Source: Lysobacter sp. HDW10
GTDB lineage: Bacteria; Pseudomonadota; Gammaproteobacteria; Xanthomonadales; Xanthomonadaceae
Length of the DNA: 64,000 nt
Direction of reading: 5' to 3'
Assembly (NCBI RefSeq): GCF_011300685.1
Contig: NZ_CP049864.1
Coordinates: 1,356,885 to 1,420,884 of the forward strand
Part shown: piece after piece, positions 1 through 64,000 of the stretch
Position numbering within the stretch: position 1 is the first letter of the stretch
Layout: every line of letters begins with the position of its first letter
Notes under the pieces: generated by a model
What the model saw: the letters and a program-made list of their open reading frames with translations, nothing else
The model's database searches: none
Told to the model about the DNA's origin: nothing
Made by a program: the position numbers and the translations under genes

Positions 1-162
1 GAACTTACGGGTGAGAACGTCACGGAGTGCACGGGGGGTGCACGTGCTTTGACCGATCACGATTTGGAACGCGATTACCGCTCCACCGTCGATCCACGCT
101 TAAACGATGAGCAGGCATTGGAAATCGCCATGTCGATCGTCCGGAGTCAGAATCCTGCCTGA
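1..162 (+). CDS. Type II DAHP synthase, C-terminal fragment
   Basis: This is the last 53 codons of a gene that starts before the window; frame 1 is open from base 1 to the TGA at 160-162. The peptide begins ELTGENVTECTGGA and continues with a VDPRLNDEQALEIA stretch. These match the conserved end of class II (plant-type) 3-deoxy-D-arabino-heptulosonate-7-phosphate synthases, the first enzyme of the shikimate pathway, which condenses phosphoenolpyruvate and erythrose 4-phosphate. The family match is by recognition of these motifs only. The next gene follows 65 bases later on the same strand and is not obviously related in function. Confidence 0.85.
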   Translation, partial: ELTGENVTECTGGARALTDHDLERDYRSTVDPRLNDEQALEIAMSIVRSQNPA

Positions 163-227
163 TCCCGTTGCGTGGATATCAGTGAGCCCGGGGAGGGGCG
201 AATTGCATCAATAGTTTTTGGAACAAC

Positions 228-1121
228 TTGGCGATGTGGCCGAGCGAACTCGTTGTATGTGTGCTGTTGCTGTATGCCTTTTTGTTGTTGTCGACGGTGT
301 GGGTGTATGCGGCCCGCAAGTCGATTGCGCTAAGAGAAAAGATCATGGCGTGGTGGATTTTCCTGCCCGCTGTGACTTTTGCATTGTTATTCACGGCGGC
401 AGCGGGCTGGGCCCTCTGCGCGATCATCTTGTGCCTTGGGGTGCGAGAGGTGGCGTCGCACTTACGTGCTGATCAAGGACACCCGCGTCTAAGCGATCTT
501 CTTCTGTGCGCAGCATTGTGCATCGCGATTGTTTGGGTCGTCTGGTTTTTTACGTGGGTCGGCGTGCTCGTATTCGCACTCGCGTTTGCCGCCATCTGTT
601 GGCTGTTTGGTCACCCGCATCAGCACACGCGCAGGCGCGCGGCCATGTGCGCACTCGTACTGCTTTCGTCGGGTATGGCTTTCCTGCCCAAGCTGCAAGC
701 ACAACTCGTCGATGACGGTCGATGGGTGCTGTGGCTATGTGCCGTCACGGCGCTGTGCGATGTTGCGCAATATATCGCGGGGACCACGATGGGCAAGCGG
801 CAAGTCACACCTAGTGCGAGTCCGGGGAAAACCTGGGCAGGATGGTTCGGCGGGCTCGTTGTCGCCGTCTGTACCAGCCTCGCATTAGGCGGTGCGCTGT
901 CACTCGCCACATGGCCTCCGTTGCTTGCCTATGGCGTGGCGATTGCGGTCAGCGGATTTATGGGCGACGTGTCGTTTTCAGCCTGCAAGCGAATGTTAGG
1001 CATCAAAGATTTTTCATCGCGCGTGCCCGGGCACGGCGGTGTGTTGGATCGTGTCGACAGTTTGACCTTCACGGCCCCGACGATTTTCATCCTTACTTTC
1101 TTTCAATCTGCGTCCGTTTGA
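228..1121 (+). CDS. CdsA-family phosphatidate cytidylyltransferase (YnbB-like)
   Basis: Polytopic membrane protein of 297 residues, the usual CdsA length, expected to make CDP-diacylglycerol from phosphatidate and CTP. The CdsA signature is complete at about residues 249-277: S-x-C-K-R-x4-K-D-x4-VPGHGG-x-x-DR-x-D. An SPGKTWAG motif lies at 198-205, and a CDVAQYIAG segment sits before it. The start is uncertain: TTG at 228 is the longest option, ATG at 234 is equally likely, and neither has a well-placed ribosome site (the GGGGAGGGG at 190-198 is too far away). The next genes encode a YnbC-like fusion, then YnbA- and YnbD-like proteins on the other strand. It is therefore better seen as the ynbB-type paralogue than as the housekeeping cdsA. 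Confidence 0.9.
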   Translation: MAMWPSELVVCVLLLYAFLLLSTVWVYAARKSIALREKIMAWWIFLPAVTFALLFTAAAGWALCAIILCLGVREVASHLRADQGHPRLSDLLLCAALCIAIVWVVWFFTWVGVLVFALAFAAICWLFGHPHQHTRRRAAMCALVLLSSGMAFLPKLQAQLVDDGRWVLWLCAVTALCDVAQYIAGTTMGKRQVTPSASPGKTWAGWFGGLVVAVCTSLALGGALSLATWPPLLAYGVAIAVSGFMGDVSFSACKRMLGIKDFSSRVPGHGGVLDRVDSLTFTAPTIFILTFFQSASV

Positions 1122-1148
1122 CGCCCCAAACAAGAGTGCATTTCCCCC

Positions 1149-2891
1149 ATGCAACGCCCTTCAATAGAGTCTGATTTCAATACATTCGATCGCATGCGCC
1201 TGTTCTACCGGACATGGAAGCCGGTCGTCGAGCCGTCTGGCAGAGTGCTGATTTTTTTGCACCGCGGACACGAACATTCAGGCCGCGTCGAGTCGCTGGT
1301 TGAACGTATCGCGGGCCCAGGCGACCTGTGCTTTGCATGGGATGCGCGCGGTCATGGCAAGTCGCCGGGTGTTCGGGGTGATGCGCCGGATTTTTATGCG
1401 TTGGTGCGCGACTTGCATGCGTTCGTGCAGCACGTGGTGCAAATGCATGGCGTGAAATTGGAACAGATCTTCATCGTTGCCAACAGCGTTGCTGCGGTCA
1501 CCACTGCGACCTGGCTGCATGACTACGCACCGCAAATTCGCGGCGTAGCGATGGCCGCTGCTGCGTTCTCGATCAAGTTGTATGTGCCGCTTGCCGAGCC
1601 CGCATTGCGTCTTGGGTTGAAAGCGAAGCCGGACCTGAAGGTGACGAGCTACGTTCGACCTTCGATGATCACGCATTCCGAGAAAGAGGCCAAAGCGTAT
1701 GCGTCTGACCCATTGGTGACGCGTGACATTTCCGCACGCGTATTGGTCGACCTTGCCGACACGGCGCGCCGCGTGGTGGCCGATGCGCAGGCAATCGATG
1801 TGCCTGTGTTGATGTTGGTCGCAGGTAAAGACGTCGTGGTTCGCACAGAGCCGCAACGTACGTTCTTCGACGGCCTGTCTTCGACCTTGAAGCAATGGCA
1901 GCTGATACCTGAAAGTCGCCACGCGATTTTTCATGAAGCGGACACCCGTGTCGGAGATGCGGCATGCAAATCGTTTATCGAGGCGTGCTTCAACAGCGAA
2001 GTGCCGAGCGCCGCGCGATTTGTCGATCACGACACGCGAAGCGCGAGTGCGCGTTTGCATGCAACGGTCGCGGCGGGCGTCAAACATCCAAGTTTTTCCA
2101 ATCGCATGCAGCGCGCGATGCTACGTCGCATCGGCCATTTGAGTGACGGCATGCGCATTGGCTTGAAGCAAGGCTTCGATTCGGGTGCGTCTTTGGACTA
2201 TGTCTATAAGAACGAAGCTTCTGGCAAGTTGGGCATCGGCGCATGGTTGGATCGCGGTTATTTGGACGCAACCGGTTGGAAAGGGGTGCGCGTGCGCAAA
2301 GTGCACATGCAGTCTTTGCTCGCGGCACAAATTCGCACGTTCCCGAGTTCGTCTGTGATTCACGTGTTGGATATTGCGGCAGGCTCAGGACGCTACGTGC
2401 TGGAAACCTTGGCGCAATTCAAAGACCGAACATTTGAAGTCGAACTGCGTGACCTCGATCCGAACAACTTGAAAGCCGCAGAAGCCTTGGCGAATTCGCT
2501 GGGCTTGAGCGAGCGCAATCAAATTCGCTATGTGCCGACGGATGCTTTTGCGCCAACGGATGGGAATGCGCCGGATGCGCAATTCGACATTGCGATTGTC
2601 TCAGGGCTGTATGAACTGTTTCCCGAAAATGCGCCGGTCTTGGGATCACTCGAACGGATCGCCAAGCAAGTTCGTCCAGGCGGTGCACTTATTTACACCG
2701 GGCAACCTTGGCATCCGCAACTGCGTCAAATTGCAGAAACCTTGGACAGCCACCGGGGGGGTGCATGGGTGATGCGTCCACGTCCGCAGAACGAACTCGA
2801 TGGTTTGGTCCGCTTGGCGGGCTTTGAGAAGACCGGCTCCGAAGTCGGACCGCAAGGCATCTTTACGGTGTCTGTGGCGCGTCGTGTTTAA
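1149..2891 (+). CDS. Alpha/beta hydrolase - SAM methyltransferase fusion (YnbC-like)
   Basis: A two-domain protein of 580 residues, close to E. coli YnbC in length and build. Residues about 30-290 form an alpha/beta hydrolase: FLHRG near 36-40, WDARGHGKS near 64-72, candidate nucleophile Ser113 in ANSVA, candidate acid Asp228 in GKDVV, and His258 in SRHAIFHE. The nucleophile elbow has Ala where the usual G-x-S-x-G has Gly. Residues about 400-580 are a class I methyltransferase with the SAM-binding motif LDIAAGSGR near 407-415 and an acidic LRDLDPNN stretch. A lipid or lipid head-group substrate is inferred from the CdsA-like gene 27 bases upstream. The 3' end overlaps the convergent phosphatidyltransferase gene by 29 bases. 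Confidence 0.88.
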   Translation: MQRPSIESDFNTFDRMRLFYRTWKPVVEPSGRVLIFLHRGHEHSGRVESLVERIAGPGDLCFAWDARGHGKSPGVRGDAPDFYALVRDLHAFVQHVVQMHGVKLEQIFIVANSVAAVTTATWLHDYAPQIRGVAMAAAAFSIKLYVPLAEPALRLGLKAKPDLKVTSYVRPSMITHSEKEAKAYASDPLVTRDISARVLVDLADTARRVVADAQAIDVPVLMLVAGKDVVVRTEPQRTFFDGLSSTLKQWQLIPESRHAIFHEADTRVGDAACKSFIEACFNSEVPSAARFVDHDTRSASARLHATVAAGVKHPSFSNRMQRAMLRRIGHLSDGMRIGLKQGFDSGASLDYVYKNEASGKLGIGAWLDRGYLDATGWKGVRVRKVHMQSLLAAQIRTFPSSSVIHVLDIAAGSGRYVLETLAQFKDRTFEVELRDLDPNNLKAAEALANSLGLSERNQIRYVPTDAFAPTDGNAPDAQFDIAIVSGLYELFPENAPVLGSLERIAKQVRPGGALIYTGQPWHPQLRQIAETLDSHRGGAWVMRPRPQNELDGLVRLAGFEKTGSEVGPQGIFTVSVARRV

Positions 2892-3477
2892 GACTCGCCC
2901 GGCAGCGATTGAAGAGTGTCCAAACTAGAAGCAACGCGATGACGGCCAAGAGGCCATTGCGCAGGCCGGGCGATACCCCGGCCGCGCACATCAGCGCGAG
3001 TACGGCATAGGCAAACGCGCGATCGCTTTTTCCCATCGGTCCTTGGTGGGCACGCGTCCCGGTGATGGCTTGTGCCAAGACGCCGGTGAACTCCGCGACC
3101 AACGCCAACAAAACGACGCCGAGCGCGAGCGCCGGATGAATGCCGGCCACCCAAATGAAGGGCAGGTAGAGTGCGATATCTGCGAGCACATCACCCAGTT
3201 CGTTGAGCAAGGCACCGAGACGGCTTTCCAAACGCATGCGACGCGCGAGCATGCCGTCGAGCGCGTCCAATGCCATGCGAATCAAGAGCACGGGTGCATA
3301 CAGCGCGAGCACCCAACGTGCGTCGGGCCACAGATACAACGCTGCGCCTTGCACGACGCTGATGAAAAGCGCAGCGCAGGTAATTTGATTCGGCGTAATG
3401 CCGGCAGCTTGCAAACCAGAGAGCAGGGGAGAGAGCAGGCGTTGGAATGCCGGTTTGATGGCGTAAATCGAAATCAT
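2863..3477 (-). CDS. CDP-alcohol phosphatidyltransferase (YnbA-like)
   Basis: Integral membrane enzyme of 204 residues that should transfer a phosphatidyl group from CDP-diacylglycerol to an unknown alcohol. The family motif lies at residues 71-96: D-A-L-D-G-M-L-A-R, eight residues, G88, three residues, N92, three residues, D96, with a further Asp at 100. Asn92 stands where the general motif D-G-x2-A-R-x8-G-x3-D-x3-D has Asp. The start chosen is the ATG at 3477, which overlaps the stop of the upstream phosphatase gene as ATGA and implies translational coupling. Longer reading to 3543 would run deep into that gene. Its partner CdsA-like enzyme is encoded on the opposite strand at 228-1121. Confidence 0.88.
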   Translation of the reverse strand: MISIYAIKPAFQRLLSPLLSGLQAAGITPNQITCAALFISVVQGAALYLWPDARWVLALYAPVLLIRMALDALDGMLARRMRLESRLGALLNELGDVLADIALYLPFIWVAGIHPALALGVVLLALVAEFTGVLAQAITGTRAHQGPMGKSDRAFAYAVLALMCAAGVSPGLRNGLLAVIALLLVWTLFNRCRASLKHDAPQTP

Positions 3478-4715
3478 GAAAGTTCGTCCTGTGGCGCCAA
3501 GGTGCGCGCGACGTGCACGCTTCGCGCAATGCCCATTGCGCAATGCAAATAAATGGTACGGCCTGCCGCGCGCTCGTTCGCCATGATCGCTGAAATGCGT
3601 TCGAGCGCGTGCGGCGGGGGTTCGCGCAGATCTAATAAGGGCACTGCGTAGTAGATCCCCGTTCGTAGTGCTGGCGTTTCTGAAAGCTCTGCAGATAGGT
3701 CGATGACACTACATGACTCGGGCAACAGATGCGTCTCGTGCACGGTAAGCCTGCGACCAACGAGAACATCCGGTTGCCAGTAAGCGAACGGCGGGCGTCT
3801 GTGCGTTCGCGCGCGTTGCAGCGCCCATGTGAGCCAGTAGCCTGCCAACCACGGCGCCAGCATGAGCCATCGCATTAGTGGGACGCGCCCACGCTGCTTG
3901 CGTGCGAGGTCTGCGTCATTGATGGCATAGGCATACGCGACGTAGGCCAACGACAAAGCGACGTATAGGCCGATCCACGCGACGCCAAGATGGATTGCCG
4001 TGTTCAACACCAAGAGCGCGCCCACGAGGTAATGCAAGCTCACGTCAGGCGTCGGGCGCGTCGGGCGGACACACAGAATCACACCTACGGCCAATGCAAC
4101 GCCTGCCAACGCGTCTGCCACGTGATGGCGATGGGTCAACACCGCAGAACATGCCATTAAGCACAGCGCACCGTACGCGAGCGGGCGTTGCCAGTGCTTG
4201 AGATAGGGCACGGCCGTCATCGCCAAGCAGGCGTAGGCCACGTGCAAGGACGGCCATTGATTTCCGCGTCCATCGTATCGATCGAGTGCATGCAACAGCC
4301 GCATGGACACACTGTCGGCGTTTTCGTGCAGCGCAAACGTATTGATCGCAGGGAGTACCGCAAAGCACAGGCCTGCAATCGCGGTAATGCACATCAAGCG
4401 TCTGCTGAAAGTTCTCAGTGGCGCACCCTCCGGTATGAAAGCAAAGCACGCAAACAACACCGGCAAGGAACACACATAGATCCAAACCATCGCGGGCCAT
4501 AACGGCACGACCGCATCCAATGGCAGTGCAAAACGATGCAGCGCATCGATGTCATAGGCATGCAAACGGGCACCGCCGTACGCAATGCAAAACACCACGG
4601 CATTCAACACACCCAAGCGCACGCGACGCGCGGTCGAATCAGACAGGCGTTGCGCAGACGACGAGGCGTGGTGAGAATACGGCATGGGGAGAACGGCAAA
4701 GTACGAACGATGCAT
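3474..4715 (-). CDS. PAP2 phosphatase / dual-specificity phosphatase fusion (YnbD-like)
   Basis: Membrane protein of 413 residues combining a PAP2-type lipid phosphatase with a Cys-based phosphatase. PAP2 motifs are PSLH at 155-158 and HRHHVAD at 195-201, set among several hydrophobic helices. The Cys phosphatase loop H-C-x5-R is at 391-398. Only about 15 residues follow the loop, so the helical tail usual in such domains is missing. The stop overlaps the start of the phosphatidyltransferase gene as ATGA. The start may be ATG 4715 or ATG 4685; both lie inside CATG palindromes that also carry start codons of the divergent patatin-like gene. The likely role is dephosphorylation of a phospholipid intermediate made by the neighbouring enzymes. 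Confidence 0.85.
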   Translation of the reverse strand: MHRSYFAVLPMPYSHHASSSAQRLSDSTARRVRLGVLNAVVFCIAYGGARLHAYDIDALHRFALPLDAVVPLWPAMVWIYVCSLPVLFACFAFIPEGAPLRTFSRRLMCITAIAGLCFAVLPAINTFALHENADSVSMRLLHALDRYDGRGNQWPSLHVAYACLAMTAVPYLKHWQRPLAYGALCLMACSAVLTHRHHVADALAGVALAVGVILCVRPTRPTPDVSLHYLVGALLVLNTAIHLGVAWIGLYVALSLAYVAYAYAINDADLARKQRGRVPLMRWLMLAPWLAGYWLTWALQRARTHRRPPFAYWQPDVLVGRRLTVHETHLLPESCSVIDLSAELSETPALRTGIYYAVPLLDLREPPPHALERISAIMANERAAGRTIYLHCAMGIARSVHVARTLAPQDELS

Positions 4716-5727
4716 GGTAATGGCAGGCGGCGGATTCCGCTTCGGCTATTACCTAGGCATGCACGCCGCAGCAGAAGAACTCGAACGAGCCCCCGACATC
4801 ATCCTCGCTGCCTGCGGCGGCGCCATCGCAGCCGCAGCCATCCACGGACTCCCCGACACCGACACCCGCCGCGACTGGCTCTGCGCCCCCGAGCTCTACA
4901 CCTTCCAACGCAACATCCGCAGCCTCCCCCCCGCCAACGCAAAATTAACGGTGACAGGTACAGTTAATCGGGTGTGGCGGCAGTGGACGCAGCAGGCGGC
5001 GCACCGCGCGGCGCCGGATTTGCTGCGTGATGCGATGTTTGAGTTGCCGGCGCTACCGGTGATTCCGACGGCGCGATCGGGTGGAACAGACATCGCGATC
5101 ATTGCTGCGCGTGTGAGCACCCATGCATCGATGTCGCACTGGCCGTATCAGCTGCATGAGACGGTGTTTGCGCCGAATCGCGTGGCGGGCTTGCTTGCAA
5201 ATCGTGCAAGTTGGGCCAAGCCGTTCTTGAAGTCTGCCATTGCGCCCGCGTTGGAATGCAATACAACGGTGGCCATTGAACATGCAGTGCGTGCTTCGGT
5301 GGCAGATCCTTTTTACTTTGCGAGTGTTCACGCGGAAGGCCAAGACTGGTCTGGTGGGCTCGTTGATTTATTTCCAATCGAAATTGCACATGCACTCGCA
5401 GATCACGTGGTGATGGAGCGCAAGCGAAAGTTCAACCCGCTCTATGCGCAGCCGGCAGTGCGCGCTGTCTATGGCGTGAATGGCAATGCACGACGGCGCG
5501 CCGTGCAAGACAACACACATGCGGATGTTTGGGTGGACACGACCGACGTGTCGCGCGTGCTCCGTCATGAAACGGAACGAAAGCAGTACGATCGCGCCAC
5601 CGGTCAAATTGTTCTGCGTGCCGCGCCAACGCACAGCGAATTCGTCAGGCAAATGACCGCGCAGTGGCACTACGGGCGCGAGCGCACCTTGCGCGCATTT
5701 GAAGCTGCGAACAAGCGCAAGACATGA
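4684..5727 (+). CDS. Patatin-like protein with altered catalytic dyad
   Basis: A 347-residue patatin-fold protein. The glycine-rich oxyanion loop AGGGFRFGYYLG is at residues 14-25. The next block reads DIILAACGGAIAAA (38-51); aligned to the patatin G-x-S-x-G block it puts Cys44 at the serine nucleophile and Ala42 at the first Gly. The second dyad motif, normally DG[GA], reads SGG at 223-225. Classical Ser/Asp phospholipase activity is therefore doubtful; a Cys-based activity or a binding role is possible. Alternative starts are ATG 4714 and 4720. The stop overlaps the SDR gene start as ATGA. Codons 88-95 come from a repeat shared with the prpB upstream region, and codons 14-87 have an extreme C bias. 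Confidence 0.75.
   Translation: MGRTAKYERCMVMAGGGFRFGYYLGMHAAAEELERAPDIILAACGGAIAAAAIHGLPDTDTRRDWLCAPELYTFQRNIRSLPPANAKLTVTGTVNRVWRQWTQQAAHRAAPDLLRDAMFELPALPVIPTARSGGTDIAIIAARVSTHASMSHWPYQLHETVFAPNRVAGLLANRASWAKPFLKSAIAPALECNTTVAIEHAVRASVADPFYFASVHAEGQDWSGGLVDLFPIEIAHALADHVVMERKRKFNPLYAQPAVRAVYGVNGNARRRAVQDNTHADVWVDTTDVSRVLRHETERKQYDRATGQIVLRAAPTHSEFVRQMTAQWHYGRERTLRAFEAANKRKT
4723..4943 (+). other. C-rich tract ending at a repeat
   Basis: In the first 220 bases of the patatin-like gene, third codon positions are mostly C. In bases 4741-4940 I count about 92 C and 44 G on this strand, a G-C skew near -0.35. The tract ends exactly at the repeat at 4944. In the 200 bases after the repeat the count is about 71 G and 52 C, strongest in the first 50 bases. 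The encoded protein stays patatin-like throughout, so the bias is largely synonymous. Confidence 0.75.
4944..4968 (+). repeat. Short repeat, copy 1, inside the patatin-like gene
   Basis: A 25-base unit with the core AACGGTGACAGGTACAG bounded by ATT and TTAAT ends that are partly inverted copies of each other (ATTAAC at the left, GTTAAT at the right). Two further copies lie at 14632-14656 and 14658-14686. It is read in frame here as Leu-Thr-Val-Thr-Gly-Thr-Val-Asn. The design (short, partly palindromic, dispersed) resembles REP-type elements, but no transposase is seen in the window. Confidence 0.8.
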
Positions 5728-6446
5728 AGCGCGTACTCATCATCGGTGGCACACGCGGCATGGGGCTCGGCCTCGCCTGTGCCTATGCGCGCGAAGGTGC
5801 GAATGTTGTCGTGGTTGGACGCGATCCGAGCTGTTTGTCGGATGCAGCGGTCCAGCTAGGGATTAGCGCTCGACAAAGTGATGTCACTGATCCAACGCAG
5901 ATACAAGCTCTAGTGTGCGAAGTGGGGGCCGAAGGTTTGGATCGCGTCATCTACAGTGCGGGCTATTACGCGACCTCTAAGCAGATTCAAAAAGATCACA
6001 GCGCGCTCGAACGCATGCGCGCAAGTAATGTCGCCGGCATCCAACACGTGTTCGACGCGGCGATGCCATTGATGCGTCCATCGGGACGCTTCGCGGCCAT
6101 CGCCTCTATCGCAGGCTTACTTCGCGCCGATCCATGGTCAACAGACTATGCCGCCAGCAAACGTGCAGCCATTGCCTTGTGTGAAGGCTATCGTGTCGTC
6201 GCCGCACTGAAGTCGGTCGGCGTGACCGTCTTGATTCCGGGCTATGTCGATACCGCGCAACTGCGCGCATTGAATGGTGGTTCTGCTGCGCATAAGCCCT
6301 TTCTGGTGAGCGAGGCGCGCGCCGTCAAACGCATGCATGCAGCGCTGGAAAACGGTGAGCCGCGATGTGTCTTCCCTTGGCAACTCCACACGCTGGTGCG
6401 ACTGTACAACCACTTACCCGTGCGCCTACGTGCCCTGCGCGCATAG
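5724..6446 (+). CDS. Short-chain dehydrogenase/reductase
   Basis: A 240-residue NAD(P)-dependent oxidoreductase of the classical SDR type. The cofactor loop GGTRGMGLG is at residues 8-16, a YSAG motif takes the place of NNAG, the catalytic Ser is in IASIAG, and Tyr/Lys are in YAASK near 141-145. The ATG overlaps the stop of the patatin-like gene as ATGA, so the two are probably translated together. The position at the end of the ynb-like cluster suggests reduction or oxidation of a lipid or lipid head-group intermediate, which is inference; the substrate cannot be read from the sequence. Confidence 0.88.
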   Translation: MKRVLIIGGTRGMGLGLACAYAREGANVVVVGRDPSCLSDAAVQLGISARQSDVTDPTQIQALVCEVGAEGLDRVIYSAGYYATSKQIQKDHSALERMRASNVAGIQHVFDAAMPLMRPSGRFAAIASIAGLLRADPWSTDYAASKRAAIALCEGYRVVAALKSVGVTVLIPGYVDTAQLRALNGGSAAHKPFLVSEARAVKRMHAALENGEPRCVFPWQLHTLVRLYNHLPVRLRALRA

Positions 6447-6474
6447 AATCAGATATCTCTTCAGGGGGTTGATC

Positions 6475-7542
6475 ATGCGTCGTCGATTTGTCCGTTCTCT
6501 TCGTTTGCCGATGCCTGTCTTGGCGTGTGGCTTGATGTTGGCTTTCGGTGCTGTTGCCGCTGTATCCGCGCAAGACGCGCCAGCACCTCTGACCTCCAGT
6601 CAAACCACGCAGGTACGTTTGCGCGGCTTGTCTGCAGTGAATGATCAATTGGCCTGGGCATCAGGCGTCAAAGGCACGGTCATTCGCACCAGCGACGGCG
6701 GCACGACGTGGCAAAACGTGTCCGTCCCGAACACCGACGCACTCGACTTCCGTGACATCCAAGCCTTCTCTGCGGACGAGGCGATTGTCTTGGCAGCAGG
6801 CCCCGGGCAAAGCTCTAAGCTCTATCGCACCGTCGATGGCGGCGCCACGTGGACCTTGGTATTACAAAATCTAGCGGCCGATGGCTTTTACGACTGCATG
6901 GTGTTCGAAGGTGATCACGGTTGGATGATGGGCGATCCGATCGAAGGCCGTTATCAAATCTTTGAATCGCGTGATCGCGGCGCGCATTGGGCGCAATCGG
7001 CGAATGGTACGCCGGCAGCAAAAGACGAAGCCGCCTTTGCCGCAAGCGGCACCTGTATTGCACGCAATCGCAACAGCACCTTCGTCGCGACTGGCGGCGC
7101 GCAAGCCAATCTGCATATGAAGGTAGACGGCATGGGTGTATGGCAAAAGTTCGATAGCGGTATGGGACGCGCGGTGAGCTCGGCAGGTGTGTTCAGTGCT
7201 GCGCCTATGGGTGAGCGCATGATGCTCGTCGGCGGCGACTACAAGCTGGAAAAACAACCTGGCAACGCGGCGATCTATTCGAACGGCAAGTTGAAAGCCA
7301 TCCCGGCACCGCCCGGCTATCGCTCTGGCGTGGCGTGCTTTGCCGACGGCGAACGCTGCGTTGCCGTCGGGCCGAGCGGCGCAGATGTGTGGGATGGCAA
7401 AGGCTGGCGAAGCGTCAGCACTGAATCTTGGGACACGGTGGCGATTGCAGGTGATTCCGCGTGGATGAGTGGTGTCAAAGGACGCGTGGCGCGAATTGAG
7501 CAACTCAATGCCACCCCGCGTGCAGGTGACGCCACGCCATGA
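6475..7542 (+). CDS. Exported YCF48/BNR-repeat protein
   Basis: A 355-residue beta-propeller protein related to the photosystem II assembly factor YCF48 and to BNR/sialidase-like repeat proteins. A signal peptide covers about residues 1-33 (hydrophobic core, then AVSA before QDAPAP). Asp-box repeats are visible as SDGGTTW, VDGGATW and RDRGAHW. The ATG at 6475 is chosen because a purine-rich CAGGGGG lies 6 bases upstream and the signal peptide follows directly; the frame remains open further upstream into the SDR gene. The function in heterotrophic proteobacteria is unknown. The stop overlaps the start of the next small gene as ATGA. Confidence 0.82.
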   Translation: MRRRFVRSLRLPMPVLACGLMLAFGAVAAVSAQDAPAPLTSSQTTQVRLRGLSAVNDQLAWASGVKGTVIRTSDGGTTWQNVSVPNTDALDFRDIQAFSADEAIVLAAGPGQSSKLYRTVDGGATWTLVLQNLAADGFYDCMVFEGDHGWMMGDPIEGRYQIFESRDRGAHWAQSANGTPAAKDEAAFAASGTCIARNRNSTFVATGGAQANLHMKVDGMGVWQKFDSGMGRAVSSAGVFSAAPMGERMMLVGGDYKLEKQPGNAAIYSNGKLKAIPAPPGYRSGVACFADGERCVAVGPSGADVWDGKGWRSVSTESWDTVAIAGDSAWMSGVKGRVARIEQLNATPRAGDATP

Positions 7543-7877
7543 TCTTTTTTGGTCAAGGCGAGCGCGTGGTCGCCTACGGCGAGGTAGAGAAGCACCGGTG
7601 TCCACGCTGCTGCGAAGAACGGCTGTTTCAACCGCAGCTACGCTATAAATACGGCCACATCTATGCCTTGTTCGGCTGGGTGTATAGCAAACGCTATGAA
7701 TTGGCCTGCGGTGAATGCGGTCACGGTTGGGTACTCGACAAGAAAGCAGAAGAGGCCAAGCTCGACAAATTGCCCATCCCCAGCCACTTGCAATACGGCT
7801 TCATGGTCTTCTTGGTGGCCTTGATTTCTTTGGCCATCATCGGCGCAGGTTATAACGGTGTCGCTTTCTTGCCGTAG
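7539..7877 (+). CDS. Zinc-ribbon membrane protein
   Basis: A 112-residue protein with two CxxC pairs (CPRC near residue 22 and CGEC near 57) that would form a zinc ribbon, followed by one hydrophobic segment of about 22 residues near the C-terminus. A cytoplasmic or periplasmic zinc-ribbon head on a single membrane anchor is likely. It starts inside the stop of the YCF48-like gene (ATGA), so the two form an operon. The 3' end overlaps the convergent DUF2127 gene by 28 bases. I do not recognise a specific function. Confidence 0.75.
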   Translation: MIFFGQGERVVAYGEVEKHRCPRCCEERLFQPQLRYKYGHIYALFGWVYSKRYELACGECGHGWVLDKKAEEAKLDKLPIPSHLQYGFMVFLVALISLAIIGAGYNGVAFLP

Positions 7878-8326
7878 TTCGGGTGACGTCTGCGGATGTC
7901 GTGGATCAAGTACGCCACGACCGCAAGATTGAGTACCAAGATTGACGCTTCCAATACATGCGGATGCTTGAGCAAGGCAATGATTTCGAAAGGCAAATAA
8001 ACGCCTGCACTGATGGCACCGAACCACGACGCCCATTCGCGCGTGCGCCACAAACCATAGCCTTCAATAAAGCGCATCGCCGCATAGATCAATGTCACCG
8101 CGACTGCGACGTGAATGCTATTTGCACTGATACGAGAAGACAGCTGCGCCAACATGCCATTCTGCGCGTCCATATGGAACGCGCGTGCAAGGTGCGCGAT
8201 GGCCTGTTTGACCGGGGCAGGGCCCGCCCACGCGAGTGAAAACCCGCCCAGACACGCCACAGCGCCTTTGAACAATTCGACGACTGCAATCCAACGCAGC
8301 GCCTTTTGAGGGGAGACAACTTCCAC
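7850..8326 (-). CDS. DUF2127 family membrane protein
   Basis: A 158-residue membrane protein with about four hydrophobic helices. The order of motifs fits DUF2127: an N-terminal ALRWIAVVELFKGA helix, a middle stretch with A-x-R-x-x-E-x-Y-G-L-W followed by WASWFGAISAGVYLPFE, and a C-terminal helix before a basic tail (RRRHPNYGKK). The function of the family is unknown. It is transcribed alone and converges on the zinc-ribbon gene. Confidence 0.8.
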   Translation of the reverse strand: MEVVSPQKALRWIAVVELFKGAVACLGGFSLAWAGPAPVKQAIAHLARAFHMDAQNGMLAQLSSRISANSIHVAVAVTLIYAAMRFIEGYGLWRTREWASWFGAISAGVYLPFEIIALLKHPHVLEASILVLNLAVVAYLIHDIRRRHPNYGKKATPL

Positions 8327-8353
8327 GAGTGGATGCGACTTCCGGTTTCGGAA

Positions 8354-10198
8354 TTAAGCGGCGCGGCTCGCGCGCTTACGGTCGGTTTCCAAACGATGCT
8401 TCTTGCGCAAACGGATCGCCTTTGGCGTCACTTCCACCAGTTCATCGTCGTCGATGAATTCCAGCGCTTGTTCCAACGAGAACTTGATCGCAGGAATCAG
8501 GCCTTCGTCTTTGTCGGTACCCGATGCGCGGAAGTTGGTCAGCTGCTTGCCGCGCAAAGCGTTGACCGTCAGGTCGTTGTCCTTGGCGTGGATACCGACC
8601 ACTTGGCCTTCGTAGATTTCTTCACCCGGCTCAATGAACAAACGGCCGCGTTCTTGCATGGCAATTTGCGCATAAGCAGGCGAGGGGCCCGTGCCGTTTG
8701 AAATCAATACACCGTTCTGACGCTGACCGATTTGGCCTTCCGCCTTCACGTTGTAGTGGTCAAACACATGGAACAACAAACCGGTACCCGCCGTCAGCGT
8801 GCGGAATTCGGTTTGGAAGCCGATCAGGCCACGCGCCGGAATGATGAATTCCATGCGCACGCGACCCTTGCCATCTGGCTCCATGTTTTGCAGCAGCGCT
8901 TTGCGCTCACCCAAACGGCCCATCACGCCGCCTTGGAATTGTTCTTCCAAGTCCACAACGAGTTGTTCGTAGGGTTCTTGCATCACGCCGTCGATTTCAC
9001 GAATGATCACTTCCGGACGCGACACAGCCAATTCGTAGCCTTCGCGACGCATGGTTTCAATCAAGATCGACAAATGCAATTCGCCACGGCCCGACACCTT
9101 GAACTTGTCAGCGTCGCTGGTGTCTTCCACCTTCAAAGCCACGTTGTGTTGGGTTTCGCGGGTGAGACGATCACGCAATTGGCGTGAGGTCAGGAACTTG
9201 CCACCGCTGCGATCTTTGGCGCCTGCGAACGGTGAGTCGTTGACTTGGAAGGTCATCGAGATGGTCGGCTCGTCGACCGACAACACCGGCAATTGTTCAA
9301 CCGCTGTTGGATCGCAAATCGTTTCAGAAATGCCGAGGCCTTCGATGCCCGAGAACGCAATGATGTCACCGGCTTGTGCTTCCGGCACTTCGACGCGTTC
9401 GAGGCCCATGAAACCGAGCACTTGAAGCACCTTGCCGTTGCGCGTTTTACCATCGACGCCTACGACAGTGACTTGCTGATTGGTGCGCACTTTGCCGCGC
9501 TGGATACGACCGACGCCGATCACACCGACGTAGTTGTTGTAATCCAACGAGGTCACGCGCATTTGGAACGGACCGTCTTCGCTCACAGGCGGCACGGCCA
9601 CGTGCTTGATGATGGCTTCGAACAGCGGCGTCATGTCGCCTTCGCGCACGGATTCGTCGAGGCCGGCATAGCCGTTCAGACCCGATGCGTAGACAACCGG
9701 GAAATCCAGTTGTTCATCGGTGGCGCCGAGGCGATCGAACAAATCAAAGGTTTGGTCCAACACCCAAGCCGGACGTGCGCCCGGACGGTCGACCTTATTA
9801 ATAACGACGATCGGCTTGAAGCCCATCGCAAACGCTTTCTGCGTCACGAAGCGCGTTTGCGGCATCGGACCGTCCATGGCATCGACCAAGATGAGCACGG
9901 AGTCGACCATCGACAACACGCGTTCCACTTCGCCGCCGAAGTCGGCGTGTCCGGGGGTGTCGACGATATTGATGCGGAACTCTTCGCCTTCCGGCGACCT
10001 CCACTTGATCGCGGTGTTCTTCGACAGGATGGTGATACCGCGTTCTTTTTCGATATCTCCGCTGTCCATGACGCGCTCTGTAAGCACGAAGCGCTCGTCG
10101 AAGGTGTCGGATTGCTTCAGTAGCTGATCGACAAGCGTAGTCTTGCCATGGTCGACGTGGGCGACAATAGCGATGTTGCGGAGATTTTGAATGGACAT
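8354..10198 (-). CDS. bipA: Translational GTPase BipA/TypA
   Basis: A 614-residue translational GTPase that acts on ribosomes, known in the family for 50S assembly and stress or low-temperature growth. The GTPase motifs are AHVDHGKTT near residue 11, the switch segment [19 protein letters not shown], and NKVDRPGAR. Domains II, III and the BipA-specific C-terminal domain follow (for example [12 protein letters not shown] and [12 protein letters not shown]). The start is the ATG at 10198, giving [14 protein letters not shown], the normal N-terminus; the frame is open further upstream but family length supports this start. A TATAAT is placed upstream on this strand at 10252-10247. Confidence 0.97.
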
Positions 10199-10246
10199 GC
10201 GGAAAGGGCCGCCTTGCGCGACCGAGGGACAGGAAATGAGGGGCAG

Positions 10247-10252
10247 ATTATA
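10247..10252 (-). promoter_or_regulatory. -10 element of the bipA promoter
   Basis: Read on the minus strand this is a perfect TATAAT, 48 bases before the bipA ATG, in the gap between divergent bipA and ppiB. No convincing -35 hexamer is seen at the usual distance. Confidence 0.5.
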
Positions 10253-10343
10253 CGGGAAAAACCGGAAATCCCACCTTGTCTCCACCTGAACCGGCCCCAT
10301 GTTAAGTTCACCCCCTTTCAAGCTGAACCTTCAGGAGTTCGAC

Positions 10344-10838
10344 ATGGCATTGACCGCCACCTTTGATACTGACCGCGGCCCCATCAAGCTGGAGCTGTTC
10401 CAAGACAAGGCGCCGCTGACCGTCGCCAACTTCGTCAACCTCGCCACCAAGGGCTTTTACGACGGCCTGAACTTCCACCGCGTGATCGATGACTTCATGA
10501 TCCAAGGCGGCTGCCCGCAGGGCACAGGCACCGGCGGCCCGGGCTACAAGTTCGAAGATGAGACCAACAATGGCGTGCCCCATGAGCGCGGCGTGTTGTC
10601 GATGGCCAATGCCGGCCCGAACACCAATGGCAGCCAGTTCTTCATCACCCATATCAAAACCGATTGGCTGGACGGCAAGCACACCGTGTTCGGCAAGGTC
10701 TTGGAAGGCCTAGACGTGGTCGATAGCGTGAAGCAGGGCGACAAGATCAAGTCCGTCAAGATCGAAGGCGATATCGATGGCGCGCTCGCTGCCAAAGCCG
10801 ATCGCGTGGCCGACTGGAACGCCAAGCTCGCACCGTAA
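10344..10838 (+). CDS. ppiB: Peptidyl-prolyl cis-trans isomerase, cyclophilin type
   Basis: A 164-residue cytoplasmic cyclophilin that speeds proline isomerisation during protein folding. The core motifs are intact: [43 protein letters not shown], and [12 protein letters not shown]. No signal peptide is present, which fits PpiB rather than PpiA. The ATG at 10344 has CAGGAG 6 bases upstream; the frame extends upstream to 10299 but that part is not cyclophilin-like. A hairpin follows the gene at 10884. Confidence 0.95.
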
Positions 10839-10883
10839 GCCGCTGCTAAAATTCAGCGCAACACCCTTCGGGGCGATGCATCC

Positions 10884-10907
10884 ATCAAGCACCTCCGGGT
10901 GCTTGAT
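10884..10907 (+). terminator. Hairpin after ppiB
   Basis: Perfect 10-base inverted repeat ATCAAGCACC / GGTGCTTGAT around a TCCG loop. The bases after it (GTCTATTT) give only a weak U-tract, so termination may be partial. Confidence 0.55.
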
Positions 10908-10925
10908 GTCTATTTGGGGTAAGCA

Positions 10926-11717
10926 ATGAAAGGTTTGACGATTGTCTTGAGTTTGACCCTGGCGCTGGTGGCTGGCTGCAATAAACCGGTGGAGGGTCGT
11001 CCGGACGAAGTTGCAACGGCCGTCCACAGCGAAGACAGCTTTCTATCCGGGTTCGATGGCGTTTGGGCCACGACGAGCAGCGCGAGCACGGACGATGCAG
11101 AGACCGTCTATCGCTTGCGATTCGCGAAAAACGGCAGCGATCTTGTCATGGACAACCATGTGTTTGATGCCCATGTGATCGATGTCGACACTGTGAATCA
11201 AACGGTGACGTTTCAAACCAGTGGCGAGACAGGGCCGCAAGAAATGTTGACCGTTGCGCGCGTCGTTGAAACCAAGGATCGCGGCAATCCGGAAGCACCG
11301 TTCACGCTGCGTATCACCTTCGGCAATGGGCAGTTCTCAGATTTGAGTTTTGTCCGTCGATTGATGCCGCAAGATGTGCAATTCATTGCTGAAGCGCGTC
11401 AAAGCCTGTCGGCTGACAGCGAGGAGACCGCTGAGGTCTCGCAGTCCGTTGAAACGTCGGATGCCTGTGCCGATCAAACCAGCTTCATTGAGCGCACAAC
11501 CTGCAAGGATCCTGCGCTGAAAGAGGCGCGCGCGGGCTTTGAATCTGCGTTCGGCGACGCCGTCATGGCCCACGGTCAAGAGGCGGGCAGCAGCATGAAA
11601 GCCGCACAGCGCCAACTGGACGCGTGTGCCAGCACGGAATGCCTACAAAAGACCTACGCCGAGTGGACGAAATACGTGCACGAGAATTATCCGGTGCACG
11701 CCACTGATGCAGAGTAA
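10926..11717 (+). CDS. Lipoprotein with LprI/DUF1311-like C-terminal domain
   Basis: A 263-residue predicted lipoprotein. The signal peptide ends in the lipobox LVAGC with the modified Cys near residue 18. The middle part (about 40-155) is a beta-rich domain I do not recognise. The C-terminal part (about 175-255) has four cysteines spaced as in DUF1311/LprI domains (C-x-D-Q-T-S-F-I-E-x-T-T-C, later C-x4-C), a family including lysozyme inhibitors. A role in the envelope is likely; inhibitor activity is only a possibility. Confidence 0.7.
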   Translation: MKGLTIVLSLTLALVAGCNKPVEGRPDEVATAVHSEDSFLSGFDGVWATTSSASTDDAETVYRLRFAKNGSDLVMDNHVFDAHVIDVDTVNQTVTFQTSGETGPQEMLTVARVVETKDRGNPEAPFTLRITFGNGQFSDLSFVRRLMPQDVQFIAEARQSLSADSEETAEVSQSVETSDACADQTSFIERTTCKDPALKEARAGFESAFGDAVMAHGQEAGSSMKAAQRQLDACASTECLQKTYAEWTKYVHENYPVHATDAE

Positions 11718-11771
11718 ACAAGCGTTCGTGGTAAAATTTCGGGCTCCACCGATCCGTTGAAGAGAAGCGAA

Positions 11772-12971
11772 ATGCCTGATTTTTCCAGTCGTATGGACCG
11801 CGCCAAACCCAGCGCCATCATGGCCGTTGCGGAGAAGGCCAAAGCGTTGAAAGCGGCCGGCAAAGACATCATCAGCTTCTCTATCGGTGTGCCGAACTTC
11901 CTGCCTGGCGACCACGTATACGCCGCCGCGCGCGATGCCTTGTCGCATGATTCGGGACAGTACGGAAGCAACCGTGGTGCACCGGCTTTGATTGAAGCCT
12001 TCCTAAAGCACATCGCCGAAATCGGTTTGACAGGCTATACCGCGAAAAATGTCGCCACCGGTATCGGTGCGAAGCACGTGATCTACAACCTGTGTGAAGC
12101 CTTGTTGGATGAAGGCGACACGATTGCGTTTCCGACGCCGTACTGGACAAGCTACGTCGACATCGCCGAAATTCTCAATGCGAAGATCGATCTGTTGCCG
12201 TGTCCGGCATCGCAGCACTACAAGATGTCGCCGGCACAACTTGATGCCGCACTCGCAAAGAAGCCGCGCGTGTTCTTGTTCAACAATCCGTCGAACCCGA
12301 CCGGCATGGTGTACAGCAAGGACGAAATTTCTGCATTGGCAGATGTGATTGCGAAGTATCCGGACACCTGGATCATCACCGACGATATTTACAACCGCAT
12401 GATTTTTGATGGCAACGGTTATCACAACTTCGTGCATGCGCGTCCGGAATTGAAGGATCGCGTGATTTTCATCGATTCCTTGTCCAAGACGTACGGCATG
12501 CCGGGTTGGCGCGTGGGTTTCATGGCGGGACCGGAATCGGTTGCCAACGCGGTGACTACGATGAACTCCAATCACATCACCAACTTGCCGGAAATCACTA
12601 CGGCGGCGGCGATCGCAGCACTGTCGGGTCCGCAAGATGTCCCGAATGCAAAAGTGCGCGAGTTCCAAGAGAAACGTGATCTTGTGATGGCTGTGCTTGA
12701 TGCCGTTCCCGGTGTGGTCTGCCCGAAACCGGAGGGCGCGTTCTACGTGTTCCCGGATATCAGTGCGTACTACGGCAAGTCGCACGAAGGCAAAGTCATT
12801 CAAAACGACATCGAATTCTGCAGTGCACTGCTGGAGTCTAAGGGCGTCGCTTGCGTACCGGGTTCGGCCTTTGGTGAGCCCAATGCCATGCGCATCAGTT
12901 ACACCTGCCCGACGCCGCAATTGGCGCCCGGTATGGAGCGCATCAAAGCGTTCTTCGCTGAAATGCAGTGA
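11772..12971 (+). CDS. aspC: Class I PLP aminotransferase, aspartate aminotransferase type
   Basis: A 399-residue fold-type I aminotransferase, most like aspartate aminotransferase subgroup I-alpha, which interconverts aspartate/2-oxoglutarate and oxaloacetate/glutamate. Visible features are NNPSNPTGMVYS, DDIYNRM with the PLP-binding Asp/Tyr region, and the Schiff-base Lys in SLSKTYGMPGWRVGF. The start is ATG 11772 preceded by GAAGAGAAGCG; the TTG at 11757 would add five residues. The gene lies directly before mdh, which interconverts malate and oxaloacetate. The exact substrate among aspartate, tyrosine and similar amino acids is not certain. Confidence 0.85.
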   Translation: MPDFSSRMDRAKPSAIMAVAEKAKALKAAGKDIISFSIGVPNFLPGDHVYAAARDALSHDSGQYGSNRGAPALIEAFLKHIAEIGLTGYTAKNVATGIGAKHVIYNLCEALLDEGDTIAFPTPYWTSYVDIAEILNAKIDLLPCPASQHYKMSPAQLDAALAKKPRVFLFNNPSNPTGMVYSKDEISALADVIAKYPDTWIITDDIYNRMIFDGNGYHNFVHARPELKDRVIFIDSLSKTYGMPGWRVGFMAGPESVANAVTTMNSNHITNLPEITTAAAIAALSGPQDVPNAKVREFQEKRDLVMAVLDAVPGVVCPKPEGAFYVFPDISAYYGKSHEGKVIQNDIEFCSALLESKGVACVPGSAFGEPNAMRISYTCPTPQLAPGMERIKAFFAEMQ

Positions 12972-13004
12972 TTCAATTCATCTAAAAACATTCGGAGTGA
13001 TCCC

Positions 13005-13988
13005 ATGAAACAACCCGTCCGCGTTGCTGTTACCGGCGCAGCTGGTCAAATCGGCTATGCACTTTTGTTCCGCATCGCTTCCGGTGAAATGCTTGGCAAA
13101 GACCAGCCGGTCATCTTGCAAATGCTTGAGTTGCCGATGGAAAAGGCACAAGCCGCGCTCAATGGCGTGATGATGGAACTTGAAGATTGCGCGTTCCCGC
13201 TGTTGGCCGGCATGGTCGGCACCTCGGATCCGGAAGTGGCGTTCAAGGACGCGGACTACGCTTTGTTGGTTGGCGCGATGCCGCGCGGCCCGGGCATGGA
13301 ACGCAAAGATCTTCTGCTGAAGAATGCGGAAATTTTCACCGTTCAAGGTAAGGCTTTGAACAAGGTCGCGAGCCGCAACGTGAAGGTGCTTGTTGTCGGT
13401 AATCCGGCGAACACCAACGCGTACATCGCCATGAAGTCGGCGCCGGATCTGCCGTCAAAGAACTTCACCGCCATGTTGCGTCTCGATCACAACCGTGCGT
13501 TGTCGCAATTGGCGAACAAAGCGGAAGTGCCGGTCGATGCCATCAAGAAGTTGGTCGTGTGGGGTAACCACAGCCCGACCATGTATCCCGACTACCGTTT
13601 CGCGACGGTCGAAGGCGCGTCCTTGAAGGACAAGATTGACGACGCCGCATGGAACGCCAATCAGTTCATTCCGAATGTGGGCAAGCGTGGCGCGGCGATC
13701 ATTGAAGCGCGCGGTTTGTCTTCTGCAGCATCGGCGGCGAATGCCGCGATTGACCACATGCATGACTGGGCCTTGGGCACGAATGGCGAATGGGCCACGA
13801 TGGGCGTGCCGAGCGATGGTAGCTATGGCATTCCGGAAGGCGTGATTTATGGCGTGCCGGTGACGTGCGCCAATGGCGAATACACCGTGATTAAAGATTT
13901 GCCGATCGACGACTTCAGCCGTGCAGCCATGGACAAGACCTTGGCTGAGCTGGAAGAAGAACGCGCTGGCGTCGCACACCTTCTGTAA
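13005..13988 (+). CDS. mdh: Malate dehydrogenase
   Basis: A 327-residue NAD-dependent malate dehydrogenase of the tricarboxylic acid cycle. The nucleotide loop TGAAGQIGY is at about residues 10-18, the mobile loop with substrate arginines is [13 protein letters not shown], the next substrate Arg is in LDHNRA, and the catalytic His is in [11 protein letters not shown]. Length and motif order fit the cytosolic-type MDH common in Xanthomonadaceae. The ATG follows CGGAG by 6 bases. It starts 33 bases after the aminotransferase stop and may share its transcript. Confidence 0.96.
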
Positions 13989-14008
13989 GCGAGTTGCTGG
14001 CGTCAGTA

Positions 14009-14635
14009 ATGGCGCCAAGCTCTGAAATGATGCGACCCCTCCATGAAGACCGTCATTTCCTGATCTTCTCCAAGCCCCCGGGACTGCTTTCAGTGCCGGG
14101 GCGCGGTGAAGATAAACAAGATTGTTTGATTCATCGCATCCAGTGCCTGTGGCCGGATGCGCTGACTGTGCATCGCTTGGATCAAGTCACCAGTGGCGTG
14201 ATGGTCTTCGCGCGCAGTCCCGAAATACACCGCGCACTCAGTGACGCCTTCGCCACACGCCGCGTACAAAAAACCTACGAAGCTTTAGTTGAAGGCGAAC
14301 TGCGGGATGACAGCGGCACCATCGATTTGCCGCTCATTTGCGACTGGCCGAATCGCCCACGCCAAATCGTCGCGCATGCAATCGGCAAACCTGCTCAAAC
14401 GCACTGGACCGTGCTCTCTCGCCACACCAACCACACCCGCGTAGCCCTGGAGCCCCTCACGGGCCGCACACACCAACTACGCGTCCACATGCAGGCACTG
14501 GGCCACCCCATCATCGGCGACGTCTTCTACGACGCTCTGCCTGCGCCACGCGTCATGCTGCACGCCCGCGCACTCACCTTCCATCACCCCGCCACACAAG
14601 AACACCTCACCTTCCAAGACCCCACCCCCTTTTAA
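14009..14635 (+). CDS. RluA-family pseudouridine synthase
   Basis: A 208-residue RNA pseudouridine synthase of the RluA type. The catalytic Asp is in HRLDQVTSG, and the later motifs TGRTHQLRVHM and HPIIGDVFY are present. Size and lack of an S4 domain suggest an RluA-like enzyme acting on 23S rRNA and/or tRNA, but the target site cannot be assigned. TTG 13994 would add five residues; the ATG at 14009 is preferred. The last 240 bases are extremely C-rich, with 111 C to 44 G over 14401-14640, and the stop TAA lies inside the repeat at 14632. Confidence 0.9.
   Translation: MAPSSEMMRPLHEDRHFLIFSKPPGLLSVPGRGEDKQDCLIHRIQCLWPDALTVHRLDQVTSGVMVFARSPEIHRALSDAFATRRVQKTYEALVEGELRDDSGTIDLPLICDWPNRPRQIVAHAIGKPAQTHWTVLSRHTNHTRVALEPLTGRTHQLRVHMQALGHPIIGDVFYDALPAPRVMLHARALTFHHPATQEHLTFQDPTPF
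14390..14631 (+). other. C-rich tract ending at a repeat pair
   Basis: The 3' third of the pseudouridine synthase gene uses C almost throughout at third codon positions (G-C skew near -0.43 over 14401-14640), while the same gene upstream of about 14340 looks normal. The tract ends at the repeat pair at 14632-14686. The short region after the pair (14687-14715) is G-rich. This mirrors the pattern around the repeat at 4944. Confidence 0.75.
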
Positions 14636-14656
14636 CCGTACCTGTCACCGTTAATT
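14632..14656 (-). repeat. Short repeat, copy 2 (inverted)
   Basis: Read on the minus strand it gives AATTAACGGTGACAGGTACG followed by GTTAA, differing from copy 1 at few positions. It contains the stop codon of the pseudouridine synthase gene. It stands head-to-head with copy 3, one base apart. Confidence 0.85.
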
Positions 14657-14657
14657 C

Positions 14658-14686
14658 AAATTAACGGGGACAGGTACAGTTAATTT
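14658..14686 (+). repeat. Short repeat, copy 3
   Basis: It reads AAATTAACGGGGACAGGTAC and ends AGTTAATTT, with GGGGACAG where copy 1 has GGTGACAG. Together with copy 2 it makes an inverted pair that could fold into a long hairpin in the RNA between the pseudouridine synthase gene and prpB. It might act as a terminator-like or mRNA-stabilising structure, as paired REP elements can. Confidence 0.85.
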
Positions 14687-14722
14687 AGGGCGTAAAATTG
14701 GGGTTTCGTTTGGAGCTGCTTC

Positions 14723-15613
14723 ATGACGCAATTGTCCGCAGGCGCGCGATTCCGCGCCGCGCTCTCTGAAGAAACCCCACTGCAAGTGATGGGCGCCATT
14801 ACGGCCTATGCGGGCTTGATGGCAAAACGCACCGGTTACCGCGCCTTGTATTTGTCGGGTGGTGGTGTGGCCGCGAATTCGTTGGGTATGCCGGACTTGG
14901 GTATCAGCACGATGGAAGATGTGTTGACGGATGCGCGTCGTATTGTCGATGCCACCGGTATGCCGTTGTTGGTCGACATTGATACAGGATGGGGCGGGGC
15001 GTTCAATATCGCGCGCACCATTCGTAACTTCGAACGCATTGGCGTAGCCGCAGTCCACATGGAAGACCAAGTCGGACAGAAGCGTTGCGGTCACCGTCCG
15101 GGTAAAGAAGTTGTGCCGTTGTCCGAAATGGTGGATCGCGTTAAAGCCGCAGTGGATGCCAAGACCGACAAAGACTTCGTGTTGATGGCACGCACAGATG
15201 CGGCGGCGGTTGAAGGCATCGATGGCGCCATTGAACGCGCAGTCGCCTATGTCGAAGCGGGCGCTGACATGATTTTTCCGGAAGCGATGAAAACACTCGA
15301 GGACTACCGGAAGTTCAAAGCTGCAGTCAAAGTGCCGATTCTTGCGAATCTCACCGAGTTCGGCTCAACACCGTTTTTCACCACGGACGAATTGCGCAGC
15401 GCAGGTGTCGACATCGCCCTGTACTGCTGTGGCGCCTATCGCGCTATGAACAAGGCCGCATTGGGTTTCTACGAAACCGTGCGCCGCGAAGGCACACAAA
15501 AGAACACCATCGATCAACTGCAAACCCGCGCCGAGTTGTACGACTTCCTCGGCTATCACGCATACGAAGACAAGCTTGATGCCTTGTTTTCAAATCAGGC
15601 ATCCAAGGAGTAA
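14723..15613 (+). CDS. prpB: Methylisocitrate lyase
   Basis: A 296-residue lyase of the 2-methylcitrate cycle that splits 2-methylisocitrate into pyruvate and succinate during propionyl-CoA use. The isocitrate lyase/PEP mutase fold is shown by DIDTGWGG (Mg-binding region), [18 protein letters not shown] with the active-site Cys, and ARTDA. The length is typical of PrpB. GGAG lies 8 bases before the ATG. It sits 5 bases upstream of prpC. No regulator gene (prpR) and no prpD or acnD is next to it in this window. Confidence 0.95.
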
Positions 15614-15618
15614 GCACG

Positions 15619-16770
15619 ATGACCCAAGCAGAAACAAACGCCCCAAAGGTCAAAAAATCCGTCGCACTGTCCGGCACAGCAGCCGGGAATACCGCGCTGT
15701 GTACCGTTGGCCGCAGCGGAAATGATTTGCACTATCGCGGTTATGACATCAAAGACCTTGCCACCAAGTCGAGCTTTGAAGAAGTCGCGCATTTGCTTGT
15801 GCACGGCACCTTGCCGACGGCATCGCAACTGAAGTACTACCGCACCAAGTTGAAGCGCCTTCGCGGCCTACCCGCCGTCGTCACCGATGCGCTTGAACTG
15901 ATCCCGGCCAACGCGCACCCCATGGACGTGCTGCGCACCGGTTGCTCCGTGCTTGGCACCGTCTTGCCAGAACGTGAAGGCCACCCGGCCGCTGAAGCAC
16001 GTGACATCGCAGACCGCTTGATGGCGAGCTTCGGCTCCATGCTGCTGTACTGGTGGCACTTCACGCGCAATAGCCGCCGCATCGACGTCGAGACTGATGA
16101 CGAAACCATTGCCGGTCACTTCTTGCACCTGCTGCACGGTCAAGCACCGACCGCGTTGGAAGCAGACGCGTTGGACAAGTCACTGATCCTCTACGCCGAA
16201 CACGAATTCAACGCGTCCACCTTCACGGGTCGCGTCATCGCCGGTACCGGCAGCGACATGTATTCCTGCATCACCGGTGCAATCGGTGCATTGCGCGGTC
16301 CGAAACACGGCGGTGCAAACGAAGTCGCGATGGACATCATCAGCAGATACGACACGGCAGATGAAGCTGAAGCCGACATCAAAGCGCGTATGGAACGCAA
16401 GGAAATCGTGATTGGATTCGGCCATCCGGTGTACACCGTAGGTGACCCGCGCAACCCGATCATCAAGGAAATCTCGCGCGCACTGTGCAAGGCCGGTGGC
16501 AATCAAACCTTGTTTGACGTCTCCGAGCGCATCGAAAACTTGATGATGGATACCAAGAAGATGTTCCCGAATCTCGATTGGTACTCGGCAAGCGCGTATC
16601 ACATGATGGGCATTCCGACGCCGATGTTCACGCCCTTGTTCGTGATCGCACGCACCTCCGGATGGAGCGCGCATGTGATTGAACAACGCGAAGACGGCAA
16701 GATCATTCGCCCGAGTGCGAACTACACGGGGCCGGAAGATCGCGACTACGTCGATATCGGCCAACGCTGA
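15619..16770 (+). CDS. prpC: 2-methylcitrate synthase
   Basis: A 383-residue citrate-synthase family enzyme that condenses propionyl-CoA with oxaloacetate. Active-site segments are GPKHGGANE with the first His, [13 protein letters not shown] with the second His and substrate Arg, and [14 protein letters not shown] with the catalytic Asp. The short length and the pairing with prpB favour methylcitrate synthase over GltA. A strong terminator follows directly, so prpBC ends here without the dehydratase genes. Confidence 0.95.
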
Positions 16771-16774
16771 TCAA

Positions 16775-16804
16775 GAAAAAAGCCGGGGCAACCCGGCTTT
16801 TTTT
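16775..16804. terminator. Bidirectional terminator, prpC / sorbosone dehydrogenase
   Basis: Stem AGCCGGG / CCCGGCT with a GCAA loop, flanked by six A on the left and seven T on the right. It can stop transcription of prpC on the + strand and of the convergent gene ending at 16819. Confidence 0.9.
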
Positions 16805-16818
16805 ACGTCAAGAGAAAA

Positions 16819-18012
16819 CTATTCGGGATGGACGTAGTAAACGATGCCGAACTTGTCATCCGTAAACAAAAAGGCATCTTGGCCAACGCGCAAGACACCG
16901 CACGGACGACCAGACACTTTGCCGTTGGTCAGAAAGCCCGTCATGAAATCGCCCAGAGGTTTGCCATTGGCAGACATTTGCACGAGCTTGTAACCATGCC
17001 CCAAACGCGTACTGCCAGAACCGTGCAGCGCCACCAAATAACTTCCGGCCAAGAGCGGGTTGTCGGCCTTAGCAAACCAATCAAAACCGAGCGCCGAGGC
17101 ATGCGCATCGAAACGACCCATAGGTGTGCCCACATTCTTGCAACCTGCGGCACGCGGATACTTCGGATCTGCCTTGATTTGCGTGCCTGACACATAGCAG
17201 TGCGGCCAACCGTAATCCGTGCCGCGCTTCAAGGCATAGAAGGTTTCATTCGGCGCATCCGGGCCCAAATGATCTGCACCTTGATTGCTCGCGACCAATT
17301 GCTCACCCGTGAATTGCATCCACACTGCGTTGCGAAGCCCGCGTGCAAACACCTTTGAATTGCTGCCATCGGGATCCATTTCGAGCACAACCGCGCGCTT
17401 GTCCTTCTCAGCCGGATCTTCGATACACGCATTGCAACTGCTGCCGACCGCGACATACAACTTGCCATTCGGCCCGGCGACCACGGTGCGCGTCAAATGC
17501 CAGCCGCCATTCGCAGCACTCATGCCACGATCAGGAAAACGCGCAACGACTTGCGCTGCGCCAGACGGTGACGTTTCACCTGCCTTATAGGGATAACGCA
17601 TCAATACGTCGGTCAATGCGACATAGATCCACTCTTTGCCATTCGCATCTTTCATGAAGGCGACACTGTTGGGATTGCGCAGTCCCGTCTTCCAGGGAAT
17701 CACACGCGTCACGCGACCCGTCTTTGGATTGAAACCATCCAAAATGTAAATCGCGCCGCGCGTGTTGTCGGCAAGGTTGTACATGCTGGTCAAGAAAATG
17801 CGGTTGTCCGGGCTACGCGCAAAAAAGCGCGGCCGCTTAAACCCATCCGCGACAACCGAATAGGTAAACCCGCGCGGCAGATTGAGACGCATCGTGCGGC
17901 CGTCGGCCAACTTGAACGACTTCGCTACCAGCGGTTCGGCCTCTGCGACGCCCGTATGCGTCGCCATGAAAAGGCCAAGGACAATTAGGGCAAATCGCAG
18001 CACACAAGACAT
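16819..18012 (-). CDS. Exported glucose/sorbosone dehydrogenase-like protein
   Basis: A 397-residue protein with a signal peptide (about residues 1-26, ending GVAEAEP). The rest is a six-bladed beta-propeller of the PQQ-dependent glucose/L-sorbosone dehydrogenase type. Recognisable parts are RPRFFARSPDNRIFLTSMYN, LTRTVVAGPNGKLYVAVGSS, a CNAC pair, and the terminal block GRPCGVLRVGQDAFLFTDD. It probably oxidises a sugar or aldehyde in the periplasm with PQQ, but the substrate is unknown and no PQQ synthesis genes are nearby. It is 10 bases downstream of the DUF502 gene on the same strand. Confidence 0.85.
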   Translation of the reverse strand: MSCVLRFALIVLGLFMATHTGVAEAEPLVAKSFKLADGRTMRLNLPRGFTYSVVADGFKRPRFFARSPDNRIFLTSMYNLADNTRGAIYILDGFNPKTGRVTRVIPWKTGLRNPNSVAFMKDANGKEWIYVALTDVLMRYPYKAGETSPSGAAQVVARFPDRGMSAANGGWHLTRTVVAGPNGKLYVAVGSSCNACIEDPAEKDKRAVVLEMDPDGSNSKVFARGLRNAVWMQFTGEQLVASNQGADHLGPDAPNETFYALKRGTDYGWPHCYVSGTQIKADPKYPRAAGCKNVGTPMGRFDAHASALGFDWFAKADNPLLAGSYLVALHGSGSTRLGHGYKLVQMSANGKPLGDFMTGFLTNGKVSGRPCGVLRVGQDAFLFTDDKFGIVYYVHPE

Positions 18013-18022
18013 AGGCTCGGCT

Positions 18023-18682
18023 CTATGGGGGCGTCACACGCGGCAACTTATCAGCAGGCGCGACAGCACCGCCGGAAATAATGAAACTCATCGCTTGATC
18101 CACAGTCCAATCGGTCGGAATCAAGTCTTCAATGGGCACGATTTCCAAATAGCCACCGGTCGGATTCGGCGTTGTCGGCACGTACACGGCAGCCAATTCG
18201 CGGCCCGTGCCTTCTTCTTTCAAGACGCGCGTGACAAAACCCACCGTGCGCATGCCTTTCGCAGGAAATTCAATCAGCACTACGCGCTGCGTACCGTCAG
18301 GTGAGGTTTGCAGAATATCGAGCAGCTTGCGCGCGCCCGAATACACAGAGTTCGCCAGGGGCACACGTTGAATGAAGCGATCAAAAGCACGCAAGATGCG
18401 TTGCCCCACAACCCGACCAGCCACCGCGCCCACAATCAAGACGACGACAACGGTACCGATCATCGCCAGCACGCCACGCGACGTTTCGCTGGTAATCCAA
18501 GCCATCGCTGGATCACTCGCGGCAATGCTCGACAACGCTGGCTCCACCCATGGGCGACTGATGTCACTCAAGGTGACGAACACAAACCGGACAACGACCC
18601 AGGTCAACCAAATCGGCAGCAAGGTCAGCAAGCCGGTCAGGAACAATCGGCGCAAAGAGCGGGGTTGGGCTTCGTTTGGCAT
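18023..18682 (-). CDS. DUF502 family membrane protein
   Basis: A 219-residue protein with two hydrophobic helices (about residues 12-36 and 70-92) and a conserved soluble part typical of DUF502: IQRVPLANSVYSGARKLLD, then VVLIEFPAKGMRTVGFVT, then VPTTPNPTGGYLEIVP. The family has no settled biochemical function. A hotdog-fold gene and a CnoX-like gene lie upstream on the same strand with gaps of 9 and 5 bases, so all four genes from 20058 to 16819 may be one operon. Confidence 0.88.
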   Translation of the reverse strand: MPNEAQPRSLRRLFLTGLLTLLPIWLTWVVVRFVFVTLSDISRPWVEPALSSIAASDPAMAWITSETSRGVLAMIGTVVVVLIVGAVAGRVVGQRILRAFDRFIQRVPLANSVYSGARKLLDILQTSPDGTQRVVLIEFPAKGMRTVGFVTRVLKEEGTGRELAAVYVPTTPNPTGGYLEIVPIEDLIPTDWTVDQAMSFIISGGAVAPADKLPRVTPP

Positions 18683-18691
18683 GTCGCGATT

Positions 18692-19180
18692 CTACGCTGC
18701 GTCTGTTGCGGTGTTCTTCGCGCCCTGTCTATCTTTTTTTAGGCGTACATAAATTTGCTTCCGCACCTTGGCCACCACGGTGCCGTCTTCACCGATCACA
18801 TCCGTTTCAAACCAACGCAAGACCTTCTCGCCGCCAGCCGCCGCTGCGCGCAATTCTTCAACAATCTCAGGCGTCACATCAAATGAAGCGGAGACCGTGC
18901 CACGTCCTGGATTCTCAAACGAAATCTCGCCGGCGCGATCCCACACTATGTAGTCGCGCCCCAATTGATGCAGGATCAGCAACATCCAAAACGGATCGGT
19001 CATTGCGAATAAGCTGCCACCAAAATGCGTGCCGACGTAATTGCGATTCCACGGACGCATGCGCAACTCAACGCGCGCATGGCGCCAGTCGTTGCTCAGT
19101 TCTTTGAGCTTAATGCCGGCAAACAGAAACGGCGGCCACAGATTGATGCCGTGGCGAAATTTGAACGGGGTGACGCGCAT
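18692..19180 (-). CDS. DUF4442 hotdog-fold protein
   Basis: A 162-residue protein of the DUF4442 branch of hotdog-fold thioesterases. The central block is WNRNYVGTHFGGSLFAMTDPF, followed by a strand-rich half ending in a basic tail. Related proteins are annotated as acyl-CoA thioesterases, but the DUF4442 group is uncharacterised, so an activity on acyl thioesters is only suggested. It begins 5 bases after the end of the CnoX-like gene. Confidence 0.82.
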   Translation of the reverse strand: MRVTPFKFRHGINLWPPFLFAGIKLKELSNDWRHARVELRMRPWNRNYVGTHFGGSLFAMTDPFWMLLILHQLGRDYIVWDRAGEISFENPGRGTVSASFDVTPEIVEELRAAAAGGEKVLRWFETDVIGEDGTVVAKVRKQIYVRLKKDRQGAKNTATDAA

Positions 19181-19185
19181 GTCGA

Positions 19186-20058
19186 TCAGGACAACAAAAG
19201 CGATGACATCTTGCGACGGTAGGCGCTGACCAGCGCTTCGTCATCAATGATGCGAAATGCATCAATCAACGCCTTGCGCGGCAATCCGTCCTGAAAACCA
19301 CGGTCTTTTTGCAGCATGAAGAGAAGATGCGACAAGCCCGCCTCTTCGCGACCGCTCAGCAAATCATGCACGGCCAGCAAGTGACGTGCGGTCATATCGT
19401 TTTCATCTGTCGCAATGGCGGCCTCAAGCACTTCACGCGGCGGCGCATTTTCAAGCTGCGCTGCGAAATCGAGCTTGGCATGCGCCTTCAGTGCACGATC
19501 ATCCGTGGCGAGATTCGCGGGCAGGGCATCAATCATGGTGCGCGCTTCGTGGTGTGCGCCGGTCGCCAAAAGTGCCAAGGCCAAATCAAGCGCATGGCTT
19601 GGCGTGTCCGGTTCGGTTTCATGCAAATGACGTAGCCGTACCACTTCCGCATGCGGATCCGGCGCCTCGTCGGCAGTCGGTGCATCCGCCACTTCAACTT
19701 CTGCCGCAGCAAGCGGCTCAATGCCATGGTGGCTCAGAAAGCTACGCACCTGATCTTCCGGGAGCGCACCTTGGAACCCATCGACCGGTTGACCATTGCG
19801 GAACAAATACACCGTCGGAATCGAACGAATCTGGAAAGCCTCAGCAATCTGCGGCTCGGTCTCCGTATTGACTTTGGCCAACACGAACGCGCCGTTGTAG
19901 TCGGCGGCCAACTTTTCAAGGATGGGCTTCAAGGTTTTGCATGGCCCACACCATTCGGCCCAAAAATCAATGAGGACGGGCATCTCCATCGACTTATGGA
20001 TGATGTCTCGTTCAAACGCCTCGGTCGTGACGTCGATGCTATGCGTGCGGCTGGTCAT
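19186..20058 (-). CDS. Thioredoxin-like co-chaperone with TPR tail (CnoX/YbbN-like)
   Basis: A 290-residue protein: a thioredoxin domain at about 1-110 with an intact redox motif WCGPC, followed by helical repeats to the end like those of YbbN. E. coli CnoX protects substrates from oxidation and hands them to GroEL and DnaK; its own motif is not a full CxxC, whereas this one should be redox active. The start chosen is ATG 20058, giving MTSRTHSIDVTTEAF; the frame is open to 20217 but that part does not look like protein. It is divergent from the gene at 20130. Confidence 0.88.
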   Translation of the reverse strand: MTSRTHSIDVTTEAFERDIIHKSMEMPVLIDFWAEWCGPCKTLKPILEKLAADYNGAFVLAKVNTETEPQIAEAFQIRSIPTVYLFRNGQPVDGFQGALPEDQVRSFLSHHGIEPLAAAEVEVADAPTADEAPDPHAEVVRLRHLHETEPDTPSHALDLALALLATGAHHEARTMIDALPANLATDDRALKAHAKLDFAAQLENAPPREVLEAAIATDENDMTARHLLAVHDLLSGREEAGLSHLLFMLQKDRGFQDGLPRKALIDAFRIIDDEALVSAYRRKMSSLLLS

Positions 20059-20129
20059 GTTTTGAATCCGATGTGATGTGTGCAATGCTCCCATACACCC
20101 AGATAAGGGTGCGTGAGCGGAAATCAAGA

Positions 20130-20756
20130 ATGATCGGTGTTGGCACGAAAAAAACAGCCCTGTTTCGTGGTCTGCCATGGGCAGGCATTTTGGCCATTTC
20201 CATGTTTGCTGCCGCATTGTATGCGGCGATTCGCGTTGCAGGGTGGCATTTCGGATTGCCCATCAGTTTGGCGGGATCCAGCCTCTCGAAAGTGGCGCAG
20301 GAATTCAATGCCGTTGGCTTCGTCGTGCCTGGCACGCTGCTTGCATACCAAGCGCTGCGGAGCCGCTTGAACATGCAAGACTCGGCAAAAAAGGGTGAAC
20401 GCTTTGCGATGTGGCTGTGGCTGCTCTCAGGGACGGCGTTTGCCGCCATGGGCGCGTTCGCCTTGGACACGCACCTCGGTGTCGATGAAGGCAACAATCA
20501 ACGCCACGCCGTCGCTTGGTATCTGTGGTGGTCCTCAGCGGCATTGGGCTGTATTTCCGCTGCATTCGGCAGCGAAGGCCGACTGCGCGTGTTCGCGATC
20601 TTTGCGTTCGTAGAAATCCTCTTGGGTGTCTGGTATTTGCCGTCGGTCATCCCCGCAGGCGCGGCACAAGTCTTCGCTGTTTTGGCGTGGATGGTATGGC
20701 CGTTCAGCCGTGTGGGCGTGCCGCAGAAAGAAAAGCGCGCAATTTCAGCCATTTGA
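20130..20756 (+). CDS. DUF998-like membrane protein
   Basis: A 208-residue membrane protein with about six hydrophobic helices. A conserved-looking loop, SLSKVAQEFNAVGFVVPG, after the first helix is the kind of motif found in DUF998 proteins. No function is known. ATG 20130 is a reasonable start; GTG 20073 or ATG 20076 would add about 19 residues but would crowd the divergent CnoX start at 20058. The gene stands alone before leuS. Confidence 0.7.
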   Translation: MIGVGTKKTALFRGLPWAGILAISMFAAALYAAIRVAGWHFGLPISLAGSSLSKVAQEFNAVGFVVPGTLLAYQALRSRLNMQDSAKKGERFAMWLWLLSGTAFAAMGAFALDTHLGVDEGNNQRHAVAWYLWWSSAALGCISAAFGSEGRLRVFAIFAFVEILLGVWYLPSVIPAGAAQVFAVLAWMVWPFSRVGVPQKEKRAISAI

Positions 20757-20832
20757 GGCTGAAAAACGCCTTTGCATCTGTTCGTCGTTGCTGCGGTGCG
20801 GTACGCTGGTTCTTTGACTCATTGCAGCAATC

Positions 20833-23583
20833 GTGAACACGCAAGCAGCCCCTGACGCAACGCATTACGACCCCCGCAGCACCGAATCCGAGGCGCAGGC
20901 CTTCTGGTCTTCGTCACGTGCGTACGAGGTGAAAGAAACCGGCGACAAGCCGAAGTACTACTGCTTGTCGATGCTGCCGTATCCGAGCGGCGCTTTGCAT
21001 GTGGGCCATGTGCGCAATTACACGATTGGCGACGTGATCTCGCGCTACAAGCGCATGGTCGGTTTCAACGTGCTGCAACCGATGGGCTGGGATGCCTTCG
21101 GATTGCCCGCAGAAAATGCGGCCATCAAAAACAAAACCGCGCCTGCGAAGTGGACCTACGCCAACATCGAACACATGCGCACCCAGTTGCAAGCCATGGG
21201 CTATGCAATCGACTGGAGCCGCGAGTTCGCGACCTGTCGTCCCGACTATTACATCCACGAACAACGCATGTTCGTGCGTTTGATGAAGAAGGGCATCGCC
21301 TACCGCAAGAACAGTGTCGTCAACTGGGATCCCATTGACCAAACCGTCCTCGCGAACGAACAGGTGATCGATGGCAAGGGTTGGCGCACGGGCGCCGTCG
21401 TTGAAAAGCGCGAGATCCCGCAGTGGTTCTTGCGCATCACCGACTACGCACAAGATTTGCTCGATGGCCTGGATCAGCTTGAAGGTTGGCCGGATTCGGT
21501 CAAGACCATGCAACGCAATTGGATCGGACGCAGCGAAGGCTTGGAAGTCCAATTCCGTGTTGAAGGTGAAGAAGCGCCGTTGACCGTATTCACCACGCGC
21601 CCCGACACCTTGATGGGTGTCACCTTCATCAGCATTGCGGGCGAACATCCGCTGGCCAAAAAGGCCGCAGAAGCAAACCCGGAAGTGGCGGCATTCGTCG
21701 CCTCGCTGAAGCAAGGCGGTGTGTCGGAAGCCGAACAAGAAACACAAGAAAAGCGCGGTATTGCAACGGGCTTGTGGGCAACGCATCCCATCACCGGCGA
21801 CGATTTGCCGATCTATATTGCCAACTTCGTGCTGATGGGCTACGGCACCGGCGCGGTGATGGCGGTCCCTGCGCATGACCAGCGCGATTGGGAATTCGCC
21901 AAGGCCTATGGACTGCCGATCCACACGGTGATCGTGCCGGTGTCCGTGCGAGATGCATTGGCTGAAATCACGATGGACGAACACAACCATTCGGACATCA
22001 TGCAGGCCGCACTCGGCGCGCAAACGTCGCTAGACGTCTACGAAAAAGATGCTGCGGTTCAAGTCATCACCGAATACTTGCGCAAGGTCAATGACGAGGC
22101 CGCGTTTACAGAACGCGGGTTCCTGATCAATTCGGGCGAATACAACGGCATGGATTTCAGCGCCGCGTTTGCAGCGCTGGCGAAAAACTTCGAAGAAGAC
22201 GGCCGTGGTCGCGTGCAAGTGAACTATCGCCTGCGCGATTGGGGCGTTAGCCGCCAACGCTATTGGGGCTGTCCCATTCCGGTGATCTATTGCGCCGGGT
22301 GCGGTGCGGTGCCCGTGCCGGAAGATCAATTGCCGGTGGTATTGCCGGAAAACGTTGAAGACGCCTTTGCCAGTGGCCAAGTCGTTTCGCCCATCAAAGC
22401 CGATCCCGAATGGCGCAAGTGTGTGTGCCCGGAATGCGGTAAGCCTGCCGAGCGTGAAACCGACACCTTCGATACCTTCATGGAGTCGAGCTGGTATTAC
22501 GCGCGCTACACCTCACCAAATGCATCAGAAATGGTGGATGCGCGTGCCAAGTATTGGCTGCCGGTCGACCAATACATCGGCGGTATCGAACACGCGATTT
22601 TGCATTTGATGTATTTCCGTTTTTACAACAAGTTGATGTTCGATGCGGGCATGGTGCCCGCCAGCGAACCGGCGACACATCTACTCACGCAAGGCATGGT
22701 GATCGCCGATACCTTCTTCCGTGATGCAGGCGGCGGTCGCAAGGAATGGATCAATCCGGCGGATGTCGAAATTCAACGCGATGAACGCGGCAAGATCATC
22801 GGTGCGCACAGCATTTCGGATGGCAGCGCGGTGCAGATTGGTGGCACCGAAAAAATGTCGAAGTCGAAAAACAACGGTGTCGATCCGCAAGTATTGGTCG
22901 ACAAGTACGGCGCAGATACCGTGCGTTTGTTCTCGATGTTTGCAGCACCGCCGGAGCAATCCTTGGAATGGAGCGATGCAGGCGTTGAAGGCATGGCGCG
23001 CTTCTTGCGGCGCGTCTGGCGCGATGTCGTCACGCATGCCGCACAGCCCGATCATCCGCCCGTTGACCCAAGCGCATTGAACGCCGAGCAGAAAGCATTG
23101 CGTCGACATACCCACGAAGCGATTCAAAAAGTTGGCGATGACTACGGCCGTCGTCACAGCTTCAATACAGCGATTGCATCTCTGATGGAACTACTCAACC
23201 ACGTCAACAAGTTCGATGACATGAGCGACCAAGGGCGCGCCGTGCGCCATGAAGCGTTCGAAGCCATCGTGCTGATGTTGAATCCGGTGACGCCGCATAT
23301 CAGTCACAGTCTGTGGAAGGTCCTCGGCCACGCCGAAACCGTGCTTGAAGACTTACCGTTCCCAACCGTCGATCCAAGCGCGCTGACCCGCGACACACTG
23401 AAGTTGGCAGTGCAATTGAATGGCAAATTACGCGGCACGCTTGACGTCGCGCATGACGCAACCAAGGACGCGATTGAAGCCTTGGCCTTGGCCGAACCGG
23501 GCGTCCTTGCCAATCTGAACGGGATGACGGTCCGCAAAGTGATCGTTGTACCTGGACGCGTCGTCAACATCGTTGCGAGCTAA
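20833..23583 (+). CDS. leuS: Leucyl-tRNA synthetase
   Basis: A 916-residue class I synthetase that charges tRNA-Leu. The HIGH-type motif HVGH is at about 56-59 (PSGALHVGHVRNYTIGD) and EKMSKSKNNG at about 673-682. The editing domain shows FTTRPDTLMGVTF and GYGTGAVMAVPAHDQRD. It is longer than the usual 860-880 because of an extra segment of roughly 40 residues at about 370-415 between the editing part and FTERGFLINSGEYNG. The start is GTG. It begins a leuS-lptE-holA-nadD run with tight spacing. Confidence 0.97.
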   Translation: MNTQAAPDATHYDPRSTESEAQAFWSSSRAYEVKETGDKPKYYCLSMLPYPSGALHVGHVRNYTIGDVISRYKRMVGFNVLQPMGWDAFGLPAENAAIKNKTAPAKWTYANIEHMRTQLQAMGYAIDWSREFATCRPDYYIHEQRMFVRLMKKGIAYRKNSVVNWDPIDQTVLANEQVIDGKGWRTGAVVEKREIPQWFLRITDYAQDLLDGLDQLEGWPDSVKTMQRNWIGRSEGLEVQFRVEGEEAPLTVFTTRPDTLMGVTFISIAGEHPLAKKAAEANPEVAAFVASLKQGGVSEAEQETQEKRGIATGLWATHPITGDDLPIYIANFVLMGYGTGAVMAVPAHDQRDWEFAKAYGLPIHTVIVPVSVRDALAEITMDEHNHSDIMQAALGAQTSLDVYEKDAAVQVITEYLRKVNDEAAFTERGFLINSGEYNGMDFSAAFAALAKNFEEDGRGRVQVNYRLRDWGVSRQRYWGCPIPVIYCAGCGAVPVPEDQLPVVLPENVEDAFASGQVVSPIKADPEWRKCVCPECGKPAERETDTFDTFMESSWYYARYTSPNASEMVDARAKYWLPVDQYIGGIEHAILHLMYFRFYNKLMFDAGMVPASEPATHLLTQGMVIADTFFRDAGGGRKEWINPADVEIQRDERGKIIGAHSISDGSAVQIGGTEKMSKSKNNGVDPQVLVDKYGADTVRLFSMFAAPPEQSLEWSDAGVEGMARFLRRVWRDVVTHAAQPDHPPVDPSALNAEQKALRRHTHEAIQKVGDDYGRRHSFNTAIASLMELLNHVNKFDDMSDQGRAVRHEAFEAIVLMLNPVTPHISHSLWKVLGHAETVLEDLPFPTVDPSALTRDTLKLAVQLNGKLRGTLDVAHDATKDAIEALALAEPGVLANLNGMTVRKVIVVPGRVVNIVAS

Positions 23584-23584
23584 G

Positions 23585-24139
23585 ATGAACGCGTTCCCGA
23601 ACCTGGTCCGAGTGCGCATGATTCGAAAGCTCCTGATCGTCGTCTGTCTTGCCGTCCTCGCAGGGTGCGGTTTCCATCCGCGTGGTGCGATGGTGCTACC
23701 CGAAGACATGGGTCCTTTGCGCGTCGTCTCGAGCGACCCATACAGTCCCTTGGCGGAATCCTTGTCCGAAGCGATGACGCGGGCAGGGGCCATGCCCGCA
23801 GATCCGACGCTCACCACCGGCGTGACCACGCTCGAAATCCATTCCGAGCGTTGGGGCGACATTCCGATTGCAATCGATCAACAAGGCCGCGCGCTGGAAT
23901 TTAGCTTGAAGTACGCAGTGGTCTTCAGCATGCGTGACACCTTGGATCGCGAAGTGATTCCACAACAAGTGGTCGAATTGTCGCGTGACTATGTCGCGCC
24001 GCCCGCCGATGCCATTGGTCGCAGCAGCGAACGCGATTTGTTGGCAAAAGAATTGCGCCGTGAAATGTCGGCGTCGATCTTGCGCCGCATTGATACCGTG
24101 TCTAAGCGCGCCCGTGCCGTAGAAGCAGCGCCGAACTAA
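23585..24139 (+). CDS. lptE: LPS-assembly lipoprotein LptE
   Basis: A lipoprotein that plugs the LptD barrel in the outer membrane and helps insert lipopolysaccharide. A signal peptide MIRKLLIVVCLAVLAGC carries the lipobox LAGC, followed by GFHPRGA, a typical start of mature LptE. Two starts are possible: ATG 23585, one base after leuS, or ATG 23618, directly at the signal peptide. Mature length of about 155-160 residues is normal. Assignment rests on lipobox, GFHPRG and position between leuS and holA. Confidence 0.88.
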   Translation: MNAFPNLVRVRMIRKLLIVVCLAVLAGCGFHPRGAMVLPEDMGPLRVVSSDPYSPLAESLSEAMTRAGAMPADPTLTTGVTTLEIHSERWGDIPIAIDQQGRALEFSLKYAVVFSMRDTLDREVIPQQVVELSRDYVAPPADAIGRSSERDLLAKELRREMSASILRRIDTVSKRARAVEAAPN

Positions 24140-24141
24140 GC

Positions 24142-25179
24142 GTGGAGCAGAAGCCCGAACAATTGGCTTCATCTGTCAGCGCGCAGACCCTCAAGCCTGC
24201 GTACTTGATCGCAGGCGCAGAATTTTTGAAAGTGATGGAAGCGGCCGACGCAATTCGTGCCGCTGCGCGTGCCGCAGGTGTCGACGGGCGCGACGTCTTT
24301 GATGCATCGGCAAAAGACTTTGATTGGCAGCTCGTCGAAAATGCCGCGGGCGCCATGGGCTTGTTTAGCGCGGCCAAATTGGTGGAAGTCACCCTCGCCA
24401 CGGGCAAACCCGGCAAAGAAGGTGCGGCGATGATCGAAGCCTACTGCGCCAATCCACCGCCCGGTACAACTTTGCTGATTCTTGCAAACGAATGGAGCAC
24501 GAAGCACGGCGGAAAGTGGAGCGATGCCATGGCAAAGATCGGCGTGCTCTCTGTCGCTTGGCCGGTTAAACCCCACGAGTTTCCGAACTGGATCAGTCAG
24601 CGCATGCGCGCATGCAAGGTGCAAGCGACGCAGAGCGCAATCGATCAACTTGCCTTGCGTACAGAAGGCAACTTGCTCGCTGCGGCACAAGAAATCGACA
24701 AGCTGGCCTTGTTGGCCAATGGCGAAATGATCGATGAAGCACGCATGGAAACGTATGTGGCGGATGCCGCGCGATTTGATGTGTTTCGACTGCTCGACGC
24801 TGCATTAAACGGTGAAGCATCCAAAGTCTCGCGCATGATTGCCGGTCTGCAAGCCGAAGGCACAGCAATTCACGCGATGCTCGGCATGGTGACGACCGAA
24901 GTACAGCGATTGGCGGCATTGGCCATCACCCAAGCGCGCGGTGGCAATTTGGCGCAGGAGTTCAAAGTGCATCGCATTTGGGATTCCAAGCAAGCGCAAT
25001 ACAAGCGCGCACTCGCGCGCTATCCCGCGGCGAAATGGCAGGGCCTGTTGTCTGAAATGGGACGTCTGGATCGCGCAAGTAAAGGCCGTGCAGCGGATGA
25101 GCCTTGGGTCTTGCTCGAACGCGTGCTGCTTGCTGTCGCCGAGCCGCGTGCGCACGGACTGTTGAGGGCGCACGCTTGA
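24142..25179 (+). CDS. holA: DNA polymerase III delta subunit
   Basis: A 345-residue clamp-loader subunit that opens the beta clamp. The N-terminus LKPAYLIAGAEFLKVMEAADAIR corresponds to the usual YLVsGdEpLL segment, and ATQSAIDQLALRTEGNLLAAAQEIDKLALL is the hallmark middle region. It starts at GTG 24142, two bases after the lptE stop. The stop overlaps the TTG start of nadD. Essential for replication. Confidence 0.93.
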   Translation: MEQKPEQLASSVSAQTLKPAYLIAGAEFLKVMEAADAIRAAARAAGVDGRDVFDASAKDFDWQLVENAAGAMGLFSAAKLVEVTLATGKPGKEGAAMIEAYCANPPPGTTLLILANEWSTKHGGKWSDAMAKIGVLSVAWPVKPHEFPNWISQRMRACKVQATQSAIDQLALRTEGNLLAAAQEIDKLALLANGEMIDEARMETYVADAARFDVFRLLDAALNGEASKVSRMIAGLQAEGTAIHAMLGMVTTEVQRLAALAITQARGGNLAQEFKVHRIWDSKQAQYKRALARYPAAKWQGLLSEMGRLDRASKGRAADEPWVLLERVLLAVAEPRAHGLLRAHA

Positions 25180-25847
25180 GTTTGCGTGTGATGTACGGCG
25201 GCACGTTTGACCCGGTACATGCAGGTCATATCGCTGTCGCGCAACAGGCGCGAGATGTGTTGAAGGCGGAAGTCATCTTGTTGCCCGCAGGCGATCCACC
25301 GCACAAAGGACCGACGCAGGCGAGTGCGCAACAACGGGTGGCCATGTGTGATTTGGCGATTGCGGGTATTCCCGGTTTGCGCGTAGATCCGCGTGAAGCG
25401 ATGCGCGATACCCCGTCGTGGACATACGACACCTTGCTCAGCCTGCGCGCAGACATTGGTCCTGATGCACCCGTTGCGCTGCTGATCGGCGCAGACAGCT
25501 TCCTGTCACTGCCTACGTGGAAGTCATGGCGTGCACTGTTTGATTTAGCGCATTTCGTGGTGGCTGAAAGACCCGGCAATGCGTTGCATAGTGAATCATG
25601 GTCAGACGAACTCCGTGCGGAAGCCTTGGATCGAATCATTCGCGTCGACGGCAAGCCGGATGCAAAAGATATTGAAGTCCTGCATCAGCAGCCGGCCGGT
25701 CGCATTCTCATGATGAATCAACCCGTTTTTCCGCATTCGTCCAGCGAGATTCGCGCGCACATTGCCGCCGGCGGGACATGGGAAAACTGGGTCGACCCGA
25801 AAGTGGCGGCCTTCATCCAGCGCACGCATCTCTACCGCGCATCCTGA
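25176..25847 (+). CDS. nadD: Nicotinate-nucleotide adenylyltransferase
   Basis: A 223-residue enzyme that makes deamido-NAD from nicotinate mononucleotide and ATP. The nucleotidyl-transferase motif GGTFDPVHAGH is at about 8-18 and the second motif SSSEIR near 190. The start is taken as TTG 25176 inside the holA stop (TTGA overlap), giving MSLRVMYGGTFDP, the usual spacing; GTG 25188 or ATG 25191 would leave too little before the first strand. A terminator-like hairpin follows. The rsfS gene that often follows nadD is not present. Confidence 0.93.
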   Translation: MSLRVMYGGTFDPVHAGHIAVAQQARDVLKAEVILLPAGDPPHKGPTQASAQQRVAMCDLAIAGIPGLRVDPREAMRDTPSWTYDTLLSLRADIGPDAPVALLIGADSFLSLPTWKSWRALFDLAHFVVAERPGNALHSESWSDELRAEALDRIIRVDGKPDAKDIEVLHQQPAGRILMMNQPVFPHSSSEIRAHIAAGGTWENWVDPKVAAFIQRTHLYRAS

Positions 25848-25862
25848 GCGGCAGGCACAAAA

Positions 25863-25884
25863 AAACCAGCCGTTAAGCTGGTTT
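25863..25884. terminator. Terminator between nadD and tRNA-Arg
   Basis: Stem AAACCAGC / GCTGGTTT with a CGTTAA loop. On the minus strand the stem is followed by a run of T, a good terminator for tRNA-Arg. On the + strand it is followed by CTTATA and may also end the nadD transcript. Confidence 0.85.
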
Positions 25885-25892
25885 CTTATAAA

Positions 25893-25969
25893 TGGCGCGC
25901 CCGGAAGGATTCGAACCTCCGACCCCCAAGTTCGTAGCCTGGTGCTCTATCCAACTGAGCTACGGGCGC
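25893..25969 (-). tRNA. tRNA-Arg (ACG)
   Basis: A 77-base tRNA with acceptor arms GCGCCCG / CGGGCGC, an AGCTCAGTTGG D-loop, an anticodon loop CTACGAA giving anticodon ACG, a GGTTCGAATCC T-loop, and an encoded CCA. It reads CGN arginine codons after inosine modification. It is divergent from thrS. Confidence 0.97.
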
Positions 25970-25983
25970 GCTGTGAGCTGGGA

Positions 25984-26012
25984 ATTATGCCCATGCCAAT
26001 CGGCGTCGTCAA
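25984..26012 (-). promoter_or_regulatory. tRNA-Arg promoter
   Basis: On the minus strand: TTGACG (26012-26007), a 17-base spacer, then CATAAT (25989-25984), ending 14 bases before the first base of tRNA-Arg. It is close to the sigma-70 consensus. Confidence 0.75.
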
Positions 26013-26105
26013 GCCTTGAGACTTGACCAATGTAGCCGGTCGCGAGACGATAGACACTCGATAACGCTGAAGAGGTGGCCCGCGTAAGCCGGCCGAGTGT
26101 GCGAC

Positions 26106-26132
26106 ATGCGTACTACCATCCGCCAATTCTGA
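26106..26132 (+). CDS. Candidate thrS leader peptide (MRTTIRQF)
   Basis: An eight-codon ORF, ATG to TGA, 74 bases before thrS. It has two adjacent threonine codons (ACT, ACC) followed by an isoleucine codon. A short GAG lies 8 bases before the ATG as a weak ribosome site. The following bases form the alternative hairpins described at 26144-26183. If translated, ribosome stalling at the Thr codons when charged tRNA-Thr is scarce would sit where classical attenuation needs it. The reading is inference from layout; the peptide is too short to prove by itself. Confidence 0.5.
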
Positions 26133-26143
26133 ACCCGCCGACG

Positions 26144-26183
26144 CTTTCGATCTTTTTCGAAAGGCGCCTAGGCGTCTTTTTTT
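26144..26183 (+). promoter_or_regulatory. Candidate thrS transcription attenuator
   Basis: Two mutually exclusive hairpins precede thrS. The terminator has arms 26160-26167 and 26172-26179 (AAAGGCGC / GCGTCTTT, one G-U pair, CTAG loop) and runs into a T-tract up to 26183. The competing hairpin pairs CTTTCGA at 26144-26150 with TCGAAAG at 26157-26163 and so uses part of the terminator's left arm. A ribosome at the leader stop codon (26130-26132) would cover much of the 26144 arm and favour termination; one stalled at the Thr codons would leave it free. Confidence 0.6.
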
Positions 26184-26206
26184 GTGCCCGTATTCAGTCC
26201 AGACCC

Positions 26207-28111
26207 ATGATCAATATCACGCTCCCAGACGGCAGTCGCCGCGAATTTGAAAACCCCGTCACTGTGGCCGAAGTGGCCGCTTCCATTGGCGCCGGCCTCG
26301 CCAAAGCCGCACTTGCAGGCAAGGTCGATGGCGCGCTGGTGGATACCAGCTACCGCATCGCGAACGATGCCGCTTTGGAAATCGTGACCGAAAAGCATCC
26401 GGATGCACTCGAAGTGCTTCGCCATTCCAGCGCGCACTTGTTGGCGCAAGCGGTGCAGCGCTTGTATCCCAAAGCGCAAGTCACCATCGGCCCCGTGATC
26501 GACAACGGTTTCTATTACGACTTCGCTTTCGAACGCCCGTTCACGCCGGAAGACTTGCCAGCGATCGAAGCGGAAATGCAGAAGATCGTCAAAGAATCGC
26601 TGCCAGTCGAACGCAGTGTGATGTCGCGCGACGACGCCACGAAATTCTTCCGCGACATGGGCGAAGAATACAAAGCGCAAATCATCGAATCGATTCCATC
26701 GGATCAAGCACTGTCGCTCTACAAGCAAGGTGACTTCACCGATCTGTGCCGTGGCCCGCACGTACCGAGCACCGACAAATTGCGCGCGTTCAAATTGATG
26801 AAAGTGGCGGGCGCCTATTGGCGTGGCGACCACAACAACGCAATGCTGTCACGCATTTACGGGACGGCGTGGTTGAACGACAAAGACCTCAAGGCCTATC
26901 TCACGCAGCTTGAAGAAGCCGAGAAGCGCGATCACCGCAAGATTGGTAAAGCCCAAGATTTGTTCCACCTTCAAGAAGAAGGTCCGGGCTTGGTGTTTTG
27001 GCATCCGAAGGGCTGGCGCATTTGGCAAGTCGTCGAGCAGTACATGCGCAAGGTCTACACCGAAACCGGTTATGGCGAAGTGCGTTGCCCGCAAATTCTG
27101 GATGTGTCGCTGTGGCAAAAATCCGGCCACTGGGACAACTACCAAGACAACATGTTTTTCACCGAGTCTGAAAAGCGCACCTATGCTTTGAAGCCGATGA
27201 ACTGCCCGGGCCACGTCCAAGTCTTCAATCAAGGCTTGCACAGCTATCGCGATTTGCCGATCCGTTACGGCGAATTCGGCGCATGCCATCGCAACGAACC
27301 GTCGGGCGCATTGCATGGCATTTTGCGCGTGCGTGGATTCACGCAAGACGATGGCCATATCTTCTGCACGGAAGCGCAGATCGAAGGCGAGGTGGCTGCA
27401 TTCCACAAGCAAGCACTCAAGGTGTATTCGGACTTCGGTTTCAGCGATATCCAAATCAAGATCGCCTTGCGTCCGGAATCGCGCTTGGGCGATGACGCCA
27501 CTTGGGACAAAGCCGAAGATGCGTTGCGCAGTGCTTTGCGCGGTGCCGGTGTCGAGTGGGACGAACTGCCGGGCGAAGGCGCGTTCTATGGCCCCAAGAT
27601 CGAATACCACTTGAAGGACGCAATCGGTCGTACCTGGCAGTTGGGCACGATGCAAGTCGACTTCATGATGCCGGGCCGACTCGGTGCGGAATACGTCGAC
27701 GAAAACAGTCAGCGCAAGCACCCGGTCATGCTTCACCGCGCGATCGTCGGGTCGATGGAGCGTTTCATTGGCATCCTGATCGAGCACCACGCCGGGCATT
27801 TCCCCGCTTGGTTGGCACCCGTTCAAGCTGTGGTCATGAATATCACCGACGCACAGGCGGACTATGTTGAGACCGTACAGAAGGCGCTGGTCGCCCGCGG
27901 TTTCCGAGTTGAAACAGATCTGCGCAACGAGAAAATCGGCTACAAAATCCGCGAACACGCCATGCAGCGCATTCCGTACCAGCTCGTGATCGGCGAGCGC
28001 GAGAAGGCGCAGGGTATGGTGGCTGTCCGTACGCGCTCAGGCGAAGACCTCGGCAGCATGCCGATTGAATCTTTTGCAGATCGTCTCGCGGCGGAGCACA
28101 TTCCTGCATAA
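26207..28111 (+). CDS. thrS: Threonyl-tRNA synthetase
   Basis: A 634-residue class II synthetase. The TGS domain covers about residues 1-61 ([10 protein letters not shown]), the editing domain carries H73xxxH77 in HSSAHLLA and the CRGPH motif near 181, and the catalytic core has [10 protein letters not shown] and the motif 2 region [20 protein letters not shown]. The anticodon-binding domain ends the protein. The ATG at 26207 gives the normal N-terminus; upstream frame to 26075 overlaps the regulatory leader. It is the first gene of the thrS-infC-rpmI-rplT run and probably attenuated by its leader. Confidence 0.97.
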
Positions 28112-28176
28112 TGTAGGCCGACCCCGGGGTCGATGAGAAACGTACCCCGGTTTTGAACCCCAACGGAGATTGCAGC

Positions 28177-28701
28177 ATCAGTACCAATGACAACAAACAA
28201 AACCGCCGTAACGGAGAAATCCGCGTTCCTCGCGTGCGCGTTATCGGCAGCGACGGAGAGATGATCGGTGTGTTGTCTCGCGATGAAGCACTGCGGATGG
28301 CAGAAGAAGAGGGCTTGGACCTCGTCGAGATTCAACCGAACGCCGATCCGCCCGTCTGTAAGATCATGGATTTCGGCAAGTTCAAGTTCGATCTGCAAAA
28401 GAAGGCGAACGAAGCTAAGAAGAAAACCAAGCAGCAAGAAATCAAAGAACTGAAATTCCGTCCCGTCACCGACGAGGGCGACTATCAGATCAAGCTGCGC
28501 AACATGCGTCGTTTCCTTGAAGAAGGCGACAAGGTGAAGGTCAATATCCGATTCCGTGGCCGCGAAATGAGCCATCAGGATTTGGGCATTGAAATGGCCA
28601 AACGCATCGAAGCCGACCTCGGCGAAGACATCGTGATCGAATCGCGCCCGCGCCTGGAAGGCCGGCAGATGGTCATGATGATCGCGCCCAAAAAGAAGTA
28701 A
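28177..28701 (+). CDS. infC: Translation initiation factor IF-3, AUC start
   Basis: A 174-residue IF-3, which binds the 30S subunit and checks start codons. The conserved N-terminal part [20 protein letters not shown] and the C-terminal [13 protein letters not shown] are present. No ATG, GTG or TTG fits the known N-terminus; TTG 28153 lies before the ribosome site. GGAG at 28165-28168 is 8 bases from ATC at 28177, which gives the expected [11 protein letters not shown] start. Rare start codons (AUU in E. coli) let IF-3 repress its own synthesis, and AUC should work the same way. Confidence 0.95.
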
Positions 28702-28711
28702 AACCGGCTCA

Positions 28712-28906
28712 ACCTTCTCCCGAATGTGGGGAAGGTGCCCCAAACGGGGCGGTACAGGCACGCTTGCGTCGCCCCGTTAAATGCGCCATACTTGGCGACC
28801 CCATTTAGGTGGGGGAAGTGGACCCGTCACGTGTTTCGCCCCTCTCAGGCGCAACCGCGACCTATTAACCGGCTTGGGCATGGATGGAAAGCGAGGTTTC
28901 GACCTC
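28712..28906 (+). promoter_or_regulatory. Structured leader before rpmI-rplT
   Basis: The 240-base gap between infC and rpmI holds several hairpins: ACCTTC-CCC / GGG-GAAGGT at 28712-28736, a perfect 9-base stem AACGGGGCG / CGCCCCGTT at 28743-28778, and GAGGT-TTCG-ACCTC with a UUCG tetraloop at 28893-28906. In E. coli, L20 represses rpmI-rplT by binding structured leader RNA that mimics its rRNA site. A similar role is likely here by position, but I cannot show the L20 site itself. Confidence 0.45.
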
Positions 28907-28941
28907 CGCCCGGTCAGTCTGAAGATCACAAGGATAAAAAC

Positions 28942-29139
28942 ATGCCGAAGATCAAAACCCACCGCGGGGCGGCGAAGCGTTTTCGCAAAACCGCAAGCGG
29001 CAAATACAAGTGCGGACACGCAAACCGCAGCCACATCCTCACCAAGAAAGCCACCAAACGTAAGCGTAATCTGCGTCAAACGAACCATGTTCGTGCAGAA
29101 GACGCAGGCCGTTTGGACCGTATGCTTCCCTATCTCTGA
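28942..29139 (+). CDS. rpmI: Ribosomal protein L35
   Basis: A 65-residue basic 50S protein. [21 protein letters not shown] at the N-terminus and [10 protein letters not shown] in the second half are diagnostic. AAGGA lies 7 bases before the ATG. It is 11 bases upstream of rplT and shares the structured leader. Larger reading frames covering this region are not conserved. Confidence 0.97.
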
Positions 29140-29150
29140 GGACTTGAACC

Positions 29151-29948
29151 ATGGCACGAGTTAAGCGTGGCGTAGTCGCACGTCGCCGTCACAAAAAAGT
29201 TTTGAACCGCGCGAAGGGTTATTACAACGCCCGCCGCAAAGTTTTCCGCGTAGCCAAGCAGGCCGTCATCAAGGCCCAGCAGTACGCATACATCGGTCGT
29301 AAGCTGAAGAAGCGTCAGTTCCGTTCCTTGTGGATTGCGCGTATCAACGCCGCATCGCGCATGTACGGTCTGTCCTACAGCCGCTTCATGAACGGCCTGC
29401 TCAAAGCCGGTATCACCCTTGACCGTAAAGTCTTGTCGGATATCGCTGTGCACGACCTGAAAGGTTTCGGCGATCTCGCTGAAGCAGCAGGCAAGGCATT
29501 GAACATTGAAATCACGCGTCCGGAAAACGTTCCGCAATACGTGATGGAACCGGTTCGCCCGGCCAAGAAAGCGAAAGCCAAGACCGAAGCCGCTCCGGCT
29601 GCTGCTGTCGAAGCACCCGCCAAGAAAGCCGCTGCCAAAAAAGAAGCTGCACCGAAAGCTGAAGCTGCACCGAAGAAAGCAGCGGCCAAGGCCGGTAAAG
29701 ACGACCTCAAGTTGATCGAAGGCATCGGCCCGAAGATCGCTGAAGTGTTCGGCGCCGCTGGCATCTCGACCTTCGCAGAATTGGCTGGCACCGATGCCGC
29801 CAAGCTCCGCGAAATCCTCGATGCCGCCGGTAGCCAATTTGCTTCGCACGATCCGACCACCTGGCCGCAACAAGCAGCACTCGCTGCCGAAGGCAAGATG
29901 GACGAACTGAAGCAATTGCAAGACGAATTGCTGGGCGGCCGCGCGTAA
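29151..29948 (+). CDS. rplT: Ribosomal protein L20 with C-terminal HhH extension
   Basis: Residues 1 to about 119 are a standard L20 ([19 protein letters not shown] to LAEAAGKAL), which organises 23S rRNA early in 50S assembly. The normal protein stops there; this one runs on to 265 residues. Residues about 133-182 are a Lys/Ala/Pro-rich linker with [12 protein letters not shown]-type repeats. Residues about 184-265 form a compact domain starting [17 protein letters not shown], a helix-hairpin-helix motif, and ending [15 protein letters not shown]. Similar HhH tails occur on some bacterial L21 proteins. The frame is continuous with no sign of error. A terminator follows at 30007. Confidence 0.95.
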
Positions 29949-29964
29949 GCCAACGCCCAAGCTT

Positions 29965-29987
29965 CAATCGCGTTGCGTGCGCGATTG
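29965..29987 (+). other. Hairpin after rplT
   Basis: Perfect 8-base stem CAATCGCG / CGCGATTG with a 7-base loop, 20 bases upstream of the stronger terminator hairpin. It has no T-tract and could protect the rplT 3' end. Confidence 0.5.
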
Positions 29988-30006
29988 GAACGTCGAGTGA
30001 AACCCG

Positions 30007-30038
30007 ATGGGGGAGGGCGCGAGTCCTCCCCCATTTTC
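30007..30038 (+). terminator. Terminator or attenuator between rplT and pheS
   Basis: Perfect 10-base stem ATGGGGGAGG / CCTCCCCCAT around an 8-base loop, followed by TTTCATTT. It lies 50 bases before pheS. In E. coli, pheST has an attenuator with a Phe-rich leader peptide (pheM); I see no Phe-rich ORF here, so this is called a plain terminator. Confidence 0.8.
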
Positions 30039-30084
30039 ATTTGCAAACATGCGAAACAAGCAGGAAACACGGTAAATTGCTGTC

Positions 30085-31080
30085 ATGACCGACAACGAAT
30101 CATTGAAACAACACGCCTTGGCGGAAATCGCCAACGCCGACACGCCTGAAGCCATCGAGGCATTGCGCATCGCGCTGTTCGGCAAGAGCGGCACGATCAC
30201 CGCGCAGCTGAAAACCTTGGGCACTTTGGCCTCGGATGCACGCAAGCTTGCCGGCGAAGCACTCAACGCCGTGCGTACAGAAGTGCAAGACGCGCTCAAT
30301 GCGCGCAAGCAACTGCTCGATCAAGCCGCTGAAGATGCGAAGGTCATGTCTGAGCGCGTCGACATGACGCTGCCAGGACGTCATGCGGAACGCGGCGGAT
30401 TGCATCCGCTGACACGCGCCACAGAACGCATCATCGATATCTTTGCGCGCATGGGCTACGTGGTCGCCGAGGGACCTGAAATTGAAGATGATTGGCACAA
30501 CTTTGAAGCGCTGAACTTCCCGCCGCATCACCCCGCGCGCGCCATGCACGATACGTTCTACTTCGGCGATGGTCGTCTACTGCGGACGCATACCTCAGGC
30601 GTCCAAATTCGCTACATGAAAGAACAACAACCGCCTTTGCGCATGATTGCGCCGGGGAAGGTGTATCGCAGCGACAGCGATCAAACCCATTCGCCGATGT
30701 TCCATCAAGTCGAAGGCCTGCTGATTGACGAGCACGCGAATTTCGCAGACTTGAAAGGCACAATCGCCGCATTTCTTCGCAGCTTCTTTGAGCGCGATTT
30801 CGAAATGCTGTTTAAGCCGACCTATTTCCCGTTTGTTGAACCGGGTGCCGACGTTGTCATCAAGTGGGAACTCGACAACGGCGAATCACGTTGGCTCGAA
30901 GTGCTCGGTTGCGGCATGGTGCATCCGAATGTGTTGACGAGCGTGGGCATTGATCCTGAGAAGTACACGGGCTTTGCTTTCGGCATGGGTGTCGAGCGCT
31001 TGGCGATGTTGCGTTATGGCGTGACAGATTTGCGCGCCTTCTTTGAAAATGACGTGCGCTTCCTGCGCCAGTTTGCGTAA
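30085..31080 (+). CDS. pheS: Phenylalanyl-tRNA synthetase alpha subunit
   Basis: A 331-residue catalytic subunit of the (alpha-beta)2 enzyme. The N-terminal coiled coil is followed by the class II core: [53 protein letters not shown] (motif 2) and [17 protein letters not shown] (motif 3). It begins 12 bases upstream of pheT. Confidence 0.97.
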
Positions 31081-31092
31081 GGAGATCCACGC

Positions 31093-33465
31093 ATGAAATT
31101 CTCAGAAAATTGGTTGCGCGAACTCGTGCCGGACTTGCCGGCCAGCGAGCAGCTCGAACACCAACTGACGATGATCGGCCTGGAAGTCGAAGGCAGTGAA
31201 GTGCTCGGTGCAGATCTGGATCGCGTCGTCGTTGGCGAAATCGTCGCGTGTGAACGTCACCCCGAAGCAGACCGCTTGCAGGTGTGCCGCGTCGACGCCG
31301 GTGCACATGGCACGCTGCAGATTGTGTGTGGTGCGCCAAACGCACGCCAAGGTTTGAAAGCACCTTTGGCCATGGTCGGTGCAGAAATCGGCGAGCTGAA
31401 AATCAAATCCGCGAAACTGCGTAATGTCGAATCCAACGGCATGCTCTGTTCGGCCAAGGAACTCGGCTTGGATGCCGACGCATCTGGCTTGCTTGAACTC
31501 CCCGCAGACGCACCTGTCGGCCAACCGCTTGTCGAGTATTTGGGGCTGCCAGATCGCGTCATCGAATTGGGCCTCACGCCTAACCGCGCTGACTGCTTCT
31601 GCGTGCAAGGCATTGCCGCAGATATTGCGGCTGCCAATGGCGTCTTGCTTTCGCGCGAAGTGCAGGCACATGTCGGCGCCGAAATCGACAGCGCAGTTGC
31701 GGTCACACTGGATGCAGGTGCAGCTGCGCCGCGCTATGCAGGCCGTGTCATTGAAGGCATCGATGCCACCGTCGCCACACCGCTTTGGATGGCAGAACGT
31801 TTGCGCCGCAGCGGCATTCGCCCGGTGAGCTTCTTGGTTGATGTCACGCAGTACGTGATGATTGACTTGGGCCAACCGATGCACGCCTTTGATCGCGATC
31901 TGCTGAAGGGTCCGGTGGCCGTGCGTTATGCGCGCAAGGGCGAAAGCGTGAAGCTCCTGGACGGACGTGATGCAGCGCTGGAAGAAGACCTGTTGGTCAT
32001 CACTGATGCAGACCGTCCGGTCGCGCTCGCCGGCATCATGGGCGGCATGGATACGCGCGTTACCAACGTGACGCGCACGGTGTTCTTGGAAGCCGCACAT
32101 TTCGCGCCCGAAGCCATCATTGGCAAGTCGCGCCGATTTGGTTTGCACACAGACGCATCGCATCGTTTCGAGCGAGGCGTCGACCCGCAACTGCCCGCGC
32201 TCGCCATCGAGCGTGCGACCCAACTCATCATGGATTACGCCGGCGGCAAGCCAGGCCCTGTGGTCGTGATCTCGCGTGACGCGGATCTGCCGGTACCGGC
32301 GCCGGTTCACTTGCGCCGTGATCGTCTCGACCGCGTGCTCGGTGTGCATGTGCCTTCAGAAGACGTTGAACGCATTCTCAAAGCATTGGGCATGGCGGTT
32401 GCGCCTCAGGCCGATGGCTGGCGTGCAACGGCGCCGACGCGTCGATTCGACATCGCCATCGAAGACGACCTGATCGAGGAAGTCGCACGCATTTACGGCT
32501 ACGACCGCATTCCGACGACCCTGCCGGCGGCCGGTGCCGAGATTCACGCGCCGACAGAATCGCGCGTCACGACGCTCGCCTTGCGCACACACATGGTCGC
32601 GCGTGATTGGCAAGAAGCGCTGTGCTTCGCCTTTGTTGAACTGTCGTTGCTTGAACGCTGGCAGATGGCAGACGCACATGTGCCGCTCGCGAACCCGCTG
32701 AGCGCGGAACTTGGCATCATGCGCACTTCATTGCTGCCAGGCCTTGCGCAAACATTGGCTTATAACGTGGCGCGTCAACAAAGCCGCGTTCGCCTGTTCG
32801 AACTCGGCAATGTCTTCCATGCAAATGGCAATGACGCACCCATAGAAACCGGCTTGTTTGCCGCAGTGGCAACCGGTGATTCGGCCGCAGAACAATGGGC
32901 GAGCAGCGCGCGCGCCTTTGACATTTTCGATATCAAGGGCGAAGTCGAAGCCTTGGCTGCGATGTCGCAATGCGAACTGACATTTGAACCTTCTACGCCC
33001 GCACATGCACATCCGGGCCGGTCCGCAGACATTTTGCGCGACGGCAAGAAAATCGGTTGGGTCGGACAATTGCATCCGCGCTTGCAAAAGCAATTGGATG
33101 TCGACACGCCCGTGTTTGCGTTCGAGCTGGACGTGAATGCGTTGGTGCAGCGCAAAGTGCCGCGCGCGGAAGCCTTGTCCAAGTTCCCGACCGTGCGCCG
33201 TGATCTCGCTTTTGTCGTTGCTGAGTCCGTCTCTTGGGCGAAAATTTCTGAGGCCGTGCATTCAGCGGCTGGCGAATCCTTGAAAGCCTTGCTGTTGTTC
33301 GATCGTTACAGCGGAAAGGGCATAGAAGATGGGTCAAAAAGTCTCGCCATGGGCTTGATTCTTCAAGACAATTCCCGCACTCTGACTGATCTGGATGCCA
33401 ATCAAGTGATGCAAGCCGTAACTGAACGGTTGTCACGCGATTTCGGCGCCGCGATCAGATCTTGA
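31093..33465 (+). CDS. pheT: Phenylalanyl-tRNA synthetase beta subunit
   Basis: A 790-residue subunit with the expected order of domains: an N-terminal EMAP-like tRNA-binding domain at about 40-150 (CERHPEADRLQVCRVD), the B3/B4 editing domain (GLTPNRADCFCVQGIA through PMHAFD), the B5 domain, a catalytic-like core, and the C-terminal FDX-ACB anticodon domain (SKFPTVRRDLAFVV). GGAG precedes the ATG by 6 bases. ihfA follows after 9 bases, as in many gammaproteobacteria. Confidence 0.97.
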   Translation: MKFSENWLRELVPDLPASEQLEHQLTMIGLEVEGSEVLGADLDRVVVGEIVACERHPEADRLQVCRVDAGAHGTLQIVCGAPNARQGLKAPLAMVGAEIGELKIKSAKLRNVESNGMLCSAKELGLDADASGLLELPADAPVGQPLVEYLGLPDRVIELGLTPNRADCFCVQGIAADIAAANGVLLSREVQAHVGAEIDSAVAVTLDAGAAAPRYAGRVIEGIDATVATPLWMAERLRRSGIRPVSFLVDVTQYVMIDLGQPMHAFDRDLLKGPVAVRYARKGESVKLLDGRDAALEEDLLVITDADRPVALAGIMGGMDTRVTNVTRTVFLEAAHFAPEAIIGKSRRFGLHTDASHRFERGVDPQLPALAIERATQLIMDYAGGKPGPVVVISRDADLPVPAPVHLRRDRLDRVLGVHVPSEDVERILKALGMAVAPQADGWRATAPTRRFDIAIEDDLIEEVARIYGYDRIPTTLPAAGAEIHAPTESRVTTLALRTHMVARDWQEALCFAFVELSLLERWQMADAHVPLANPLSAELGIMRTSLLPGLAQTLAYNVARQQSRVRLFELGNVFHANGNDAPIETGLFAAVATGDSAAEQWASSARAFDIFDIKGEVEALAAMSQCELTFEPSTPAHAHPGRSADILRDGKKIGWVGQLHPRLQKQLDVDTPVFAFELDVNALVQRKVPRAEALSKFPTVRRDLAFVVAESVSWAKISEAVHSAAGESLKALLLFDRYSGKGIEDGSKSLAMGLILQDNSRTLTDLDANQVMQAVTERLSRDFGAAIRS

Positions 33466-33474
33466 GGGGAAGAG

Positions 33475-33762
33475 ATGGCACTGACGAAGGCAGAACTCGC
33501 CGACCATATCAATGAGCAGGTCGGGCTCAATAAGCGCGAGTCGAAAGAATTTGTCGATTCGTTCTTCGATGCTGTGAGTGATGCTTTGGCTGAAGGTCGC
33601 CAAGTGAAGTTGTCGGGTTTCGGCAACTTCGATCTCCGTCGCAAGAATCAACGCCCGGGTCGCAATCCGAAAACCGGTCAAGAAATTCCGATCAGTGCAC
33701 GTACCGTTGTCACCTTTAAGCCCGGTCAAAAGCTGAAGGAAAGGGTGGAAGCACGTGCTTGA
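33475..33762 (+). CDS. ihfA: Integration host factor alpha subunit
   Basis: A 95-residue HU/IHF-fold DNA-bending protein. [12 protein letters not shown] at the start and [24 protein letters not shown], the DNA-binding arm with the intercalating Pro, match IHF alpha. Ribosome site GGGGAAGAG lies just before the ATG. It acts with IHF beta in recombination, replication and transcription. The 3' end overlaps the MerR-type gene by 8 bases. Confidence 0.96.
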
Positions 33763-34117
33763 TCCCGGCAGCAATAAAGAACTCCCACCCATTCCCGCAA
33801 AACGCTATTTCACCATCGGTGAAGTCAGTGAGCTGTGCGATGTCAAACCGCACGTACTGCGCTATTGGGAAACTGAATTTCCGTCGCTGAAACCTGTGAA
33901 GCGTCGCGGCAACCGCCGCTACTACCAACGCACAGACGTCGTGATGGTGCGCCAGATTCGTGGCCTCTTGTACGAGCAGGGCTACACCATCGGCGGCGCA
34001 CGTTTGCGCATCGACGGGGAAGCCAACAAAGCCGCAGCGATCTCGCCCGGCGGCAGTGATAGCTACCACGCGATCCGCGTTGAACTGGAAGCCATCCTCG
34101 ATCTCTTGGCCCGTTAA
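33755..34117 (+). CDS. MerR-family transcriptional regulator
   Basis: A 120-residue regulator with an N-terminal MerR winged helix: [27 protein letters not shown] and [34 protein letters not shown]. The short remaining part is a dimerisation helix without metal-binding cysteines. The start is GTG 33755 inside ihfA, preceded by AAGGAAAGG. This small MerR gene follows ihfA in many gammaproteobacteria; its ligand and targets are unknown. Confidence 0.9.
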
Positions 34118-34121
34118 CGGC

Positions 34122-34127
34122 TATAAT
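34122..34127 (+). promoter_or_regulatory. -10 element of the tRNA-Pro promoter
   Basis: A perfect TATAAT ends 12 bases before tRNA-Pro, just after the MerR gene. No good -35 hexamer is seen at 17 bases. Confidence 0.6.
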
Positions 34128-34139
34128 GACCGTCCTTTT

Positions 34140-34216
34140 CGGGGTATAGCGCAGCCTGGTAGCGCACCAGTCTGGGGGACTGGTGGTCGTCGGTTCGAAT
34201 CCGGCTACCCCGACCA
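34140..34216 (+). tRNA. tRNA-Pro (GGG)
   Basis: A 77-base tRNA with acceptor arms CGGGGTA / TACCCCG, anticodon stem CCAGT / ACTGG, loop CTGGGGG giving anticodon GGG, a GGTTCGAATCC T-loop and an encoded CCA. Confidence 0.97.
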
Positions 34217-34224
34217 AATTCAAA

Positions 34225-34254
34225 AAGCCCTTGGTGCAAACCAAGGGCTTTTTT
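34225..34254 (+). terminator. Terminator after tRNA-Pro
   Basis: Stem AAGCCCTTGG / CCAAGGGCTT with a TGCAAA loop and six T. It begins 8 bases after the CCA end. Confidence 0.92.
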
Positions 34255-34305
34255 GTTGTATGGTTGGAAGCTGAACGCGGCCATCGCCAACGGGGCGCGT
34301 GAAAC

Positions 34306-35394
34306 TCAGGTCCGGGCGCGACGTTTCGAGCGTTTCAGAAAAGCGATCGTCCGCTTCTCCCATTGCCGTCCTGTGCGTGTGCGTGCCGAGATCCCTGCCA
34401 GTTCACCCGAACGCCAGCCTTCCGGTACGACCGGATCGATATACGCCTTGCGGCACACGCTCACTGTGTTTCCCAGCGCGTTTGCCACATCGGCGACGAC
34501 GGCGTTTTCAACTTCGGACAAGGCGCGATCCGTCCCCAGTTTGCCATCCTTGCCTAGGGGTCGCTCTGTTTCTGCAAACAACCGGAATGCCAAGTGTGTA
34601 GCGGTCCATGTACGGAAGTCTTTTGCGGTAAATGAATCACCCATCACTTTATGCAGCCAATCGTTCACGTCATCCGATCGCACCGGGACGCGCTGTCCGG
34701 ATTCGTCGATGTACTGAAAGAGCGATTGACCTGGCAACTGTTGGCAGCTGCGAATCAATTTGACCAAGCGTTTGTCGTTCAAGATGACGTCGTGCGATTG
34801 CGCGGATTTTCCCTTGAATTTGAATCGCGCACGACCGCCGCGAACGAACTCGATATGGCGATTGCGCAATGTCGTCAATCCGAAAGAGTGATTCTCCTTT
34901 GCATACTGCGCATTGCCGACGCGAATCAAAGTATCCGCCAACACAGCGACCACCAGGGCAATCACCTTTTCTCGTGGAAAGCCATTTGCCTTGAGTGCCG
35001 CCCTTACCGCTTGGCGCAAACGCGGCAAACTTTCAGCGAAAGCAACAACGTGTTCGAACTTTCCGGTTGTGCGTTGCGCATTCCATTCGGGGTGATACCG
35101 GTATTGTTTGCGACCTTTTGCATCCCGTCCTGTCGCTTGAAGGTGTCCGTTTGCGATGGGGCATATCCAAACGTCTGTCCACGCTGGCGGAATCGCTAAT
35201 GCTTGGATGCGTTGCAAAGATCGGGCACTGACCAAGATGTGGCCACGGGATGTTTTGTAGCGAAAGTGCCGACCCTGCCGCAGGCGCGTAATGCCCGGGA
35301 CGTCGTCATGGACATAACGCAGTCCCGAAGCTTTGGCTGCCCGAGATTCAGATCGCTCGTGATTCATGACGCTCATCCATTTGCGCTTTGACAC
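34306..35394 (-). CDS. DNA topoisomerase IB
   Basis: A 362-residue type IB topoisomerase of the bacterial/poxvirus group, which relaxes supercoils through a 3'-phosphotyrosine link. Catalytic residues are in LIRVGNAQYAKENHSFGLTTL (Arg and Lys), KDFRTWTATH (Arg and His neighbourhood) and CRKAYIDP (nucleophile Tyr). The start may be GTG 35394, ATG 35376 or ATG 35367; the last has GGATGAG upstream. A stable hairpin lies between this gene and the TspO-like gene upstream on the same strand, so it probably has its own promoter. Confidence 0.93.
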   Translation of the reverse strand: MSKRKWMSVMNHERSESRAAKASGLRYVHDDVPGITRLRQGRHFRYKTSRGHILVSARSLQRIQALAIPPAWTDVWICPIANGHLQATGRDAKGRKQYRYHPEWNAQRTTGKFEHVVAFAESLPRLRQAVRAALKANGFPREKVIALVVAVLADTLIRVGNAQYAKENHSFGLTTLRNRHIEFVRGGRARFKFKGKSAQSHDVILNDKRLVKLIRSCQQLPGQSLFQYIDESGQRVPVRSDDVNDWLHKVMGDSFTAKDFRTWTATHLAFRLFAETERPLGKDGKLGTDRALSEVENAVVADVANALGNTVSVCRKAYIDPVVPEGWRSGELAGISARTRTGRQWEKRTIAFLKRSKRRART

Positions 35395-35408
35395 TTCCCT
35401 ATGTGAAA

Positions 35409-35434
35409 GTCTGAGCGACCTTCGCCGCTCAGAC
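35409..35434. terminator. Hairpin between TspO-like and topoisomerase genes
   Basis: Perfect 9-base stem GTCTGAGCG / CGCTCAGAC with an 8-base loop, just after the stop of the minus-strand gene at 35443. In that direction it is followed by TTTCAC, a short T-run. Confidence 0.55.
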
Positions 35435-35442
35435 GCAATGCG

Positions 35443-36204
35443 TCAAACCTGCGACACCCGTTCTGATCTTTTGCGCATGTGAAGTATCACCGTCTGTATC
35501 GCCAGTACCACGGCAATCAGGAGGGCAATCCAAGCCGCTTGTTGGCTGCCTTGTAGCGTGGAATCGCTTTGCTTGACGTACACCGCAACCAGCGCCCAAA
35601 CGGCCGCGAGCGAAAAGGGAATGTTCCCTCGCATACGATGATTGAAAAACAACAGCAGCGCTGCAGCAAACACAAAGAGCGCGATGCTCCACGACAACAT
35701 GTCGTCGGTCGGCAACAGTTTGTAAGCAACGATCACTTGGGCGAGATTTAGGAATGCCGCCAATGCGAGCCAACCTGCGTGTATTGAAAGGGGTTTCCAC
35801 GCCCAATGCCGTTGACCTTGTATCGGCAACGCATCTTCGGAAAGCATCAATACGCTGCGCAGCAAGCACGCAAAGGCCGTGAATATCAGTAACAAGCACA
35901 GCCAGAACTGACTCATCGCGAACATGGGCATCCATAAGGTGGTGCATGCGAAGCCCGCCGCTGCGTATGGCGCGATGCGCGCGAGCGTCGGATCCGTTTT
36001 TCTAAACGCAGTGATTTGCCAGCCGGCATAGATCAAGTCATACAAAAAGATCAACGCCCAGATTGAAAATGCATAGCCGGATGCAATCAGCAACGTAGGG
36101 TAGCGATCTGACATCGTGCCGTTGTCGGGGCCGAACGTGCCGGTATTCGTGAGCCATGCCACGATGGGCATCGCAATCGCAAACAACACAACAAGAATTC
36201 GCAT
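35443..36204 (-). CDS. TspO/MBR-related membrane protein
   Basis: A 253-residue polytopic membrane protein with about seven helices. The motif order GxMSDRYPTLLIASGYAFSIWALIFL near residues 28-54 fits the larger TspO/MBR-like proteins of bacteria rather than the short five-helix TspO. Ligands of this subgroup are unknown. The ATG at 36204 is followed by a hydrophobic helix; GGAG is found 8 bases upstream on the minus strand. Confidence 0.75.
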   Translation of the reverse strand: MRILVVLFAIAMPIVAWLTNTGTFGPDNGTMSDRYPTLLIASGYAFSIWALIFLYDLIYAGWQITAFRKTDPTLARIAPYAAAGFACTTLWMPMFAMSQFWLCLLLIFTAFACLLRSVLMLSEDALPIQGQRHWAWKPLSIHAGWLALAAFLNLAQVIVAYKLLPTDDMLSWSIALFVFAAALLLFFNHRMRGNIPFSLAAVWALVAVYVKQSDSTLQGSQQAAWIALLIAVVLAIQTVILHMRKRSERVSQV

Positions 36205-36269
36205 GGGTCACTCCGTTCTTGTGGACGTTCAGTATGTGGAAACCGGATGTCAAAGGACGTGATGGCACA

Positions 36270-36300
36270 AAAAAACGGGCGATACGATCGCCCGTCTTTT
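36270..36300. terminator. Terminator after the small Gln-rich gene
   Basis: Stem ACGGGCGAT / ATCGCCCGT with an ACG loop. On the minus strand the stem is followed by seven T; on the + strand by CTTTT. It lies 20 bases after the stop of the small minus-strand gene and supports that gene as real. Confidence 0.85.
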
Positions 36301-36315
36301 CCGGATGCGCAGCAG

Positions 36316-36543
36316 TTAGTGTTTGTTGCTGCCGCGTTGCTCGTTTTGGTCTTGAGCTCGACCTTGTTGCTGCTGCGCCGTCGTTGGCGTGTCGCGCCCC
36401 TGCGTGCTGGCCGGGTTCTTCGAACCTGCCTGCGCCGGTTTCTTTTGTGCATCACCGCCCATACTCACTTGGTCGCGATCATGCAAACGCTGCTTTTGTT
36501 GATTATCGGTTTGATTCGGATTTTGATTTTGGTTCTGGTTCAT
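36316..36543 (-). CDS. Small Asn/Gln-rich hydrophilic protein
   Basis: A 75-residue protein, almost free of hydrophobic residues, opening MNQNQNQNPNQTDNQQKQR and rich in Gln, Asn, Asp and Lys throughout. The start is ATG 36543: GGAG stands 9 bases upstream, and a T-rich terminator follows the stop. A disordered, possibly stress-related protein is plausible, but no known family is recognised. The opposite strand also has a long open frame (36247-36663); it lacks a ribosome site and is judged a shadow. Confidence 0.6.
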   Translation of the reverse strand: MNQNQNQNPNQTDNQQKQRLHDRDQVSMGGDAQKKPAQAGSKNPASTQGRDTPTTAQQQQGRAQDQNEQRGSNKH

Positions 36544-36694
36544 GCTGGATTGCTCCAATTGCCCGACAGTATTCGTCGGATGGCCAGTGTCGGCGATCGC
36601 GCATTAGTCATGCGTGATATTTCTCTTAAACACGCTTCTTGCGATTCAGACTCGCGTCGATAAATGCGCACAACGCCGCTTTCATCACGATTCA

Positions 36695-36700
36695 TATAAT
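36695..36700 (+). promoter_or_regulatory. -10 element just before the AAG gene
   Basis: A perfect TATAAT ends 6 bases before the GTG start of the glycosylase gene, so transcription should begin at or next to the start codon. No clear -35 box is seen. Confidence 0.5.
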
Positions 36701-36706
36701 GAAAAG

Positions 36707-37297
36707 GTGAACGTCGATACACACGCTCTGACGCGTGCTTTCTTTAATCGCATGCCGATTGAAGTCGCACCGGAGTTGCTTGGCAAGCTGCTGGTGCGCG
36801 ATGACGGACGCGTGCTTCGCATCGTAGAAACGGAAGCTTACGCACAAGACGATCCGGCAGCACATACGTTTCGCGGCGAGACGGCGCGTAATCGTTCTAT
36901 GTTCGGTGCGCCCGGTCATCTCTATGTGTATTTCAGTTACGGCGTCCATTGGTGCGCCAATTTGGTGTGTGGACCCAAAGGCTATGGCGCGGGCGTGTTG
37001 ATTCGTGCAGGCGAACCCTTGGCGGGCATTGAGTTGATGGCGCAGGCACGCAACGGCGTGGTGCTCAAACAACTCTGCAATGGTCCCGGCAAGCTCGCGC
37101 AAGCGATGGGCATTAACAAAGCGTTCGATGGCATGGATGTGACAGGTGGCGATGTGATTACCGCCATGGATGACGGCTACCGGCCGCCTGGCATCGTTGC
37201 CTGTCCACGCATCGGCATCAGTAAGGCTGCGGAAGCACCGCTACGCTTTCTAGTGTCAGAGAGCCCCTATGTGTCCAAACGCGCCTCAGCGCGCTGA
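36707..37297 (+). CDS. 3-methyladenine DNA glycosylase (AAG/MPG type)
   Basis: A 196-residue base-excision repair enzyme of the AAG family that removes alkylated purines. Diagnostic parts are LLGKLLVR, RIVETEAYAQDDPAAHTFRG with the catalytic Glu, RNRSMFGAPGHLYVYFSYGVHWCANLV, and GPGKLAQAMGI. The start is taken as GTG 36707, giving the LTRAFFNR segment usual in the family; ATG 36752 is the next choice. The TATAAT at 36695 makes the mRNA possibly leaderless. Confidence 0.92.
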   Translation: MNVDTHALTRAFFNRMPIEVAPELLGKLLVRDDGRVLRIVETEAYAQDDPAAHTFRGETARNRSMFGAPGHLYVYFSYGVHWCANLVCGPKGYGAGVLIRAGEPLAGIELMAQARNGVVLKQLCNGPGKLAQAMGINKAFDGMDVTGGDVITAMDDGYRPPGIVACPRIGISKAAEAPLRFLVSESPYVSKRASAR

Positions 37298-37364
37298 CTT
37301 GCGTCGCAGTCCTAGAGACGCGACGGCGTAAAGATGCCTCTTCCACAGGGAGGAGTCATCACAC

Positions 37365-38000
37365 ATGAACGAACACAGCCATATTTCGGTCATCTTGGAC
37401 CGCACCGGTTCGATGGAATGCATTCGCGCGGATGTCGTGGGTGGTTTCAACACATTCTTGTCACAGCAAAAGTCGGCGCCGCATCCTGCGACCTTCACAT
37501 TGGTGCAATTCGATTCGCACGCGCCGTATGAAGTGCTGTATGCGTTCGAGCCCATTTCCAACATTGAACCACTCACGCTTGAGCAGTACGTGCCGCGCGC
37601 GAGCACGCCCTTGTACGACGCGATAGGCAAAGGCATCCTCGATCTGGAAGCACAGTTGTCGGGGATGACAGAAGCCGAGCGGCCCGGCAAGATCATTTTC
37701 GTCATCGTGACCGATGGTCAGGAAAACGCCAGCCGCGAATTCACGCGTGCGCGCACCTCAGCATTGATCGAAGCCAAAAAAGGTTTGGGTTGGGATTTTG
37801 TATTTTTGAGTGCAGATGAAACCGCGTTCCGCGACGCGCGCGGCATGGGCATCTCTCATGAGGGGTCTTTGATGTTCAGCAAATCCAAGCGCGGCAACGA
37901 CGCGGCATGGTCGGCTGCCTCCGAACGGATCAGTGCGCGGCGATCAGGTGTGGCAGACAAAGTCTCTTTTGACGACACAGACCGCGCGGCGAGCGAATGA
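37365..38000 (+). CDS. VWA-domain protein
   Basis: A 211-residue single von Willebrand factor A domain without signal peptide or membrane helix. The metal-binding (MIDAS) residues are present: DRTGSM near residue 12, the Thr of RASTPLYDA, and the Asp of VTDGQENAS. A strong ribosome site GGGAGGAG precedes the ATG. No AAA+ ATPase or partner gene stands next to it, so the binding partner is unknown. It ends 6 bases from the convergent YigZ gene. Confidence 0.85.
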   Translation: MNEHSHISVILDRTGSMECIRADVVGGFNTFLSQQKSAPHPATFTLVQFDSHAPYEVLYAFEPISNIEPLTLEQYVPRASTPLYDAIGKGILDLEAQLSGMTEAERPGKIIFVIVTDGQENASREFTRARTSALIEAKKGLGWDFVFLSADETAFRDARGMGISHEGSLMFSKSKRGNDAAWSAASERISARRSGVADKVSFDDTDRAASE

Positions 38001-38006
38001 TGTCGT

Positions 38007-38591
38007 CTACTTCGTGATGCAAACGCGCGCGCGATCGCGCGTTGCATCGCGTAGTGCGATCTTCAATCGATCCACGGCAACTTCAGGCAGGCGTAGCTGC
38101 AACACTGCGCCTTCCGCGTTGAACTGCTCCCCGGATTTTTCGGCCGCGAATTGTGCAGTGAGCGCGTGCACAGCGCCGGTGTCTTCAAACGCATAGCGCA
38201 CTGAAATATCTGCCATCGCAATCAAGGGCACTCTCGGTGCAAGCCGTAAGCACTCCGCAGCAGCGCCCCCATAGGCGCGTACCAATCCACCTGCGCCTAG
38301 TTTGATGCCGCCATACCATCGCGTGACCACCACGGCCACTTGGTCATAGCCTTGCCCATCAATCGCGGACAGGATGGGCCTGCCGGCGGTGCCTGCGGGC
38401 TCACCGTCGTCATTGAATCGATACTCACCACCCAAGCGCCAAGCCCAGCAATTGTGTGTGGCCGATGGATCACCCACTTCTGCAAAGAAAGCCGACGCGG
38501 CCTCAACGGATGTCACGGGCGCGGCGTGTGCGATGAAACGACTGTGCTTGATTTCAACTTCGTGATTGACGGGCGACGCCAGTGTATCCAT
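38007..38591 (-). CDS. YigZ/IMPACT family protein (UPF0029)
   Basis: A 194-residue YigZ-type protein. The conserved block is ATHNCWAWRLG, DDGEPAGTAGRPIL, and VVVTRWYGGIKLGAGGLVRAY in the first 110 residues, with a ferredoxin-like C-terminal half. Family members bind nucleic acid or regulate translation in eukaryotes (IMPACT); the bacterial role is not settled. It stands alone, divergent from the TraB-like gene. Confidence 0.92.
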   Translation of the reverse strand: MDTLASPVNHEVEIKHSRFIAHAAPVTSVEAASAFFAEVGDPSATHNCWAWRLGGEYRFNDDGEPAGTAGRPILSAIDGQGYDQVAVVVTRWYGGIKLGAGGLVRAYGGAAAECLRLAPRVPLIAMADISVRYAFEDTGAVHALTAQFAAEKSGEQFNAEGAVLQLRLPEVAVDRLKIALRDATRDRARVCITK

Positions 38592-38688
38592 GCTCGAGTC
38601 TTCCGAACCCAGAGGTCATCTTATCGCGTGCATCATTGAACTTTGACGCGGGGAAGCGGTCAGTCTTTTTACATCTGGGAGGATAGAA

Positions 38689-39714
38689 ATGCGAATACTT
38701 ATATGCGCCGCCGTATTGGCCTTGGCGACGTCTTCGGTGAGTGCGCAACAAGCGACGCACCCAATTGCCACGCAGAGCGCAGAGGCACCGCCAACACCGA
38801 CCTACACACAGCTCGATGCGGTCACGGTCGAAGGTGCACAACCCGGGCCAGGCCTGTGGCAAGCCAACAAGAACGGTCATACCGTTTGGATCCTCGGCAC
38901 CGTCTCCCCGCTACCGAGTGGGATGCAATGGCAATTGAATACGGTGAAGGACGTGATCGCGCAATCGCAAGAGGTGATCTCGCCGCCGGACATCAACATA
39001 CAAGCCAACATCGGTATTTTCAAAGGCCTGTTCTTGTTCAATCGATTGCGCAAGATGGACCAGAATCCGGATGGAAAGCATTTGAGTGAAGTTCTTTCGG
39101 CCCCTACCTATGCGCGCTGGCAACGACTCAAATCGCGCTACATGCCAAACGACAAAGACGTGGAAAAGAAGCGCCCGATGTTTGCCGCCGGTGCCTTGTT
39201 GAAAGCCGCCTACGCAAAGAGTGGATTGAGCGACAAATCTTTGATCTGGCCGGCCATCAATCCCCTGATTAAAGACAATAAGTTAAAGGTGACGAGCACC
39301 TCGATCAAATTGAAGATCGAAGATCCTGCGCAGGCTTTGAAAGAATTCAAAGACGAAACCATGAATGACGAGCTGTGTCTCTCGAGTGCAATGAATTTGC
39401 TCGAGAACAATATTCCTGCAGTCAAAGCGCGCGCGAATGCATGGGCACGTGGCGACGTCGCGCGGATACGTCAGCTGCCGATTGCGGATCGCAATAGCGA
39501 TTGCGTACAGGCCTTGATGGAAGCCCAGGTTGCCGCAACGCGTGGTCTGCGCAATGTCCCGGCTACGCTTAGATCAAACTGGCTGACCGCAGTGGACGCC
39601 GCCAGTGCACGCAACGAAAGCACTTTCGCTGTGATGTCGGTCGATATGCTGATCGGCAAGGATGGCTACCTCGCATCCCTGAAAGAGAAGGGCTACGAGA
39701 TCATCGAACCCTGA
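38689..39714 (+). CDS. Exported TraB/GumN-family protein
   Basis: A 341-residue secreted protein with signal peptide ending SSVSAQQA near residue 20. The fold marker GPGLWQANKNGHTVWILGTVSPLPSGMQW at about 53-81 fits TraB/GumN/PrgY proteins. In that superfamily the metal-protease motif is Gx2H; here the first copy reads G-T-V-S, so the His is missing. The function is therefore uncertain. GGGAGGA lies 6 bases before the ATG, and a terminator follows. Confidence 0.75.
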   Translation: MRILICAAVLALATSSVSAQQATHPIATQSAEAPPTPTYTQLDAVTVEGAQPGPGLWQANKNGHTVWILGTVSPLPSGMQWQLNTVKDVIAQSQEVISPPDINIQANIGIFKGLFLFNRLRKMDQNPDGKHLSEVLSAPTYARWQRLKSRYMPNDKDVEKKRPMFAAGALLKAAYAKSGLSDKSLIWPAINPLIKDNKLKVTSTSIKLKIEDPAQALKEFKDETMNDELCLSSAMNLLENNIPAVKARANAWARGDVARIRQLPIADRNSDCVQALMEAQVAATRGLRNVPATLRSNWLTAVDAASARNESTFAVMSVDMLIGKDGYLASLKEKGYEIIEP

Positions 39715-39720
39715 AACAAA

Positions 39721-39745
39721 AAGGCGGCCAATGGCCGCCTTCTTC
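39721..39745 (+). terminator. Terminator after the TraB-like gene
   Basis: Stem AAGGCGGCC / GGCCGCCTT with an AAT loop, followed by CTTCT. It lies between the convergent TraB-like and dxs genes. Confidence 0.8.
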
Positions 39746-41652
39746 TATCCTTGCGCCGAACGCGCTGCCGCTTGGTTGATATCCGGCCAGCGTTTGAGAA
39801 TCGCCGCACGAATGCCATCGACATCCAATCCCGCTTCAGCCAACAAATCTTCGCGGCTCGCGTGATGTTGGAAGGCGTCAGGGAGGCCCAAGTGCAGTAC
39901 CGGCATCACGATGCCTTCTGCAGATAGCAGCTCAGAGACGCCAGAACCGGCACCGCCTGCGACGACGTTATCTTCGAGTGTGACGAAGCCGTCATGGGTA
40001 CGCGCAAGTGCAAGGATACGTTCGCGATCCAAGGGCTTCACGAAACGCATATCAACGACGGTCAGGCCCAGTGCTTCGCCCACTTTCAAAGCGGCGGGCA
40101 ACGGCGCACCGAAGGCGAGTAGGGCAAGGCGCGTGCCTTCATGGCGCGTCACCGACTTGCCAATCTCAACGCCTTCCAAAGAATCACCTGCAGCGACGCC
40201 GGTACCGCTACCACGCGGATAACGCACGGCAGTTGGGCCTTCGTGCCTGTAAGCGGTGTTCAAGAGCAAACGCGCTTCGTGTTCGTCTGAAGGTGCCATC
40301 ACCATCATGTTGGGCACGCAACGCAAAAAGCTCAGATCCAGATTGCCGGCATGCGTCGCACCATCCGGACCGACGACGCCACCGCGGTCGATGGCGAACA
40401 TCACGTCCAGTTTTTGAATCGCGACGTCATGGACGAGTTGATCGTAGGCACGTTGCAAGAAGGTGGAGTAAATCGCAACGACAGGTTTGGCACCTTCGCA
40501 CGCCATGCCGGCCGCAAGCGTCACCGCGTGTTGCTCAGCAATCGCTGTGTCGAAATACCGTTCCGGGAATTGCTTGGAGAACGCGACCAAGCCAGACCCT
40601 TCGCGCATGGCGGGCGTAATGCCCAGCAACTTCGTGTCGGCGGCTGCCATGTCGCACAACCAATCGCCGAACACATCGGTATAAGTGGGCTTTTTAGCCG
40701 TGCCAGGCTTCGGCACGATGCCCTGGTCGGGGTCAAACGGCGAGACAGCGTGATAACCGATTTGGTCACCTTCAGCCCGTCCGTACCCTTTGCCTTTGGT
40801 CGTGATCACATGCAACAGTTGCGGACCCTTCAAACCCTTCAAGGTTTTGATGGTCGAGACCAGGGCATCCACGTCATGCCCGTCGATCGGACCCGTGTAA
40901 TGGAAGCCCATCTCTTCGAACAGGGTAGAAGGCACGAACATGCCTTTCCAATGTTCTTCCCAGCGACGCACAAAACGCGCGGGGCCTTTGTCTTTGTCGC
41001 CTAACAACTTCTTACCGCCCTCGCGCAACGCGTTCAAGGTGCGGTTCCCTGTCATGCGCCCGAGCATTTGCGTCAGGCCGCCGACGGCCTCCGAAATCGA
41101 CATGCGGTTGTCATTGAGGATGACCAGCAGATTCGGCTCGGTGTCCATCCCGCCTGCGTGGTTGAGTGCCTCATACGCCATACCGGCGGTCATCGCGCCG
41201 TCACCGATCACCGCCACGACACGACGGTCATTGCCTTCAAGTTGATTGGCGACGGCCATACCGAGCGCGGCCGAGATCGAGGTCGAAGAGTGGCCGACAC
41301 CAAAGGTATCGAATTCACTTTCTTCACGTTTCGGGAACGGTGCAACGCCGTCTTTTTGTTTGACGGTATGAATTCGGTCGCCGCGACCGGTCAAGATCTT
41401 ATGCGGATAGGCCTGATGACCCACGTCCCACACAATCCGATCTTCCGGCGTGTTGTAGAGGTAGTGCAGCACGGTGGTGAGTTCAACAACGCCAAGATTG
41501 GCGCCGAAGTGGCCCCCCGATTTGCCGACAGATTCAATCAAATAGCCGCGCAACTCATCCGCCGTAGCGCGGAGTGCGGACGCTTCAAATTTACGTAGGT
41601 CTTCTGGCGCTTTTATGCGGGAAAGACGGGGATATCGCGATGCATCAATCAT
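39745..41652 (-). CDS. dxs: 1-deoxy-D-xylulose-5-phosphate synthase
   Basis: A 635-residue thiamin-diphosphate enzyme that starts the non-mevalonate isoprenoid pathway from pyruvate and glyceraldehyde 3-phosphate. Motifs are [29 protein letters not shown], the ThDP site [18 protein letters not shown] with NDN following, and the transketolase-like middle domain with [16 protein letters not shown]. The ATG at 41652 gives the normal start; the frame continues to 41694 but adds non-conserved residues. It is 68 bases downstream of the receiver-like gene. Confidence 0.97.
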
Positions 41653-41719
41653 CCCCGTATTGTAAACGCCGACACGACAAGGCGGCGCACACACGCCGCC
41701 CTGATCGAATGGAACTGTA

Positions 41720-42784
41720 TTAACGCGGACGTAAGTTTGCGAGCGGGCCTGTCAGCTCCAACGGTGCGCCATTGAGGCTTGCGGACGCAAAGCCCGTGGC
41801 GACGTTGGCATTGATGAAATCAGCCACGTCTTCCAAAGGAACGCCCGCAGCATCTGCGATTTCCATAATGTGTGACGGGCCTTTCATCATCGCGGTGGCG
41901 ATTCTGAAGTGCTTGGGATATTCGCGTTCGGTTTGCGGCCATTTGGTCAGCAAATAGTCGGCACGCTCGCCCACGCCGGTTTCCAGCTTGCCTTTGCCGG
42001 CCATCAGGCCTGCAAGCCAAATCAAACGTTGCAAGGGTTGGGCGCTGCCCGCCGTACGCAGGAGGTCGGCATCCGATGCCGGCTTCAGATCGGCCGCGGT
42101 CACTTCGCCCTCGAAATACGATGCAATCGCTTTCAAGGTGGCCGGGCCGCGATATTCACGCTTGTTCGGATCGATGATGAGCTCTGGCAGGCCGTCTCGG
42201 GTCAGCATCGTCGGTGACGACAGTGCGCCCGGCTCGAGCCAGTTCAACAAAGTGCGCACGCGCGGCGGTTCTTGCACGGGTGCCGGCGCGGGTGCCGGTT
42301 CCGGCGTCGCTGCCACGGGCGCAGGTGCGGCCACCGGTTCCGCCGACACATTGGCGGGCGCAGCCACGGGTGCGGCAGGCTGTACAGGCATGTGTGCATG
42401 TGTCGGTGCAATGGTCTCTTCCGGCAAGACATCGACCGGGCTCGGTGCCGGTGTGGCACCTGCAGGCACAGCGGCCGCTGCGCCGCCTGAGGCCGCCATT
42501 AGCACCGCTTTAAATTGCTCTTGATTCAGCGGACGCGCCAAACGTGAATCTGCCTTGGTCGTGGACGCCTGCGTCAAGCCAATCACGTGCTTGCCCGCGT
42601 TATGTAACTGCATGAAGCTCATCGGCCCATACAAACTATCCATATCGACAATGACGAAATCTGCGTCATTCCCTTGGGTGAGTTCGAAAAGATGGCCAAT
42701 GGCTGCATTTGCATCATTGAAGGCAGTCGTCAACGCAGCCTGCGTTTGACCGTCCATGCCTGTCATGCTCAACTTCAAAGCCAT
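41720..42784 (-). CDS. Receiver-like protein with Ala/Pro-rich linker
   Basis: A 354-residue protein of unknown function. The N-terminal part (about 1-105) resembles a degenerate receiver domain: a VDMDSLYGP strand-loop, a VIGLT strand and [12 protein letters not shown] at the end. Residues about 105-190 are a low-complexity Ala/Pro/Val linker. The C-terminal part (about 195-350) is an alpha/beta domain with [12 protein letters not shown] and [13 protein letters not shown]. No DNA-binding motif is evident. The ATG at 42784 gives [13 protein letters not shown]; reading back to 42853 overlaps the HNH gene end and is not preferred. Confidence 0.65.
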
Positions 42785-42849
42785 TTTTGGGATCCCTGTT
42801 CCTTCAGACTTCAAGTGTACAGCCCAGCAGGGCACCGGCAAGGGTGTAT

Positions 42850-43542
42850 TCAAACTAGGCGTGAAGCCCGCTTCGGCATCTGCGCTTTAAGGAAGGACAT
42901 TTGGTCGGCCAAAATATGGCGGTTGGACAAGATCAAATGCTCGACCCAGCTCGGCCGGTAGGGGATCGCCAAGAGCGGCATGGCGGCTTGTTGCGGGGTC
43001 CGATTGCCTTTTCTGGAATTGCAGCTCACGCAGGCGGCCACCACGTTCTCCCAGATGTCGCGGCCGCCCTTAGAGACGGGTTGGACGTGGTCGCGCGTCA
43101 GCTGGTTGCGTGAATAGCTGGAACCGCAGTACATGCACAGCTGCTGATCGCGGGCGAACAGCGCGGTATTGGTGAGAGAAGGGGTCGGGCAGGCATGCCG
43201 ACCGCGTGCATGGCTACGCGCCGCAATGATGGGATGAACATCCAGATTGCTGCGCTCACCGGTGAGCCGCGAAATGCCACCGTGCAACGTGATGCACGGG
43301 TCACCCAATGTCCATGCCACAGCATCACGCGCATAGAGACAGGCCGCGTCTTGCCAACTGATCCAATCCAGCGCTTGGCCATGTGCATCCAGCGCCAGCA
43401 AACGCACGCTTGGGCGCAAGATTCGAACTTGGGTTTCTTCGAGGGAAATGCTTCCGAACGCCGGATCCGTTTGGGCTCCGGCCAAGTTCACACGATCGGG
43501 TCTGTGTGCTGGCTCCATACGGGAATCCAGCATATACCTCAT
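42850..43542 (-). CDS. HNH endonuclease-like protein
   Basis: A 230-residue protein with an HNH nuclease domain at about 135-187: CMYCG, then RDHVQPVSKGGRDIWENVVAAC and CNSRKGN. Two CxxC pairs hold zinc, and the His in DHV plus the Asn of ENVV complete the motif. The N-terminal half is not recognised (it contains LRPSVRLLALDAHGQALDWI). Such stand-alone HNH proteins are common in Xanthomonadaceae; the target is unknown and no methyltransferase is adjacent. Confidence 0.82.
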   Translation of the reverse strand: MRYMLDSRMEPAHRPDRVNLAGAQTDPAFGSISLEETQVRILRPSVRLLALDAHGQALDWISWQDAACLYARDAVAWTLGDPCITLHGGISRLTGERSNLDVHPIIAARSHARGRHACPTPSLTNTALFARDQQLCMYCGSSYSRNQLTRDHVQPVSKGGRDIWENVVAACVSCNSRKGNRTPQQAAMPLLAIPYRPSWVEHLILSNRHILADQMSFLKAQMPKRASRLV

Positions 43543-43570
43543 TTGTGACGAATTGTGAACAGGCGATCGG

Positions 43571-45364
43571 TCAGTCGAATAGATCGGCGTCCAAAGCCAT
43601 CAAATTGTCCGCGCCACTATTCAGTGCGGCCAAGTGCATGCGCGTGCGCGGCAAGATTCGGTCGTAGTAGAAACGCGCCGTTTCGAGCTTGGCTTTTGCA
43701 CGCTTGCCAGTCGCATCGGCATTCAATGCAGCCTTCACCGAGCGTGCCCAGAAGTAGGCCAAACACACATAGCCCGAGTAGAACAAATAGTCGTAAGCCG
43801 TTGCGCCCACTTCGTCCGGATTTTGGCTTGCCTTTGCACCAATGGCTTGGCTCGTGGCCACCCACTCCTGCAGCATGGCTGACAAGGTCGACACGAATGG
43901 CGCCATCTGCGCGTCATTGGCATGCGCCTGACAGAACTCGCCAATCATTTGCGCGAATGGCTTCATGCCTGCGCCTTGAAGTTGCAACAACTTGCGACCG
44001 ACGAGGTCGAGCGCTTGGATGCCCGTCGTCCCTTCATAGAGCGTTGTAATGCGCACATCGCGCGCAATTTGTTCCATGCCATGTTCGGCAATGTAGCCGT
44101 GACCGCCAAAACACTGTTGCGCGTGATACGCGCATTCCACGCCCCACTCCGTGAGACAGGCTTTGACGATGGGTGTCAAAAAGCCGGCGACGGCGTCCGC
44201 GGTCTTGCGCGATGCTTCGTCCGGTGCACTGTGCGCGAGATCGACTTGCGTGTTGGCATACAAAGCGAGCACGCGACCACCTTCGATCAAGGCCTTCTGG
44301 GTGAGCAACATCCGACGCACGTCGGGGTGGACGATGATCGGATCGGCGGGTTTGTTCGGGAACTTTGCACCGGACAACGCGCGCATTTGCAAGCGTTCGC
44401 GTGCGTAGTGCAATGCATTCTGATACGCGCGTTCCGCCTGGCTGAGGCCCTGAATACCCACGCCCAAACGTGCGGAGTTCATCATGGTAAACATCGCCAT
44501 GAGACCTTTGTTAGCTTGTCCAACCAAATAGCCTCTGGATGCGTCGAAATTCATCACGCATGTCGACGAGCCATGAATCCCCATCTTGTGTTCGATCGAG
44601 CCGCAGACCGCGTGGTTCGCTTCCGTCGTGGTGTGTCCCGCTTCGTCGAGCAAAAACTTCGGCACGATAAAGAGCGAGATGCCGCGGCTGCCTTCCGGTG
44701 CGTCCGGCAATTTGGCGAGCACCAAATGAATGATGTTTTCCGTGAGGTCATGCTCACCTGCGGTAATGAAGATCTTCGTGCCGGTGATGGTGTAAGTGCC
44801 ATCTTCGTTGGGCACTGCGCGTGTTTTCAGCAGGCCCAAGTCGGTGCCGGCATGCGGTTCCGTCAAGCACATGGTGCCGGTCCACAAGCCGCTTACCAGT
44901 GGCTTCAGGAAGGTTTCCTTCATCCAATCGTTGCCGTGAAATTGCAGGGCATCCATGGCGCCGTGTGACAACAGCGGGAAGTTGCTCCAAGCCAAGTTGG
45001 ATGCATCGATCATTTCTTTCACCGCAGCACCGATGACGTGCGGCATGCCTTGGCCACCGAACGCTTCCGGCGCACTCAGGCCCGCCCAACCGTTTTCCAC
45101 ATAAGCGTCGTACGCGGCCTTGAAGCCGTCGGGTGTCTTGACCGCAGCCGTGACAGGATCACGCACGCAGCCCTGCGCATCGCCTATGGCATTCAACGGC
45201 GCGAGCACGGTCTCTGTGAACCGACCCGCTTCTTCAAGAATGGCTTCAACCAATTCGCGATTGACCTCCGATCTACCGATGGCTTCAAAGGTAGTGTCGA
45301 TGCCCAAAACATCAAAGAGGGCGAATTGCATGTCCTCAAGCGGGGCGCGGTAACTGTTGCTCAT
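43571..45364 (-). CDS. Acyl-CoA dehydrogenase with extended C-terminus
   Basis: A 597-residue flavin-dependent acyl-CoA dehydrogenase of the long subgroup with an extra C-terminal domain. Typical parts are LTEPHAGTDLGLLKTRA, the FAD-contact GTKIFITAGEHDLTENIIHLVLA, QCFGGHGYIAEHGMEQIARDVRI, and the probable catalytic base in LYEGTTGIQALDLVGRKL. It likely performs the first step of beta-oxidation of medium or long acyl-CoA, but chain length cannot be read. It begins 12 bases after the lipoprotein gene on the same strand. Confidence 0.92.
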   Translation of the reverse strand: MSNSYRAPLEDMQFALFDVLGIDTTFEAIGRSEVNRELVEAILEEAGRFTETVLAPLNAIGDAQGCVRDPVTAAVKTPDGFKAAYDAYVENGWAGLSAPEAFGGQGMPHVIGAAVKEMIDASNLAWSNFPLLSHGAMDALQFHGNDWMKETFLKPLVSGLWTGTMCLTEPHAGTDLGLLKTRAVPNEDGTYTITGTKIFITAGEHDLTENIIHLVLAKLPDAPEGSRGISLFIVPKFLLDEAGHTTTEANHAVCGSIEHKMGIHGSSTCVMNFDASRGYLVGQANKGLMAMFTMMNSARLGVGIQGLSQAERAYQNALHYARERLQMRALSGAKFPNKPADPIIVHPDVRRMLLTQKALIEGGRVLALYANTQVDLAHSAPDEASRKTADAVAGFLTPIVKACLTEWGVECAYHAQQCFGGHGYIAEHGMEQIARDVRITTLYEGTTGIQALDLVGRKLLQLQGAGMKPFAQMIGEFCQAHANDAQMAPFVSTLSAMLQEWVATSQAIGAKASQNPDEVGATAYDYLFYSGYVCLAYFWARSVKAALNADATGKRAKAKLETARFYYDRILPRTRMHLAALNSGADNLMALDADLFD

Positions 45365-45376
45365 CTTTTCTCCGGA

Positions 45377-45853
45377 TCAGCGCAAAGTGCCGGGCAAGCC
45401 GGGCACGGGGCTCAGTTGGTTGTGTTTTGAATCGAGTGTGTAAGTGCGTGCACTGGTTTCGCCTGGTGCTGCCGTCAACGTGCCGCCCAATGTGTACGAC
45501 ACGCTGCGTCCGTTCACCAATGCATCTGCAATGAAAAGTTTCGTTTGCGCATCCGGTGTGAGTTGCAACTGGATGACGTCTGCGCTTTCAGCCGGCACCG
45601 TGATCGCAGGTGCTGCGGTCAAGTTCACCTGTGCGGCATCGCTGAAGCGCGCAACCAGGGCAATGCGATCAAAGCGCATGCCAATACTGCTGTAGTTCTG
45701 CAATCGCACGGTCACGTGCCATTGGCCGCGTGCATCCACTTGAACTTGCTGAAGGCTCGCGTCAGGTTCTGAAACGCGCGCACCGCCGGTGGAGGCGCAG
45801 GCCGACAATAGAACGATGAAGCACATCACAAGTAGCGTACGGACCAAGGTCAT
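45377..45853 (-). CDS. Lipoprotein, LEA14/YcfL-like
   Basis: A 158-residue lipoprotein with signal peptide MTLVRTLLVMCFIVLLSAC (lipobox LSAC). The mature part is a single beta-sandwich-like domain (WHVTVRLQNYSSIGMRFDRI, then VQLQLTPDAQTKLFIADALVNGRS), similar in pattern to WHy/YcfL-type lipoproteins; this family call is tentative. The ATG at 45853 is chosen over longer reading to 45943. It lies upstream of the acyl-CoA dehydrogenase gene and is divergent from selO. Confidence 0.75.
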   Translation of the reverse strand: MTLVRTLLVMCFIVLLSACASTGGARVSEPDASLQQVQVDARGQWHVTVRLQNYSSIGMRFDRIALVARFSDAAQVNLTAAPAITVPAESADVIQLQLTPDAQTKLFIADALVNGRSVSYTLGGTLTAAPGETSARTYTLDSKHNQLSPVPGLPGTLR

Positions 45854-45948
45854 GACATTTTTTCCTAGCAGCTGATAAGAGGATACCGTTACGAATGGAT
45901 CAGATGGAAGCTTGCCTTGCCCGCCAACGAGCCCCATCTTCAAGACTT

Positions 45949-47520
45949 ATGAGCAGCATGCTTCAATCCATTCTTTCTTTCGACAACCGTCTGGTTGAAA
46001 AGTTGCCGCAAGATCCCGACACGGAACGCAGTGTGCGGCAAGTGTCGGCTGCATGGTCGGCAGTAGCGCCTGAACCCGTCAGCGCGCCTGAACTGATCGC
46101 CACATCGCCCGACATGATGCGCGTGCTGGGCATTCCGCCAGAGGTCGCGACGCGCCCTGAGTTCGCTGACGTGTTCTCCGGAAACACTGTCCTGCCTGGC
46201 ATGCAGCCCCATGCGACGAACTACGGGGGTCATCAATTTGGCCATTGGGCGGGACAGTTGGGAGATGGACGGGCGATCACGCTTGCGGAAGTGATTGCAT
46301 CTTCCGGACAACATTGGGAACTGCAATTGAAGGGCGCGGGCCGCACGCCCTATTCGCGTCATGCCGACGGACGCGCGGTGTTGCGGTCTTCTGCGCGTGA
46401 GTTTTTGTGCAGCGAAGCGATGCATTTCTTGGGCGTTCCTACAACGCGCGCGCTGTCGCTGATCGCAACAGGGGATGCGGTCGTGCGCGACATGTTCTAC
46501 GACGGTCATCCAAAAGCAGAACCTGGGGCCATCGTCTGTCGCGCGTCGCCCTCATTTATACGATTTGGCCACTTTCAACTCCCGAACGCACGTGGCGACA
46601 CGGCCTTGCTTCACGAATGGGTGACGTTTTGCATCGCGCGCGATTTCCCGCACATTTCGAGCTCGGGTGAAGCGGCCTACGCGCAGTGGTTCGAAGAGAT
46701 CTGTGTGCGCACTGCACGCATGGTCGCGGAATGGATGCGTGTGGGTTTCGTGCATGGCGTGATGAATACCGACAACATGAGCGTGCTCGGTCTCACGATC
46801 GACTACGGTCCCTACGGGTTTGTGGACGCGTTCGATCCGGATTTCACGCCGAACACCACCGATGCGCAGGGCCGACGCTATCGATTTGGTTGGCAGCCCA
46901 GAATTGCCTATTGGAATCTGCAGCAACTGGCGCTTGCGCTATCGCCCTTGTTCAAAGACGCGTCGCCATTGCAGGCCGGACTTGAAGCGTATGCGCTGAC
47001 ATACGGCCAGTTGGATCGGCAGAATGCCGCCCGCAAATTGGGTCTGTCGAACTGCACGGATGAAGACATGCAGCTGTTGCGCGATTTGCAAGCTTGGATG
47101 CATGCGGGCGAAGTCGATATGACGCTGTGCTTCAACGCGTTGAACGTCGAAACGATCGAAGACTTGCGTGCGGAAAGTTTCGATGACGCTTGCTACGACA
47201 GTGAAAAACAAAGTGCGCAGGCAGAGACATTGACGCAGTGGCTCGACCGCTACAAAGCGCGCGCGCGTGCCGATGTTTGGTCATGGTCGGAGCGCATGCA
47301 GACGATGCGGTTGGCCAATCCGGCGTTCATCCTGCGCAATTGGATTGTGCAGCGAGCCATCGAGCAAGCGGAGACCGGCGACTATCAGGGTATTCATGAC
47401 CTTCTGGACGTCTTGCAAAGGCCCTATGACACCCACCTCGGCTATACCGGGCGCGCGGGTAGGCGGCCCGACTGGGCCAGAAATGCGCCGGGCTGCTCAA
47501 TGCTGTCCTGCTCCTCTTAA
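45949..47520 (+). CDS. selO: Protein adenylyltransferase SelO (YdiU)
   Basis: A 523-residue pseudokinase-fold enzyme that transfers AMP to protein hydroxyl groups. The family block NYGGHQFGHWAGQLGDGRA at about 104-122 is intact, with LQLKGAGRTPYSR, DGRAVLRSS, and HGVMNTDNMSVLGLTIDYGPYGF carrying the metal ligands. The protein ends CSMLSCSS, the Cys version of the C-terminal redox motif that holds selenocysteine in eukaryotic SelO. Start ATG 45949 or 45958; neither has a strong ribosome site. Confidence 0.94.
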   Translation: MSSMLQSILSFDNRLVEKLPQDPDTERSVRQVSAAWSAVAPEPVSAPELIATSPDMMRVLGIPPEVATRPEFADVFSGNTVLPGMQPHATNYGGHQFGHWAGQLGDGRAITLAEVIASSGQHWELQLKGAGRTPYSRHADGRAVLRSSAREFLCSEAMHFLGVPTTRALSLIATGDAVVRDMFYDGHPKAEPGAIVCRASPSFIRFGHFQLPNARGDTALLHEWVTFCIARDFPHISSSGEAAYAQWFEEICVRTARMVAEWMRVGFVHGVMNTDNMSVLGLTIDYGPYGFVDAFDPDFTPNTTDAQGRRYRFGWQPRIAYWNLQQLALALSPLFKDASPLQAGLEAYALTYGQLDRQNAARKLGLSNCTDEDMQLLRDLQAWMHAGEVDMTLCFNALNVETIEDLRAESFDDACYDSEKQSAQAETLTQWLDRYKARARADVWSWSERMQTMRLANPAFILRNWIVQRAIEQAETGDYQGIHDLLDVLQRPYDTHLGYTGRAGRRPDWARNAPGCSMLSCSS

Positions 47521-47538
47521 ACCAAGCGACGCAAAGGC

Positions 47539-47567
47539 TTGCTCAGGGTGGGGGCTCTGGCTATACT
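47539..47567 (+). promoter_or_regulatory. tRNA-Phe promoter
   Basis: TTGCTC at 47539-47544, a 17-base spacer and TATACT at 47562-47567, followed by a GC-rich discriminator (GGCGGCTCGCG). The GC-rich discriminator is typical of stringently controlled stable RNA promoters. Confidence 0.75.
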
Positions 47568-47587
47568 TGGCGGCTCGCGTAAGCGAC

Positions 47588-47663
47588 GGCTAGGTAGCTC
47601 AGTTGGTAGAGCAGGGGATTGAAAATCCCCGTGTCGGGGGTTCGATTCCCTCCCTGGCCACCA
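47588..47663 (+). tRNA. tRNA-Phe (GAA)
   Basis: A 76-base tRNA with acceptor arms GGCTAGG / CCTGGCC (one G-U), anticodon stem GGGGA / TCCCC, loop TTGAAAA with anticodon GAA, T-loop GGTTCGATTCC and encoded CCA. Confidence 0.97.
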
Positions 47664-47669
47664 CTTTTG

Positions 47670-47700
47670 AGGGCTTGCAGAAATGCAGGCCCTTTTCTTT
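47670..47700 (+). terminator. Terminator after tRNA-Phe
   Basis: Stem AGGGCTTGCA / TGCAGGCCCT (one G-U pair) with a GAAA loop, followed by TTTCTTTT. Confidence 0.85.
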
Positions 47701-47715
47701 TAGCGGAATTGACGT

Positions 47716-48294
47716 ATGGAAGCCTTGCTCGTTTCGACAGGTGTCGTGGCGCTCGCGGAAATCGGCGATAAGACCCAACTACTTGCCTTCATCCTCGCCG
47801 CACGTTTCAAGAAACCGTTGCCCATCATCCTTGGCATCTTCGCCGCGACGGTGGTCAATCACGGTTTGGCCGGCGCCCTAGGGGCTTGGATCACCGCTTC
47901 TGTCAGTCCCGACATTCTGCGTTGGGTCCTGGGTGTGTCCTTCGTAGGTATGGCGATCTGGACGCTAATCCCTGACAAGATCGAAGAAGAAGAAACCCAA
48001 ATCGCGAAACGCTTTGGCGTGTTCGGCGCCACCTTGGTGACATTCTTCTTGGCCGAGATGGGTGACAAAACGCAAATTGCCACGATCGCGATGGCAGCAC
48101 ATTATTCAACGCCGATCATGGTGGTCGTAGGCACGACGTTGGGCATGCTGATTGCCGATGTGCCGGCGGTCTTTATCGGCGACAAGTTGGCGTCGAAGAT
48201 ACCCATGCGACTCGTGCATGGCATCGCCGCTGCGATCTTTGCACTGTTAGGTATTGCAACACTGCTTGGCGCAGGCGCCAAACTCGGGTTCTAA
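47716..48294 (+). CDS. GDT1/TMEM165 family cation transporter (MneA-like)
   Basis: A 192-residue membrane protein with six helices in two homologous halves. Each half has the family signature: AEIGDKTQLLAF near residue 13 and AEMGDKTQIATI near 113. Bacterial members export manganese (MneA) and eukaryotic members exchange Ca or Mn for protons. I see no yybP-ykoY manganese riboswitch upstream; the tRNA-Phe terminator ends 16 bases before the ATG, so its own promoter must lie in that gap or it is read through from tRNA-Phe. Confidence 0.92.
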   Translation: MEALLVSTGVVALAEIGDKTQLLAFILAARFKKPLPIILGIFAATVVNHGLAGALGAWITASVSPDILRWVLGVSFVGMAIWTLIPDKIEEEETQIAKRFGVFGATLVTFFLAEMGDKTQIATIAMAAHYSTPIMVVVGTTLGMLIADVPAVFIGDKLASKIPMRLVHGIAAAIFALLGIATLLGAGAKLGF

Positions 48295-48304
48295 ACCAGA
48301 CATA

Positions 48305-48337
48305 AAAAACGCCCGGCTGAGAAAACCGGGCGTTTTT
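48305..48337. terminator. Bidirectional terminator
   Basis: Stem AAAAACGCCCGG / CCGGGCGTTTTT with a 9-base loop, placed between the convergent transporter and OmpA-lipoprotein genes. Confidence 0.92.
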
Positions 48338-48362
48338 ATTGAAGCGTTTGGCGATTTTAGAA

Positions 48363-49043
48363 CTAAGCGCCGTTGTTGACCGGAATCAAGCGAATTTCAA
48401 CACGACGGTTCAAGGCACGCCCGGAGTCTGTGCTGTTGTCCGCGACCGGATACTGGTAGTTATAGCCATGCATTTCCATTCGCACGGATTGCACGCCTTG
48501 ACCACCCAAGTAATTGCCGACGGAGTGAGCACGCGCTTCTGACACCTTTTGGTTCGCAGCGAGTGAGCCGACGTTGTCGGTATGGCCATTGATCTCAACG
48601 ATCGTCTGGTTGTATTCCTTGATCGTGCTAGCGATGCTGTTCAAAGCCGGATAGAACTGCGGTTTGACATCGGTCTTGTTGAAATCGAAGGTCACGCCGT
48701 CTGGCAAATTCAGCTTGATGACATCACCATCGCGTTGAACATCGACGCCGGTGCCAGCTGTTTGACGGCGCAGCTCTGCTTCTTGGCGATCTTGATAGGC
48801 ACCGATGCCTGCACCTGCAAGGCCACCGATACCCGCACCCACCATCGCGCGTTGACGTCGTTCAGTGGCGTCCCGACCGGACAATAGTCCAGCGACTGCA
48901 CCGATGCTTGCGCCAATGAGTGCGCCACGTCCTGTGCGGTTTGGATCATTCGGATCGTTGGTTTGACCTGTGTAACTGGCGCAGCCCGCCATCATCGTGA
49001 CAGATACGGCTGCAGCGATTGCGCTTTTAGACAATGCGTTCAT
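48363..49043 (-). CDS. OmpA-family lipoprotein with glycine-zipper region
   Basis: A 226-residue lipoprotein. The signal peptide ends in MMAGC. Residues about 40-90 have Gly-rich membrane segments (GALIGASIGAVAGLL and GAGIGGLAGAGIGAY), a glycine-zipper as in YiaD-type proteins. The C-terminal 120 residues are an OmpA peptidoglycan-binding domain: VTFDFNKTDVKPQFYPALN, INGHTDNVGSLAANQKVSEARA and NRRVEIRL. The ATG at 49043 is preceded by AAGGAGGAAGG, a very strong ribosome site. Confidence 0.93.
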   Translation of the reverse strand: MNALSKSAIAAAVSVTMMAGCASYTGQTNDPNDPNRTGRGALIGASIGAVAGLLSGRDATERRQRAMVGAGIGGLAGAGIGAYQDRQEAELRRQTAGTGVDVQRDGDVIKLNLPDGVTFDFNKTDVKPQFYPALNSIASTIKEYNQTIVEINGHTDNVGSLAANQKVSEARAHSVGNYLGGQGVQSVRMEMHGYNYQYPVADNSTDSGRALNRRVEIRLIPVNNGA

Positions 49044-49061
49044 GGGATCCTTCCTCCTTGG

Positions 49062-49080
49062 ACGTAGATAACGTCTACGT
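49062..49080. other. Palindrome in the 5' region of the OmpA gene
   Basis: Perfect 7-base inverted repeat ACGTAGA / TCTACGT with a TAACG centre, directly upstream of the ribosome site of the OmpA-lipoprotein gene. It could be an operator or an mRNA hairpin; there is no other copy noticed in the window. Confidence 0.4.
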
Positions 49081-49215
49081 TGCAAGGAGACTAAAGCCCA
49101 AGACTTGGCCTGAACATGAATGCTTGCGAAAGGTTCAGCCAAAAGAAGCGATCGTCACGAGGAAGTGAAGAATGTTTGCATACACTCGAGCAATGAGAGT
49201 ATGGAGACGATGGTC

Positions 49216-49626
49216 ATGAAAAAAAGCATCACACCCTTGGTAGCGGTCGCCGTTTTGGCTATTTCATTGAGTGCTTGTGCAACCACGCAACGCGGCAGTG
49301 ATGCGAGTCAACTCGCTGCGTACGAGCCCTATTTGCTGCCGCCGGTAAAGTCCATCCGTTATCTGCAAGCTCGGAACTGGGAAAAGATCACCGACCGGCA
49401 TGTTTTGATGGAAACACGGCCCAACGAACAATATTTGTTGAAACTGGATGGACCGTGTATGCAGTTCTCGAATGGTTCGCCGAGTTTGATTGTTGATGCG
49501 CACATGACCGGTATGTTGTCGGTTGGCTCTGATCGCATTGGCACCATGGATTCGCCAATGAGATGTTTGATTCGCGAGATTCGACCGCTGGACCTTGCAG
49601 CCATGAAAGCTGCGAAAGGCGCCTAG
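49216..49626 (+). CDS. DUF6491-type lipoprotein
   Basis: A 136-residue lipoprotein; the signal peptide ends in the lipobox LSAC. The mature domain has YLQARNWEKITDRHVLMETRPNEQYLLKL and two Cys (CMQF and MRCLIREI), the pattern of DUF6491 proteins common in Xanthomonadaceae. The function is unknown. Start ATG 49216 is favoured by GGAG 9 bases upstream; ATG 49201 and 49210 are in frame. It ends 0 bases from the convergent yggX. Confidence 0.8.
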   Translation: MKKSITPLVAVAVLAISLSACATTQRGSDASQLAAYEPYLLPPVKSIRYLQARNWEKITDRHVLMETRPNEQYLLKLDGPCMQFSNGSPSLIVDAHMTGMLSVGSDRIGTMDSPMRCLIREIRPLDLAAMKAAKGA

Positions 49627-49896
49627 TTAGGATTCGGGCGTGAAGCCTTCGGGCTTCTCCGCTCCGCCACCAAACAGAAACTTCTCCATCTCGACTTCGA
49701 GAAAGGCGCGGTGCTTCGGGTCCATCGGCGATAGACGGTTTTCGTTGATCAGCATCGTTTGGTGCGTCAGCCAAGCAGACCACGCGGCCTTCCCAATATG
49801 GGCAAACACACGTTTGCCCATGTCACCCGGCCAAGGGACAAAATCCAAACCATCGGTTTCAGTTTTCGAGTATTCGCAAAACACAGTGCGGCTCAT
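49627..49896 (-). CDS. yggX: Fe(2+)-trafficking protein YggX
   Basis: An 89-residue protein that protects iron-sulfur clusters from oxidation. The N-terminus [19 protein letters not shown] carries the conserved Cys7, followed by PPPGxxG-like PWPGDMGKR and [18 protein letters not shown]. The ATG at 49896 is 2 bases after the mutY stop, so yggX is co-transcribed with mutY, a Fe-S enzyme; the same pairing is found in E. coli. Confidence 0.96.
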
Positions 49897-49898
49897 GT

Positions 49899-50948
49899 TC
49901 AAGACTCCAAGAGTTTTCGAATGGGCGCAGGCATGCCCAATGTAGAGAGTGTATCGGTCGCGACCCATGCACCTTGTGTGCTTGTAGGTTCTGCGGCGGA
50001 GGATTGCACATGCGTGACGTGCAAGGGCGTGATATCCAATTTGAAATGCGTGAACACGTGCCTGAATGCAGGAAGCGGATGAATGGCATTGTGCGTGCGC
50101 GATGCGAGCCAAGCCTGTGCATCGCTGGGCCCGTCAAATTGCGGCAAGCTCCACAATGCGCCCCAAATGCCTTTGGCCGGGCGCTTTTCCAAGTAATGTG
50201 CACCGTGTTCGTTTTGCATCCAAACGACAACGCAACTTCGAATGGGCGATACCCGTTTAGGGCGCGCAGCAGGAATACTTGCCGTCAAATCGGATCTGGC
50301 AGATTCGCACAGCGTTAGCACTGGACACTGCGAGCACAGAGGCTTTGATCGCGTACACACCGTGGCACCCAGATCCATGAGTGCTTGTGTGTAATCAGCA
50401 AACCCGTTATTCGGCAGCAACGAAGTGGACAATGACCACAAGCGCTTCTCAACAGCAGGAAGACCGGGCCATTCGCTTTCCGCAATCAGTCGCGACAACA
50501 CGCGTTTGACATTGCCATCCAAGATTGGAAATGGGCGCTCAAAGGCTTGCGCAAGAATGGCGCCTGCCGTGCTGCGCCCAATGCCGGGCAATGCGACTAG
50601 CGCGTCATAGTCATTCGGGATTTCACTGTTGTGCAATTCAACGCATTGTTTTGCCGCTGCATGCAAGTTACGTGCGCGACTGTAATAACCGAGGCCCGTC
50701 CACAGCCCTAGCACCTGATCTTCAGATGCTTCAGCGAGATCTTTCAAAGTCGGAAGTGCAGTGATGAAACGTGGAAAGTAGCCCAGCACAGTGGACACTT
50801 GTGTTTGCTGCAGCATGATTTCTGACAGCCAAACGTGGTACGGCGATCTCGATTGTGTCCACGGCAAATCGTGGCGACCGTGCGTTTGATACCAAGTCAT
50901 TAAGGTCTGCGCAAAAGCAGACGCTTGCAACTCACTTGTCGTCGACAT
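49899..50948 (-). CDS. mutY: A/G-specific adenine glycosylase MutY
   Basis: A 349-residue repair enzyme that removes adenine opposite 8-oxoguanine. The helix-hairpin-helix with catalytic Asp is [17 protein letters not shown] then [12 protein letters not shown]; the [4Fe-4S] loop is C-x6-C-x2-C-x5-C ([17 protein letters not shown]); the C-terminal third is a NUDIX-like domain recognising oxidised G. The ATG at 50948 lies 17 bases inside the end of the AsmA-like gene. It is third in the ftsY-asmA-mutY-yggX operon. Confidence 0.95.
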
Positions 50949-52191
50949 CAATCTCAACGCCTTCCAATCGAATATCACCGACATCCAAGCGCGATGCTTT
51001 GAGTCGACCTTGGATGGGCGGAATCGGTGTGCCTTGGTCAGACGCTTGTGTCCACGCCAACACCTCGCGCGCTTCGAACTTACCGGCGAACTCAAGACCT
51101 GGCTGGCGAAGCTGCAATTCAAACGGTGCGCTTAAACCGGCATCGCCTTGGTAGTTCAACGCAAAGGCCCGCCCGCCGGTGTGCTGATTGAACGGTGACG
51201 GCAGCGCGGGCCATGAGGCGGGCCACTGCGCGAGTGTGCCTTCGAGTGCCACATCAATTTCGTGACCAAAACGCACATGTCCTGTCGCATCCAAGGTCGG
51301 AATCTTGTCTTTGCCGCGCAGGGCAACTTGCGCTGGTGCGAGTTGCAGTCCGGTGCTATTCAACTGCCAATCGCCCCGCAATCCCAGCGCCATCGGCAAG
51401 ATGTGTGTTCCTGTCCGATATTCCGCATAGGCACCTAAGGTGCCTTGATGCAATCGAACATCGCCTTTGTCCAACGCAAGCACACCCTGCAATCGCGGAC
51501 GTGTGGCCAGTGCCCAGTCGCCTGAAAAAATCGACGCACTGCCGTTCAATGCGAAACCCGCACCGCTTGCGGGCCTCGTAAGCGCTGCGCCAAGATCGAA
51601 TTGCATGCGCACGCTGTCGTTGCTGAACTGTCCCGATAAATGCCCTTGCACCGGCTTCTGCATTGAGAAGTAGGGCACGTCTAAATCAAACGCTTCAACG
51701 CGCCAGCCTTGGCCGACCACCTGTCCGCGTTTCACGGAAATGCCGTGTTTGAACTCTGGTATTTGAGAGGTCGTTTTTGGACGCGCATCTTGCCAGCGCC
51801 TAAACGCTGCAAGATCCAGAACCGGTGCATCGAGCTCAACCCGATCGACGACCAATGTCTGACCGCGCGATTTCAATGTCACCCAAGGCATCGCAATTTT
51901 GATGCGTGCGGCCGTGAGCAGCGCTGTCCTTTCCCCGACTGCGTGCGCTTCAACATCGCGCAAGACGATGTACGGCGTGCCGCGCCAATTGATGTCAGTT
52001 CGACCTTTGGCGGTAATTTCCAGACCCGTCGCGCGACCGATTCGCTCAAGCAACAAAGGTGTGAAGTTGTTTGGCTTCAGCGCAAAGTACACGCCGGACA
52101 ACAACACGGCGATGAGTGCAGCAACGACAAAAAGCGCAATCCATCCGAACGTCTTAAAACGACTTCGTGTAGTGGACGTCGTTGAATTCAC
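50932..52191 (-). CDS. AsmA-family protein
   Basis: A 419-residue inner-membrane-anchored AsmA-like protein: a short basic N-terminus, a transmembrane helix at about 15-37, then the AsmA start YFALKPNNFTPLLLERIGRATGLEITAKGRTDINW and a long beta-rich periplasmic part. AsmA-like proteins are linked to phospholipid transport between membranes. Its ATG overlaps the ftsY stop by 4 bases. Shorter than classical AsmA (about 600 residues). Confidence 0.85.
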   Translation of the reverse strand: MNSTTSTTRSRFKTFGWIALFVVAALIAVLLSGVYFALKPNNFTPLLLERIGRATGLEITAKGRTDINWRGTPYIVLRDVEAHAVGERTALLTAARIKIAMPWVTLKSRGQTLVVDRVELDAPVLDLAAFRRWQDARPKTTSQIPEFKHGISVKRGQVVGQGWRVEAFDLDVPYFSMQKPVQGHLSGQFSNDSVRMQFDLGAALTRPASGAGFALNGSASIFSGDWALATRPRLQGVLALDKGDVRLHQGTLGAYAEYRTGTHILPMALGLRGDWQLNSTGLQLAPAQVALRGKDKIPTLDATGHVRFGHEIDVALEGTLAQWPASWPALPSPFNQHTGGRAFALNYQGDAGLSAPFELQLRQPGLEFAGKFEAREVLAWTQASDQGTPIPPIQGRLKASRLDVGDIRLEGVEIDVDDK

Positions 52192-53270
52192 TCGCCGATG
52201 GATTCCGGTAGCAATGCATCGACAAAGGCCGCGGCGTCGAAGACGCGCAGATCTTCTGGGCGTTCGCCAATGCCTGCGAATCGAATGGGAATGCCGAATT
52301 CGCGCGCGAGCGCGAACACCACACCGCCCTTGGCCGTGCCATCCAGCTTCGTGACCACCAGGCCCGTGATGGGTGTTTTTGCGTTGAAGGCACGCACTTG
52401 GGAAATGGCGTTTTGCCCTGTGGTGCCGTCGATCACCATCAATGTTTCGTGTGGCACTTTGGGGTCTTGCTTGCCCAGCACGCGAACAATCTTCGACAGC
52501 TCATCCATCAAGCCGGCTTGTGTGTGCAAGCGGCCGGCTGTATCTGCAATCAATATGTCGGTGCCGCGTGACTTGGCCGCTTGATAGGCATCAAAAGCGA
52601 CTGCCGCGGCATCGGCATTCTGACCTTGCGCCACTACCTGGACATTGTTGCGTTCGCCCCATGCTTGCAACTGCGCAACGGCTGCGGCACGAAACGTATC
52701 GCCAGCCGCCAACATGAGGCTGCGTTGCTCGTCACGGAATTTGCGCGCGAGCTTGCCAATCGTGGTGGTCTTACCCACGCCGTTGACACCCACAGTCACA
52801 ATCACGAAGGGCTTCGCCGAATCGTCAATCACCAGGGGCTGTGCAACCGGTGCCAGCATGGCGAGCAATTCGGCGCGCAATGCACGGAACAAAGCGGCGG
52901 CATTTTCAAACTCGCGCTTGTTCATGCGTCGGCGCAGATCGTCCACCAAAGCGGTGGTTGCGGTGACGCCGACATCCGCCGTGATCAAAGCGGTTTCAAT
53001 CTCTTCGAGCAAGGCTTCATCAAGCGCGGGATTGCGCTTGAAGACACTGCCCAAGCTGCGTGCGATGGCGCTGCCACTCAGTCGTTCGCGCCAACCGCGC
53101 TTTCCGGCACTTGCCGCGGGGGCCGCGTTTGCAAATTCGTCGACGACGGCCGGGGTTTCGAGCCGCACGGGGGGTTCAGTGAGGTCAACGCTGGCCGGTG
53201 CCGGATTTTGCTCAACAATTTGCGGGGTGCTGGGGGCTTCAGCTTTCTTGCGGCGGAACCAACTAACCAT
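52188..53270 (-). CDS. ftsY: Signal recognition particle receptor FtsY
   Basis: A 360-residue SRP GTPase that docks ribosome-SRP complexes at the membrane. A short N-terminal A domain (MVSWFRRKKAEAPS, about 1-60) leads into the NG domain: GVNGVGKTTTIGKLA (G1), DTAGRLHTQ (G3), TKLDGTAKGG (G4) and GIGERPEDLRVFD. The ATG at 53270 gives the conserved MVSWFRRKK start. It is divergent from rsmD with 58 bases between starts. Confidence 0.96.
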   Translation of the reverse strand: MVSWFRRKKAEAPSTPQIVEQNPAPASVDLTEPPVRLETPAVVDEFANAAPAASAGKRGWRERLSGSAIARSLGSVFKRNPALDEALLEEIETALITADVGVTATTALVDDLRRRMNKREFENAAALFRALRAELLAMLAPVAQPLVIDDSAKPFVIVTVGVNGVGKTTTIGKLARKFRDEQRSLMLAAGDTFRAAAVAQLQAWGERNNVQVVAQGQNADAAAVAFDAYQAAKSRGTDILIADTAGRLHTQAGLMDELSKIVRVLGKQDPKVPHETLMVIDGTTGQNAISQVRAFNAKTPITGLVVTKLDGTAKGGVVFALAREFGIPIRFAGIGERPEDLRVFDAAAFVDALLPESIGE

Positions 53271-53328
53271 GGGTACGCGAATGCGGGACAATGGCCTGCA
53301 TGGTAACACTGGGCTATGAACTCACCCC

Positions 53329-53910
53329 ATGAAAACAAGGCAAGGCACGAGCCAAGGTCAGGTGCGAATCATCGCGGGAAAATGGCGTAATACGCGCCTG
53401 GAAGTGCCTTCTGTCGTCGGGCTCCGGCCCAGTGCCGATCGCATGCGCGAGACCCTGTTCAATTGGTTACAGCCCATGCTGGCGGGTGCGGCGGCCTTGG
53501 ATGTGTTTGCGGGTACCGGTGCGTTGGGTTTAGAGGCGTTATCCAGGGGAGCGACATCTTCCGTATTTATTGAGCGCGACGCGAAGCTGGCCCGTAGCCT
53601 GAAAGACACGCTCAAGAAATTACAGGGCGGTGAGGCGGCCACGGTGCTGACCGGAGACGCGTTGCCATGTTTGCAACGTCTTGAAAGCGCATCGATCGAT
53701 TTGGCCTTTGTCGACCCGCCCTTTGCTGCCGGTCTGTGGACGCAAGTCTGGCCCTTGTTAGCGCCCTGCATGAAGCCCGATGCATGGCTCTACGTCGAAT
53801 CACCGCCCAACACGCCAGAGGCGACGCCACCTGCGCCATGGCGACTCCATCGTGAAATGAGCACGCGTGATGCCTGCGGGCGCCTGTACAAGCGACAAGC
53901 TGCGACTTGA
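53329..53910 (+). CDS. rsmD: 16S rRNA (guanine966-N2)-methyltransferase RsmD
   Basis: A 193-residue methyltransferase. RIIAGKWRNTRLEVP and GLRPSADRMRETLFNWL mark RsmD; the SAM motif is DVFAGTGALGLEALSRGA and the catalytic tetrad is DPPF. Gene order ftsY / rsmD divergent with coaD downstream is the common gammaproteobacterial arrangement. Confidence 0.95.
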   Translation: MKTRQGTSQGQVRIIAGKWRNTRLEVPSVVGLRPSADRMRETLFNWLQPMLAGAAALDVFAGTGALGLEALSRGATSSVFIERDAKLARSLKDTLKKLQGGEAATVLTGDALPCLQRLESASIDLAFVDPPFAAGLWTQVWPLLAPCMKPDAWLYVESPPNTPEATPPAPWRLHREMSTRDACGRLYKRQAAT

Positions 53911-56474
<2,564 letters not shown>

Positions 56475-56508
56475 TCTGTTCTTACAACGCAAAGCGTAAA
56501 ATCAAGCG

Positions 56509-57393
56509 ATGAAGCTCTGGTCGATACTCGGTAATTCGCAAAAGCTCGATGGCGGCGCCATGTTCGGCAATGCGCCGCGCGCAATGTGGCAGGCGTGGTC
56601 ACAACCGGATGATGAAAACCGCATCAACTTGGCATGCCGCGCCTTGCTTGCGTCGCCGTTGAACGGCAAGACGGTGTTGTTCGAATCCGGCATCGGCGCA
56701 TTCTTTGAACCCAAGCTGCGTGAGCGCTATGGGATTCAAGAATCGAATCACGTGCTGCTGGATTCCTTGCAGGCTGCAGGGTTCAGTCATGAAGACATCG
56801 ATGTTGTCGTGATCTCGCATTTGCATTTCGATCACGCGGGCGGCTTGCTTCGCGCGTGGTCGGAAGGGCAGGCGCCCGAACTGCTCTTTCCTAACGCCAC
56901 ATTTGTGATCGGTAAAGAAGCATGGGCGCGCGCTGTGCATCCGCATCCGCGTGATCGCGCGAGCTTCATTCCAGAATTGCAACCTTTGCTTGAAGCCAGT
57001 GGCCGACTCGAATTGGTGGATGGCGCACAGTGCCAAGCGCTCGGCGACAGTGTGCGTTTCCATTACAGCGACGGCCATACACCGGGCTTGATGCTGGCAG
57101 AAATCATCGGCAGCGAACATGCCGATCAAGCCCCGCATGGCGGCCTGGTCTTTTGTTCGGATTTAATTCCGGGTCGCCCATGGGTGCATGTGCCCATCAC
57201 GATGGGCTATGACCGCAATGCGGAATTGCTGATCGATGAAAAGCGCGCGTTCTTGGAAGACAAGCTGGCGCGCAATGTGCATTTGTACTTTACCCACGAT
57301 CCGGACTGCGCCTTGGCGCAAGTCCAGAAAGATGCACGCGGAAAGTACAGCACCACACACGAGGTGCCTGAATTACACGCGAGGGCGCTTTAA
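56509..57393 (+). CDS. Metallo-beta-lactamase fold hydrolase
   Basis: A 294-residue MBL-fold protein. The metal motif HLHFDHAGG is at about 104-112, with GHTPGLM and CSDLIPG for later ligands and a His near FTHDPD. The substrate is unknown; related proteins include lactonases and phosphodiesterases. The last codons and stop sit in a stem-loop (57383-57401). Confidence 0.88.
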
Positions 57394-57401
57394 CAGCGCC
57401 C
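57383..57401. terminator. Stem-loop containing the MBL stop codon
   Basis: Perfect 7-base stem GGGCGCT / AGCGCCC with the TAA stop in its TTAAC loop. No T-tract follows on the + strand (CACGTGATT); termination is uncertain. The convergent gene ends 18 bases away. Confidence 0.4.
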
Positions 57402-57418
57402 CACGTGATTAGGCTGCC

Positions 57419-58915
57419 TTAGGCCGCCTTTTCTACAGCGTCGCGCGGGCCTTCTTGCAAGGCCTTTTTAACCATGGCGACGACCAAGTCCAGTTCGTCG
57501 GAATGGGATTCAAAGCGGGGCGTAAAGCGCAAGGAGTTGACGCCGCCATGGATCACGCCGATACCGCGTTCACGCATCCATTCTTCCGTCGAGCCCACGC
57601 CGTAGCCTTTGAAGCCTTCAGCCAGTTCGCATGAGAAGAGCAGGCCGGTGCCTTGCACCTTGGTGACGAGACCGCCGGTTTCTTCCTTCAATGCATTCAA
57701 CTTGGCGAGCGCTTCGACACCACGCTCACGAATGTTGGCGCGCAGTGCGGGTGTCAGCAGGCTGAGCACCGTGCAAGCAACTTCCAGCGCGCGCGGGTTG
57801 GCGGTCATGGTGTTGCCATACAGGCCGCGCTTGTAGGCGTCTGCCGCACGCGCATTCGCCGCCAAAACAGACAGCGGATATTGACCTGCGTTCAACGCCT
57901 TCGAATACGTTTCCAAATCTGGCGGGTTAATGCCTTCCATGCCCGGATAGTCGACAAACGACAGATACCCGGTGGCGCGGATGCCTGCTTGGATCGAATC
58001 GATCAACAGCAAGCTGCCATGTGCTTCGGTGAGTTCGCGCGCGGCGTCATAGAAGGCGCGAGGCACAGCACGGCCCGGATCACCTTCGCCCATAACGGGT
58101 TCCAAGAACATGGCTTCGATGAACCAGCCGTTTGCATCGGCATCGGCGAATGCTTTCTTCAATGCATCGACGTCATAAGGCTCGATGACGATGACACTTT
58201 TTTCGCCACGATAGCTGGCGAGGAACTGCGTGTAGTTCTTGCGGCTTGAATCGGAATACAAGGCCGGCTTGTCGGTTCGGCCATGGAAGCTGCCTTTAAC
58301 GACGACGCGATGAATCTCTTTGCCGGCGTGCTTCGCACCTGGGTCTGTCATCTCTTTTGCGTGTGCATCGACGATGCGTGCAGCCAACGAGACGGATTCA
58401 GAACCGGAGTTCAAACACATGAACTGGGTATACGGGCAGCCGTCAGCGCGTGTTTGACCAATCTCTTTACGCATGGCATCGACGAAGCGCTTTTGCGAAA
58501 CGCTCGGCGTCATGATGTTGGCCATGGCCTGCGCGCGTGACATCGTTTCAATCACGGCCTTCGGCGCATGACCAAAACCCAACATGCCGTAGCCGCCGGA
58601 ATCGTGCAGCACTGCGCCTTTCAAGGTCACGATCCAAGGACCGCGTGCAACGAGTGCCACGTAGGGGTTCACGTTGTCCATCGAATAGAAGTTCAAGAAC
58701 CCGTCTTGAACGGCTTCGATTTGTGCTTGTTCGTCCATTTCGACGAGTTGCGGGAACTCGCGCTTGATCTGTTCAAACGCCGTGGCAGCGGCTTCAATCG
58801 CTTCAACCAGCTCGGGATGACGCGTCGCGTAGTCCAAAACAATGGCATCTTCCAAGCCTTGGGTACGTTGTTTGCCGGCCGCACGCAGCGGCTTCAAGGT
58901 ATCGAGCAGGTTCAT
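57419..58915 (-). CDS. Class III aminotransferase
   Basis: A 498-residue PLP-dependent class III aminotransferase. Visible parts are CLNSGSESVSLAARIVDAHAK (phosphate-binding region), KGSFHGRTDKPALYSDSS, LLLIDSIQAGIRATG (PLP Asp) and YSKALNAGQYPLSVLA (Schiff-base Lys). Such proteins are often annotated as lysine 6-aminotransferase- or ornithine aminotransferase-like; the substrate is not certain. The ATG at 58915 has GGAG 8 bases upstream. Reading back to 59209 overlaps the queA region and is not conserved. Confidence 0.88.
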   Translation of the reverse strand: MNLLDTLKPLRAAGKQRTQGLEDAIVLDYATRHPELVEAIEAAATAFEQIKREFPQLVEMDEQAQIEAVQDGFLNFYSMDNVNPYVALVARGPWIVTLKGAVLHDSGGYGMLGFGHAPKAVIETMSRAQAMANIMTPSVSQKRFVDAMRKEIGQTRADGCPYTQFMCLNSGSESVSLAARIVDAHAKEMTDPGAKHAGKEIHRVVVKGSFHGRTDKPALYSDSSRKNYTQFLASYRGEKSVIVIEPYDVDALKKAFADADANGWFIEAMFLEPVMGEGDPGRAVPRAFYDAARELTEAHGSLLLIDSIQAGIRATGYLSFVDYPGMEGINPPDLETYSKALNAGQYPLSVLAANARAADAYKRGLYGNTMTANPRALEVACTVLSLLTPALRANIRERGVEALAKLNALKEETGGLVTKVQGTGLLFSCELAEGFKGYGVGSTEEWMRERGIGVIHGGVNSLRFTPRFESHSDELDLVVAMVKKALQEGPRDAVEKAA

Positions 58916-59064
58916 TTCGTGTCTCCAATTCGGCGCCGGAAAATAAAATCGCGCGACAGGGCGCGCGGTCCGGTACAGGGGTCTATCGAGTTTACCAAAG
59001 GGTCTTTGCGCCGATAACCCCCTCCGAGGGCTAGAATATCGAGCCGATACATCTGCCTTTTCCG

Positions 59065-61247
<2,183 letters not shown>

Positions 61248-61276
61248 TCCCCTGTTGATTTTTTGAGGATGTATAG

Positions 61277-61615
61277 ATGAATCCGTTGGATCTCCTTATC
61301 TCGCCGGCCTATGCGCAAGCCGCCGGCGCCGGTGCCCAGGGCAGCAGCATGAGCATGTTGTTCATGATGCCGATTTTCGTGTTGCTCATGTATTTCATGG
61401 TGATTCGCCCGCAAATGAAGCGTGCCAAGGAACACAAAGCCTTGTTGGAAAAGCTCGCCAACGGCGACGAGATCCTGACCAGCGGCGGCTTGGCTGGCAC
61501 GGTGACCCAAATTGATGAGAACTTCATCTCGATGGAAGTGTCGCCGGGCGTCAATGTCCGCGTGCAACGTGCCGCCATCAGCAGCGTCCTGCCGAAGGGC
61601 AGCCTGAAGCACTAA
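61277..61615 (+). CDS. yajC: Preprotein translocase accessory subunit YajC
   Basis: A 112-residue single-pass membrane protein of the SecDF-YajC complex. A transmembrane helix lies at about 24-46 (LFMMPIFVLLMYFMVIRPQ), followed by KEHKALLEKLANGDEILTSGGLAGTV. GAGG lies 9 bases before the ATG. Downstream secD begins 42 bases later. Confidence 0.95.
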   Translation: MNPLDLLISPAYAQAAGAGAQGSSMSMLFMMPIFVLLMYFMVIRPQMKRAKEHKALLEKLANGDEILTSGGLAGTVTQIDENFISMEVSPGVNVRVQRAAISSVLPKGSLKH

Positions 61616-61657
61616 CCCTTACACGTGCCTGCTTCTGGCAGGCACTGGATTTGAACC

Positions 61658-63538
61658 ATGCTCGAGTTTCCCCGCTGGAAATACTTTGTCATCGTCTTGG
61701 TCTTGTTTATCTCGGCCCTGTACGCGCTCCCGAACGTTTACCCGCAAGATCCTTCCGTCCAGGTCAGCAATGGCAGTGAACCTGTGCCGGTTGAGATGAA
61801 AGGTAAAGTTGAGGCCGCGTTAAAGACCGCAAACATCACGCCCAAGTCGATTGAAACGGACGCCAGCGGCAAGCTGTTGGTGCGCATGAACTCAGCTGAC
61901 GACCAAACGCGCGCCAATGATGTGGTGCGTCCGCTGTTGGGCGAAGGCCAGTCGGTGGCGTTGAACTTGGTGTCAACGGTGCCGCAGTGGCTCCGTAACA
62001 TCGGCGCACGTCCGATGCCGCTCGGCCTCGATTTGCAGGGTGGTGTGCACTTCTTGATGCAAGTCGATCAAAAGGCCGCACTCGAAAAGCGCATGGATGG
62101 CACCGCGGAACGTATCCGCACGGCCTTGCAAAACGACAAGATCCCCTACGGTTCGATCGAGCGGATGGCAGATTCCAGCGTGGCTGTCGTTTTGGATCCC
62201 TCAGCCAATAAGGACAAAGCGCAATCTTTGATCAGCACCACCTTGTCCTCAGGTGTGGCGATGGGTGCCGGTAATCCTTACACCGTCACAGAGCAAGGCA
62301 ACACCTTGTTGGTGCGCGTAAACGAAGCGGCATTGCAAGCGGTCTCGGCAGACGCCGTGGATCAAAACCGCAACGTGATTGCAGATCGTATTAACTCGCT
62401 CGGCGTGGCTGAGCCGGTCTTGCAGCGTCAAGGCACTGATCGACTTGTGGTTGAATTACCCGGTCTTCAAGACATGGCAGAAGCCAAGCGCCAAATCGGT
62501 GCGACCGCCACGCTCGAGTTCCGCGCAGTAACGGGTGATCTCACCGCGGCGGCTGAAGCAGAGCGCAGTGGCATCATTCCGCCGGGCTCGAAGTTGTATC
62601 GCATGGAAAACGGCGCGCCTATCTTGTTGTCCAAGCGCGTTTTGGTGTCGGGCGACGAATTGTTAGACGCGCAAGTCACGCCGGACCCGAAGTCGGGTAT
62701 GCCGTCGGTCAGCGTGACCTTGACCGGTGAAGCCGGCAAGCGCATGTTCAACCACACGGTCAATAACGTGAACAAGCAATTGGCCACGGTGTATATCGAT
62801 CGTATTCCGGTCACTACCAAAGATGCCAACGGCAACGAAGTGCAATCATCGCGCACGCAAGAGCGCGTGATCGCAGCGCCGAACATCGCGGAACCCTTTG
62901 GTGAGCGCTTCAATACGACGGGTCTCACCAACGAACAAGCGACAGACCTTGCCAAGCAATTGAAATCCGGTGCCCTTGCAGCGCCGATGGACTTTGTCGA
63001 ACAGGGCGTGATCGGTCCGAGCTTGGGCCGCGAGAACGTGGAGCGCGGTGTACAAGCGGTGCTGTATTCTTTTGTCTTCGTGTTGTTCTTCTTCTTGGTG
63101 TACTACCGCATGTTCGGCATGATCACCTGTCTGGCCTTGTTGCTACAGATGGTGATGATTGTGGCGGTGATGTCGATCTTCGGCGCCACCATGTCCTTGC
63201 CTGGTTTTGCCGGTCTTGCGCTATCGGTCGGTATGTCGGTGGACGCCAACGTCCTGATCAACGAACGTATCCGTGAAGAACTTCGCGCAGGTGTGCCGCC
63301 TAAGGCTGCGATTGCCGTGGGTTACGACCGCGCGTCGGGCACGATTTTCGACTCAAATATGACCGCGTTGCTGGCAGGCGTTGCCTTGCTTGCATTCGGT
63401 ACCGGCCCACTGAAGGGCTTTGCCATGACGATGATCATCGGCATCATGACCTCGCTGTTCTCCGCAGTGACAGTTTCGCGCGGTATTGCCACTTTGATTT
63501 ACGGCAAGCGCAAGAAACTGAAGTCGATCGCCATCTGA
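61658..63538 (+). CDS. secD: Protein translocase subunit SecD
   Basis: A 626-residue inner membrane protein that uses the proton gradient to pull exported proteins through SecYEG. An N-terminal helix (about 8-26) is followed by LGLDLQGGVHFLMQVD, a large periplasmic region (P1) with DRLVVELPGLQD, and a five-helix C-terminal part with GMSVDANVLINERIREEL. GCCTTTAL-type repeats are absent; length is normal. secF follows after 13 bases. Confidence 0.97.
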   Translation: MLEFPRWKYFVIVLVLFISALYALPNVYPQDPSVQVSNGSEPVPVEMKGKVEAALKTANITPKSIETDASGKLLVRMNSADDQTRANDVVRPLLGEGQSVALNLVSTVPQWLRNIGARPMPLGLDLQGGVHFLMQVDQKAALEKRMDGTAERIRTALQNDKIPYGSIERMADSSVAVVLDPSANKDKAQSLISTTLSSGVAMGAGNPYTVTEQGNTLLVRVNEAALQAVSADAVDQNRNVIADRINSLGVAEPVLQRQGTDRLVVELPGLQDMAEAKRQIGATATLEFRAVTGDLTAAAEAERSGIIPPGSKLYRMENGAPILLSKRVLVSGDELLDAQVTPDPKSGMPSVSVTLTGEAGKRMFNHTVNNVNKQLATVYIDRIPVTTKDANGNEVQSSRTQERVIAAPNIAEPFGERFNTTGLTNEQATDLAKQLKSGALAAPMDFVEQGVIGPSLGRENVERGVQAVLYSFVFVLFFFLVYYRMFGMITCLALLLQMVMIVAVMSIFGATMSLPGFAGLALSVGMSVDANVLINERIREELRAGVPPKAAIAVGYDRASGTIFDSNMTALLAGVALLAFGTGPLKGFAMTMIIGIMTSLFSAVTVSRGIATLIYGKRKKLKSIAI

Positions 63539-63551
63539 CGGAATACAGCAC

Positions 63552-64000
63552 ATGAAACTTTTCCCACTTCACCTTATTCCGAATGACACGCGCATTGATT
63601 TCGTGCGCATGCGCTGGGTCTCGATCAGCATCGCTGCATTACTCATGTTTGCAGCGATCGGCGCTATCGGTTTCAAGGGCTTCAACTTCGCACTCGACTT
63701 CACCGGTGGCACCTTGGTTGAGCTCGAGTTCAAGCAAACACCGAACATCGATACCGTCCGTAGCAATTTGGACAAAGCCGGTTTCGGCAATGCCACCGTG
63801 CAGACCTATGGCGCGGGTAACAAACTGTTGGTGCGTACGGAGTCTGACGCAAGCGTTAAGAATGCGGACGAGGCGAGCAGCCTCACTGCACAACGCGTGC
63901 TGCAAGCCGTCAACCAAACGTCCAACCCGGCCAAGGTGGGTCGTTCAACCTTTTTGAATCCACAAGTCGGTAGTGACTTGGCCAAGAACGCGGCCATGGC
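63552..64000 (+). CDS. secF: Protein translocase subunit SecF, N-terminal part
   Basis: The first 149 codons of secF; the gene runs off the window. MKLFPLHLIPNDTRIDFVRMR leads into the first transmembrane helix and the conserved FKGFNFALDFTGGTLVELEF. It pairs with SecD in the translocase complex. Start ATG 63552; the ribosome site is weak, suggesting coupling to secD. Confidence 0.96.
   Translation, partial: MKLFPLHLIPNDTRIDFVRMRWVSISIAALLMFAAIGAIGFKGFNFALDFTGGTLVELEFKQTPNIDTVRSNLDKAGFGNATVQTYGAGNKLLVRTESDASVKNADEASSLTAQRVLQAVNQTSNPAKVGRSTFLNPQVGSDLAKNAAM

Follow-up and report, generated by a model that had tools for sequence, protein, structure and literature searches.

The ynbABCD genes are an orphan set among the 'y-genes' of Escherichia coli. 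What, then, is the role of a locus in which homologues of all four stand beside a patatin-fold protein (PAT) and an SDR oxidoreductase? Such a locus lies at 228–6446 of the 64,000-nucleotide stretch of Lysobacter sp. HDW10 DNA that was analysed here (the window). Its best reading is a dedicated, non-housekeeping membrane-lipid pathway, carried by a second, deep lineage of the ynb locus, and we place the joint probability of these two statements at about 0.5. No product, mutant lipidome, or assay of a ynb locus was found among the literature matches listed, and the matches listed on lipidomes of the host genera gave nothing useful.

Gene content and layout of the locus

All six reading frames were found in the layout that the initial annotation had described, with ynbB and ynbC on the plus strand, ynbA and ynbD on the minus strand, and PAT and SDR again on the plus strand.

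228–1121, plus strand: ynbB homologue, CdsA-like cytidylyltransferase, 297 aa (Pfam CTP_transf_1, E 1.5e-49)
1149–2891, plus strand: ynbC homologue of 580 aa, a fusion of a monoacylglycerol-lipase-like hydrolase with a SAM methyltransferase (Pfam Hydrolase_4, 5.5e-59, and Methyltransf_20, 3e-93)
2863–3477, minus strand: ynbA homologue, CDP-alcohol phosphatidyltransferase family, 204 aa (Pfam CDP-OH_P_transf, E 7.4e-12)
3474–4715, minus strand: ynbD homologue, PAP2_3 membrane domain and a short C-terminal HCxxGxxR phosphatase-like part, 413 aa (Pfam PAP2_3, 2.7e-10, also PAP2)
4684–5727, plus strand: PAT, patatin-fold protein with Cys at the nucleophile place, 347 aa (Pfam Patatin, 8.9e-12)
5724–6446, plus strand: SDR oxidoreductase, 240 aa (Pfam adh_short, E 6.6e-27)
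163–6471, no strand: stretch absent from G054, a congener in which matches to the two flanking genes lie about 0.1 kb apart

The four ynb families (A, B, C, and D) are adjacent in the window. Their claimed likeness to the E. coli proteins was confirmed in length (297, 580, 204, and 413 aa for B, C, A, and D; 298, 585, 201, and 430 aa in K-12) and in domains, Pfam and tblastn both identifying them as homologues. The tblastn identity with E. coli was 50% over 115 C-terminal residues for YnbB, 42% for YnbC, 44% for YnbA, and 25% for YnbD. K-12 ynbABCD (b1408–b1411) differs in lying on one strand in the order A-B-C-D and in having no PAT, SDR, or PlsC-like gene. The window genes form two convergent pairs (B-C on plus, D-A on minus), as had been proposed, and because they depart from the single-strand operon of E. 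coli, the locus was filed as a variant lineage. The tails of ynbA and ynbC overlap by 29 bp, and the ATGA said to join PAT and SDR was seen at 5724–5727, where it provides the PAT stop and the SDR start.

The PAT start at 4684 is backed by a leader common to relatives (KYxxC[ML]V-like). Alternative starts exist for ynbB (ATG 234 instead of TTG 228) and ynbD (4685 instead of 4715). In scans for promoters and terminators, shuffled sequences yielded more matches than the real one, and among repeats of at least 16 nt in window positions 1–7200, none evidently links one end of the stretch to the other as a mobile-element border would.

Recurrence and origin of the six-gene set

The same six genes were found together in 19 other opened loci, in the same order in 18 and with PAT and SDR swapped in one; the named locus scan covered the best 80 of 570 confirmed loci, a sample that leans towards the window's own lineage. 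Relatives therefore carry the genes together rather than scattered. The flanks of the 19 loci are common to some close relatives only and never to the window. Given these loci, the six-gene linkage goes beyond chance, and its persistence in distantly related bacteria suggests a joint function. The initial annotation had looked for this co-occurrence in Lysobacterales; the unit itself held up, but its other occurrences lie in Burkholderiales. A rearrangement private to this genome is ruled out, since other loci have the same layout; genes split over two strands in this way are the norm in a distinct lineage, for which we coin the label type II.

In the YnbC tree, a 100/100 branch separates type II from the side that contains E. 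coli YnbC, and a branch of 100/100 also sets type II apart in the concatenated B+C+A+D tree. Canonical loci (Stenotrophomonas, Xanthomonas, Pseudomonas, Burkholderia, and others, L037–L106) share the four families and, with few exceptions, the tested residues, but their gene orders are different; among these 70 loci, some of them cut by contig ends, there was no PAT match and only one SDR match (L098). Their usual set goes beyond ynbABCD. Judged by eye, A-C-D-B is the most frequent order, and 62 of 71 canonical stretches have a PlsC-like acyltransferase gene (PF01553 in both members scanned). With 11 of the 62 members as tblastn queries, neither the 64-kb window nor any of 21 type II stretches gave a match. 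Type II thus tells which four genes are the core, forms with the canonical loci a natural pair for comparative lipidomics, and offers Duganella, Undibacterium, and Massilia as harmless hosts for a product search.

The difference in gene content was also seen in sampled genomes (250 of the window's order and 245 of one beta family), for most of which the best five to eight first-look candidates were scored. In the beta-family sample, a strong PAT lay 1.8–2.8 kb from YnbC for 17/17 type II YnbC genes, three of these genomes (G690, G848, and G854) being known by their C and PAT positions alone, and a strong PAT was present in 0/13 canonical-YnbC genomes. Within the window's order, canonical-type YnbC (477–517 bits) occurred in 19 of the 250 genomes and a strong PAT in one, the window's own.

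The congener G054 retains collinear flanks (11728–13062 and 13166–14077 of stretch L184) with about 0.1 kb at the site; for this reason, the six-gene set of the window was likely acquired. Type II is a compact gene set that has probably moved horizontally. The G+C content of the window's set (58.8%, versus 57.1% for the window) gives no sign of recent arrival. The set might be an acquired cassette no longer used in this genome, a reading that would fit the length of the terminal branch leading to the window's proteins (1.35 changes per column in the B+C+A+D tree) and the single strong PAT among 250 genomes. However, the six frames are all open, the tested catalytic residues are retained, and the G+C content does not indicate a recent arrival, which makes an inert cassette very improbable.

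Conserved residues of the four ynb proteins

Residues were counted in rows with at least 60% query coverage, which left 90 rows for YnbA, 86 for YnbB, 92 for YnbC, 83 for YnbD, and 51 for PAT. CdsA enzymes carry the motifs SPxKT and GHGGxxDRxDS, and window YnbB retains both, the second as GHGGxLDRxDS. Its match to the NCBIfam CdsA-type equivalog reached 86 of 385 bits, below the cut-off, and C1:59188-60024, the genome's other CTP_transf_1 gene, likely encodes the housekeeping CdsA. In a dedicated lipid pathway, YnbB would make CDP-diacylglycerol for local use.

According to PMC6362211, E. coli YnbB was unable to replace CdsA (data not shown there), its overproduction raised MPIase, and deletion of ynbB alone did not change MPIase significantly. 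The locus might instead make or tune an MPIase-like glycolipid (sugar-PP-diacylglycerol), YnbB coupling CTP and phosphatidate to a sugar phosphate. The rise in MPIase, obtained with a protein that fails to replace CdsA, points that way. The deletion result speaks against it, as do the composition of the conserved type II block (six genes only, none glycosyltransferase-like by Pfam) and the resemblance of YnbA to PIP synthases, and we consider an MPIase-like product distinctly improbable.

By Pfam, YnbA is clearly homologous to CDP-alcohol transferases. The class I signature of this family is D1xxD2G1xxAR..G2xxxD3xxxD4 in PMC6506517. Window YnbA retains D1, D2, AR, and D4 and has Asn92 at D3, so the full signature is absent, although the protein may still function as a member of the class. 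Across the family, the third metal-binding Asp is Asn in 90/90 rows and the first in 89/90, the window retaining Asp at the first. With one of the four signature Asp replaced in the window and two in the other rows, activity cannot be taken as assured from the sequence, and Asn-substituted YnbA offers a test of how few Asp the metal site of a CDP-alcohol transferase needs.

Among solved structures, the YnbA family profile matched Mycobacterium tuberculosis PIP synthase PgsA1 best by sequence (6h53, E 9.9e-14). The likeness to PIP synthases (PgsA1 and Renibacterium salmoninarum PIPS, 5d92) extends to Lys150 and Arg153, present in 90/90 rows, and Arg191, present in all 76 rows reaching that position, which align with PgsA1 R152, R155, and R195; PMC6506517 gives these phosphate-binding roles. 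YnbA differs from PIP synthases at D3 and D1, and also at the R94 place, where inositol-phosphate users keep Arg (PMC6506517) and YnbA has Arg in just 5/90 rows and Val97 in the window. In addition, the NCBIfam PIP-synthase matches fall below their curated cut-offs. No match to myo-inositol-1-phosphate synthase was found in the window's genome, and this, with the R94 place, makes an inositol lipid unlikely. Because the phosphate-gripping Arg/Lys are kept and the inositol-type Arg is mostly absent, the acceptor is suggested to be a phosphorylated small alcohol, to which YnbA would pass the phosphatidyl group.

YnbC retains Ser113, Asp228, and His258 in 92/92 rows, and its hydrolase part matched mainly monoacylglycerol lipases among PDB sequences. 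Among solved structures, the methyltransferase model (pLDDT 90.7) was closest to 3ocj (Z 23.9, rmsd 3.2, 248 aligned). No substrate could be read from this fold: the description of 3ocj goes no further than a possible exported protein, and the matches ranked below it were methyltransferases of mixed kinds (Z 16–17.5). A match to PADLOC mad2 was confined to the methyltransferase part (E 1.2e-9). The two-domain protein would trim an acyl ester and methylate the head group or the product.

YnbD retains PSLH, HxxxD, and CxxGxxR residues, the latter two in 83/83 rows. Its phosphatase-like part would remove the phosphate from a phosphatidyl-X-phosphate, and its PAP2 domain would also act on a lipid phosphate. 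No PADLOC match was obtained for YnbD. The DSPc match of window YnbD stayed below the Pfam cut-off (17.6 of 33.5 bits), and the type II rows stop shortly past the loop, E. coli YnbD having a longer C-terminus; the weak match and short C-terminus sit uneasily with the dedicated-lipid reading.

According to PMC7413402, E. coli YnbD failed to complement strains lacking PGP or C55-PP phosphatase. Since in E. coli YnbB does not replace CdsA and YnbD does not make up for the loss of these phosphatases, a simple scheme built on housekeeping substrates fails in that form. These failures are consistent with other substrates, and poor expression or inactivity could explain them too. Of the dedicated route to an unusual phospholipid proposed in the initial annotation, the six-gene unit is retained; the Asn at the metal-binding Asp of YnbA weakens the catalytic scheme. 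What the analysis shows directly is the gene content and order, the linkage, the homology, the residues, the fold class, and the contrast in gene content between the lineages, and from these we infer every catalytic step (methylation, dephosphorylation, and redox chemistry included), the step order, and the product.

The prominence of hydrolase-like proteins also fits breakdown or remodelling, in which the YnbC lipase-like domain, YnbD, and PAT would salvage damaged or foreign lipids while YnbB and YnbA re-prime the released phosphatidate. The monoacylglycerol-lipase-like hydrolase with its three catalytic residues retained, the phosphatase-type domains of YnbD, and the patatin fold of PAT are all consistent with such a function. 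Nevertheless, the pairing of a CDP-diacylglycerol synthase-like with a phosphatidyltransferase-like protein points to synthesis, most canonical loci also carry a PlsC-like gene, whose product would add acyl groups, and PAT is without the hydrolytic Ser-Asp dyad. Breakdown is thus unlikely, and synthesis by a dedicated lipid pathway is the reading we keep.

PAT and SDR beside the type II cluster

In type II, PAT and SDR stand beside the cluster and the PlsC-like acyltransferase is absent there. Classical SDRs share the residues N-S-Y-K. The type II protein has Asn102, Ser128, Tyr142, and Lys146 in 21/21 rows and is a classical SDR by these residues; the set of 22 includes one SDR outside the cluster, in L036, which was left out of the count. 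The role we hold most likely is that it would reduce a keto group.

Patatins are usually recognised by a GxSxG nucleophile and a DG[GA] Asp, the catalytic Ser-Asp pair, and PAT has neither motif. Cys replaces the catalytic Ser in 51/51 rows (window Cys44, codon 4813–4815). The usual Asp place before GG is variable, and an Asp five residues on is present in 51/51 rows (Asp228, codon 5365–5367); the GGG stretch is invariant in the 51 rows. Pfam Patatin matched 10/10 PAT rows scanned, and the PAT model, with a mean pLDDT of 75, superposed on PlpD with Z 17.5 (rmsd 4.3, 229 aligned), which together support a patatin fold. On the same model, CapV, CapE, VipD, and patatin followed with Z 15.7, 15.5, 15.4, and 14.0. 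PAT shares with these proteins the GGG stretch and the nucleophile elbow but differs in the Cys for Ser, the Asp displaced by five residues, and identities of 11–19%. By sequence, the PAT profile gave no match to solved structures at E up to 1. Both CapV and CapE belong to the effectors with a patatin fold; PAT itself had no PADLOC match, and an anti-phage role was rejected.

Because the Ser-Asp dyad is absent, lipid hydrolysis by PAT should not be assumed. The proposal of a patatin-like protein in a lipid cluster was upheld in fold and linkage; the missing dyad and 29 genomes that have PAT but neither YnbC nor YnbA count against it, and given these genomes, PAT may be unrelated to the pathway. 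Indeed, there is a substantial, though less than even, chance that PAT, perhaps with SDR, is not a pathway step but a non-catalytic or independent patatin present for regulation or by history. The Cys for Ser without a fixed Asp at the usual place in 51/51 rows and the 29 genomes favour this, as do the intermixing of clustered and solitary PATs in the PAT tree and the type II locus L182, whose PAT is split into two frames (and was among the rows dropped from the counts). Against it, 17/17 sampled type II genomes keep PAT near YnbC, and the invariant Cys, displaced Asp, and GGG suggest chemistry under selection. Recurring neighbours of solitary PATs gave no theme in the 31 stretches judged by eye.

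If PAT does belong to the dedicated lipid pathway, its most likely role would be acyl exchange, the acyl group being bound to Cys44 as a thioester. A more specific and decidedly speculative version is that a cysteine acyltransferase PAT (Cys44, displaced Asp228) stands in for PlsC by shifting acyl chains from one lipid to another and, with the Asn-metal-site YnbA, leads to a methylated phospholipid with an undescribed head group. If such a cysteine patatin proved active, a large family normally recognised by its Ser-Asp pair would gain a further catalytic residue; among the literature matches listed, none was recognisably about one.

From sequence patterns, a Cys at the nucleophile place may not be unique to the PAT family. 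When further patatin-like frames of the fetched loci were scanned for the pattern, 11 had Ser and 2 had Cys, the 2 possibly arising by chance, and the five loci with weak patatin matches (L108–L112) gave no pattern match in one and Ser in four.

A type II ynb locus

In accordance with the initial annotation, which had described a ynbABCD-like lipid cluster split over both strands and extended by a patatin-like protein and an oxidoreductase, six genes were found at window 228-6446; coordinates and strands agreed, and the Pfam matches are given below.

Genes of the cluster, in order along the window
Forward strand: B, YnbB homologue; Pfam CTP_transf_1
Forward strand: C, YnbC homologue; Pfam Hydrolase_4 and Methyltransf_20
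2863-3477, reverse strand: A, YnbA homologue; Pfam CDP-OH_P_transf
Reverse strand: D, YnbD homologue; Pfam PAP2_3, with a DSPc match under the cut-off
4684-5727, forward strand: PAT, patatin-fold protein; Pfam Patatin
Forward strand: SDR, oxidoreductase; Pfam adh_short

The convergent genes C and A share 29 bp at their 3' ends (2863-2891), D and A share 4 bp (3474-3477), and PAT and SDR are joined by an overlapping ATGA (5724-5727). Compared with E. coli K-12 (NC_000913) by tblastn, A, C and D were 44%, 42% and 25% identical over most of their length, and B was 50% identical over 115 C-terminal residues.

Named genomes were scanned with a YnbC alignment, and the best 80 of 570 confirmed loci were kept. 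The nine closest full loci among them (L027-L035; Rhodoferax, Undibacterium, Duganella, Massilia and Pseudoduganella), with YnbC identities of 53-57%, carried the six genes in identical order and orientation (9/9). Some of these relatives shared flanking genes, e.g., L031/L032/L035 and L033/L034, and the window shared flanking genes with none of L027-L035. In the tenth closest locus, from a gammaproteobacterial MAG (L036), B and C lay near a contig end, and SDR-PAT-D-A was on a different contig (L141), where the YnbA match contained one stop. Ten further loci from the betaproteobacterial family of the L028 genome (L173-L182) all contained the six genes, and the window's order was kept in nine; PAT and SDR were swapped in L178, and PAT was split into two frames in L182. 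The set was thus complete in 19 loci besides the window, which confirms and extends the original observation. We term this variant of the ynb locus type II.

The canonical ynb loci were represented by 71 stretches (E. coli plus L037-L106, the named loci from the best 80 of 570). A PlsC-like gene was present in 62 of the 71, at a median position between D and B, whereas the E. coli locus lacks it; Pfam PF01553 was matched in both members scanned. Eleven members, run as tblastn queries, matched neither the 64-kb window nor any of 21 type II stretches. Conversely, none of the 70 canonical loci from named genomes had a PAT match, and one (L098) had an SDR match. PAT and SDR therefore occupy in type II the place of the PlsC-like gene of most canonical loci, and the two lineages differ in gene content there. 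L098 (8976-17920, a MAG) has the arrangement <B >C <A with the SDR match (33%) about 4 kb further on, possibly a third ynb layout.

Linkage of PAT to the ynb core

The association was quantified in 245 genomes of the family of the L028 genome, for YnbC and PAT; the linkage of SDR to the cluster was observed in the 19 loci described above. Strong Methyltransf_20 matches were obtained in 30 genomes, 13 of canonical type (441-520 bits) and 17 of type II (312-355 bits; the window itself scored 315 bits), and three further matches were weak. Strong PAT matches (E below 1e-90) occurred in 46 genomes, and weak, mostly partial ones in another 71 (117 in all). PAT was on the same contig as YnbC in 17/17 type II genomes, with 1.8-2.8 kb between the matches, but was never strong in the 13 canonical-type genomes. 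However, the remaining 29 strong-PAT genomes had no strong YnbC match, and their YnbA matches were all weak (29/29), while the positive controls of this search were strong in 4/4. These results indicate that the type II core goes with PAT and that PAT can exist without the core. PAT is possibly an independent partner of the ynb genes, which these 29 genomes would suit, although this is less likely than not; its presence near YnbC in all 17 type II genomes of the sample speaks against it. The six-gene locus is best read as a dedicated non-housekeeping lipid pathway, to which we assign a probability of about one half.

The published accounts concern the E. coli proteins. In PMC6362211, YnbB is not essential, overproduced YnbB could not replace CdsA (data not shown there), and MPIase was raised by YnbB overproduction and not significantly changed by ynbB deletion. 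In PMC7413402, YnbD has no ascribed function, and complementation by it failed in both PGP and C55-PP phosphatase strains. Among the matches listed, in a search mainly of openly available journal articles, there was no report of a product of ynbA-D, of cysteine patatins or of such gene sets.

Distribution and origin of the cluster

Co-occurrence of the six families within Lysobacterales, to which the initial annotation had looked, was not borne out: among 250 genomes of the window's order, strong PAT was found in the window's own genome alone, with weak partial matches in three others. Methyltransf_20 exceeded the cut-off in 20 of these 250, including the window's genome, which is a single contig of 2,177,853 bases. 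In the window's family, ynb DNA was 78 to 100% identical to that of named Stenotrophomonas, Xanthomonas and Lysobacter loci, in one genome 100% to S. geniculata across 3927 bases; the family is therefore Lysobacteraceae, which fits the order Lysobacterales of the initial annotation. In a class-wide sample, strong PAT was again confined to the window's genome (1/369), besides two weak partial matches.

In the YnbC tree (45 rows), a 100/100 branch separated the window, the type II rows and L036 from the remaining rows, and the concatenated B+C+A+D tree (29 rows) gave the same type II/canonical split. The window formed a long branch of unsure placement beside L030 and two relatives (94/92) in the latter. 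In the PAT tree (51 rows), where clustered and solitary PATs as a whole were intermixed, it grouped inside a ten-member set of clustered PATs (98/99), but its great branch length again left the placement unsure. In the one congener compared (G054, locus L184), the left-flank gene match (73% identical) ends at 13062 and the right-flank match (52%) starts at 13166, leaving about 0.1 kb against 6.3 kb in the window. Because the cluster is rare in the window's order, it was likely gained in the window's line rather than lost in the congener. Its G+C content (58.8% vs 57.1% for the window) gives no compositional sign of recent transfer. The next gene (6472-7542) is YCF48-like (Pfam PSII_BNR) and delimits, on the right, the segment that the congener lacks.

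Conserved residues of PAT and the Ynb proteins

A PAT model built from a 10-row alignment (mean pLDDT 75.4, pTM 0.80) best matched PlpD (Z 17.5, rmsd 4.3, 229 aligned), followed by CapV (15.7), CapE (15.5), VipD (15.4) and patatin (14.0); TM-scores by query length were moderate (0.31-0.47; Foldseek, 21 matches with E ≤ 0.001). By sequence, the PAT profile had no match among solved structures. The predicted fold of PAT is that of patatin. The place of the nucleophilic Ser was Cys in 51/51 rows (Cys44 of the 347-residue protein, Cys34 in a shorter numbering). The usual catalytic Asp position was variable, and an Asp five residues further on was invariant (Asp228, or 218; 51/51). A second Cys (Cys10, leader CMVMAGGG) was retained in all 49 frames matched. 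Among five weakly matching patatin loci used as controls, four had Ser and the fifth had no pattern match; of the other frames in the fetched loci that fitted a patatin-like pattern, 11 carried Ser and 2 Cys at the elbow, and these two may be chance matches. The Cys-type family was seen in L027-L035, L140-L182 and the window (4684-5727).

For YnbA, the residue guide was M. tuberculosis PgsA1, which the family profile matched best among PDB sequences. The four signature Asp of PgsA1 bind the two metals (PMC6506517). In YnbA, D2 and D4 were retained in 90/90 rows, D3 was Asn in 90/90 and D1 was Asn in 89/90, E. coli YnbA included (L005 4622-5227); the window alone kept the D1 Asp. Lys150 and Arg153 (aligned with PgsA1 R152 and R155) were retained in 90/90 rows, and Arg191 (R195) in all 76 rows reaching that position, whereas S132 and K135 of the PgsA1 pocket were not retained in the aligned family profile. 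The place of R94, described as kept in inositol-phosphate users (PMC6506517), was Arg in 5/90 rows, and myo-inositol-1-phosphate synthase had no match in the window's genome. The kept pocket residues, the mostly absent R94 and the missing synthase match together suggest a phosphorylated acceptor other than inositol phosphate.

YnbD retained HxxxD and CxxGxxR in 83/83 rows and PSLH with one exception; the type II proteins end shortly after the loop. The Ser/Asp/His residues of YnbC were retained in 92/92 rows. Its methyltransferase part (window 1968-2888) matched 3ocj, a possible exported protein of Bordetella parapertussis, with Z 23.9, the next row scoring 17.5.
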